A stretch of 39,438 nt of DNA. It comes from Paludibacteraceae bacterium (GTDB lineage: Bacteria > Bacteroidota > Bacteroidia > Bacteroidales > Paludibacteraceae). The stretch lies in the NCBI GenBank assembly GCA_017630395.1, contig JAGBVI010000082.1, forward strand, positions 1 through 39,438, in the 5' to 3' direction. The notes under the pieces were generated by a model. That model was not told the origin of the DNA. It searched no databases and was given only the letters and a program-made list of their open reading frames with translations. Below, piece after piece: positions 1 to 39,438 of the stretch. Position 1 is the stretch's first letter. Every line of letters starts with the position of its first letter. The position numbers and the translations under genes are program-made.

Positions 1-2
1 GA

Positions 3-167
3 GAACAATATGACAGCGTAGAGTTGTATTCATTAGCAGGTGTTTCTGTGGCTCGATTTGGCAAAGAAGCAGAATATGATATATCCACTTTGTCCGGAGG
101 ATGTTATTTTGTGGAGATAAAAAATGGTGAACAAGTAGTTGGGAGGTATAAGATTGTAAAAAAATAG
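3..167 (+). CDS. C-terminus of a type IX-secreted protein (partial)
   Basis: The 3' end of a gene that begins before the window; 54 codons are visible, ending in TAG. The tail reads ELYSLAGVSVARFG, then YDISTLSGGCYFVEI, then a basic VGRYKIVKK end. This is the usual layout of the type IX secretion sorting domain: a short beta strand, a hydrophobic LSGG.Y.V.I strand, and a basic terminus. Such tails direct export through the Por/T9SS apparatus, after which they are cleaved and the protein is attached to the surface or released. The cargo domain lies outside the window, so the protein's own function is unknown. A strong hairpin terminator follows within 20 bases. Confidence 0.75.
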   Translation, partial: EQYDSVELYSLAGVSVARFGKEAEYDISTLSGGCYFVEIKNGEQVVGRYKIVKK

Positions 168-182
168 TGAAGTTTAAAGAGG

Positions 183-220
183 AGAGTCTTCCGTCAGTTT
201 TGTCGGAGGACTCTTTTTTT
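183..220 (+). terminator. Rho-independent terminator of the T9SS cargo gene
   Basis: An 11-bp stem (AGAGTCTTCCG against CGGAGGACTCT, one wobble pair) with a 10-base loop, followed directly by a run of seven T. It starts 15 bases after the stop codon and isolates the upstream gene from tsaB. Confidence 0.88.
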
Positions 221-234
221 ATGTCAATACCTAT

Positions 235-253
235 GGTGTGTTTTATAAATTTA
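235..253 (-). repeat. Motif C copy (short dispersed repeat)
   Basis: GGTGTGTTTTATAAATTTA is the reverse complement of the motif AATTTATAGAACTCACC that recurs in many intergenic spaces of this window. It is a degenerate copy lying between the terminator and the tsaB promoter. Confidence 0.4.
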
Positions 254-305
254 TTATTTATGGAGCTCATCTATAAACGGTTGAGATGATTTTGAAAGGC
301 ATTTC

Positions 306-337
306 TTTGTTTATATCTGCAATAAACTCTATTTTTG
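306..337 (+). promoter_or_regulatory. Bacteroidota-type promoter for tsaB
   Basis: TTTG at 306-309, a 20-bp spacer, then TATTTTTG at 330-337. This fits the -33 TTTG / -7 TAnnTTTG pattern used by the primary sigma factor of this phylum. Transcription would begin near 344, about 16 bases before the tsaB start codon. Confidence 0.6.
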
Positions 338-359
338 TAAAAAATATAAGAAAAAAGAA

Positions 360-1046
360 ATGGCAACAATTTTATCAATAGAAACATCCACAGAAGTCTG
401 TTCTGTAGCATTGGCGAAAGATGGTGATGTTCTTTGTCACCGCGAGTGCTTTGAGGGTCAGGCACATGCCACGCTCTTAGCCACCTATATTCAAGAATTA
501 TTGTCAGAACAAAAGGTTGATATAGATGCTGTTGCAGTAAGTTGTGGTCCGGGCTCATACACCGGGTTGCGTATCGGAGTTTCAACTGCAAAAGGTCTCT
601 GTTATGGATGGGGTATTCCTTTAATTGCGATAGATACGCTAAAAGTTTTATGTTGCGGAGCCATGAAGAAAATGGCAGAGAAAGAGGTGAGTGTGTGGTT
701 ATGTCCGATGATAGATGCGCGTCGAATGGAGGTTTATACGGGCTTTTTTGATCAACAGTTGAATCAGCAAGTCGATACCAAAGCAGAAATAATTGAAGAA
801 AACAGTTTTTCAGAAATATTATCTCAGCATTCCATTGTCTGTTTTGGAAATGGAGCAGGAAAGTGTAAAGCGATATTAGCATCACCGCAAGTAGCCTATT
901 TGGATGATATAAAGCCTTTGGCTGTTAATATGGCAGAATTAGCTGAAAGTTACTATAAGGAGAAGCGATTTGAAGATGTAGCCTATTTTGAGCCATTTTA
1001 TTTGAAAGAGTTTGTGGCTACTGTTGGTAAGAATAAAGTATTTTAG
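360..1046 (+). CDS. tsaB: TsaB, tRNA threonylcarbamoyladenosine (t6A37) biosynthesis protein
   Basis: A 228-residue cytoplasmic protein of the ASKHA fold, the usual length for TsaB (YeaZ). The N-terminus ILSIETSTEVCSVAL and the block SCGPGSYTGLRIGVSTAKGL (residues 61-80) are the family signatures. TsaB does not carry out catalysis itself. It scaffolds TsaD (with TsaE) in transferring the threonylcarbamoyl group to A37 of ANN-decoding tRNAs. The start at 360 follows directly from the promoter at 306-337. It is followed after 66 bases by yicC, which has its own promoter-like element. Confidence 0.93.
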   Translation: MATILSIETSTEVCSVALAKDGDVLCHRECFEGQAHATLLATYIQELLSEQKVDIDAVAVSCGPGSYTGLRIGVSTAKGLCYGWGIPLIAIDTLKVLCCGAMKKMAEKEVSVWLCPMIDARRMEVYTGFFDQQLNQQVDTKAEIIEENSFSEILSQHSIVCFGNGAGKCKAILASPQVAYLDDIKPLAVNMAELAESYYKEKRFEDVAYFEPFYLKEFVATVGKNKVF

Positions 1047-1054
1047 GGCTAAAA

Positions 1055-1085
1055 ATTGCTCATTATAAAATAAAAATTACCTTTG
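1055..1085 (+). promoter_or_regulatory. Promoter for the yicC-gmk-nadD operon
   Basis: ATTG (1055-1058), 19-bp spacer, TACCTTTG (1078-1085), matching the Bacteroidota -33/-7 arrangement with one mismatch in the -33 box. It ends 27 bases before the yicC start codon. Confidence 0.6.
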
Positions 1086-1112
1086 TAAGGTGAATTTTCA
1101 AAAAGAGGAAAA

Positions 1113-1985
1113 ATGGTATTATCAATGACAGGTTTCGGCAAGACAACTTGCGAGGTACGGAACAAGAAAATTACGGTAGAGATTAAGTCGCTCAATAGTA
1201 AGCAATTAGATTTATTTTCGAGATTGCCAAATGTTTATAAGGAGAAAGATTTGGAGTTGAGAAATGTTGTGGCGCAAAAATTAGAACGAGGAAAGATAGA
1301 ATTTTCTATTTATTCAGAAAACTTAGGAGGGGAGAGCACATCGCAGATGAACTTTCCAATCATAGAATCCTATTACAAGCAAATAACAGAGATGTCTCAA
1401 CGTATGGGAATTGAACCACCATCAGATTGGTTTTCTCTATTATTACGTTTGCCGGAATCCATGAAAGTGGAAATACAAGAGTTAGATGACGAGGAGTGGA
1501 GTGTAATAAGAAAAGCATTTGATGAGGCTGTAGATTCTTTGATAGAGTTTAGAAAGAAGGAGGGAGAATCATTGCGTGCTGTTTTTATGGAAAAACTTGT
1601 CAATATCAGAGAGTTGTTAAGTCAGGTTGACCCATTTGAAAAAGAGAGAGTTGAAAAGATAAAGCAGCGCATACAAGAACAATTGGTCGCCCTAAAGGAT
1701 ATTGATTACGATAAGAATCGTTTTGAGCAAGAGATGATATATTACATAGAAAAGTTGGATGTCAACGAAGAGAAGAATCGCTTGCGTCAGCATTTAAGCT
1801 ATTTTGAAGAGACGATGAACATGGAGGGTGCTTCAGGGAAAAAGATGGGATTTATTGCGCAAGAGATTGGTAGAGAAATCAATACGTTAGGTTCAAAATC
1901 CAATCATTCAGAGATGCAAAAAATCGTCGTAAAGATGAAAGATGAATTAGAGCAAATAAAAGAACAAGTTTTGAATGTATTATAG
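1113..1985 (+). CDS. yicC: YicC family endoribonuclease-like protein
   Basis: A 290-residue protein that opens with MVLSMTGFGK and contains VEIKSLNSKQLDL, the hallmark N-terminal block of the YicC/YloC family. The conserved C-terminal DUF1732 region is also present, with EKLDVNEEKNRLRQHLSYF and QEIGREINTLGSKSN. E. coli YicC is an endoribonuclease linked to RNA turnover and stationary-phase survival. The gene lies 2 bases before gmk, the usual partner in many bacteria, so the two are surely cotranscribed. Length and conserved blocks indicate an intact gene. Confidence 0.93.
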   Translation: MVLSMTGFGKTTCEVRNKKITVEIKSLNSKQLDLFSRLPNVYKEKDLELRNVVAQKLERGKIEFSIYSENLGGESTSQMNFPIIESYYKQITEMSQRMGIEPPSDWFSLLLRLPESMKVEIQELDDEEWSVIRKAFDEAVDSLIEFRKKEGESLRAVFMEKLVNIRELLSQVDPFEKERVEKIKQRIQEQLVALKDIDYDKNRFEQEMIYYIEKLDVNEEKNRLRQHLSYFEETMNMEGASGKKMGFIAQEIGREINTLGSKSNHSEMQKIVVKMKDELEQIKEQVLNVL

Positions 1986-1987
1986 AT

Positions 1988-2560
1988 ATGGAAGAGAAAG
2001 GCAAGATGATTATATTTTCAGCCCCTTCGGGGTCGGGTAAAAGTACATTGATAAACTACTTGATGTCTAAATTAGATTGTTTGGAGTTTTCAATTTCCGC
2101 CACCAGCAGGGCACCGAGAGGAACAGAGCAAAATGGCGTGGAGTACTACTTTTTAACCCCGGAGGAGTTTCGTCAAAAGATTGACAATTCAGAGTTTTTA
2201 GAGTGGGAAGAGGTGTATGAAGATAAGTACTACGGAACGTTGTATAGTGAGATAGAGCGAATTAATAAAAAAGGGAATGTCGTAGTCTTTGATGTAGATG
2301 TTGTTGGAGGATGTGACATCAAAGAAATTTTTGGGGAGCGAGCCATGTCTGTATTCATACAACCCCCATCGGTAGAAGTATTGAGAGAACGATTGATTTC
2401 TCGAGGAACAGATAGTATAGAGGTGATAGAGAGCAGGTTAAGCAAAGCATCCTACGAGTTAACTTTTGCAGAAAAGTTTGATAAGGTGGTGATAAATGAT
2501 GATTTAGAAGTTGCGAAAGAAGATATTTTGCAAGTAGTATCAGAATTTTTGGCAAAATGA
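1988..2560 (+). CDS. gmk: Guanylate kinase
   Basis: A 190-residue enzyme that phosphorylates GMP to GDP with ATP. The P-loop is APSGSGKST (residues 12-20). The GMP-binding segment ATSRAPRGTEQNGVEYYFL carries the usual SRxPRxxE..G..Y pattern, and the lid-proximal region ISRGTD is also present. The length is typical. It sits between yicC (2-base gap) and nadD (4-base overlap, ATGA), so translation is probably coupled through the operon. Confidence 0.96.
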   Translation: MEEKGKMIIFSAPSGSGKSTLINYLMSKLDCLEFSISATSRAPRGTEQNGVEYYFLTPEEFRQKIDNSEFLEWEEVYEDKYYGTLYSEIERINKKGNVVVFDVDVVGGCDIKEIFGERAMSVFIQPPSVEVLRERLISRGTDSIEVIESRLSKASYELTFAEKFDKVVINDDLEVAKEDILQVVSEFLAK

Positions 2561-3132
2561 AAAAAGTTGCGCTCTATTTTGGTTCATTCAATCCCATACA
2601 TATAGGTCATTTGGCATTAGCCAACTATTTGGCAGAGTATGGAGGGTTTGATGAAGTTCGTTTTGTTGTCTCACCACACAATCCATTGAAGGAGGAGGCT
2701 GATTTGATGGAAGACACGTTTCGGTTAGAGATGGTTTCTCGTTCGATAGCCGGTTATTCAAAATTTTCGGTTTCGGACATAGAGTTTAGAATGGAGAAAC
2801 CCTCTTATACTTATTTAACGTTGAGGCGATTTTCTGAAATAGAGCCGGGAGTGCAATTTTCTGTAGTGATAGGAGGCGATAATTTAGCCTTGTTTGAGCG
2901 TTGGCGAGAGTCGGAATGGATAGCAGAAAATTATCGGTTAGCAGTATATCCCCGTCCCGGAAGTAGTTTAGAGGTACCCCAGCAATGGGAGCATAGTGTA
3001 GATTTATATAACGAAGCTCCAATGTTGGAAGTCTCATCGACCTTTATTCGGAACTCTATTAAAGAGGGAAAAGACGTACGATTTTTTCTGCCGGAACCCG
3101 TTCGAGAAATGATGAAAGAGAAGAAGTTCTGA
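2557..3132 (+). CDS. nadD: Nicotinate-nucleotide adenylyltransferase
   Basis: A 191-residue nucleotidyltransferase of the HxGH class that makes deamido-NAD from nicotinate mononucleotide and ATP. GSFNPIHIGH (residues 9-18) is the ATP-binding motif, and SSTFIRNSI near residue 160 is the ISSTxIR signature that contacts the phosphates. Its start codon overlaps the gmk stop by four bases. No terminator is evident downstream; the next gene has its own promoter-like element. Confidence 0.95.
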   Translation: MKKVALYFGSFNPIHIGHLALANYLAEYGGFDEVRFVVSPHNPLKEEADLMEDTFRLEMVSRSIAGYSKFSVSDIEFRMEKPSYTYLTLRRFSEIEPGVQFSVVIGGDNLALFERWRESEWIAENYRLAVYPRPGSSLEVPQQWEHSVDLYNEAPMLEVSSTFIRNSIKEGKDVRFFLPEPVREMMKEKKF

Positions 3133-3161
3133 TGATTTTATAAAAAAAAACGTTCTAAAAT

Positions 3162-3191
3162 TTTCAAATCCATTAAAATAGACTAATTTTG
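3162..3191 (+). promoter_or_regulatory. Promoter for the TPR protein/ribH pair
   Basis: TAATTTTG (3184-3191) matches the -7 element. TTTC at 3162-3165 lies 18 bp upstream as a weaker -33 box. The gene starts at 3243, leaving a leader of about 45 bases. Confidence 0.5.
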
Positions 3192-3242
3192 CGATTTGAA
3201 ATAATTTAATGAAATAAATAACGATATTAACGATAAAGTTTT

Positions 3243-3935
3243 ATGGCTAAGAAAAAGAAAGAAGAAGTAGTAGAGGAGGTTCGTGTAGAGCAATTCGAGA
3301 GTTTAGACAATGCCTTGAATGAATCTGGGCAATTTATTGAGAAGCATCAAAAACCGATTTTAATTGGTGTAGGTGTAATTTTTGCGATAGTTATTGCAAT
3401 ATTTTGCATTAAGGCTTACTATTTAGATCCGAGGGAGCAGGAGGCAAATGAGAGCATTTATAAAGCAGAGCAATGGTTTGCAAGAGACTCGTTCAGTTTA
3501 GCATTAAATGGTAACGATGATTTTATTGGTTTCTTGGATATTATTGATGAGTTTGGTTCTACAGATGCAGGAAATTTGGCGAAAGCATACGCAGGGCTAT
3601 GTTACAAAAATTTAGGAGATAAAGAGACTGCGGTTTCATATTTAGAGGATTTTGATGCAGATGACAAGATGGTTTCTAAGGCGATTGTAGGAGCTATTGG
3701 TGATTGTTATTGGGATATGAATGATGCAAAGAAGGCTACTGGCTATTATGAGAAAGCTATTTCAGAAGAGAATGGTGTAATTGCTCCAATTTTTGGTAAA
3801 CGATTGGCTACTGCATATTTGTCGTTAGGAGAGAACGAGAAAGCAGTGAAAGTTTTGGAAAATTTGGTTAAAACTTATCCGAGTGCATCCAATATTCAAG
3901 AGTTGAAGAAATTACTTCAAATAGCAAAAAACTAA
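3243..3935 (+). CDS. Membrane-anchored tetratricopeptide repeat protein
   Basis: A 230-residue protein with a charged N-terminus (AKKKKEEVVEEVR), one strong transmembrane helix at about residues 38-58, and a C-terminal domain predicted outside the cytoplasm. That domain contains TPR-like helices, for example NLAKAYAGLCYKNLGDKETAVSYLE and KRLATAYLSLGENEKAVKVLENLV. The layout (N-terminal anchor plus TPR) resembles YfgM-type proteins that act near the Sec translocon, but I infer that only from architecture. It is 3 bases upstream of ribH, so the two are cotranscribed. Confidence 0.8.
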   Translation: MAKKKKEEVVEEVRVEQFESLDNALNESGQFIEKHQKPILIGVGVIFAIVIAIFCIKAYYLDPREQEANESIYKAEQWFARDSFSLALNGNDDFIGFLDIIDEFGSTDAGNLAKAYAGLCYKNLGDKETAVSYLEDFDADDKMVSKAIVGAIGDCYWDMNDAKKATGYYEKAISEENGVIAPIFGKRLATAYLSLGENEKAVKVLENLVKTYPSASNIQELKKLLQIAKN

Positions 3936-3938
3936 GAT

Positions 3939-4430
3939 ATGGCTACAGTAGATCTTTCGGCTTACGATAAAGATACAATGCCAAATGCCGAAGATATGGC
4001 ATTTGGCATTGTTGTTTCTGATTGGAACGACCAAGTAACGCATAGTTTGTTACAAGGGGCGTATGAAACCTTGATTGCAAATGGAGTTTTGCCCAAGAAT
4101 ATTCATGTATATCATGTTCCCGGCAGTTTTGAGTTGATTTATGCTTCACAACAAATTTCAAATAATTGCGATGTGGATGCAGTTATTGCCTTAGGTTGTG
4201 TAGTTAGGGGAGGAACTCCGCATTTTGATTATGTTTGTCAAGGAACAACATATGGGTTGGCAAAATTAAATGCAGAGGGAGATATTCCGGTGATTTTCGG
4301 ACTGTTAACGACTGATGATATGCAACAAGCATTGGATCGTGCCGGAGGAATTCATGGTAATAAAGGAGTAGAAGCTGCAATTACTGCAATAAAAATGGTA
4401 AATTTTTCTCAAAATTGTTTGGAGGATTAA
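3939..4430 (+). CDS. ribH: 6,7-dimethyl-8-ribityllumazine synthase
   Basis: A 163-residue enzyme of riboflavin synthesis that condenses the ribityl-aminouracil intermediate with dihydroxybutanone phosphate. Conserved blocks are [30 protein letters not shown] (contains the catalytic His) and [18 protein letters not shown] followed by [13 protein letters not shown]. The N-terminal extension (first 20 residues or so) is usual in this phylum. It sits directly behind the TPR gene and its last 13 bases hold the -33 box of the downstream tRNA promoter. Confidence 0.95.
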
Positions 4431-4448
4431 AAATTTGTTGTATATTTG
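4418..4448 (+). promoter_or_regulatory. Near-perfect promoter of the tRNA operon
   Basis: TTTG (4418-4421), exactly 19 bp, TATATTTG (4441-4448). It is the best match to the Bacteroidota consensus in the window and overlaps the 3' end of ribH. It places transcription start a few bases before the tRNA-Tyr gene. Confidence 0.8.
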
Positions 4449-4464
4449 CACTCGAATTAAGGAG

Positions 4465-4547
4465 GGGCGAATACCAGAGTGGCCAAATGGGGCAGACTGT
4501 AAATCTGCTGGCTTATGCCTTCGGTGGTTCGAATCCATCTTCGCCCA
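4465..4547 (+). tRNA. tRNA-Tyr (anticodon GTA)
   Basis: Acceptor arms GGGCGAA and TTCGCCC pair perfectly. The anticodon stem GCAGA/TCTGC encloses CTGTAAA with anticodon GTA. A long variable arm (class II, as expected for tRNA-Tyr) precedes the T-arm with GGTTCGAATCC. The CCA end is not encoded. Confidence 0.96.
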
Positions 4548-4565
4548 CAAAATAAATTACCAACT

Positions 4566-4638
4566 GCGGAAGTAGCTCAGTTGGTAGAGCATCAGCCTTC
4601 CAAGCTGAGGGTCGCGGGTTCGAACCCCGTCTTCCGCT
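4566..4638 (+). tRNA. tRNA-Gly (anticodon TCC)
   Basis: Acceptor GCGGAAG pairs with CTTCCGC. The D-arm has AGCTCAGTTGGTAGAGC. The anticodon stem TCAGC/GCTGA encloses CTTCCAA with anticodon TCC. The T-loop is GGTTCGAACCC. It is 73 bases long with CCA not encoded, and lies 18 bases after tRNA-Tyr, cotranscribed with it. Confidence 0.96.
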
Positions 4639-4640
4639 CT

Positions 4641-4669
4641 AAGGGTTCTCAATTTGAGAACCCTTTTTT
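4641..4669 (+). terminator. Terminator of the tRNA operon
   Basis: A perfect 10-bp stem, AAGGGTTCTC against GAGAACCCTT, with loop AATTT and a T-rich tail, starting three bases after tRNA-Gly. Confidence 0.9.
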
Positions 4670-4682
4670 ATTCTAATAGGTT

Positions 4683-5123
4683 ATGATTATTGATTCTCTT
4701 GATAATTTAGAAAGATACATTGCAATTCATCCTAAATTTGAAAAAGTATTCACCTATCTAAGAAGTTTGGATTTAAATCTTTTGGAGGTGGGTAGATTGT
4801 GCGTGGATGAAGATTTTTACGTCAATATAGATTGTGTTGATATGCGTCCTTTGGAGTGTGCATATCCCGAAATACACTTCGAGTATTTGGATATTCAAAT
4901 TCCTTTGACAGCAACTGAAAAAATGGCTTTTGCCGATGCTTCAGAAAGATTTTCCCTGCGAGAGTCTATTCCGGAGAAGGATATTGCTTTCTTTCAAGAA
5001 ATTCCTGACTCTGTTTTGACGGTACAACCCGGGCAATTTGTCATCTTTTTTCCGAAAGAGTTTCATTCTCCAATAATCGGAGAAGGCAAGATAAAAAAAG
5101 TGGTAGTAAAGGTGAAATATTAA
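4683..5123 (+). CDS. YhcH/YjgK/YiaL family protein
   Basis: A 146-residue cupin-fold protein (DUF386). The C-terminal block VQPGQFVIFFPKEFHSPIIG followed by IKKVVVKV is the family signature, with His and Glu positions typical of its metal site. The N-terminus MIIDSLDNLERYIAIHPKFEKVFTYL also matches. Members include EbgC (beta-galactosidase subunit) and proteins linked to sialic acid or sugar-acid handling, but the substrate here cannot be told. It begins 13 bases after the tRNA terminator and converges on mnmD with an 8-base gap. Confidence 0.85.
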   Translation: MIIDSLDNLERYIAIHPKFEKVFTYLRSLDLNLLEVGRLCVDEDFYVNIDCVDMRPLECAYPEIHFEYLDIQIPLTATEKMAFADASERFSLRESIPEKDIAFFQEIPDSVLTVQPGQFVIFFPKEFHSPIIGEGKIKKVVVKVKY

Positions 5124-5131
5124 ATACGAAA

Positions 5132-5812
5132 TCACATCTCGCTTTTATCTTCTTTTCTTGCTTGTAAGATTTCTCTCTTTCCCGGAGGACCGGGAAGGCG
5201 ATAGGTGGTGAATCCAATGGATTTTAATAGACGTCTCACAGCTCCTTTTGCGCAATAAGTTACAATGATTCCTCCCATGTTCATTTGGTCATAAATATTT
5301 TTAAATAACGCCTCATTCCAAAGGTCGGGTTGTTTATCCGGTGCAAAAGCATCAAAATAGACAACATCAAAGTTTCCGGAAATTTTTTCAGTTGTTAAAT
5401 CCGCCTCAATTTTATGAATCGTAAATTGAGGAGTGATTTCTATCGGTCTATTCCATTCTGCACGATGTATTTGACGATAAAAATTCAGATATTTTTCCTC
5501 TAATTCGAAATTTAGTTGGTTGGTAATCTCTTGGTCAAGAGGATATTTTTCATACGTTGTATAATGCATCTTGATTTTCTGATTCTCACAAGTGATAAGT
5601 GTTTGTATGGCATTTAGTCCCGTACCAAAACCAATCTCTAACAGTGATAACTCTTTACCTTTGTGTGCCAAGAGACCATTCCCTATGTAGATATGCAGAC
5701 TCTCCACAATAGCTCCATTAATGGAGTGGTAATGTTCATCCATATCGGGCAGATAGATGGTTGTAGAGCCATCAGCAGTGGTTTGAATCTCAAGATTGCG
5801 TTTCTCTTTCAT
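5132..5812 (-). CDS. mnmD: MnmD-type tRNA wobble-uridine methyltransferase
   Basis: A 226-residue protein with an SAM-binding motif LLEIGFGTGLNA and the DUF752 signature VVYFDAFAPDKQPDLW, followed by VTYCAKGAVRRLLKSIGF and LPGPPGKREIL. It corresponds to the methyltransferase half of E. coli MnmC without the FAD oxidase half, as found in several phyla. The predicted reaction is methylation of nm5(s2)U34 to mnm5(s2)U34. It lies 8 bases behind the M24 peptidase gene and probably shares its promoter. MnmE, which acts earlier in the same pathway, is also in this window. Confidence 0.87.
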   Translation of the reverse strand: MKEKRNLEIQTTADGSTTIYLPDMDEHYHSINGAIVESLHIYIGNGLLAHKGKELSLLEIGFGTGLNAIQTLITCENQKIKMHYTTYEKYPLDQEITNQLNFELEEKYLNFYRQIHRAEWNRPIEITPQFTIHKIEADLTTEKISGNFDVVYFDAFAPDKQPDLWNEALFKNIYDQMNMGGIIVTYCAKGAVRRLLKSIGFTTYRLPGPPGKREILQARKEDKSEM

Positions 5813-5820
5813 CTTACATC

Positions 5821-6987
5821 CTATAGTATGATGATCTCTTCCGGAGCATTAGTTAATTGTTCCATTGCTTGGTTTTTGCGTACTGCAAATGTATCTTCAT
5901 TGCCAACCGCTCCAATTTTATCAATGATAAATTTAGGTTCAATGGCGATGGTCATACCTGCTGTAAGGGGCGATTTGTTTTTAGCAGTCAGAACAGGAAG
6001 TTCATTAAGAACAAGTCCAACGCCATGACCGATGAATGAAGCCTTTTGTGAAGCTCCCATAAAACAATCTGCCAAGTTATGCTGTTTAACAATCTCTATA
6101 GCTTTCTCATATAACTCGCAACAAGCCACGCCCTCTTTTCCCATCTCTTTGATGGTATTCAAAATTTCTATGGATACTTGATGAGCGTATAGAGCTTTTT
6201 GAGAAGTATTTCCGACAGAAAAGACTCTTGTTTGATCGGAATGGTAACCATTAAAGTTACCACAAATATCCACCATTACCGTTTGTCCTTCATTAAGAGG
6301 AGTATTGTTATGTCCGACAGGGATAGTAGGATTAAGGCCTGCACCACCCAGAGCAAAGTCAAACGCAGAAGGGGTGGCGGCATTTTCACCGGTGAGAACA
6401 GAACCCATAAATATCTCCATGCTTTCGCCAAAGACCCGAACTACGCCGATGCTTCCGCGTTTGCGGATTTCATATTCCATCTCGATAGCAAACTCGTTGT
6501 CTGTCATACCCGGACGAAAAAGTTTGGGAAATTCACGAATAGCATCCGATTGTTTTTGAGCAGCAATTCGGAACAGCTCCAATTCATATTCGGTTTTTAT
6601 GGCTCTTGCTGCACGAATGATGGAAGAGCAATTTTTTATTGTTTTGTCCGGAAATATTTTGGAAACCCGTATGCAATCTGAGTAGGACATTTCATCCTCT
6701 TCAAGCGCGACGGTTTCTCCTATTGGTTGATTTTTCTCTTTCAAGAGATTCGGAATATCTTCAGGTTTACGAATGAATAAAATGGGATCCGATAATTGAA
6801 GATTATTAGGCCTTTTTACAAAGTGAATAACATCACCATTGCAATTTAAGTAAAGATAGCCGGAGTAGAGCAGTCCGGATAGATAGATGATGTTGGTATT
6901 GGAGGAAATCAAGCAAGCGTCAATGCCCTCTTGTTTCATTCTCTTTATTACTCCTTCTCGTCTAATTTTTAATTCATTTATCTCCAT
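5821..6987 (-). CDS. M24 family metallopeptidase (Xaa-Pro aminopeptidase-like)
   Basis: A 388-residue pita-bread-fold protein. Metal-binding residues are visible in order: MVDICGNFNGYHSDQTRVF (two Asp), FIGHGVGL (His), IAIEPKF (Glu) and VGNEDTF (Glu). The N-terminal creatinase-like domain begins MEINELKIRREGVIKRMKQ. An in-frame ATG at 7071 would add 28 residues, but I chose 6987 because a good promoter at 7011-7042 places transcription start near 7004, after that upstream ATG. It is likely to cleave N-terminal residues next to proline; substrate specificity is inferred from the family only. Confidence 0.87.
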   Translation of the reverse strand: MEINELKIRREGVIKRMKQEGIDACLISSNTNIIYLSGLLYSGYLYLNCNGDVIHFVKRPNNLQLSDPILFIRKPEDIPNLLKEKNQPIGETVALEEDEMSYSDCIRVSKIFPDKTIKNCSSIIRAARAIKTEYELELFRIAAQKQSDAIREFPKLFRPGMTDNEFAIEMEYEIRKRGSIGVVRVFGESMEIFMGSVLTGENAATPSAFDFALGGAGLNPTIPVGHNNTPLNEGQTVMVDICGNFNGYHSDQTRVFSVGNTSQKALYAHQVSIEILNTIKEMGKEGVACCELYEKAIEIVKQHNLADCFMGASQKASFIGHGVGLVLNELPVLTAKNKSPLTAGMTIAIEPKFIIDKIGAVGNEDTFAVRKNQAMEQLTNAPEEIIIL

Positions 6988-7010
6988 TTTTGCGACATTA
7001 AATTCGACTT

Positions 7011-7042
7011 CAAAATTACAATTTAATCTTGTTATTTTCAAA
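7011..7042 (-). promoter_or_regulatory. Promoter of the M24 peptidase-mnmD operon
   Basis: On the minus strand, TTTG (7039-7042), 20-bp spacer, TAATTTTG (7011-7018). The site decides the start of the peptidase gene at 6987. Confidence 0.6.
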
Positions 7043-7138
7043 ATATGAAACCAAATTTTGGAATGAAACACCTCAAGTATTTTATGTAAAAAATCTGAGT
7101 GGATTTTAAGTCTATTTTGTTTTGCTTCTTTCTAAAGT

Positions 7139-7153
7139 CGAACTCACCTAAAG
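7139..7153 (+). repeat. Motif C copy (partial)
   Basis: GAACTCACCTAAAG matches the core of the dispersed motif AATTTATAGAACTCACCTTA; the AT-rich left half is absent. It stands about 95 bases to the left of repeat element A1, in the gene-free stretch 6988-7499, which otherwise holds only the promoter at 7011-7042 and element A1. Confidence 0.35.
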
Positions 7154-7245
7154 AAAGAAGTTGCCTTTTCTATAATTTCTGCAAGGCTTGCAAAGCTATT
7201 TTATGATTCGATAAAAAAAATAGAAATTACCTTTGTGGTAAATTA

Positions 7246-7440
7246 AGAAGCTGTTTAAATTTTATTGAAAAAAATACTTTAGAGTTTCACTCTCTTATTT
7301 TCGGCATCTATGAGATTCTTTTTAATCTGTTTTTAATATTCTTTTTTGATAATAGTCCACTATTAACGGCAAAAAAATAATAAAAATAACTTTAAAAATC
7401 TCTCTCAAATATGCTCGAAATAAAATTTAAACAACATTCT
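7246..7440 (+). repeat. Family A interspersed element, copy A1
   Basis: A 195-bp AT-rich element with inverted ends: left AGAAGCTGTTTAAATTTTAT, right its near complement ending ACAACATTCT. Inside are AGAGTTTCACTCT (small hairpin) and the central dyad AATAGTCCACTATT. No coding capacity. The base on each side is the same (A/A). It lies just upstream of the 22-residue-repeat protein gene. I define A1 as the reference orientation; A3, A4 and A6 are the reverse complement. Confidence 0.85.
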
Positions 7441-7499
7441 AATAAATGTTAGTTTTTGAGGTAAATAATAGAATTTTTAATTTTTTAAGTGATAAGATT

Positions 7500-7943
7500 A
7501 TGAAAAGATTTTTAATTATTTTATTCAGCATCAGTTCTTTAAGTCTATATGCACAGTCATACACACAAAAGCGGAATGACCTATTTAATCGTACAGAATA
7601 TTATGACTCCAACGGTCGTATGATAGGTTATTCAAAGACAAATGATTTATTTGACAGGGAGGAGTTTTATAATTCCCATGGAAATCTTCAATACACAGAG
7701 AATTGGAATGATATTTTTGATAGGACGGAAGTTAGAGATAGGTATGGAAATATAAAAGCAACTCGCTCATACAATGAAATTCTTGATAGAGAAGAAACCA
7801 AGGATACGTATGGCAATATCAGTTCTTATACGCAGTGGAATGATATTTATGACAGATATGATAAATATGATTCATACGGAAACAAAGTAGGTAGTTATGA
7901 GTATAATGATATATATGAACGTTGGGAGTATGATGATTATTAA
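7500..7943 (+). CDS. Secreted protein built of five and a half 22-residue repeats
   Basis: A 147-residue protein. I start it at 7500, where a signal peptide begins (MKRFLIILFSISSLSLYAQ), rather than at the upstream ATG 7446, which would bury the signal. After cleavage the protein is almost wholly repeats of exactly 22 residues, each opening N-D-(I/L)-(F/Y)-(D/N/E)-R and carrying a Y-G-N or S-N/H-G turn about ten residues later. Five full units plus a 12-residue half unit end the protein. Alternating aromatic and polar residues suggest stacked beta hairpins, somewhat like MORN or RHS/YD repeats, but I recognise no named family. The following gene is also a small exported protein. Confidence 0.7.
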   Translation: MKRFLIILFSISSLSLYAQSYTQKRNDLFNRTEYYDSNGRMIGYSKTNDLFDREEFYNSHGNLQYTENWNDIFDRTEVRDRYGNIKATRSYNEILDREETKDTYGNISSYTQWNDIYDRYDKYDSYGNKVGSYEYNDIYERWEYDDY

Positions 7944-8010
7944 CAGTTTCGTGGATTATGTTTTCCCCTTTTTAAGAATGTTGTTATAAGTAACTTTAAA
8001 ATTTAGGATT

Positions 8011-8373
8011 ATGACATTAAATATTAGTTTAAAAAAGATATTAAAAGTTGTGTTGACTTTTGTTTTTATTTTAAGAGGAGTAAATCTATTTTCACAAGTA
8101 ATTAACTCTCGGTACGATCCGTTTACTTATGAAGAATTGATGCGACCCATAGAACGGCAAAACAATGCTTTTAGAGAGGCTGAAAGTGATTTTCATTACA
8201 ATATGGAAATGGCTATAAAAGAAACTAAAAGAGAAAATTACATAATGACAGAATATTATTTGAGAAGAGCTCAGAATATAAATCTTGCATATTATGGAGT
8301 GTTTTTTTCTGTTGATGAATTAAGCCGAATGATTCTATTAGTTCAGCAAATGATAAAAGCGAGTAACCAGTAA
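8011..8373 (+). CDS. Small exported protein of unknown function
   Basis: A 120-residue protein. The N-terminus has lysines followed by a hydrophobic stretch ILKVVLTFVFILRGVNLFSQ that reads as a signal peptide with a cleavage site after FSQ. The remainder is charged and probably helical (REAESDFHYNMEMAIKETKREN, then YYLRRAQNINLAYYG), with a TPR-like feel but no clear repeat. I do not recognise it. It follows the 22-residue-repeat gene by 67 bases in the same direction. Confidence 0.55.
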   Translation: MTLNISLKKILKVVLTFVFILRGVNLFSQVINSRYDPFTYEELMRPIERQNNAFREAESDFHYNMEMAIKETKRENYIMTEYYLRRAQNINLAYYGVFFSVDELSRMILLVQQMIKASNQ

Positions 8374-8505
8374 TTTGAATGATATTGGGGATGTAAGGTA
8401 TAATCAAACAGTAAAACAACCTCAAATTTTATTGAAATTTAATTAGTAGAAAGAATTAGGTACATTTTATACGTAAGTAGATTGTTTAAAGGAATTATAA
8501 GGTAA

Positions 8506-8790
8506 ATGAAAGATGAAATTTCAGAACAATATTCAGAACTTTTAAAAAGTCCGTTTTGGAAAATTAAGAGAGAAAGAATAATGGAGAGAGATGGTCATAA
8601 ATGTGTTAATTGTGGAGGCACATCTTCGTTGGTTGTACATCATAAGCAGTACCATTTCTTTAAGAAACGAAATGAGTTAGCCAATCCTTGGGAGTATGAC
8701 GATAAGTATTTGATAACACTTTGTAGTACTTGTCACCAAAGTGGTCACGAAATTTTTGATATTCCGGTAAAGATTGTTGAATTTAAATAA
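8506..8790 (+). CDS. Small HNH endonuclease-like protein
   Basis: A 94-residue protein with a complete HNH frame: Cys33/Cys36 (CVNC), His45-His46 (VVHHKQY), and Cys73/Cys76 with His77 (LCSTCHQ). The Cys pairs should hold a structural zinc, and the first His pair contains the catalytic residue. It is a stand-alone domain without a fused motor or modification domain. Only three bases separate it from the next gene, which overlaps the DUF4407 gene, so the three form one operon. The target is unknown. Confidence 0.75.
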   Translation: MKDEISEQYSELLKSPFWKIKRERIMERDGHKCVNCGGTSSLVVHHKQYHFFKKRNELANPWEYDDKYLITLCSTCHQSGHEIFDIPVKIVEFK

Positions 8791-8793
8791 ATA

Positions 8794-9351
8794 ATGATTA
8801 TGTCAATTTTAAGTAAACTATTTGGAAGAAGTAAAGAAACTGAAAATGAGCAAGAAAATGTTATTGAGAGAGAGACGTTTGTAGATGACTCAGAACCTAG
8901 TGAAGATGTAAGAAATATTGTGACTATCCAGTATGGCACTGGGTTTCCTATAGATGCAATTTATGCTTTCGTCAGGAAAGATTTAGAGGAGGAGGGGTAT
9001 AATGATGCCCTATGTTGCCCTGATAATAGTTATAAAGATAGACGAATTAAAATTATTAAAAACGAATTAAAAACGATATTCGATCAAGTGAATTTAAAGT
9101 ATATCGATTTGATAAAACAGCTTGAAGCTCAAATTGCCTTTTCAAATCAGCAGGGTTTGAGTGGAAGAGCTAACACGCTGGAAGTTCAAAAAAGTTTGAT
9201 GGAAGAACATATAAACAGACTAAAGGATTTAGAGAATAAATTTGAAAACAATGATTCAAGCATGGTTGGTATGCTTGATTCTTATGAAATGGGATTTTCT
9301 CGCGGTATAGCCATAAAATTAACAGATTTGACGCAATGGAAAAAAAATTAA
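8794..9351 (+). CDS. Coiled-coil protein of unknown function
   Basis: A 185-residue protein starting MIMSILSKLFGRSKE, with a second possible ATG two codons later. An acidic linker (ENEQENVIERETFVDDSEPSEDV) is followed by a helical, coiled-coil-prone region (INRLKDLENKFENN). No transmembrane helix is apparent, though the first residues could form a short amphipathic anchor. Its last 16 bases overlap the start of the DUF4407 gene, implying coupled expression. I do not recognise the family. Confidence 0.65.
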   Translation: MIMSILSKLFGRSKETENEQENVIERETFVDDSEPSEDVRNIVTIQYGTGFPIDAIYAFVRKDLEEEGYNDALCCPDNSYKDRRIKIIKNELKTIFDQVNLKYIDLIKQLEAQIAFSNQQGLSGRANTLEVQKSLMEEHINRLKDLENKFENNDSSMVGMLDSYEMGFSRGIAIKLTDLTQWKKN

Positions 9352-10301
9352 ACAAACTTCAAATTTTTTGTTGTAAACTGATAGGGTGGAATCCTGAAAT
9401 GTTGGCCAATTGTGGGGAGGCAAGTTTTAGAACGATGAAAAAATTTGTTGGTTCTATCGTCATTCTCTCCATTATTTGGGGAACTATCGGTTATTGTTTT
9501 GCGGATCGATACGTTGGAGTTGAAAGTGTTGTAGGAAGAGGAATTGTAGCCGCAGTATTTATAACGATTATTATTTGTATAGAGCGATTTATCATTCTTA
9601 ATGATGACGGTAAAAGGGTATTTGTATTTAGAGTGTTGGTGGCACTACTCATGTCCACACTTGGATCAACCATTTTTGACCAATTGATTTTTATGCGAGA
9701 TGTAGAAGCGATAATGAAAGAGGTAAGGACAGAGCAAATAAATGAGGAGGTTCCTAAACGAATGAATATAGTCAATGCTGAGATAGAACGCACCTCTTCT
9801 GAGTTAGATTCTTTAGGTTTATTGGTTGAAAGACTTAATGAAAAAATAGGGAGAACATCAGCTCAAATTTCATCATCAGATGTAACGAAACAACTTCAAA
9901 AAGATTCCTTAGGTAAAAATGTAGAGGTAGGTCGATCTATTTCTACCAAAAAGATTATCAACCCGAGATTTGTTCAGTTGAATGAGGAACGAAAATTGTT
10001 GGGAGAAGAATCCAATCGACTTAGAGAAAAGCAGAAAGAACTTTTTGAAAAGAAGATGAACATTGAAGAAAATGTGAGAGCGGAGTACGAAAATATGGAA
10101 AATGGTTTTTTAGAGGAGCTAAAAGCGTTGTTTCGCCTCTTACAACGAGAGCCTATAGCATTGTTATTTTACATTTGTCTATTTACGTTTTTAACCTCAT
10201 TGGAATTGTTAGTTTTATTTAGCAAAGGTGAAAGGTGTGATTATGAATTGGTTGTGCTGAATCAAAGAGATATAAGAGAAGAGAATATGAAGAGGAGGTA
10301 G
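9336..10301 (+). CDS. DUF4407 membrane protein
   Basis: A 321-residue protein with three transmembrane helices in the first 120 residues (about 37-58, 67-86, 94-113), a long coiled coil (about 125-270), and a fourth helix near residues 278-300. The motif CIERFIILNDDGKR after helix 2 and the Asp/Arg-containing third helix fit DUF4407. The function of the family is not established. The context (HNH nuclease and coiled-coil gene in the same operon) hints at an accessory role. Confidence 0.78.
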   Translation: MEKKLNKLQIFCCKLIGWNPEMLANCGEASFRTMKKFVGSIVILSIIWGTIGYCFADRYVGVESVVGRGIVAAVFITIIICIERFIILNDDGKRVFVFRVLVALLMSTLGSTIFDQLIFMRDVEAIMKEVRTEQINEEVPKRMNIVNAEIERTSSELDSLGLLVERLNEKIGRTSAQISSSDVTKQLQKDSLGKNVEVGRSISTKKIINPRFVQLNEERKLLGEESNRLREKQKELFEKKMNIEENVRAEYENMENGFLEELKALFRLLQREPIALLFYICLFTFLTSLELLVLFSKGERCDYELVVLNQRDIREENMKRR

Positions 10302-10321
10302 TGTAAATAGAACGCTTTTCA

Positions 10322-10353
10322 AGAGGGTCTCATTTATTTCTCAGAGACCCTCT
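10322..10353. terminator. Hairpin between convergent DUF4407 and men operons
   Basis: A perfect 10-bp stem, AGAGGGTCTC (10322-10331) against GAGACCCTCT (10344-10353). It overlaps the menE stop codon (10330-10332) and is followed on the plus strand by an AT-rich tail with TTTTT. It probably ends transcription from both sides. Confidence 0.65.
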
Positions 10354-11292
10354 ATCAATTTTTCCGTTACTTGTAAGCGGTATCTCTTCAATGCAAATAG
10401 CCTCTTTGATTTTGTGGTATTTTGGTAGTTCGTTATTAATTGCAGTTAAAATTTCTTGTGAGAAATGGGCAGAAGGAGTATAGTATAACACAACAATTTC
10501 ACCATACATTATATTTTTTTTTCCACTGATGGCAAAAGAGTTATTAAGGTGTTTTCCAATAATTTTTTCAACCTCTTCGATTTGAATTTTTATACCACCG
10601 CTATTGATGACATTATCCTTTCGTCCCAAAATTTTGAATTCATTGTTGGCATTGATTTCTACAATATCGTTGGTGACAATTGATTCTTTAGAAAGGTGAG
10701 GAGCATCAATTATCAAGCAGCCATCCGTTTGGGTTGAAATATTGATACCCGGAAGAGGTTGGTACCATTGAGAGGCTGCCGTACCATTTATCCTTCTCAT
10801 GGCAATGTGAGACAATGTTTCTGTCATTCCGTAGGTGGACCATACCTCGTTGGGGAAATTTTTTAGTTCTGCTTCCATCTTTTCATCTATTTGTCCGCCC
10901 CCGATAATCAACTTTTCAATCCTTTTCAGACGTTCATATTCTGTTGGATTTTGCATGGAATTATAGACTTGCAATGGGACCATTGCAACAAAGTTTAAAG
11001 GCTCAGTAATGTTGGCAAGTGGATTTTTTGAAGGGGGAGTAACCAATAGGTCCAAGTTTGCAATCAAGCTCCTCACTACCATCATTTTAGCTCCAATATG
11101 TTTTAGAGACATACATAAGAGGGCTTTGTCATGAGGTTTTAGACGAAGAAATTGGCATGTCATACGAGCGCTTGCAATCATCTTCTCTTTCTCTACCAAT
11201 AAAGTTTTGGGTGTACCTGTAGAGCCGGAGGTTTCAACCGATATAAATTGAGAGTTGTTGTTCCACTCGTTTAAAAATTCTTGCAATTCCAT
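10330..11292 (-). CDS. menE: o-Succinylbenzoate-CoA ligase
   Basis: A 320-residue adenylate-forming enzyme that activates o-succinylbenzoate with ATP and CoA. Motifs are SGSTGTPKTLL (phosphate loop, about residues 23-33), STYGMTETLSHIA, LGRKDNVINSGGIKI, and the C-terminal LTSNGKIDRGSL with the catalytic Lys. I start at 11292 (MELQEFLNEW), one base after the menC stop; an upstream ATG at 11358 lies within menC. At 320 residues it is shorter than many MenE proteins (about 350 or more), mainly at the N-terminus, but all catalytic motifs are present. Confidence 0.9.
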   Translation of the reverse strand: MELQEFLNEWNNNSQFISVETSGSTGTPKTLLVEKEKMIASARMTCQFLRLKPHDKALLCMSLKHIGAKMMVVRSLIANLDLLVTPPSKNPLANITEPLNFVAMVPLQVYNSMQNPTEYERLKRIEKLIIGGGQIDEKMEAELKNFPNEVWSTYGMTETLSHIAMRRINGTAASQWYQPLPGINISTQTDGCLIIDAPHLSKESIVTNDIVEINANNEFKILGRKDNVINSGGIKIQIEEVEKIIGKHLNNSFAISGKKNIMYGEIVVLYYTPSAHFSQEILTAINNELPKYHKIKEAICIEEIPLTSNGKIDRGSLRNK

Positions 11293-11293
11293 A

Positions 11294-12310
11294 CTATTCA
11301 GCTTTAAACCATAAATGTTCCCCCTCAATAAAGAGTGGAGTTGGAAAATTTTCCACAAAGAGAGCTCCCGTTCCCAGACCTTGATGAGATGAGAGGTTTA
11401 AGGTCGCGCACCATTGTGCAATAGCATTTAAACCAATGTTTGATTCTAATGCAGAGGTAATCCAATATCCGATGTTTCGTTTTTTAGCCAATTCAATCCA
11501 TTCCGTTGCTCCCATAATTCCACCATGAAGGGTAGGTTTAAGAATAATGAATTGAGGTGCAATAAAGTCTAACAGTTCCGACTTTTTTGCAATATCATTA
11601 ACCCCGATTAACTCTTCGTCCAAAGCGATAGGTAGGGGCGTATTTTTGCATAGATAAGCCATCTCTTTCCATTGATTGGCCCGAATAGGTTGTTCGATGG
11701 AGTGAATATTCAATCGGGATAGACGCTCCAATTTTTCGAGAGCCACTTGAGGCGCGAAGGCACCATTAGCGTCAACCCTCAAGGTGATTTCTGAGGCATC
11801 ATACTCTCTCCGTATTTTTTTGAGCAAAGCATATTCCTCCTCAAAATCAATGGCACCTATTTTAAGTTTTATGCAACGAAATCCCATTTCTAACTTCTCT
11901 TTAATTTGTTGCTTCATGGAGTTGTATGAGCCCATCCAAATCAAACCATTGATAGGAATTCCGGTAGTTCCTTTTGTGAAGTCGCTCTCCCAAAGAATAT
12001 TGGGTTGTGTAGATTGAAAATCTTTCCATGCCGTTTCGATTCCGAAAAGGATAGAAGGGTAGTTGCGCAGAAAATCGGTAGGAATGGTACCATCGAAATT
12101 TTCGCAAACCTGTTTGAGTATATCTTCAAAATCGGGCAAAGCATCGCAACTTAGGTCTGGAAGGGGTGCGCACTCTCCATAGCCCACTTTTTGAGGGTTA
12201 TTTTTCTCCTGCACAGTAAGGATATAAACCTCTCGCGTAGTATATACTCCGCGAGAGGTCCCTGCAGGTTTTTTGAATTGCAGAATATGCTTTTTGTAAG
12301 AAAGAATCAT
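11294..12310 (-). CDS. menC: o-Succinylbenzoate synthase
   Basis: A 338-residue enolase-superfamily enzyme that dehydrates SHCHC to o-succinylbenzoate in menaquinone synthesis. The catalytic Lys is in CIKLKIG. Metal ligands are in LRVDANGAF (Asp), SIEQPI (Glu) and IALDEEL (Asp/Glu), and ILKPTLHGG carries the second catalytic Lys. It begins [12 protein letters not shown] and overlaps the menB stop by four bases (ATGA). Confidence 0.92.
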
Positions 12311-13128
12311 GGGAATTTAGGATACTTTTTGAAATTCGGTTTTCTTTTTTCCAGGAAAGCTTTCCCACCCTCTTGCGCCTCATCCAAGCAATAGTATAGC
12401 ATAGTCATATCTCCGGCAAACTCTTGAATTCCGGCTTGTCCGTCCAATTCAGCATTCAGACCTCGTTTAATCATACGAAGTGCAAGCGGCGAAAACTCCA
12501 TCATTTTTTCAGCCCATTCCACGCATTCATTTTCTAATTGTTCAAGCGGAACCACTTTGTTAACCAATCCCATATCCAGAGCCTCTTGAGCAGAGTATTG
12601 GCGGCAAAGGAACCAAATCTCGCGAGCTTTTTTCTGACCGACGATACTTGCAAGATAGGAGGAACCAAATCCGGCATCAAAACTTCCAACTTTAGGTCCC
12701 GTTTGACCAAAGATGGCATTTTCGCTTGCGATGGATAGGTCGCACACCACATGAAGAACATGTCCGCCACCGATAGCATAACCATTCACCGCAGCAATAA
12801 CCGGTTTAGGAAGAGAGCGAATCTGTTTTTGTACATCCAACACAGAAAGTCGAGGGCGACCTTCCTCATCAATGTAGCCACCATGTCCTTTTACGTGCAT
12901 ATCACCACCGCTACAGAAAGCCTTATCACCGGCACCCGTAAACATAACCACGTAGATATCCTCACATTCGCGACAATAGGTGAGAGCGTCGCTCATTTCT
13001 GCCGTTGTTGTCGGTGTGAAAGCGTTGCGATAACGAGGTCTGTTGATGGTGATTCTTGCTATCCCATTGTAATAATCAAAAAGAATCTCTTTGTATTCTT
13101 TGATGGTTTTCCAATCTCTTTGTTCCAT
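12307..13128 (-). CDS. menB: 1,4-Dihydroxy-2-naphthoyl-CoA synthase
   Basis: A 273-residue crotonase-family enzyme (usual length) that cyclises o-succinylbenzoyl-CoA. SGGDMHVKG and [12 protein letters not shown] form the oxyanion hole, and [20 protein letters not shown] holds the catalytic Asp region characteristic of MenB. The C-terminal [10 protein letters not shown] and [16 protein letters not shown] are also typical. It overlaps menC by four bases. The 76-base gap upstream to menD contains a motif C copy. Confidence 0.95.
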
Positions 13129-13183
13129 TGTTTTATCAAGTTGTTTTATTGAGTAACTTCTATAAAATATGATTAGAACACTT

Positions 13184-13199
13184 ATTTATAGAACTTACC
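13184..13199 (+). repeat. Motif C copy in the menD-menB gap
   Basis: ATTTATAGAACTTACC is a close match to the dispersed motif AATTTATAGAACTCACCTTA. It occupies the only sizeable gap inside the men cluster (13129-13204), so it lies in the leader or promoter region of menB. Confidence 0.5.
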
Positions 13200-13204
13200 C
13201 TTTG

Positions 13205-14824
13205 TTATTTTCGTAAGTATTCAATAAACTGAGTATATTCTTTTTTTGCATTCTCCGCATTGCAATTCAATTCCAACAAAATAGGAGTTTCGCTTGGAGC
13301 TGTGAGAATTTCCAACAAATGCATTGTGAAAGAGTTATCATCGGCATAAAAATAGGAAAGACCCACTGATTCTGCCCAACCTTTTGCTGTTACTTTATTA
13401 TGAGTGATAATCAATTCTTTAACAGCATCAGACTCATTTAACCCCGGCAATGATTTAAAAATTCCTCCACCATTATTATTCAGTAAAAGAATACGTAAGT
13501 TAGGAGAAATTGATTGATACCATAGAGCGTTCATGTCATAAAAAAAACTCAAATCGCCAATAATCAGAAAAGTTAAATGATCATAGTTGCAAGCATAACC
13601 TACTGCAGCAGAAAGAGAACCATCGATTCCATTTATTCCCCGATTGCAAAAGAAATTAAGTTCTTTGTTGATAAAAAATTGAGAATGCCTGATGGTGTTA
13701 CTATTTGCTAAAAATAAAGCAGATTGAGATGGAACGCTTTGAATTAACTCCTTAATAGCAAAAAGAGTTAGGTTAGAAGAATAATCGTAATAATCGATCT
13801 TTTTTAGTAGAGCAGAGTTTAAATTGCGCCATAAGGATAAGTACTCATTATCCGTTTTTTTAGGCGTTAAATTTTTTATAAAATCAGAAGGATTTGTATC
13901 AAATATATCAGTCAGACTTTGGAATGTATCCGCAACATCACCCGAAGGAGCAATTCTCCAGCACTGTTTCGGATGACAATTTCTTAACCATTGTTTCAAA
14001 CGTTTAGAGACGATGTGTCCTCCAATGTAGATAACCAGATCCGGATTTAATACCTCATTAGAATTCAATAAAATAGCATCAAAAAGAGGTATATTATTTT
14101 TCGTGCATCTCAAATTTCCTATGTTTTCAGACAAAATAGGACAATTCAGTGCAGACAAACAATTACTTAGCAATTCAGTATCATTCGGATGCATTTGTCC
14201 TACAATGACAAGCGGTTTAGAAGCACAATTCCAATCGTTTTCAATATTTCTGTTTCGATGAATGCATCGTGCAACAGGAAGGGTTGTCGCGGTACAATCA
14301 AAAAATGGTTCATCTATAGGAATATTTATATGTACCGGTGATTTTTTTGGGGAGAAGAGAGCTAATAACGCTTCGTTGATAAGTCGATTACAAAACCAAC
14401 TATCTTCCTCACTTTTAATGATAGGAAGACTTACCTCCTTTGCCAACATGTTTCCAAACAATTGAGTTTGTTGCATTGTTTGTCCATCCATTTGTCCGAT
14501 CCAAGCTTGAGGACGATCTGCTGACAGAATTAAAAGGGGTAACTCTTGATAAAAAGCTTCGGAAATAGCCGAACCATAGTTAAGAAGAGCCGATCCCGAT
14601 GTACAACAAATAGCCACCGGACAATTCAAATTCAAAATTAGTCCTATTGCAAAAAAACCTGCACTGCGTTCATCTGTTACAGCATAACATTTAAAATCAG
14701 AATCATTGTAAAAACTTTCGGCCAAAGGCATGTTACGAGACCCTGGAGAAACAACGATGTGAAGCACTTTGTTTTGTTTCAAGAGGCTGACCAGTTGCAG
14801 AATATTTTCTTTTTTAGAGTACAT
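13205..14824 (-). CDS. menD: SEPHCHC synthase (MenD)
   Basis: A 539-residue thiamine-diphosphate enzyme that condenses isochorismate with 2-oxoglutarate. N-terminal VVSPGSRNMPLAESF, the catalytic-Glu strand region with VTDERSAGFFAIG, and CCTSGSALLNYG are clear. Cofactor binding is shown by NRGINGIDGSLSAAVGYA, IIGDLSFFYDMNAL and ILLLNNNGGGIF. The start lies two bases after the menF stop, so menF and menD form a coupled pair. Confidence 0.95.
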   Translation of the reverse strand: MYSKKENILQLVSLLKQNKVLHIVVSPGSRNMPLAESFYNDSDFKCYAVTDERSAGFFAIGLILNLNCPVAICCTSGSALLNYGSAISEAFYQELPLLILSADRPQAWIGQMDGQTMQQTQLFGNMLAKEVSLPIIKSEEDSWFCNRLINEALLALFSPKKSPVHINIPIDEPFFDCTATTLPVARCIHRNRNIENDWNCASKPLVIVGQMHPNDTELLSNCLSALNCPILSENIGNLRCTKNNIPLFDAILLNSNEVLNPDLVIYIGGHIVSKRLKQWLRNCHPKQCWRIAPSGDVADTFQSLTDIFDTNPSDFIKNLTPKKTDNEYLSLWRNLNSALLKKIDYYDYSSNLTLFAIKELIQSVPSQSALFLANSNTIRHSQFFINKELNFFCNRGINGIDGSLSAAVGYACNYDHLTFLIIGDLSFFYDMNALWYQSISPNLRILLLNNNGGGIFKSLPGLNESDAVKELIITHNKVTAKGWAESVGLSYFYADDNSFTMHLLEILTAPSETPILLELNCNAENAKKEYTQFIEYLRK

Positions 14825-14826
14825 AA

Positions 14827-15885
14827 TTAGTCAAATAATCGTTTTAAAGTTTCCATTTTTGATTCCGTTTCCATCCATTCAGATAAAAGGTTGGAAGAGG
14901 GGAGTAAGCCACTGCCGGCAAATAGGGTGGCAGAATGATTCGATAGCCAATTCATGCAACGCAGATTAACGAAAAGGTTAGAAGAATTTTGCGGATCCAA
15001 CCAACCTAATAATCCCGAAAAGTACAATCTATCGAAAGATTCATGAATTTCCAAAAACTCTTTAGCCGAAGATTGAGGCAACCCACAAATGGCGGGAGTA
15101 GGGTGAGCATAAGCAATAAAATTCATCAATTCATCTTTTTCGATAGCAAAAAGCAATTCACTTTTGAGGTGAGCAATATGTCCGGCTTGAAAAGAGAATG
15201 GACCTACCGCATCCAATAATCTCCCTTTCGATTTGATACAATTAATTAAGAACTCTTCCACCAACTTCTGTTCCTTTTTATTTTTTTCGTCCCACATAGA
15301 GAGGTCGGACTTATCCTTAATTTGGAAGGATTTAGATCCGGCCAAAGCCACAGTTTTCAACCTATCGCAAGAGCCGCTGATAAACACCTCCGGAGTAGCC
15401 CCCAACCAAGAGCCGGTAATATCGGAACAGAACCAATAGACCATAGCATTAGGGTAATGCAAGCAAGCTTGAATAAATATGTCGAGAGGCTTTTTCCCGT
15501 TGGTTGAAATCGATTTAGAACGAGCCAACACCAATTTTTCAATCTTTTTATTCTCGTGCAACTGATTAAGAGCCGCTGAAAAAGCGTTAGAGTAGGTAGC
15601 GTCCGGTTGGGTAGAATCAACCTTGATTGATAGATTTTCGGTCCTATCCGTAGGAAGATCAAACTCCTCCATAATATCCGGTTGTAACAAGATGGACGAG
15701 TGTTTTTTTAAGTTGTAAGGAGCGAACAAAAACCCCTTATCAGTAGCGTTGAAATCAGCAAAAGTTTGAGAAACTATAACTGATTCCGGCTTCGAAATAA
15801 GGACCTTGATTCGCTTTTCGTTAGGCAAGCGAAACAACGCGAAGTTGTTATTATCTTTCAACAGTATTTCAAAATTTTTTACCAT
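14827..15885 (-). CDS. menF: Isochorismate synthase
   Basis: A 352-residue chorismate-binding enzyme, first step of menaquinone synthesis. Key blocks: KLVLARSK, WLGATPEVFI followed by TVALAGSK, IAYAHPTPAICGLP, and SFDRLYFSGLLGW, then FVNLRCM. It heads the cluster menF-menD-menB-menC-menE; menA and menH are not here. A good -7 element (TATCTTTG, 15906-15913, minus strand) sits about 20 bases before the start codon, without a well-spaced -33 box. Confidence 0.92.
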   Translation of the reverse strand: MVKNFEILLKDNNNFALFRLPNEKRIKVLISKPESVIVSQTFADFNATDKGFLFAPYNLKKHSSILLQPDIMEEFDLPTDRTENLSIKVDSTQPDATYSNAFSAALNQLHENKKIEKLVLARSKSISTNGKKPLDIFIQACLHYPNAMVYWFCSDITGSWLGATPEVFISGSCDRLKTVALAGSKSFQIKDKSDLSMWDEKNKKEQKLVEEFLINCIKSKGRLLDAVGPFSFQAGHIAHLKSELLFAIEKDELMNFIAYAHPTPAICGLPQSSAKEFLEIHESFDRLYFSGLLGWLDPQNSSNLFVNLRCMNWLSNHSATLFAGSGLLPSSNLLSEWMETESKMETLKRLFD

Positions 15886-15905
15886 TCCCTATGTTAATTT
15901 TCATA

Positions 15906-15943
15906 CAAAGATAATGAATATGAGCAAAATTCTTTTATCTTTG
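15906..15943. promoter_or_regulatory. Back-to-back -7 elements upstream of menF
   Basis: CAAAGATA at 15906-15913 and TATCTTTG at 15936-15943 form an inverted repeat whose arms are each a -7 consensus, one facing menF and one facing right. No gene begins to the right until 16445, so the rightward one may be chance or may start a leader through the repeat region. Confidence 0.35.
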
Positions 15944-16080
15944 TTAAGAAGTTATCAAGAATAGGTGATTTTAGACATATCTACGATGATGTGGAGGTGA
16001 GTTTTATCAATTCACCGTTTGAAATTTTATATGCATAAATCGTCCGGGGGGCTGGTACTTTTGATTTGTTTCGGTAACTT

Positions 16081-16197
16081 AGAAGTTGTTTTTAATTTAT
16101 TTCGAGCCTATATTAAACGGATTTTGCTACTTGTCAGTTGGTCACAGTGCTTGCACTATACCTTCCTTTCACTTAGTAATTTACTCGAAATAAATTC
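16081..16197 (+). repeat. Family B interspersed element, copy B1
   Basis: Begins AGAAGTTGTTTTTAATTTAT followed by TTCGAGCC, and ends ACTCGAAATAAATTC directly against element A2. The outer end is the same as in family A, but the interior is different. The segment GGTCACAGTGCTTGCACTAT through TCGAAATAAA aligns with the reverse complement of B2. Its own right AGAAG end appears to be lost or shared with A2. Confidence 0.65.
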
Positions 16198-16390
16198 AGA
16201 AGCAGTTTAAATTTTATTGAAAAAAATACTTTAGAGTTTCACTCTCTTATTTTCGACATCTTTGAGATTCTTTTTAATCTATTTTTATTATTCTTTTTTG
16301 ATAATAGTCCAGTATTAACGGCAAAAAATAATAAAAATAACCTTAAAAATCTCTCACAAATATGCTCGAGATAAAATTTAAACAACTTCT
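16198..16390 (+). repeat. Family A interspersed element, copy A2
   Basis: 193 bp, same orientation as A1 and nearly identical through the middle (dyad AATAGTCCAGTATT). Ends AGAAGCAGTTTAAATTTTAT and AAAATTTAAACAACTTCT, flanked by C on both sides. It lies 54 bases upstream of mltF. Confidence 0.85.
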
Positions 16391-16444
16391 CAAAAATTTG
16401 GAGAAATGAATTTATAGGACTCGCTTAAAAGAATATTTAGCTCT

Positions 16445-17821
16445 ATGAAACGACGCTATTTTATATGGTTAATAGTTCCTTTATTATTGTCTTGTCTTAT
16501 GAAAGAAGATAAAGGAGTAGGCTATTCAGATTTAGATCGAATTCTGGATACCGGGGTTTTGCGTGCCATCACTTTATCACGTTCCACCTCCTATTTTGAC
16601 TATAGAGGTGAAGATATGGGTTTTGAGTATGAGTTGGTGAAAGGATTTGCCGACTATTTGGGCGTGGAATTACAAGTTTCATCCGCACAAAATGTTACTC
16701 AAATGATAGAGAAATTAGAGGTAGGAGAAGTAGATTTGATAGCCTATCCGGTAACCATAACACCGGAACGAAAAGAGAAGTTGTTATTTGCCTATCATGA
16801 AAATATAACCAACCAAGTATTGGTTCAAAAGAAGGGGAGACGAGGCGAGGTGGAGGTAAAAGATGTTGCCGATTTAATTGGGAAGGAGGTAGCCGTTGTA
16901 GAGAATACCAAGTATGCCCATCGGTTAAATAATTTGGATCGAGAATTAGGCGGTGGAATCATAATTGATACATTTTCGATTAGTGAGAATGAAGAGACGT
17001 TGATAGAGAAAGTGTCGATGGGAGAGATTTCGTTTACGATAGCAGACAATAATGTAGCCAAGGTAAATCAGACTTACTACAACAATATCGATATATCAGT
17101 ACCGATAAGTTTTTCGCAACGAACAGCTTGGGCAGTTCGAAAAGATGAAAAAGATTTGATTTTGAAGGTAGATGAGTGGTTTGACAAGTGCATGTCAGAC
17201 TACACGTATGTTTATCTCTATCACAAATACTTCGAACACAAGAAAGATATTGGTAAAGGGTGTCCAATTTATTTGAACAGCAAGAGGATATCTGCATTTG
17301 ATGAATTATTTAAAAAATATGCCAAGAAGATAGGATGGGATTGGCGGCTATTGGCATCCGTTGCCTATCAAGAGTCTCGTTTTAATCCGAAGGCCAAGTC
17401 ATGGGTAGGGGCAAGAGGGCTGATGCAGTTAATGCCATCGACAGCTGCCCGATATGGAGCAGATGTTTCTTCGTTAGAGTCGCCGGAAGTGAGTGTGCGA
17501 GTTGCAACAGAATACCTAAAAAGGGTAGAAAAAATCTTTTCGTATATAGAAGATAAAAATGAGCGGCAGAAATTTGTTTTAGCCAGTTATAATGCAGGAG
17601 TTGGTCATGTCAGAGATGCGATAGCATTAGCAGAAAAACATGGTAAAAATCCGGAAAAGTGGAATGATGTCAAGACCTTTGCGCTGATGAAAGCAAAGCC
17701 GGAGTTTTTTAACGATCCGGTGGTTCGGCACGGCTATTTGAGGGGTGAGGAGGTGTATAATTTTGTTGAAGAGATTATGATTCGTTATCAAGAGTATAAA
17801 GATGTAATAAAAGCAGGTTAG
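16445..17821 (+). CDS. mltF: Membrane-bound lytic transglycosylase F-like lipoprotein
   Basis: A 458-residue lipoprotein: signal peptide with lipobox LLSC (Cys17), a periplasmic solute-binding-like domain (SBP_bac_3, about residues 30-265, with GVLRAITLSRS and DLIAYPVTITPERK), and a C-terminal SLT domain. The catalytic Glu310 is in AYQESRF, followed by GARGLMQLMPSTAARYG and ASYNAGVGHV. This is the MltF architecture; it would cleave peptidoglycan glycan strands to 1,6-anhydromuropeptides at the outer membrane. The leader upstream contains element A2 and a motif C copy (16409-16424). Confidence 0.9.
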   Translation: MKRRYFIWLIVPLLLSCLMKEDKGVGYSDLDRILDTGVLRAITLSRSTSYFDYRGEDMGFEYELVKGFADYLGVELQVSSAQNVTQMIEKLEVGEVDLIAYPVTITPERKEKLLFAYHENITNQVLVQKKGRRGEVEVKDVADLIGKEVAVVENTKYAHRLNNLDRELGGGIIIDTFSISENEETLIEKVSMGEISFTIADNNVAKVNQTYYNNIDISVPISFSQRTAWAVRKDEKDLILKVDEWFDKCMSDYTYVYLYHKYFEHKKDIGKGCPIYLNSKRISAFDELFKKYAKKIGWDWRLLASVAYQESRFNPKAKSWVGARGLMQLMPSTAARYGADVSSLESPEVSVRVATEYLKRVEKIFSYIEDKNERQKFVLASYNAGVGHVRDAIALAEKHGKNPEKWNDVKTFALMKAKPEFFNDPVVRHGYLRGEEVYNFVEEIMIRYQEYKDVIKAG

Positions 17822-18164
17822 GAGCAAGAAATTCTTTCCCAATAGATTGAGTTTAGCTCTGTTTATTTGCTATTTTGAAAAAAAAAATAAAAAAAAGATG
17901 TTAAATAAAAAATAATTTCTACTTTTACATCGGTGTATAAAAATAAGTGGATGAGTAGAAAGTATAATGTTAAGAAGTTGTTTCTTAGGAGTTTATTGGT
18001 AAGTAGAGAGAGGTTTGGTTAAAGTATAAACGTTAATTCTTTAAATTTACAAACTATTTTTGCTGAATTAAGTTTTATTTGCAAAAATTTGGTATTATAT
18101 TTGCATGATTTTAATCAGTAATGAATAAGAAATTATAAAATAATAATCTATTAATATTAAAACA
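17822..18164 (+). promoter_or_regulatory. mltF-ompA intergenic region with ompA promoter
   Basis: A 343-base AT-rich gap. The -7 element TATATTTG is at 18096-18103, with TTTT (18073-18076) at the right spacing as a weak -33 box, giving an ompA leader of about 55 bases. AGAAGTTGTTT at 17973-17983 resembles a lone family A/B end. No terminator for mltF and no gene are visible. Confidence 0.5.
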
Positions 18165-19619
18165 ATGAAAAAATTATTCATTTTAGTCTGTGCAGTGTTA
18201 GCGACCCTTACGGTTTCTGCGCAAACAGAAGACAGACCATGGAGTGTAGGACTTTATGGAGGTAAAGTTGAGGCAGCTAATGATTGGGGAAATAAATTTT
18301 TCCATGTAACAGACAATTTTTACGGTGCTGCGTCATTAACATTTTCTCGTTATTTGAACGAACATTTTGATGTTGGTTTACAAGCATTATGGGGACGTTA
18401 TGGCATAGGTGAAGGAGAGTTCTTCTCTAATGACGGCGAGTTTAAATCAGGTTTAGGTTATGTTGATTTGATGGGTAAATTTAAATTTGTTAAGAATGAA
18501 GAGGCTTTGCTTCATCCATTCGTATTCATTAACTTGGGAGCACGTGCAATTTATGGATTGGATGATGCAACTGATTTCCAAACTACAAGCGATGCGAACA
18601 AAGGAGTAAACTTTGTATTAGGCGGAGGTCTTGGTTGTGATATGAGATTGTCTGATGCTTGGGGTATTCGTTACTTTGCTAAGTATGGTTATCCAATGGG
18701 TTCTACAGCTGATTTGGCTGAAAACCGTGAGTGTGGTGCATTCAACGATCAACACTTGATTCACAACTTAGGAATTTATGTAAACTTCGCATTCAATACA
18801 GATAAAGATGGTGACGGTGTTCCTAACAAGTTGGATCAATGTCCTAATACACCTGCTGGAGTATCTGTAGATGCTAATGGTTGTCCGTTGGATACAGATA
18901 AGGATGGTGTTGCAGACTACTTGGATAAATGTCCTGGAACTCCTGAAGGTATCTCTGTTGACTCTGTAGGTTGTCCTTTTGATGCTGATAAGGATGGTGT
19001 TGCAGACTATTTGGATCAATGTCCTGAAACTCCTGAAAACGTTTCTGTTGATGAGAATGGTTGTCCATTGGATTCTGACGGTGATGGTGTTGCAGACTAC
19101 TTGGATAAATGTCCTGGAACTCCTTCTGCTGCTAAGGGTTACGTAACTGAGGATGGTTGCCCTACAGATAAAGATGGTGACGGTGTGTTCGACTTCGAAG
19201 ATGTTTGTGTTGACGTTGCCGGAGTAAAAGAAAACAAAGGTTGCCCTGAAATTAAAGCAGAGGTTAAGAAAGTATTTGAAAAAGCTTTGAACGGTATCCA
19301 ATTCCAAACAGGTTCTGCTAAAATCAAATCTGTTTCTAACAAAATCTTGAATGATGTTGTTAACATTATGAAGGAAAATCCTTCTTACAAGTTGTCTATC
19401 AACGGTCATACTGATAATGTAGGTGATCCTGCTAAAAACCAAAAATTGTCTGAAGATAGAGCTGCTGCTGTTAAGAAGTACTTGGAAGATAAAGGTATTG
19501 AGTCTTCTAGATTGACTTCTGCAGGATTTGGTCAAGATCAACCTGTTGAAACAAATAAAACTGCTAGTGGTCGTGCTAAGAACAGACGTGTAGAGTTTAA
19601 GGTTGTTTTTGAAAAATAA
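18165..19619 (+). CDS. OmpA-family porin with thrombospondin type 3 repeats
   Basis: A 484-residue outer-membrane protein: signal peptide MKKLFILVCAVLATLTVSAQ, an N-terminal eight-stranded beta-barrel domain (to about residue 208), a calcium-binding TSP3 linker (about 213-362), and a C-terminal OmpA peptidoglycan-binding domain (INGHTDNVGDPAKNQKLSEDRA, KNRRVEF). The linker has five to six DxDxDGV..D..D.CP.TP.. units with paired Cys. It is expected to tether the outer membrane to the cell wall. The uniform codon use (GTT/GGT/GCT-rich), good promoter and strong terminator suggest high expression from a single-gene transcript. Confidence 0.92.
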   Translation: MKKLFILVCAVLATLTVSAQTEDRPWSVGLYGGKVEAANDWGNKFFHVTDNFYGAASLTFSRYLNEHFDVGLQALWGRYGIGEGEFFSNDGEFKSGLGYVDLMGKFKFVKNEEALLHPFVFINLGARAIYGLDDATDFQTTSDANKGVNFVLGGGLGCDMRLSDAWGIRYFAKYGYPMGSTADLAENRECGAFNDQHLIHNLGIYVNFAFNTDKDGDGVPNKLDQCPNTPAGVSVDANGCPLDTDKDGVADYLDKCPGTPEGISVDSVGCPFDADKDGVADYLDQCPETPENVSVDENGCPLDSDGDGVADYLDKCPGTPSAAKGYVTEDGCPTDKDGDGVFDFEDVCVDVAGVKENKGCPEIKAEVKKVFEKALNGIQFQTGSAKIKSVSNKILNDVVNIMKENPSYKLSINGHTDNVGDPAKNQKLSEDRAAAVKKYLEDKGIESSRLTSAGFGQDQPVETNKTASGRAKNRRVEFKVVFEK

Positions 19620-19643
19620 TCATTTTTAGATTACATATTTTAA

Positions 19644-19680
19644 AAACTGCGGAGAGGGTAACCTTTCTGCAGTTTTTTTT
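19644..19680 (+). terminator. Terminator of ompA
   Basis: A 14-bp stem with two wobble pairs (AAACTGCGGAGAGG against CCTTTCTGCAGTTT), a GTAA tetraloop and a run of eight T. It begins 25 bases after the stop codon. Confidence 0.92.
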
Positions 19681-20030
19681 GTTATAAAATTAAGCGTTCT
19701 TCTTTTTTATTTTCAAAATTTATTATTAAGTTTGCTTTAGACAACCTCTATAAATTGGGATTTATGAATTGTTATTTTACGTTTATGTTTAGGGAGTTTT
19801 GAGCTTATTTGCGTTATGTCGCTTATATTTATGCTGTTACGATGCACATAGTTCCTTAATGATATAAGTGTTTTAACTCAAAGAACTTCAAAAAAATCTC
19901 GACCGTATTTATAGATTTTGCCTATGGTTTGTTTAGACTTTTGCTTTTTTTGACTCAAAATGGCAAATTTAGACATTTTGTAATATTCCTTTAGGTGAGT
20001 TTTATGAATTCATTTTGCGGAATTTGGAAT

Positions 20031-20113
20031 TTTATTTCGAGTGAATTACTGAGCGAAAGGATGGGGCAGTATGAGTACTGTGACCGGCTCGAAATAAATT
20101 TAAAACAACTTCT
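20031..20113 (-). repeat. Family B interspersed element, copy B2
   Basis: Reverse orientation relative to B1. Its right end GCTCGAAATAAATTTAAAAC followed by AACTTCT is the B left end reversed. The stretch CTCGAAA/AGTAAT matches B1, but the left AGAAG terminus is missing (it starts TTTATTTCGAG). About 83 bp. Confidence 0.6.
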
Positions 20114-20179
20114 TAGTTGCCGAAATAAATCAAAAAGTACCGAAGAGTTTATCCCATAGGATTTGAACTTATAAAAGTT

Positions 20180-20370
20180 AGAAGTAGTTTAAATTTTATT
20201 TGAGCCTATTTGAGAGAGATTTTTAAATCTGTATTTATTCTTATTTTGCAGAAAATAGTGGTCTATTATCAAAAAAGGAGAATAATAATAGGTTAAAAAG
20301 AATCTAAAGGATACAGAAAATAAGAGAGTAAAACTCTAAAATATTTTTTTATAAAATTTAAACAACTTCT
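20180..20370 (-). repeat. Family A interspersed element, copy A3
   Basis: 191 bp, reverse orientation relative to A1. Ends AGAAGTAGTTTAAATTTTAT and AAAATTTAAACAACTTCT, flanked by T on both sides; central dyad AATAGTGGTCTATT. It lies upstream of glgB. Confidence 0.85.
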
Positions 20371-20411
20371 TAAAACAGTGAATTTATTGATCTCACTTTA
20401 ATTTAAAGTAA

Positions 20412-22427
20412 ATGGAAATGTTGAAGTTGATAAAAAAAGATCCTTGGTTAAAACCCTATCAAGATGCGATAGTGGCTCGTTATAAATATTATTCAAAAAA
20501 AGTTTCGTCGTTAACCTACAATGGCTCCACGACTTTATCTGAATTTGCATCAGGTTACCTCTATTTTGGTTTGCATAGAGAGGCCAAAAGGTGGATATTT
20601 AGAGAGTGGGCACCTAATGCAACAGCCATCTATTTGGTAGGAACATTTAACGATTGGAAGGAGAGTGAAGAGTATAAGTTAAAACCTTCGAAAAATGGGG
20701 TTTGGCAGTTGGAGTTGACAGAAGATATGTTGCACCATGGCGACCTTTATAAGATGAAGGTTTATTGGAATGGAGGTTGTGGAGAGAGAATTCCGGCGTG
20801 GTGTAGGCGAGTGGTGCAAGATGATTGTTCAAAGGTTTTTTGTGCGCAGGTTTGGGCTCCGGAAACTAGTTATACATTCAAGACAAAAAAATTTAAACCC
20901 AATACAACTCCTTTGCTGATTTATGAAGCTCATATCGGAATGTCCGGCGAGGAGGAAAAGGTATCCACTTACAGAGAGTTTAAGGATAACATTTTGCCTC
21001 GTATTGCCGAAGATGGATATAATTGTGTTCAGTTGATGGCTATCCAGGAGCATCCTTATTATGGTTCGTTTGGATACCATGTTTCCAGTTTTTTTGCTCC
21101 CTCTTCACGGTTTGGTACTCCGGAAGAACTGAAAGAGTTGATTGATACGGCTCATGGCATGGGATTGGCGGTAATAATGGATTTGGTGCATTCTCATTCC
21201 GTGAAAAATGAAAATGAAGGATTAAGTGCTTTAGATGGTACTATTTATCAATATTTTCATGATGGAGAGAGGGGTAAACACACCCTGTGGGATTCCTATT
21301 GTTTCAACTATGGAAAAAACGAGGTGATACATTTCTTGCTTTCTAATTGTAAATATTGGTTGGAAGAGTTTCATTTTGATGGATTCCGCTTTGATGGAGT
21401 GACTTCGATGATCTACTTAGACCATGGTATGGGAAAAGCGTTCTCCGGATATGCCGACTATTATGATGGCAACCAAGATGGTGATGCGATATGTTATTTA
21501 ACCTTGGCAAATCAGTTGATTCACGAGGTTAATCCGCGTGCAATCACCATTGCAGAAGATGTGAGTGGAATGCCCGGATTGGCTGCTAAAATTGCGGATG
21601 GTGGAATTGGTTTTGATTATCGCTTAGCAATGGGTGTTCCGGATTTCTGGATTAAAATGATTAAGGAGGTAAAAGATGAAGAGTGGAAACCCGGACATAT
21701 TTTATGGACTTTAACCAATCGTAGGCAAGATGAAAAGGTGATTAGTTATGCTGAAAGTCACGACCAAGCATTGGTGGGAGATAAAACAATAATGTTCCGT
21801 TTGGCCGATGCGGATATGTATTGGCACATGTCTCGTTTGTTCGACTCCTCTTATATGATGGATAGGGCGATTGCCTTGCATAAGATGATACGTTTGATTA
21901 CCATCTCTACGATCAATGGTGGATATTTGAACTTTATGGGAAATGAATTTGGTCATCCGGAATGGATTGATTTCCCTCGAGAAGGGAATGGTTGGTCCTA
22001 TAAGCATGCTCGCAGACAATGGCATTTGGTGGATGATACAGATCTGAAATACAAATATTTGGGAGATTTTGATAAGAGCATGATCAAAATTGTGACTGCT
22101 GAGCGTAAATTTGCAGAATCTCCAATTATCGAACTTTGGGATAAGTCGGACGACCAAGTATTGGCTTTCCGTCGTTTAGACTTTGTTTTTGTATTTAATT
22201 TTCATCCTAATAAATCTTTTTCAGATTATGGTATCTTGACAGAACCGGGTAAGTATGACCTTATTTTGAGTTCAGACGATAAACAATATGGCGGATTTGG
22301 CTTAGTGCAAGAAGAGCAAACCTACTTTACGCAGGATGTGGATAAAGAGTCTGAAGTGAAAGATAAGGCATGGTTACAATTGTACATTCCGTCTCGTACT
22401 GCTTTGGTCTTAAAGAAAGTGGATTGA
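20412..22427 (+). CDS. glgB: 1,4-alpha-glucan branching enzyme
   Basis: A 671-residue GH13 enzyme that introduces alpha-1,6 branches in glycogen. It has an N-terminal CBM48 domain (REWAPNATAIYLVGTFNDW) and a catalytic barrel. The nucleophile is Asp328 (FRFDGVTSM) and the acid/base Glu382 (ITIAEDVSGMP), with conserved SYAESHDQALVGDKT and NFMGNEFGHPEW. The FDGVTSMIYLDHG wording and the length resemble the eukaryotic-type branching enzymes (GH13_8) more than E. coli GlgB, a known feature of this phylum. It is transcribed alone and preceded by a composite repeat block. Confidence 0.95.
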   Translation: MEMLKLIKKDPWLKPYQDAIVARYKYYSKKVSSLTYNGSTTLSEFASGYLYFGLHREAKRWIFREWAPNATAIYLVGTFNDWKESEEYKLKPSKNGVWQLELTEDMLHHGDLYKMKVYWNGGCGERIPAWCRRVVQDDCSKVFCAQVWAPETSYTFKTKKFKPNTTPLLIYEAHIGMSGEEEKVSTYREFKDNILPRIAEDGYNCVQLMAIQEHPYYGSFGYHVSSFFAPSSRFGTPEELKELIDTAHGMGLAVIMDLVHSHSVKNENEGLSALDGTIYQYFHDGERGKHTLWDSYCFNYGKNEVIHFLLSNCKYWLEEFHFDGFRFDGVTSMIYLDHGMGKAFSGYADYYDGNQDGDAICYLTLANQLIHEVNPRAITIAEDVSGMPGLAAKIADGGIGFDYRLAMGVPDFWIKMIKEVKDEEWKPGHILWTLTNRRQDEKVISYAESHDQALVGDKTIMFRLADADMYWHMSRLFDSSYMMDRAIALHKMIRLITISTINGGYLNFMGNEFGHPEWIDFPREGNGWSYKHARRQWHLVDDTDLKYKYLGDFDKSMIKIVTAERKFAESPIIELWDKSDDQVLAFRRLDFVFVFNFHPNKSFSDYGILTEPGKYDLILSSDDKQYGGFGLVQEEQTYFTQDVDKESEVKDKAWLQLYIPSRTALVLKKVD

Positions 22428-22453
22428 GAGAGGGGCTGTTAGGAGATAGGAAA

Positions 22454-23422
22454 TCAAAGAAGTTGCTCCCGTTCTCTTTGGAAGTTGATTGCAGGGAATT
22501 TTTTTTGAAGTTCCTCGATTTGTTGCAAAGTATTGGCTTTGAATTTTTTGTGGGACGGACTTCCCGGATTAAGAGGCCTGTGTGCAACGGAACGAGCTAC
22601 TTTTTCTATCTCTGAAATATCTGTTTTTACCCCGTTGTCAAATGAAAATTCGCAAAATTTTTCCCAAATATAGTTGATGGCAAGGGTATTCGGGTGTATC
22701 ATATCTTCTGCATAGAAGCGGTAATCTCTCAGTTCGTCCATCATGATTTCGTAGGCCGGGAAATAGTGAATATCACTCCATTGATCTTGAATTTCTTCGA
22801 TGGAAAGGAGCAGAGAAGACTTGCTGATTTGGTTGTCATGCGCTCCATCTCTCCAATGTCTGATCGGACTTACGGTGAAGATGATTTGGAGGGCAGGATT
22901 AAAAGCTTTTAGTTGAGTTATCATATCCGATAAAACGGATACGATGTTGACAACAGATTCTCTTGAACGGTTAAAGAATGAAGCAGGAACTTTGTGACAA
23001 TTGGCTACAATTTCGCCCGTTTCAATTCGGCGATATATCCAAGCTGTACCTAATGTAATAAAAAGGTAGTCGCAATCTCTTAGAAAAGAATGTGTTGCAT
23101 CTAATTTTTGATTAGCATTCTCCAAATACTGTTTCGAAGAAAGAGCGGCAAATTCGCTATGGAGCGAAAAACTATTCCATACGCCTTCATGTTCAAATAA
23201 ATCTGCTTCAGAAAATGGTTTGTTTTGGATGATACGTTGAATAGTTTGACTGATAGAAAAAGGGTTGAACAGGATGCCTAACGGATTGTTCTCTACAGAA
23301 AATTTCAAAAATTGCAAACGATTTCCGATATGTTCGGAAAAGCAAGAACCGAACATCAATATCTTGCTGTTGTAATCGATGTTCAGTTCTTTATTTATTT
23401 TGACAACTGTTTGTAGTTGCAT
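22454..23422 (-). CDS. GSCFA domain protein
   Basis: A 322-residue protein with the name-giving motif FGSCFSEHIG (about residues 25-34), a GDSL-like Ser block, followed by FITLGTAWIYR, VSPIRHWRDGAHDNQ and the YFPAYEIMMDELRDYRFYAEDMIHPN region, which supplies the Asp/His of a putative SGNH hydrolase triad. The substrate of the family is not known to me. It is translationally coupled to the OmpA-like lipoprotein upstream (stop and start share one base, TAATG) and converges on glgB. Confidence 0.85.
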   Translation of the reverse strand: MQLQTVVKINKELNIDYNSKILMFGSCFSEHIGNRLQFLKFSVENNPLGILFNPFSISQTIQRIIQNKPFSEADLFEHEGVWNSFSLHSEFAALSSKQYLENANQKLDATHSFLRDCDYLFITLGTAWIYRRIETGEIVANCHKVPASFFNRSRESVVNIVSVLSDMITQLKAFNPALQIIFTVSPIRHWRDGAHDNQISKSSLLLSIEEIQDQWSDIHYFPAYEIMMDELRDYRFYAEDMIHPNTLAINYIWEKFCEFSFDNGVKTDISEIEKVARSVAHRPLNPGSPSHKKFKANTLQQIEELQKKFPAINFQREREQLL

Positions 23423-24399
23423 TATTCAGCATTATTAGACATAGCCTCTAAAAGTTCGTCCATCTTTGGACTCAAAATTATCTCTATACGGCGATTTTTC
23501 GCTCTTGCTTCTGCTGTTTGGGCATTGTCTAAAGGAACAAATTCTGCACGACCGGTAGCAGAGATACAAGCCGGATTAATGTTTTTATTTTGAAGAAGGA
23601 TACGAACGATGGCAGTAGCACGTTTAGCACTCAAATCCCAATTGTCATTGATGTTGCCATAACCCTTGTACGGACGATCGTCTGTATGACCTTCGATTAC
23701 CATGTTGATGTCTTGGTTATCAGCCATGAAATCAGATAGTTTTGCAAGGGCTTTTACCCCTTTTTCATCGACATCCCAACTTCCGGATTTAAACAATAAT
23801 TTCTCCTCGAGAGACACATAAACTTTTCCGTTTTTATTCACCACTTCCAATCCGTTTCCTTCGTAACCACGAAGCGCGTCAGCCACTTTCTTACGAAGGT
23901 TTTTCATCAAACTATCTTGCTTAGAAACAATGTCGCTTAATTCTTTCAATTTAGATTCCTTTTCTGCTATCTGATCCGATGAAATCTTTAGATTTTTTTC
24001 AGCAGCAGCAAGTGCATCCTCTCTTTTTTGTAATTTTTCTTGTGTAGATTGAAGGTCAGACAACAATTTTTTTATCTCAGCGTCGCTCTTCGTATTGGTT
24101 AATTTATCGCTTAATTTTTGGTTAAGACCTTTTAAGTTAGCAATTTCTAATTCCGCTTGATGCAATCTTTTGGATTTGTCAATGGAATCCGAAATCAAAT
24201 TATGAATCTTTTTTTGGGCTGCGGCTGAGTCATATTGCAATAGTGCAATTTGTTTTCTGGCATCGCTAAGTTCTTGACACTGAGCCTCTGATTTCTTTTT
24301 GCAATCATACAAGCTGGAGGCTGTTTCGTTGAACTCCTTTTTGGTAACGCAGGAAGAAAATATCATTCCCACAGATAAAATTACAAATATTTTTCTCAT
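23422..24399 (-). CDS. OmpA-like peptidoglycan-binding lipoprotein
   Basis: A 325-residue protein with a lipoprotein signal (FSSC, Cys17), a long coiled coil of heptads (about residues 25-165, rich in Lys/Gln/Glu/Leu), and a C-terminal OmpA/MotB domain (LLFKSGSWDVDEKGVKALAKL, VIEGHTDDRPY, NWDLSAKRATAIVRIL, KNRRIEIIL). It should sit in the outer membrane and reach the peptidoglycan. Coiled coil plus OmpA domain resembles proteins that space the envelope. It is followed by the GSCFA gene with a one-base overlap. Confidence 0.85.
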   Translation of the reverse strand: MRKIFVILSVGMIFSSCVTKKEFNETASSLYDCKKKSEAQCQELSDARKQIALLQYDSAAAQKKIHNLISDSIDKSKRLHQAELEIANLKGLNQKLSDKLTNTKSDAEIKKLLSDLQSTQEKLQKREDALAAAEKNLKISSDQIAEKESKLKELSDIVSKQDSLMKNLRKKVADALRGYEGNGLEVVNKNGKVYVSLEEKLLFKSGSWDVDEKGVKALAKLSDFMADNQDINMVIEGHTDDRPYKGYGNINDNWDLSAKRATAIVRILLQNKNINPACISATGRAEFVPLDNAQTAEARAKNRRIEIILSPKMDELLEAMSNNAE

Positions 24400-24478
24400 A
24401 CAATATCTATTTTATGTTATTAGCAAAACTTATTACAAGAATGGATGCAAAAGCAATATTTCGCAACCTGAAATTTTC

Positions 24479-24670
24479 AGAAGTTGTTTAAATTTTATTT
24501 CGAGCCTATTTGAGAGTGATTTTTAAGATTATTTTTATTATTCTTTTGAAGTTGATAGTGGACTATTATCAAAAAAGAATAGTGAAAATAGCTTAAAAAG
24601 CGCTTCAATGATGCAGAAAAAAAGAGTGAAGCTCAAAAATCAATTTTATAATAAAATTTAAACAGCTTCT
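24479..24670 (-). repeat. Family A interspersed element, copy A4
   Basis: 192 bp, reverse orientation to A1. Ends AGAAGTTGTTTAAATTTTAT and AAAATTTAAACAGCTTCT, flanked by C on both sides; central dyad ATAGTGGACTAT. It is more diverged in its second half. It lies in the gap 24400-24972 between the divergent lipoprotein and dxs genes. Confidence 0.82.
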
Positions 24671-24773
24671 CAAAATCACCTCGATTAACTCGGTAGAGAT
24701 TATCGAAAATAATTTTCTTGAAAATTACATCTTATTTTTACGCAAATATATATAAATTTCGATGAAAATATTT

Positions 24774-24834
24774 ACTTTTGCGTAATAGATTTTGCGATAT
24801 TACTATGTGATAACAAAATTTTGTAATTATCGCG
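24774..24834 (+). promoter_or_regulatory. Possible dxs promoter and leader dyad
   Basis: TACTTTTG (24774-24781) fits a -7 element without an obvious -33 box. Just after it, GCGATATTAC (24795-24804) and GTAATTATCGC (24824-24834) form an inverted repeat with one bulge, and the loop contains the perfect palindrome ACAAAATTTTGT (24814-24825). If the promoter is real, dxs has a leader of about 185 bases with this dyad at its 5' end. This could be an operator or an RNA hairpin. Confidence 0.35.
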
Positions 24835-24972
24835 TAACAGAGAGTTGTTTCAAATCTTTTTTTGAACTACTTTCTACTTGATAAATAAACGTTGAAAGAA
24901 TAGAGGTATGTCGGCAAAGAGGTCATCAAAAGTGATGCTCTCGTTTGATGACTTCTAAATTGGGAGAGAAAC

Positions 24973-26883
24973 ATGAGCGAAAAATCGGAAAGATTGTTAG
25001 ATAAAATAGAATATCCGAGCGACCTTAAGAGATTGTCGGAAGAACAATTGCCGCAAGTTTGCAAGGAATTGCGACAATTTATCATTGATGAGTTGGCCAA
25101 CAATCCGGGACACTTAGGAGCAAGTTTGGGAGTAATCGAGTTGACAGTTGCTCTACATTATGTGTTTGATATGCCGAAAGACCAAATTGTATGGGATGTG
25201 GGTCATCAAGCATACGGTCATAAGATTTTGACCGGTCGTCGGACCAATTTTCATACCAATCGTAAATTGGGTGGTATTTGTGGTTTCCCTAATCCGCATG
25301 AGAGTGAGTATGACTCATTTGTGGCCGGGCATGCTTCCAACTCCATTTCGGCAGCATTGGGTATGTCGATAGCAGCCAAGATGAAGGGGGAGAAAGGTAC
25401 CCATGTGGTGGCTGTGATTGGTGATGCTGCTATGTCGGGCGGATTGGCTTTTGAAGGATTGAACAACGCTTCTTGCTCATCCAACGATTTGCTGATTATT
25501 TTGAATGACAACCACATGGCCATTGATACGCCTCCGGTGGGAGGAATGAGTGAATACTTGGTGAAATTGACTACCTCTAAAGCTTACAATAAGTGGCGTC
25601 ATCGTTTCTCCATGCTCTTGATGAAGTTGGGACTATTAAAAAATGAGGGAAAGGGTCGATTGATTCGTTTCAACAACTCTTTGAAGGCGGTTATCACCAA
25701 CCAGCAAAATATTTTTGAGGGTTTGAATGTCCGTTATTTTGGTCCGGCTGATGGTCATGATATCTTTTCGCTGATTAAAATTCTGCGGGAGATAAAGAAT
25801 TACAAAGGACCCAAGGTGTTGCATTTGAAAACGGTAAAAGGAAAAGGCTTTAAACCAGCCGAAGAGAGTGCAGCAGAGTGGCATGCACCAGGCAAATTCA
25901 ATAAAGAGACAGGAGAGAGAGTAGTGCCGGTGATTACGAAAGATACTCCGCCATTATTCCAAGATGTGTTTGGTCATACCTTGGTTGATTTAGCCAAGAT
26001 GAACGACAAGGTGGTGGGTATCACGCCTGCCATGCCATCTGGTTGTTCAATGTCGTTTTTGATGCATGAGATGCCTGAGCGAGTGTTTGATGTGGGTATT
26101 GCAGAGGGGCACGCAGTGACCTTTTCTGCAGGCTTGGCGAAGCAAGGATTAATGCCATTTTGCAACATCTACTCATCTTTTATGCAACGTGCCTACGACA
26201 ATGTGATACATGATGTGGCTTTGCAAAATTTGGATATGGTAATCTGTTTGGACCGTGCAGGATTGGTGGGTTCTGACGGAGCAACGCATCACGGGGCATT
26301 CGATTTGGCTGCTTTCCGTTGTGTGCCTAATCTAACGATTGCTTCCCCTATGAGTGTGGTGGAGTTACGCAATTTGATGTACACAGCTTCGTTGCCCGGA
26401 CACGGACCATTTATGATTCGCTATCCGCGCGGAAAAGGCGTGTTGATGGATTGGCATCATGATATGGTGGAGATGCAGGTTGGAAAAGGAGTTTGTTTGA
26501 AAGAGGGTAAAGATGTGGCTCTGCTCACATTAGGACCGTTAGGAAATCAAGCAGTACAAGCTGCTCGTCAGTTGGAAGAGGAGGGAATCTCTGTTGCTCA
26601 CTACAATATGTTGTTTTTGAAACCGTTGGACGAGGATTTGTTGCGTGAGATTGCGTCGAAATACAAAACCATTGTGACATTGGAAGATGGCGTGATAAAA
26701 GGTGGATTTGGTTCGGCTGTGTTAGAGTTCCTTTCTGATAATCAATTGAATGTAGAACTTCACAGAATAGGATTGCCGGATGAGTTTGTGGCGCATGGTA
26801 CGCAAGAGGAGTTGTATCATATCTATGGTATGGATGCTGAGGGAATTGCCAATAAGGTTCGTTCTCTCTGTTTGAAGGTATAG
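24973..26883 (+). CDS. dxs: 1-Deoxy-D-xylulose-5-phosphate synthase
   Basis: A 636-residue thiamine-diphosphate enzyme, first step of the MEP isoprenoid pathway (pyruvate plus glyceraldehyde 3-phosphate). Motifs: [53 protein letters not shown] with the ThDP/Mg site, [13 protein letters not shown]-like loop, [18 protein letters not shown], and [18 protein letters not shown]. Length is standard. ATG at 24973 follows GGGAGAGAAAC, a plausible ribosome site. DXS feeds polyprenyl diphosphate synthesis, including the menaquinone side chain whose head group is made by the men genes here. Confidence 0.96.
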
Positions 26884-26920
26884 AGTTTGGGTAGCCGACT
26901 TGAGATAAAATTCTACGAAA

Positions 26921-26940
26921 AGAATTTATAGAACCCACCT
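26921..26940 (+). repeat. Motif C copy joined to element A5
   Basis: AGAATTTATAGAACCCACCT is one of the best motif C copies. It runs straight into a truncated family A copy at 26941, which links the motif physically to the repeat system. Confidence 0.55.
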
Positions 26941-27019
26941 TAAAAAGAATCTCAAAGGTGCCGAAAATAAGAGCGTAAAGCGCTAAATTATTTTTTTTTA
27001 TAAAATCTAAGCAGCTTCT
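26941..27019 (-). repeat. Truncated family A element, copy A5
   Basis: 79 bp matching only one half of family A (same orientation as A3/A4/A6): AAAAAGAATCTCAAAGGTGC, then AAAATAAGAGCG, ending AAATCTAAGCAGCTTCT. The other half, with the central dyad, is missing and replaced by motif C. Confidence 0.7.
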
Positions 27020-27045
27020 AAAGGTTGCCTTAAAGCGTAAAGCGT

Positions 27046-27822
27046 ATGAATGAGGATAAAATAATGAAAATCGTTGCCGGAGTAGCGGTATTGTTGCTAC
27101 TCGGTTATGTGATAGCCATCACTTGTTTTAAAGAGACGGTCGATTATTATTCGGCTTTAAGGCGCCATACGGTAATGGAATATGTCTCGTTCCGAGATCA
27201 CTATCCGGAGAGCAAATACAATCGTAAAATCAATCAAAAAAAGTCTTTGTTGGAGGAGTCTTATTTCCAACGCAAGCACAAGCGCAACACGGTAAAGGCC
27301 TACAATGAATTTTTGCATGCCTTCCCGAATGACAAATTAACGGAACGTGCTACTTTTTTGCGCGATAGTTTATTGCAAAGAGAATCGGATATCGAGAAGT
27401 ATGGTAAAAACCAGTTGCCTCAAGGTTCCACTCCATATAGCTCCTATTTTGGTGCCAATAGGGAGTGTACCTCCAAATTTAATTCTGATGTGCAGGTGAC
27501 AGCTCCTTTGGCATTTGATATGATAGCGGTGATAAAGGAGAAGAATGAAAAAGGGAAAGTAGTTTGTCATGCTTATGTTTGTGCTGATAGTACCTACACT
27601 TTTAAGTTAGCAAATGGTACCTATCAAATGTTTTTCTACATTGGAAAAGGGTGGCATCCGGAGCGTTTGATGGAGGATACCATTCGTGGTGGATTTGTTT
27701 CTTATGAGACCTATTCAAAAGACAATCCTGTAACCCTCTACAACGAGGTAATCACCTATCAATTAAGCATGAAAGAGCGCAATCGTTCTATGTCAGAGAG
27801 TACGAGAGCCGAGATGTTCTGA
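27046..27822 (+). CDS. Membrane-anchored protein of unknown function
   Basis: A 258-residue protein with an N-terminal transmembrane helix (about residues 8-27, IVAGVAVLLLLGYVIAITCF). A charged helical region (about 35-115) follows, with two similar segments of the kind A.xEFLHAFPNDKLxERATFLRDSLL, like degenerate TPR or BamD-type helices. A beta-rich C-terminal part contains VTAPLAFDMIAVIKEKN, YVCADSTYTFKLANGTYQMFFYIGKGW. I do not recognise the family. It begins 26 bases after element A5, so its expression signal lies in or near repeat sequence. Confidence 0.65.
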   Translation: MNEDKIMKIVAGVAVLLLLGYVIAITCFKETVDYYSALRRHTVMEYVSFRDHYPESKYNRKINQKKSLLEESYFQRKHKRNTVKAYNEFLHAFPNDKLTERATFLRDSLLQRESDIEKYGKNQLPQGSTPYSSYFGANRECTSKFNSDVQVTAPLAFDMIAVIKEKNEKGKVVCHAYVCADSTYTFKLANGTYQMFFYIGKGWHPERLMEDTIRGGFVSYETYSKDNPVTLYNEVITYQLSMKERNRSMSESTRAEMF

Positions 27823-27853
27823 TAGAGTTTCAGGGGGCTTTTTTTACAGATTT

Positions 27854-27892
27854 TTCTACATTGCGAATGTATAGGAGGAAGCAAATGTAGAA
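27854..27892. repeat. Inverted repeat downstream of the membrane-protein gene
   Basis: TTCTACATT (27854-27862) and AATGTAGAA (27884-27892) are perfect 9-bp arms around a 21-base loop. No T-run follows, so it is not a clear terminator. It stands between the preceding gene and the 33-bp array; the rest of 27823-27963 shows nothing definite. Confidence 0.4.
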
Positions 27893-27963
27893 TCATAACT
27901 CATCTCCGTCTCTTTTGCAATATATCGCAACACCGGTCTATTGCATCAGTCAAAATTGAGGGG

Positions 27964-28378
27964 CATACTTTGTTACAAAAATCAAATAATTATACTGTCA
28001 GTTTGTTACAAGAATTATAGAATTATACCGTCTTTTTGTTACAAGAAATATACCGTCTTTTTATTACAAAAATCATAGAATTATACCGTCTTTTTGTTAC
28101 AAGAATCGTAGTATTATACCATCTTTTTATTACAATAAATTATGAAATTAACCGTCTTTTTGTTACAAGAATCGTAGTATTATACCGTCATTTTGTTACA
28201 ATAAATTGTGAAATTAATCGTCTGTTTGTTACAAAAATTAAAGAATTATACCGTCTGTTTATTACAATATTTTTATAATTTAACCCCCATTTTATTACAA
28301 AAAAATCATAATTATACCGTCATTTTATTACAAAAATGTTATATTTGTACCGTCATTTTATTACAAAAAACATAGCGT
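27964..28378 (+). repeat. 33-bp-period tandem array abutting an ATPase gene
   Basis: Thirteen copies of TTACAA begin at 27973, 28006, 28039, 28064, 28097, 28130, 28163, 28196, 28229, 28262, 28295, 28328 and 28361. Every step is exactly 33 bases except one of 25. Each unit has a conserved core close to ACCGTCTTTTTGTTACAA and a more variable AT-rich remainder (often AGAATCATAGAATTAT). The last core ends 12 bases before the ATPase ATG at 28379. In unit 12 the remainder has changed to contain TATATTTG (28340-28347), a -7 promoter element, so transcription of the ATPase may start inside the array. The spacing (about three helical turns) would place bound proteins on nearly one DNA face. Confidence 0.93.
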
Positions 28379-29720
28379 ATGATAAGGAGATTAGCAGTAC
28401 ATAAATTAAGAGAATGGAGATATTCTGAAGATAGGAAACCCTTGATAATAAGGGGTGTTCGTCAGGTTGGTAAGACAACCTTGGTGAAAGAGTTTGCCAA
28501 GGAGTTTGATACTTTTGCATCTTAATCTAGAACGTAGTAAAGAATCCGAGTTATTTGAACAGACAGATGATGTGGGTCAATTGTTGCAATCTATCTATTT
28601 TCATAAAAAGCAGGAGCAAAAAGATGGTTCTGTACTTCTTTTCATAGATGAGATACAAAACTCAAAAAAGGCGGTTGCTATGTTGCGTTATTTCTATGAA
28701 GAAGCTCCGGAGATTCATGTAATTGTGGCAGGTTCTTTGTTAGAGACGGTGATGGATGTCCGTAAAATCTCATTTCCGGTGGGGCGAGTAGAGTTTATGT
28801 CATTGCGTCCGTGTTCTTTTTTGGAATTTTTAGGCGGATTGGGCGAAGATTTTGACAAAGAACTTGTAGAGAATTTCAGTGTTGAGTCTGTTGTTCATGA
28901 CCGTGTGATGCAGCTCTTTAGGGAGTATGTTTTGGTGGGTGGAATGCCGGCGGTGATTGTGCAGTATGCTAAAAAGAGAGACATCTTGTCGTGTGCGAGC
29001 GTGTTTAACTCATTGTTGCAAGCCTACAAAGATGATGTGGAGAAATATACAAGCAGCAAAACAATGGTGAAGGTGATACGCACGATAATGAGTTATGGTT
29101 GGCAGAGTGCGGCAGAGACCATCTCGTTTGAAGGATTTGGCGGAACCAGCTATCGGTCGAGAGAGATGAGCGAGGCTTTTCAAATCATCGCTAAAGCTAT
29201 GTTGACAGAGTTGGTCTATCCAACATCAGATACCCAAGTTCCGATATTGCCCAACTTTAAGAAACGTCCTAAATTGTTGTGGGTGGATACGGGTATTGTT
29301 AATTATGCATCCAAAGTGCAGAACTATGTTTTTTCTGCAAAAGATATATGTGACGTGTGGCGAGGCAGGATAGCGGAACATATAGTGGCTCAAGAACTTG
29401 TGGCGTATGACAATGATATAGCACTTCGTCATAACTATTGGCGCAGAGACAAGGAGGGGTCTGATGCAGAGGTTGATTTTCTTTATCAGTTCAAGAGCTT
29501 AGTGGTTCCGATAGAGGTGAAGTTCGGACATAATGCCAAACTTAAATCGTTGCATCTTTTTATGGAAAAAGCTCCGCACGCCATAGCAATCAGAGTTTGG
29601 TCTAATCCTTATTCTATTAATAATGTGACAACCTTGGGAGGTAAGCAGTTCAAGTTGATCAACGTCCCGTTTTATTATGTTGGGCAAATAGAGAGGATAT
29701 TAGAGAAAGAGTTGTGTTGA
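28379..29720 (+). pseudogene. AAA/DUF4143 ATPase, frameshifted
   Basis: The gene starts at ATG 28379 (MIRRLAVHKLREW) and carries the Walker A motif GVRQVGKTTL, but its frame ends in TAA after KEFDTFAS. The rest continues in the +1 frame from LHLNLERSKESELF to 29720. That second part holds Walker B (VLLFIDEIQNS), the sensor region VIVAGSLLE, RVEFMSLRPCSFLEFL, and a C-terminal DUF4143 domain with a nuclease-like D...E.K pattern (GSDAEVDFLY, then VPIEVKFG). The break falls at a T4 run (28513-28516). Restoring one frame gives a protein of about 445 residues, normal for the family. Either the gene is inactivated, or the T run is a phase-variable or slippage site, or there is a sequencing error. 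It lies between two 33-bp-period repeats. Confidence 0.85.
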
Positions 29721-29798
29721 AAAGTGTATCTTTTTCGCTCTAAAATATATTGAAAAGTGTATATTTTCGAGTGAAAATTATATTGAAAAGTGTATTTT
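29717..29798 (+). repeat. Second 33-bp-period repeat overlapping the ATPase stop
   Basis: TTGAAAAGTGTAT starts at 29717, 29750 and 29783, exactly 33 bases apart; the third unit is partial. The sequence is unrelated to the upstream array but has the same period. The first unit includes the ATPase stop codon TGA (29718-29720). Confidence 0.85.
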
Positions 29799-29998
29799 GG
29801 GTGTGTTATATAGGAAAATTGAAGCTTATTTGAAGTCAGACTACGACAGCTTACCCAAAAAAGGATTTGCGCAGATGATGCGTTAAAATACGATTATAGA
29901 ACCTACTATAGTGCATAGGATAATTTATTTGAATTTTATAGAAAAATGTAAAAGAATTTTATTATCTTTGGAAATGGAGAATAATTTTTTTTCACTAG
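29799..29998 (+). other. Gap between ATPase repeats and the IS element
   Basis: Holds a short open segment (about 29812-29886) that would read RKIEAYLKSDYDSLPKKGFA and end in TAA; it looks like a C-terminal gene remnant but I cannot assign it. A weak motif C copy (ATTATAGAACCTACT, 29893-29907) follows. Just before the IS is the -7-like TATCTTTG with an ATG at 29974 (MENNFF). Confidence 0.35.
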
Positions 29999-31308
29999 TG
30001 TCCAAAAGATTTTTTGACAAACCTTTGTAACTTATTAACATATAGTTAAATATAACAGAAAACATTGCGTGTCGATTTGAATAGATTTCGCATATTTGCT
30101 GCCGACATTAGAATCGGACAAGCATGAATGCAGGCAAATACATATTCAGTCAACTCGTTAGTTTTCTTCCTAAAAGAGTCTTTGATGGCATTGTAAAAAG
30201 ACACGAAGGAGATAAGTGGGTGAAGCATTTCACCTGTTGGAATCAACTCCTTGTCATGATGTTCGGACAACTCGCGGGCTGTGACAGACTCAGGGAAGTC
30301 GCTGCGATCATTGATGCCATCAAGAGTAAGAGCTACCATCTCGGTTTCGGTAGTGGAAACATAAAGCTTAGCAATCTGTCTTATGCTAACGCCAACCGAG
30401 ATTACAAGATATTTGAGGAGTTTGCCTACCATATGATTAACCTTGCCCAGAGCAAGAGAATCACAAAGCCGTTCGTTCTCAATGGCAAATTCTACGCATT
30501 CGATTCGACGACGATAGATCTCTGCATGAGTCTGTTCGAGTGGGCATACTTCCGTAAAACCAAGAGCGGAATCAAGGTGCACACCTTGTTTGATGTGGTC
30601 CTCAGATTCCTACCTACATTCGCATTACTGAAGCGAAACTTCATGACGTGAATGCAATGGATGAGGTACCTTACGAGCCTAATGCGTTCTATATCTTTGA
30701 CAAAGGCTACTATGACCTTGCAAGATTGTATAGAATACAGAGTATTGGTTCCATGTTTATCATCCGAGCGAAGGAGCATCTCAAGTACGAAGTGGTAGCT
30801 GAAGATGAACTGTTGGATGGGGATGACAATGTGCTGCTTGAACAGACCATAAGACTGACTGGCCAGCTGACAAAGGCCAAGTACCCATCTGAGTTGAGGA
30901 GGATAGTTTACTATGCTCCTGAACTGAAGCGGACGTTCACATTCCTTACGAATGACTTTACGATCGAGGCTAAGGACATTGCAATGCTCTATAAGTAGAG
31001 ATGGCAGGTGGAACTGTTCTTCAGGTGGATAAAACAGCATCTTCGCGTGCTCTCCTTTTGGGGAACCAGCGAGAATGCTGTGAGAATACAGATATATGTT
31101 GCAGTCATCACATACTGCCTTGTGGCCATCGTCCAGCACGATTGTCAGCTTGGAAGAACAACGTTCAATGTCCTCCGAGTTCTGAGCAGAGTCTTGACCG
31201 ACAAGACCTCCATCAGAGACCTTTTTAAAGGCTCCGAAACTATCGAGGATGCGGATGATGAGACTGTTCAACTGCAATTTGAGTTTAAGTTTTAAATTTT
31301 ATTGGACG
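29999..31308 (+). mobile_element. IS4-family insertion sequence, inactivated
   Basis: About 1310 bp with imperfect inverted ends: TGTCCAAAAGATTTT on the left, and on the right the inverse of CGTCCAATAAAATTT. Both flanks carry CTAG (29995-29998 and 31309-31312), the likely 4-bp target duplication. The two flanking bases TG on the right match the element's first bases, so the boundary could shift by two. It encodes one transposase, now broken twice. It interrupted or truncated the helicase gene to its right. Confidence 0.75.
30124..31295 (+). pseudogene. IS4-family transposase with frameshift and stop
   Basis: Three pieces of one DDE transposase. The first (from MNAGKYIFSQLVSFLPKRVFD) contains the N-terminal domain and the first catalytic Asp in YAFDSTTIDLC. 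It leaves frame near 30600, where one base seems to be missing (the next frame resumes IPTYIRITEAKLHDVNAMDE). The second piece carries the second Asp (FYIFDKGY) and ends at a TAG (30996-30998) that replaces the Tyr of the expected YK.RWQVELFF. The third piece continues in the same frame with the catalytic Glu (RWQVELFFRWIKQHL) to TAA at 31295. The enzyme cannot be made without two corrections. Confidence 0.88.
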
Positions 31309-32025
31309 CTAGTGAGTGCTTATATCGAGAGAACAAAAAAGGTAGGTTATGAGAATTCTACCTTGATATGTTATTCCAACAGACAATGTAGCGAGTTGAC
31401 TAAATTTCTGCGTCCTGCGTTTGGTCTGAATATGCCAACTTTGTCAAAGGGTGATTTATTGTTGGTTACGCAAAATAATTTGATAAGCGGTTTGTTGAAT
31501 GGCGATTTGGTGGAGGTAGAGGAGATTGGACGCAGAGAGAAACGTGCCGGACTAACATTTTTATATGTTTCGGTAAAAGAACTGCAAAGCCGGAAAGTTT
31601 ATTCGCAATATTTGATAGAAGAGATTCTTTATACGAATAGGACTAATCTTTCTCAGGAGTAACAAAAAACGTTGTTCATCGATTATTATTATCGAATGAA
31701 GGAAAAATTTGATGCGAGAAACTCAAAGTCAAAACAAGTAGGTCGGCCGTCTAATCAAGAGGAGGAAAAAAAACAAAAAATTCAAAATACAGAAGAATTT
31801 AAAGAAGGTCTGCCAAAAGATTCTTATTTGAATGCATTGAGAGCTGTATATGGTTTTGCTTTGACGTGCCATAAGTCGCAAGGAGGGGAGTGGGATTATG
31901 TCTATTTGGATATTCCAAGGTACTTCTCCAATCAAGCGAAACCTTACGTTTATCAGTGGATCTATACTGCTATGACGAGGGCCAAAAAGGAACTTTATAT
32001 AGTGGATGATTTTTGGGTGGTCTAA
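31309..32025 (+). pseudogene. C-terminal remnant of a RecD/UvrD-like helicase
   Basis: Open from the IS junction (LVSAYIERTKK, CYSNRQCSELTKFLR) to an in-frame TAA at 31660-31662, where a Gln codon is expected (SQE*QKTLFID). It then continues in the same frame to 32025. The second part carries the UvrD_C_2 signature ALTCHKSQGGEWDYVYLDI and WIYTAMTRAKKELYIVDDF. The N-terminal motor half with Walker A and B is absent; to the left of the IS I find only MENNFFS in frame. It is a truncated, interrupted remnant of an ATP-dependent DNA helicase. Confidence 0.82.
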
Positions 32026-32033
32026 AAATTTAA

Positions 32034-32077
32034 AGTGCGTCAGAATATGTCTTTCAATCAGCATATAATGACGCACT
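32034..32077. repeat. Long hairpin after the helicase remnant
   Basis: AGTGCGTCA (32034-32042) pairs with TGACGCACT (32069-32077). Inside, ATATG pairs with CATAT around a 12-base loop. It lies between convergent genes and lacks a T-run; it may act as a bidirectional terminator or be a small repeat. Confidence 0.5.
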
Positions 32078-32112
32078 AAATTCTCTTTCAAGTACTAATG
32101 GCATAGCCTTAA

Positions 32113-32313
32113 TTACTTGCATCCATAGAAGACATTATCCTCTTTTTCGCAGCTATATACTGCATTTTCTCTGAACAACCAGCCTAAAGCAAGGTATAAC
32201 TCCTCGTTTTTTGCTTTTAAACCTTTCTTAATTTGAGCGAAAGTCATTTCGCCATTCTCATTTAAAAGTCTCCAGACTTTTCCGGCATTTTCGCCGATCG
32301 AATTTTGCATCAT
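32113..32313 (-). CDS. Small winged-helix protein (DUF2582-like)
   Basis: A 66-residue protein from MMQNSIGENAGKVWRLL; the second Met (32310) is an equal candidate. An upstream ATG at 32349 overlaps the -7 element and is unlikely. The motif IGENAGKVWRLLNENGEMTF, then IKKGLKAKNEELYLALGWLFREN, matches the small winged helix-turn-helix proteins (wHTH_10/DUF2582) common in Bacteroidota. Probably DNA-binding; target unknown. TATCTTTG (32347-32354, minus strand) lies about 34 bases upstream. Confidence 0.75.
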   Translation of the reverse strand: MMQNSIGENAGKVWRLLNENGEMTFAQIKKGLKAKNEELYLALGWLFRENAVYSCEKEDNVFYGCK

Positions 32314-32346
32314 TGATCTGTATTTTTTGGTTTTTAAATTTTTCCG

Positions 32347-32354
32347 CAAAGATA
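32347..32354 (-). promoter_or_regulatory. -7 element for the winged-helix gene
   Basis: TATCTTTG on the minus strand; no clear -33 box at the expected distance. It decides the start codon at 32313/32310 over 32349. Confidence 0.45.
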
Positions 32355-32466
32355 AATATTTAGATTGAGTTAGAAAAGTGTTGATATTCTTTTTGTTAGA
32401 TTTGTTGATTTTTTTTTATTTCTTTTAGTCTTAAAATGCCTTTTTGTGGAATTGTTCTACATTTTA

Positions 32467-32487
32467 AATAAAATTTAAACAGCTTCT
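32467..32487 (-). repeat. Solo family A/B end, head to head with A6
   Basis: AATAAAATTTAAACAGCTTC plus a final T is a complete element end without a body. One base (A, 32488) separates it from the AGAAG end of A6, producing a near-perfect 43-bp palindrome. Confidence 0.75.
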
Positions 32488-32488
32488 A

Positions 32489-32680
32489 AGAAGTTGTTTA
32501 AATTTTATTTCGAGCATATTTGAGAGAGATTTTTAAATCTATTTTTAGTCTTCTTTTGCAGAAAATAGTGGACTATTATTAAAAAAGGAGAATAAAATAG
32601 GTTAAAAAGAATCTCAAAGATGCCGAAAATAAGAGAGTGAAACTCTAAATTTTTTTTTTAATAAAATTTAAACAGCTTCT
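32489..32680 (-). repeat. Family A interspersed element, copy A6
   Basis: 192 bp, reverse orientation to A1. Ends AGAAGTTGTTTAAATTTTAT and AAAATTTAAACAGCTTCT, flanked by A on both sides; central dyad AATAGTGGACTATT. It fills much of the gene-free stretch 32355-32919 upstream of mnmE, together with the solo end and a motif C copy at 32751-32770. Confidence 0.85.
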
Positions 32681-32750
32681 AAATTCATCGAAACAGAATT
32701 CAATCTTTGTAAGATATCGACAAGGGAATCAAAAATTGGGAGGTAACTCT

Positions 32751-32770
32751 AATTTATAGAAATCACCTTA
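32751..32770 (+). repeat. Motif C copy upstream of mnmE
   Basis: AATTTATAGAAATCACCTTA, two mismatches from the consensus. It lies 71 bases to the right of A6 and about 150 bases before the mnmE start codon. Confidence 0.5.
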
Positions 32771-32919
32771 TTTCTGAAAATCTTTCTCTTTTTCCTATTA
32801 TAATTCAATTCTGCTTGTTATTTTTGCACTATTAACACGTTGCTTTCCGATTTTGTTCGGGTTTTTCATTTTTTCGAATTCAAAATGGGAGTTTGGATTA
32901 GTTGTAAAGAAAATTTATT

Positions 32920-34317
32920 ATGCAAAACGATACAATTTGTGCTGTTTCTACAGCCTCCGGCATGGGTGCCATCGCAATTATTCGTATATCGGGTGTACAG
33001 GCCATTGATATCTCTGATTCTATTTTTTCATCGGTGAAAAAGGATTTCTCTTTGAAGAGTGCAAAGGGGTATTCGGTGCATTATGGAAATATTGTAAATG
33101 ATAGTGGGGAAGTGATAGATGAAGTGTTGCTTACTCTTTTTCGTGTGCCCAACTCTTTTACAGGAGAAAATTCTGTTGAGATTGCATGTCATGGCTCGCT
33201 ATTTATTCAGCAAGAGATTCTGAAGTTATTATTGTCGAAAGGTTGCCGTATGGCTACTCACGGCGAGTTTACGCAGAGGGCTTTTTCTAACGGAAAAATG
33301 GATTTGAGTCAGGCCGAAGCTATTGCCGATTTGATCGCTTCTCAGAGTCGAGCTTCACATCGTTTGGCGATGAATCAGATGAGGGGCGGATTTTCGTCAG
33401 AGATTGTTCTATTGCGAGATCGTCTGTTGACATTCACTTCGTTGGTTGAATTGGAGTTAGACTTTAGTGACCATGAAGAGTTGGAGTTTGCCGACCGGAC
33501 AGAGTTGATGGATTTGGCAAATGAAATTGAGGTTAAGATTGGCAAGTTGAAGCGTTCTTTTGGAGTGGGAAATGCTATTAAGAATGGAGTTCCGGTATCG
33601 ATAATAGGGGAGACCAATGCCGGAAAATCGACCCTTTTAAATTATCTTTTGAAGGAGGAGAAAGCCATTGTTTCTGATATACATGGTACCACTCGCGATG
33701 TGATTGAAGACACGATACAGTTGAACGGAGTTTTATTCCGTTTCATAGATACAGCAGGATTGCGAGAGACAACAGACACAATAGAGAATTTGGGGATAGA
33801 GAGAAGTTTCCAGATGATGGATAAAGCATCGATAATTTTGTGGTTGATAGATTCTACGCAGCCGGTAGGACATTTAGAAAAGATGATATCCACCATTGCA
33901 GCTCGCTTAGAAGGGAAGAAGTATATGATGATTTTCAACAAGATGGATCAGATTGATGAGTCTAAAAAGGAGATGTTGAAATCCTATTATCAGCAATTTG
34001 ATTGTGAAAAACTATTTATCTCGGCCAAACTTCAAGAAAATACGGAACTGTTGGAGGAGCAATTGTTTACATTGGCTCAGTTGCCGGAAGTAGGAGAGAA
34101 CGATGTGATGGTAACCAATATGCGGCACTATGAGGTGTTGAAGAATGCGCATGAGTCGATTTTACGAGTGATAGACGGATTAGAACAAGGCATCTCCGGC
34201 GACTTCCTCAGTCAGGACATCCGCGAATGCTTGCACTACTTAGGCGAAATCACCGGCGAAATTACCACTGATGAGGTTTTGGGTAATATTTTTAAGAAGT
34301 TTTGCATCGGGAAATAA
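32920..34317 (+). CDS. mnmE: tRNA modification GTPase MnmE
   Basis: A 465-residue potassium-dependent GTPase that, with MnmG, installs the carboxymethylaminomethyl or aminomethyl group on wobble U34. It has an N-terminal tetrahydrofolate-binding domain (CAVSTASGMGAIAIIRISG, FRVPNSFTGENSVEI) and a helical domain. The G domain has IGETNAGKSTLLNYL (G1), DIHGTTRD (G2), DTAGLRET (G3) and NKMD (G4). The C-terminal FCIGK contains the catalytic Cys. ATG at 32920 gives the conserved MQNDTICAV start. MnmD, which acts later in the same pathway, is encoded at 5132-5812. Confidence 0.96.
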   Translation: MQNDTICAVSTASGMGAIAIIRISGVQAIDISDSIFSSVKKDFSLKSAKGYSVHYGNIVNDSGEVIDEVLLTLFRVPNSFTGENSVEIACHGSLFIQQEILKLLLSKGCRMATHGEFTQRAFSNGKMDLSQAEAIADLIASQSRASHRLAMNQMRGGFSSEIVLLRDRLLTFTSLVELELDFSDHEELEFADRTELMDLANEIEVKIGKLKRSFGVGNAIKNGVPVSIIGETNAGKSTLLNYLLKEEKAIVSDIHGTTRDVIEDTIQLNGVLFRFIDTAGLRETTDTIENLGIERSFQMMDKASIILWLIDSTQPVGHLEKMISTIAARLEGKKYMMIFNKMDQIDESKKEMLKSYYQQFDCEKLFISAKLQENTELLEEQLFTLAQLPEVGENDVMVTNMRHYEVLKNAHESILRVIDGLEQGISGDFLSQDIRECLHYLGEITGEITTDEVLGNIFKKFCIGK

Positions 34318-34354
34318 CTCTTGTATCGCATTGAAGCTCAACGTTTTAAGCCGT

Positions 34355-34372
34355 ATTTTTACGTGTAAAAAT
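34355..34372. repeat. Short near-palindrome downstream of mnmE
   Basis: ATTTTTAC and GTAAAAAT, perfect 8-bp arms separated by GT, 38 bases after the mnmE stop. Too AT-rich to call a terminator. The rest of 34318-34485 shows nothing I can assign. Confidence 0.3.
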
Positions 34373-34485
34373 CAGCAATTTATCGATTTGTAAGGAGATT
34401 GTAAATTGTTGTATTTCAGAATATTGCATAATTAAATCTAAAAATTGAAGATATACAATAAATTTTCCATCCTGAAAAATGTAAA

Positions 34486-34527
34486 GGGGGTGTCTCAAAA
34501 TTCAATTTTTGAAGCACCCTCTTTTTT
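34486..34527. terminator. Hairpin with T-run, possibly an IS end
   Basis: GGGGGTGTCTCAAAATT pairs imperfectly with AATTTTTGAAGCACCCTC and is followed by TTTTTT. On the plus strand it works as a terminator. The wording GGGTGTCTCAAAA also resembles inverted ends of transposons, and a transposase-like remnant lies beside it. Confidence 0.5.
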
Positions 34528-34707
34528 AATTATCTGAGAATTGAATAGAAAAATTAGAAGTAATTTTTTCGGAATTTTGTCAAATATTCGATTCTCAAGA
34601 AGTAAAAAGGAGAAGAATAAGAAAAATATAACATATTCAGCCAATTTTTTAGTTTTTTCACCTTGTTTTTGGGTAATTTTGCACATTTTCTTTAGGTTAA
34701 AGGCCAT
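34495..34707 (-). pseudogene. Possible C-terminal remnant of a transposase
   Basis: A 70-codon frame beginning MAFNLKKMCKITQKQGEKTK. An (A/Y)(F/H)NLKK(M/L) stretch is typical of the last helix of several DDE transposases; just upstream another frame reads RVRGDLLW, consistent with a frameshift. The rest is low-complexity Phe/Leu/Lys. I hold this loosely; it may be non-coding. Confidence 0.3.
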
Positions 34708-34800
34708 AGCAAATCTCCTCTAACTCTATGCAAAATGTCATTATCATCAATATAAGCGAAATTTGGAAGATTCTCCTTATTTATGTTTTGGGGAGTTTCT

Positions 34801-35201
34801 TTAAATCGGTAAGAACTGAATTTGTATCCTAATTTTTCTCCATGTAAAAAAAAGTGCTCCCAATTGGTTTATGTCTAAAGATATGCCTATTAATATCTTC
34901 TCTTGTTCTTTTTTCTTTAAATCGCTATTCAACAAAGTCTTTATTTCCTGAGGCAAAGCAACTTTCTTTAAGTTAAGCAATTCTTCTTTTGCTAATTCAA
35001 ATAATTGACGACTAACAATTCTTGCTATAGAATCCACAGGAAGAACCCCAAATACATTAAACACCAATTTTGATATTACTGGTGCTATTGAATATGAATG
35101 AAATTTAAGAATATATTCCTTAAACTGACATCAGTAATGTCATTCATCATATTGGCTATGACGGTATTTCCATCGTCCGTTTTATATACATTTTGTGTCA
35201 T
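34801..35201 (-). pseudogene. Frameshifted gene of unknown function
   Basis: Starts at ATG 35201 (MTQNVYKTDDGNTVIANMMN) and runs to a TAG at 35085-35087 after VSLRNIFLNFIHIQ. The next frame is open through the break (KFHSYSIAPVISKLVFNVFG, DSIARIVSRQLFELAKEELL) to TAA at 34801. The two parts read as one protein of about 132 residues, with the shift near 35105-35120. No family recognised. It lies downstream of the KAP NTPase gene on the same strand and may be a decayed last member of the defence block. Confidence 0.5.
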
Positions 35202-35329
35202 TTGTGCTATTCCTATTTAATATGGAACTTTTAAAAACATATAACTAATGGCGTGAATCTTAATTAGAGTTGACAAAAACTCGAACTATTATACTTCATA
35301 TTCATAGAAAATTAGAGAATACAACATAT

Positions 35330-38300
35330 TTAGCTAGCCACATCAACGCTATCTATCGTTTCAGTTTTAGGTAGAATCTGTAGTCCTTTAATCATAGTCT
35401 TAAACCCTTCATGGGTAGAATTATCATAGGAATTAATCATTTCTTTCTTAAGATCTGAAGCCTGGTCCAAATTAGTATGCAACAACGGTTTATAAAAATC
35501 CTTGTTATCATAAATAATGCCTTGTACCTCATTATTACCTATTGTAGGTTTTAATACATAATTCAGATATTGTGTCTCATATCCTCTCGTCTTTTCCATG
35601 TAATGATGCAGGGATTTAAACTTGAAGACATTGATAGTTAGTTGCCCTCCTAATTTGCCCATCATATCAATTACTTTAGATGATACCTTATTAAATTCAG
35701 CCCAAGAAAGAATTTTCGACTGAAGATCCATATTTTCATTTTTGTCAATTATATGGCCTGTAAATATGCCATCAATAATATGCGTTGTTATCTCTACTAA
35801 TTTCTCAGAGCAAGTTTGTTTAAATTCCTTTGTATCGATAAGTGTTTTTAGGACACGCAACCAGTAACTATTGTTCAATGTTACCCAAGCATTATTTGAA
35901 GTCATAAATGCTGTTATTGATTGCTCATTAAAATCATGGTAGAACTTATCTAGAATAGCGGTGGAAAGCGGACAGTTTTCTTCAATAAGTGCTTTACACC
36001 ACATTTCATTTCCGAACACATTTGACAGTACCACCTTTTTCTCTACATCATTAAGAGTATTTTTACCCAAATCATTAATAAATCTTATTAGTAAACCGTG
36101 TTCAACATTGGTTAGAGTTCTGATATTAGACATTTCCGTTAAAACATCTTCAATTTCATTTAGATCGCCAAGGTGCTGGTTATTCTTAATGAGACATGCC
36201 ATCACGTTTTTCATAACCATAGTACTGCTGGTAAGTGTTTTCTTCCATATGCCATAACTATCTGTATAACTATATGCGAGTTCTGCCAGATTTGCGTAAT
36301 AAGATTCTTTTTCTCCACTAATTTCCTTCCCTTCCAAAGCTCTCAATAGTTGCAAATCATATAACACCGCTCCATCATGTGATAAAGAATCAAGATAGGC
36401 AAGATTGACATTTAGCTTTAGAGGTCCATTTGACAACACTTTACACATATTAAGTACTGACTCTATATTATCATCTGTAGCGGTTTTACCTTCAATAATA
36501 CCCCTCGTTGCTATCAAAAGATCATTTAGGTCATAACGTACATCATCTTTTAGAAGTTTAATTGCATCTGAAAAATCAACACCTTCTTTTATTCGGTCTG
36601 CAACATATACATTAAGTTCGCAATTATCACAATATATAGGGTAATTTATATATTTATCTTTTGCTGATATAATATAATCAACAAAATTCTCAGCATTTAG
36701 AATCGTCTCTGGCAATTGAACATTAATGGCATTCTCTTTAGTATAAGCATCAAAGCCTTTATAAGTCATAAACCACTCTTCTCCCTTATGTTGATTTTTC
36801 TCCGATGTGGTAAATAATTCTAAAAACTTTTTAGCTATATCTTCTTTCTGTTCTTGCTTATAGCAATTATCCATCAATAATTGTACTTCATTTCTAAAAG
36901 AAGTCTCATTCTGCGTTCTTTTAAGGTATACTCGTCCTAGTCGTAACCAGATTCTATCAATCAATTTTAAATTATCTTCTGTAACATTGTTTCTAATGAT
37001 TTTTGAGATATGATTGATGGCATTATCCAAATAAGAAGAATCCATTCCGCTTGTAACTTCATCCAGAATGACAAAGAACTCCTGTTGTTCGTTAGCATAC
37101 AGATCGAAATTTGATGCATTTTTGCTAGCAAGTGCTTTTTCTGTCAAGTTCTTAAGAGGTAACTGAGCTGATTTTTTCTTGGGAACACCATACACTAGTG
37201 AAGATATCTCAACTGGCAATTTTTCATCATTTTCTATTATGCTTCCAAACTTTCCGATGTATTCACCGCTTACAATAACCTCATCTGGTTTATTATCATC
37301 AAAAATAATATCTTTATTTAATTCAAAAAGTGCTATACTTGTCAATCTGATTTCATTCTCCCATGTATGACATAGTGATACACATTTATTTATAAATGAT
37401 ATCATCTCTCTCATATTAGGTGTAGGGTGTTTTAAACGATAGCAACGATTTATTAAGTCTTGTTCATCTCTTACGCCAAAGGCCTTATTGAATAAATCTT
37501 TGAACACACCGCGATAGTCCGTTATTATTGGTGCAGGAATTCGATATACAACAGGAAATGTTTTCTCAATAAAGTAATTTGTTAAGGGTAGTTTCTTCTC
37601 TGCTGCTGCATTTTCTTCAGCAAATGCATTAGCCAAGTGTTCTCGATCGAATGGAACAATACACCAAACTTTGTTATAATCTTTACCAGCAAAAAAGGTT
37701 TGTATAGATGACCATAGTTGGCGTACCTTCTCCCTAGGTAGTCTATCCATGTTGTCAAAAACAATTACCAAATGCATACCTTCTCTTAAAGAATCTGCTA
37801 AATCATTCAACCATTTACGAAACTCTGTAACTGAAGGTTCTAATTCACTTATTGTATAAGTAGCAGTATCTGTTTTACCCTCTGTCTGATACATTTTCCA
37901 CATCTCACACCATGTCCACTTATTTATCTTTTTACAAATATAAAAAACGATAAACGGAAGAAGTGTTGCTCCTAGAATTGCAAGTAAATACCAAGAAGGT
38001 GCCGAATCAGGTTTCATCGCATCCATCATTGTGGGTATTATCGTAGTTATTAACAACATCAAAGCAAAAGCTTTAGTGGAACTTTCCATTTTAGGAATAG
38101 TTACATCATGTGTCGTTGACTTTCTTGCAACCAAAGTAAATAACCTTCTTTTCCAACTACATTTCTTTACTGTTGGTTCTTGGTCAAGATCAGTATCAAG
38201 AATTGTTATTTCAGTCTCCTTAACTAACAGTTCTTTTTGAATTAGATTATCGGTCAACTGTTCTAAGATAGACCTACGTTGCAAATCCTCTTGATTTCCC

Positions 38301-38545
38301 CAAGCATCATATGTAAAGAAATAATAATTAGATTTCAGCTTATCTTGTAATCGTAGAAGCATATTTGACTTACCAGATCCCCATGTTCCTTCCACACCAA
38401 TAATGCGAGGAAGTGTATTAACATTGTTCTTCTCGGCATCAACCTCTTCCATATGTTTCTTTATGGCCTTTGCGACATAATCCTGCGACTTGCCATCTAA
38501 AAGGTCTTCACCTAGAGGCCTGTTTGATAAGAAATCTGCTTTCAT
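35330..38545 (-). CDS. KAP family P-loop NTPase
   Basis: A 1071-residue protein. The N-terminal NTPase has Walker A GTWGSGKS (residues 53-60) and Walker B LVIVFDNMDR (about 259-268). Two transmembrane helices (about 159-177 and 185-206) are inserted between them, the diagnostic layout of KAP NTPases (Kidins220, ARMS, PifA). KVWCIVPFDREHLANAF follows Walker B as expected. The remaining 650 or so residues are helical without a recognised domain. Founder PifA mediates exclusion of phage T7, and KAP genes are often found among defence genes. Here it follows RloB on the same strand after a 110-base gap (38546-38655) that holds only AT-rich sequence. Confidence 0.85.
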   Translation of the reverse strand: MKADFLSNRPLGEDLLDGKSQDYVAKAIKKHMEEVDAEKNNVNTLPRIIGVEGTWGSGKSNMLLRLQDKLKSNYYFFTYDAWGNQEDLQRRSILEQLTDNLIQKELLVKETEITILDTDLDQEPTVKKCSWKRRLFTLVARKSTTHDVTIPKMESSTKAFALMLLITTIIPTMMDAMKPDSAPSWYLLAILGATLLPFIVFYICKKINKWTWCEMWKMYQTEGKTDTATYTISELEPSVTEFRKWLNDLADSLREGMHLVIVFDNMDRLPREKVRQLWSSIQTFFAGKDYNKVWCIVPFDREHLANAFAEENAAAEKKLPLTNYFIEKTFPVVYRIPAPIITDYRGVFKDLFNKAFGVRDEQDLINRCYRLKHPTPNMREMISFINKCVSLCHTWENEIRLTSIALFELNKDIIFDDNKPDEVIVSGEYIGKFGSIIENDEKLPVEISSLVYGVPKKKSAQLPLKNLTEKALASKNASNFDLYANEQQEFFVILDEVTSGMDSSYLDNAINHISKIIRNNVTEDNLKLIDRIWLRLGRVYLKRTQNETSFRNEVQLLMDNCYKQEQKEDIAKKFLELFTTSEKNQHKGEEWFMTYKGFDAYTKENAINVQLPETILNAENFVDYIISAKDKYINYPIYCDNCELNVYVADRIKEGVDFSDAIKLLKDDVRYDLNDLLIATRGIIEGKTATDDNIESVLNMCKVLSNGPLKLNVNLAYLDSLSHDGAVLYDLQLLRALEGKEISGEKESYYANLAELAYSYTDSYGIWKKTLTSSTMVMKNVMACLIKNNQHLGDLNEIEDVLTEMSNIRTLTNVEHGLLIRFINDLGKNTLNDVEKKVVLSNVFGNEMWCKALIEENCPLSTAILDKFYHDFNEQSITAFMTSNNAWVTLNNSYWLRVLKTLIDTKEFKQTCSEKLVEITTHIIDGIFTGHIIDKNENMDLQSKILSWAEFNKVSSKVIDMMGKLGGQLTINVFKFKSLHHYMEKTRGYETQYLNYVLKPTIGNNEVQGIIYDNKDFYKPLLHTNLDQASDLKKEMINSYDNSTHEGFKTMIKGLQILPKTETIDSVDVAS

Positions 38546-38655
38546 GATTTAACTATTTTATATTATTCTGTTATTTACCGACTTTTTTCACTATTGGAAT
38601 GACAATACCTATTAATTTCTTAAAATTCTAACTATTAACTATATTCAGGAAACTA

Positions 38656-39255
38656 TTAGGTGTTTAACAATTCTATCACCTTATGAATCTCCGAATATGC
38701 CTTCAAGTCTTCAGGAGTTTCCTTGCACAATTTGCACAACTTCTCTGAATTCTTGATAGCACGTTCCAAATCTCCATTTTCAGTAAGATACTTATAAAGA
38801 TTGGTGCGGATGAAATAACGCTTTGTCTTTTCGTATCCTGGCATATATTTCTGCAATTCAGGAAGTAGCTGTTCATAACTTTCATAGTGTTTGCACACCA
38901 CATTTGGCAAGAAGTGCAACAAGAACCAAAATTCTGTACATGGATTAGTCTCAATAAACATGACTCGTCCAGCATACTTCTTTGTGCTATATTTCTTCTT
39001 TGCGCTTTGGTACTGTTGCATCTCCGAAGGATATTGATACAACCTATCCATGTCAAACAGACAGACGATATAGTCATACTGTTTGGCTATATACGATTCA
39101 ACCAACTTCAATACATGCCGAATGTCGCTATGTTGCGGAAAGTCCGGAGCCACCTTGAATGGAAAACGGCAAGCTATACGTAGAGAATCAAAATAGAACC
39201 ATTCTGTCTCCCCTTCACCGATGATGGCTATACTCTTACTTACTACTCTTGCCAT
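38656..39255 (-). CDS. rloB: RloB family Toprim protein
   Basis: A 199-residue protein matching RloB/AbiLii. EGETEWFYF (residues 14-22) supplies the Toprim Glu, CLFDMDR (about 65-71) the DxD, and TNPCTEFWFLLHF (about 103-115) is the family's characteristic (S/T)NP..E.W.LLHF block. Toprim nucleases of this kind act with an AAA ATPase partner in abortive-infection defence (AbiL of Lactococcus; RloA/RloB of Campylobacter). The partner's end is encoded three bases upstream. Toxic nuclease activity is inferred from the family. Confidence 0.85.
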   Translation of the reverse strand: MARVVSKSIAIIGEGETEWFYFDSLRIACRFPFKVAPDFPQHSDIRHVLKLVESYIAKQYDYIVCLFDMDRLYQYPSEMQQYQSAKKKYSTKKYAGRVMFIETNPCTEFWFLLHFLPNVVCKHYESYEQLLPELQKYMPGYEKTKRYFIRTNLYKYLTENGDLERAIKNSEKLCKLCKETPEDLKAYSEIHKVIELLNT

Positions 39256-39258
39256 ATA

Positions 39259-39438
39259 TTAATCGTTTAAGTTGAAATACTGACTACCCAAGAATGGCAA
39301 CTTAACCAGCTTGCCTTGTTTGTAAGCATTGTATGGTGACAGGTTCTTGTGTAAACCAAGAGATGAAAGACGGAAAACTTTTGTTTCACCTTGTTCGTCT
39401 TTGTCTGTGAACCATATTGTATCTCTACGGATGAACTC
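39259..39438 (-). CDS. rloA: C-terminus of RloA/AbiLi-type AAA ATPase (partial)
   Basis: 59 codons of a gene that continues past the window edge, ending in TAA three bases before the RloB start. The segment RRDTIWFTDKDEQGETKVFR, then LSSLGLHKNLSPYNAYKQGK and LPFLG, matches the end of OLD-like AAA_15/AAA_21 ATPases (RRDQIWFVEK...Y..G..G..P). Its position next to RloB supports RloA. The ATPase motifs lie outside the window. Confidence 0.75.
   Translation of the reverse strand, partial: EFIRRDTIWFTDKDEQGETKVFRLSSLGLHKNLSPYNAYKQGKLVKLPFLGSQYFNLND

Follow-up and report, generated by a model that had tools for sequence, protein, structure and literature searches.

PDC-S01 is a phage defense candidate in PADLOC and, in the sections of the source consulted, is ranked as the fourth most common defense across all prokaryotes; most candidates of this kind in the core set still await validation (PMC12988326). 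In the portions of two papers that turned up on a look-up of tandem or direct repeats, no upstream array was found for PDC-S01 (PMC12988326; PMC13356809), and no report of arrays beside DUF4143, COG1373, AAA_14, or PDC-S01 genes was found in the open-licence literature, preprints apart. A repeat-based regulator is described elsewhere in phage defense: RptR, the repressor of a phage-defense island, controls defense genes and binds its own promoter at three direct repeats, and appears in the excerpts of its description as a separate 9-kDa repressor whose 9-bp repeats carry a 6-bp palindrome (PMC12255303). By comparison, the units of the type considered here are about 33 bp long, and the protein proposed to bind them is the effector, the ATPase-nuclease. 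These units were encountered in a 39,438-nucleotide stretch of DNA from a Paludibacteraceae bacterium (contig JAGBVI010000082.1), referred to below as the window.

DnaA boxes, Orc1/Cdc6 origin boxes, and MalT boxes are rows of sites occupied by AAA+ or STAND ATPases, in some cases on the ATPase's own promoter. The present case would resemble them as an ATPase on rows of sites, but differs by its putative nuclease domain and paralogue-specific sites; to our knowledge, DnaA, Orc1/Cdc6, and MalT contain no nuclease domain, and their sites do not change with each paralogue. CRISPR loci share with the ATPase arrays regular direct repeats and a defense context—csm-type and cas1 genes stand beside an array in the sister species G006—whereas the ATPase arrays have a short period, no unique spacers, and units anchored at a promoter. 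For the window itself, a CRISPR array was considered and rejected: the remainder of each unit is a drifting repeat, and no cas gene was found among the ten window ORFs scanned with Pfam. A cognate, co-evolving array would give PDC-S01 a concrete DNA target and a regulatory handle, and the array sequence could help to sort this large family into specificity groups.

The window array is a 33-bp direct repeat of 13 units with the core ACCGTC(T/A)TTTT(G/A)TTACAA (27969..28369, forward strand). TTACAA starts at 27973, 28006, 28039, 28064, 28097, 28130, 28163, 28196, 28229, 28262, 28295, 28328, and 28361, giving 11 steps of 33 bp and one of 25 bp, and TRF reports the interval 27969-28369 with a period of 33, 12.4 copies, and a score of 334. 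The regularity claimed in the initial annotation was thus borne out, as was the reach of the array to within 12 bases of the ATPase start codon, with the last TTACAA ending at 28366 and the ATG lying at 28379-28381. A TTATAA at 28273, also picked up by a looser pattern, was not counted as an array unit. The single 25-bp step separates units 3 and 4 (28027..28069, forward strand), the cores of which are both intact, with the variable part between them being 8 bp shorter. Searching the 3.57-Mb genome for the core ACCGTCNTTTTRTTACAA with up to two mismatches gave 12 matches, all 12 of them inside the window array, compared with seven matches in the genome for the same pattern read backwards. The consensus of the Bacteroidota −7 promoter box is TAnnTTTG, and its match in the window, TATATTTG (28340..28347, forward strand), had been placed in the last remainder; it in fact sits between units 12 and 13, with the last core (unit 13; 28349..28366, forward strand) on its 3′ side.

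The gene behind the array was taken at first to be intact, a frame break having been overlooked. The first piece (28379..28525, forward strand) encodes Walker A and the N-terminal part of AAA_14 and ends at a stop after 48 codons; the rest of AAA_14 and DUF4143 are encoded in a different frame by the second piece (28494..29720, forward strand). The second piece matches the PADLOC profile PDLC04788 at 3e-153, and the PDC-S01 profiles also match all seven relatives scanned, placing the gene—in two frames in the window and in one open frame in the sister species—in the PDC-S01/AAA_14-DUF4143 family. The nuclease-like pattern reported for DUF4143 was again recognized, by eye, as E...D...ExK in the second piece, and E334, E380, and K382 are invariant across 61 sequences. 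A second 33-bp array of different sequence (TTGAAAAGTGTAT...; 29717..29795, forward strand; 2.4 copies by TRF) starts at the stop codon of this ATPase and leads into a short remnant resembling the N-terminus of a second ATPase (YRKIEAYL...; 29797..29886, forward strand), the rest of which is missing in the window. The ATPase remnants are followed by a DUF4372 match (30124-30648; Pfam E 2e-26), which we presume may be part of a transposase.

Upstream arrays in related loci were sought by scoring self-similarity over the 250 bp upstream of each gene start, taken as the start codon closest to a fixed distance ahead of Walker A, with a threshold of 13 chosen after inspecting shuffles. The best 80 loci in named genomes—Bacteroidota, Bacillota, Spirochaetes, and others by record title—were reduced to 78 by dropping two without 250 bp upstream; 62 of these passed, all at lags of 31-34 (one at 31, 35 at 32, 25 at 33, and one at 34), a proportion that is not a family-wide rate because the loci were chosen by similarity to one subfamily. 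The best lag at any score was 31-34 in 74 of the 78. As controls, nine other intervals in those loci passed in 20 of 658 cases, four of them at lag 31-34, and upstream regions of 248 other ORFs passed in 26 cases, five of them at lag 31-34, with at least one of these five being a second ATPase (L128). After removal of identical upstream regions and those shorter than 120 bp, 150 of 240 gene starts from all sets together passed: 18/37 among the first genus/order loci and those of the window genome, 7/21 among the best Pfam hits of 18 genomes, 6/25 in an archaeal-titled phylum (e.g., L252, L254, and L267), 11/19 on viral contigs (e.g., L198 and L210), 69/90 in named genomes, and 39/48 in 60 fetched genus/order regions, where 26 of the 48 starts passed at lag 31-34 and nine at 21-23. 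The period is mostly 32-33 bp across many phyla and 22-23 bp in other clades. These periods also led to rejection of a coding repeat, which is unlikely because neither 32 nor 23 bp, both common, is divisible by 3.

The converse comparison was made over 1.077 Mb, comprising the window and 60 stretches around DUF4143 genes from its genome, genus, and order, with 83 ATPase ORF hits including fragments. TRF found 39 arrays with a period of 31-34 and a score of at least 80, 29 of them directly upstream of an ATPase; the remaining ten divide into five directly downstream of an ATPase and five elsewhere, two of which (L072 and L075) also prove, on reading, to stand at an ATPase start. Of the arrays with a period of 22-24, 8/11 are upstream of an ATPase. 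The initial annotation had proposed looking for arrays before homologous ATPases and asking whether they are equally common away from such genes; they are present before the homologues, and in this 1.077 Mb most of those with a period of 31-34 lie directly upstream of one. The arrays are real, widespread, and tied to the ATPase protein, and not a local oddity of the window. Mobile elements carry them as well: in a sample of five complete plasmids (of 55 matched records) and one unverified phage scaffold (of eight), three of the six records passed (Segatella copri L372, Criblamydia L373, and phage L371), the Glaesserella plasmid L370 fell just under the threshold (12.4 at lag 33), and L368 and L369 had no array. 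In the sister family DUF234, none of six usable starts from eight loci passed at lag 31-34 and one passed at lag 15, the sample being small. In L060, one and the same repeat was found on both flanks of the ATPase gene. The family can be numerous, with 63 DUF4143 matches in the genome of about 4.8 Mb that contains L140 (G025).

The protein tree has 257 tips, of which 148 belong to the 33 class and 13 to the 23 class; 10 fall in neither, and 86 have no array. On it, the 33 and 23 classes require three changes, compared with 11-13 in 100 shuffles, and lags of 32 versus 33 require 18, compared with 36-47. Presence or absence of an array requires 45 changes, compared with 64-79, a label that is favored because 24 window-clade tips were added for having arrays. 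The 86 tips without an array above threshold are concentrated in some clades, and odd periods are few (40 in four tips and 51-52 in two). Thus, the repeat period is a clade trait that follows the protein tree. A period of 22-23 bp approximates two helical turns and one of 32-33 bp approximates three, with 40 fitting less well, which is compatible with same-face binding but is not proof of it.

Co-divergence of the repeat core and the ATPase was examined only in loci already carrying an array of lag 30-35, numbering 143, of which 136 had enough far-upstream DNA. Across the 143 arrays, core similarity rises with protein identity. For pairs below 60% identity among the 136 loci, rho is 0.30 for the array, compared with a maximum of 0.10 in 300 permutations, and 0.02 for the DNA at −700 to −450; for 967 cross-phylum pairs, rho is 0.33 for the array versus 0.12 for flanking DNA. 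The site sequence co-varies with the candidate regulator, as is expected of an operator, and since repeat and protein sequences shift together, it is probable that every protein recognizes repeats of its own. The 18-bp core gave 1.19 and 0.78 bits, an excess that arises partly by construction because the core was picked as the best stretch. Among pairs at 45-60% identity, 600 of which were sampled, same-strand similarity exceeded opposite-strand similarity in 77.8%, compared with 49.7% for pairs below 25%. Self-reverse-complement similarity is mild (own above other loci in 99/143), leaving room for a dyad-binding regulator.

When the protein is divided into segments, residues 96-218 give a partial correlation of 0.117 and residues 219-303 one of 0.131, with 0 of 500 permutations as high for either, and residues 1-95, 304-390, and 391-448 give −0.016, 0.013, and 0.011, respectively. 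In 90 non-redundant loci, for which the values carry no permutation test, the two segments gave 0.122 and 0.158, and the others −0.049, 0.060, and −0.023, in the same order. By these comparisons, tracking of the array is confined to the AAA/lid segment and the first half of DUF4143 and does not extend to the nuclease part, with the correlations being small (0.12-0.13). Residues 219-303 look to us like a possible winged helix. No helix-turn-helix (HTH) family is among the Pfam matches shared by more than one member in the covarying segment, where a single weak match to Bac_DnaA_C (E 0.24) was seen; a PDB sequence search of the segment gave nothing convincing for an HTH, and the significant matches in the PDB sequence searches were only to the AAA region of midasin. 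That binding by the ATPase is a prediction and that no HTH emerged from the Pfam and PDB sequence searches would suit a reading in which another host DNA-binding protein reads the array; this appears improbable, however, as the cores follow the ATPase across phyla more closely than flanking DNA does and the signal is located in two parts of the ATPase itself.

The position of the array relative to the promoter, judged by the consensus box alone and taking the last TAnnTTTG match in the final 100 bp before the gene, was compared in three sets. The box is present in 37/40 genus/order loci with an array (2.8 expected), 17/24 window-clade loci (2.1 expected), and 17/62 named-genome loci of mixed phyla (4.8 expected), and its distance from the ATG is mostly about 30 bp. 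In 29/37, 14/17, and 8/17 of these boxed loci, respectively, the box is beyond the end of the array or no more than 3 bp from that end, and nearly all remaining boxes lie 22-71 bp inside the array. A TTACA-like core was recognized before the −7 box in nine of 17 boxed window-clade loci, at a gap of 6-10 bp in seven, 2 bp in one, and 18 bp in one; the same measure in the window is 7 bp. By the consensus box, the repeats therefore abut or overlap the gene's own promoter. The initial annotation had also raised a transcribed repeat leader, and an RNA leader or guide array would be in keeping with the units that fall 3′ of the −7 box in some loci, the window included, and with the nine of 17 boxed named-genome loci in which the box is at least 24 bp upstream of the array end. 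The array would be largely upstream of the transcript, though, because the box is past or within 3 bp of the array end in 43/54 genus/order and window-clade loci combined, and an Rfam search of window positions 27830-29900 gave no match at E up to 1; a transcribed leader is thus disfavored and seems very unlikely, even with the lower proportion in named genomes.

On balance, and with moderate confidence, the array is read here as a putative cognate operator through which the neighboring ATPase-nuclease would control its own promoter. The phased binding-site array for the ATPase proposed at the outset, as part of an array-plus-ATPase/nuclease module, is accordingly retained as the best-supported candidate, given that homologues carry arrays and that the core co-diverges with the protein. 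We infer that the ATPase binds the array, that binding represses rather than activates, and that the module has a role in phage defense. In the proposed mechanism, each unit would offer a core of roughly 18 bp to the ATPase-nuclease. Because neighboring units are about three helical turns apart (or two, roughly, in other clades), bound subunits would align on one DNA face, presumably as a head-to-tail row, the cores being in one orientation relative to the gene. With the units adjoining or overlapping the promoter, the simplest effect of occupancy would be to repress the gene, and this repression would last until ATP state, infection, or dilution frees the protein.

Alternatively, the array might be a working address and not mainly an operator, at which the protein assembles to arm or hold its nuclease, to distinguish invading DNA from self, or to keep related elements out. 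Such a role would accord with cores that differ between paralogues within one genome, with the 63 family matches in a single genome, with the invariant nuclease-like residues in 61 sequences, with the repeat on both gene flanks in L060, and with arrays of about 9-24 units in two sister species; placement next to the promoter, however, is a need of an operator and not of an address, and we regard this alternative as possible but rather unlikely. Beyond the operator reading, a more speculative and quite tentative extension may be considered, in which each ATPase-nuclease has a private DNA address, a row of cores at a fixed period recognized by that protein alone, with many orthogonal pairs per genome. 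The row would then be both a promoter switch and an assembly platform for an ATP-driven nuclease filament, copy number would set the threshold for arming, and some lineages would lengthen several rows together.

The window genome contains 13 DUF4143 matches, and TRF arrays of period 33 lie upstream of six of those genes, with 12.4 (window), 9.9, 2.7, 23.5, 16.4, and 3.4 copies and differing unit sequences. A second species, G006, is 93-95% identical to the window in the longer flanking blocks and 89% identical over the array-ATPase block. It has a matching array of about 10 units (9.9 by TRF), and its ATPase gene is unbroken, with an open frame of about 447 codons; downstream come a counterpart of the window's second array and then a second ATPase (AAA_14) open to the end of the stretch. 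About 13.8 kb between the left neighbor gene and the array in G006 are absent at the corresponding place in the window; this segment (L363, 3435-17205) carries cas1, Cas10/Csm1, RAMP, and Csm4 genes with a repeat array of 73-bp period, as well as a third ATPase and the 32-bp array belonging to it. Both species have long versions of four arrays, with copy numbers of 12.4/9.9, 9.9/8.8, 23.5/16.5, and 16.4/9.6 (window species/G006). Among the 105 of 150 arrays for which a TRF copy number was obtained—a count that leaves out the window's own array and an orphan array of about 8 units (L334)—the copy number is about 2-4 in 98, and the four arrays that reach 8.8 or more all belong to the window species and G006. 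The length of the 13-unit array is thus exceptional, a point overlooked in the initial annotation.

Tandem arrays with periods of 84 and 189 bp also occur in the window genome (L057, 1-623, and L059, 3065-3716, respectively), and tandem repeats may expand readily in this lineage. These arrays, together with copy numbers that vary between the sister species (12.4 vs. 9.9), could be cited for chance, neutral tandem duplication, or a decayed CRISPR as the origin of the window array. Against this, period and position are constant across phyla with unrelated sequences, the core tracks the protein, the variable parts are drifting repeats and not unique spacers, and a separate array of 73-bp period stands with cas1 in the same sister-species stretch; such an origin can be given almost no weight. 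An interspersed repeat of about 115 bp (window 26907-27022) has many copies, 81-88% identical, in the window genome and G006.

The second piece of the window ATPase was searched against 295 genomes of the order and matched at E up to 1e-80 in 49 of them, counting its own. The window-clade set comprised 29 loci, one of which (L296) yielded no gene; 25 of the 28 scanned passed, at lag 33 in 23, 32 in one, and 15 in one. Many of the relatives share the window core, and in others it has drifted; examples of its recurrence at 42-54% identity are L284, L300, and L303, with L284, at 54% identity, carrying the window-type core TACCGTCTTTTTATTACAA. In the opposite direction, the 295 genomes were searched for tandem pairs of window-type cores, allowing at most one mismatch; 39 genomes matched, the window's own included, and most one-mismatch pairs look like chance. 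Among 30 loci fetched from this search, seven have an exact core pair: five are followed by an ATPase just downstream (L317, L319, L323, L330, and L331), L337 is followed by an apparent ATPase N-terminal remnant, as judged by eye, and no ATPase was seen at L342. Exact pairs also occur in G415 and in G020, those in G020 preceding the ATPase of L300. Window-type arrays with no ATPase detected within 1.5 kb are those of L324, L334, L336, L340, and L342, and the L340 array adjoins ORFs that resemble, by eye, an AbiE-like pair. Elsewhere in the window, a 90-bp tandem repeat of 2.9 copies (18864-19124) lies within the ORF at 18165-19619, and a KAP-family P-loop NTPase of 1071 aa is encoded on the minus strand at 35330-38545.
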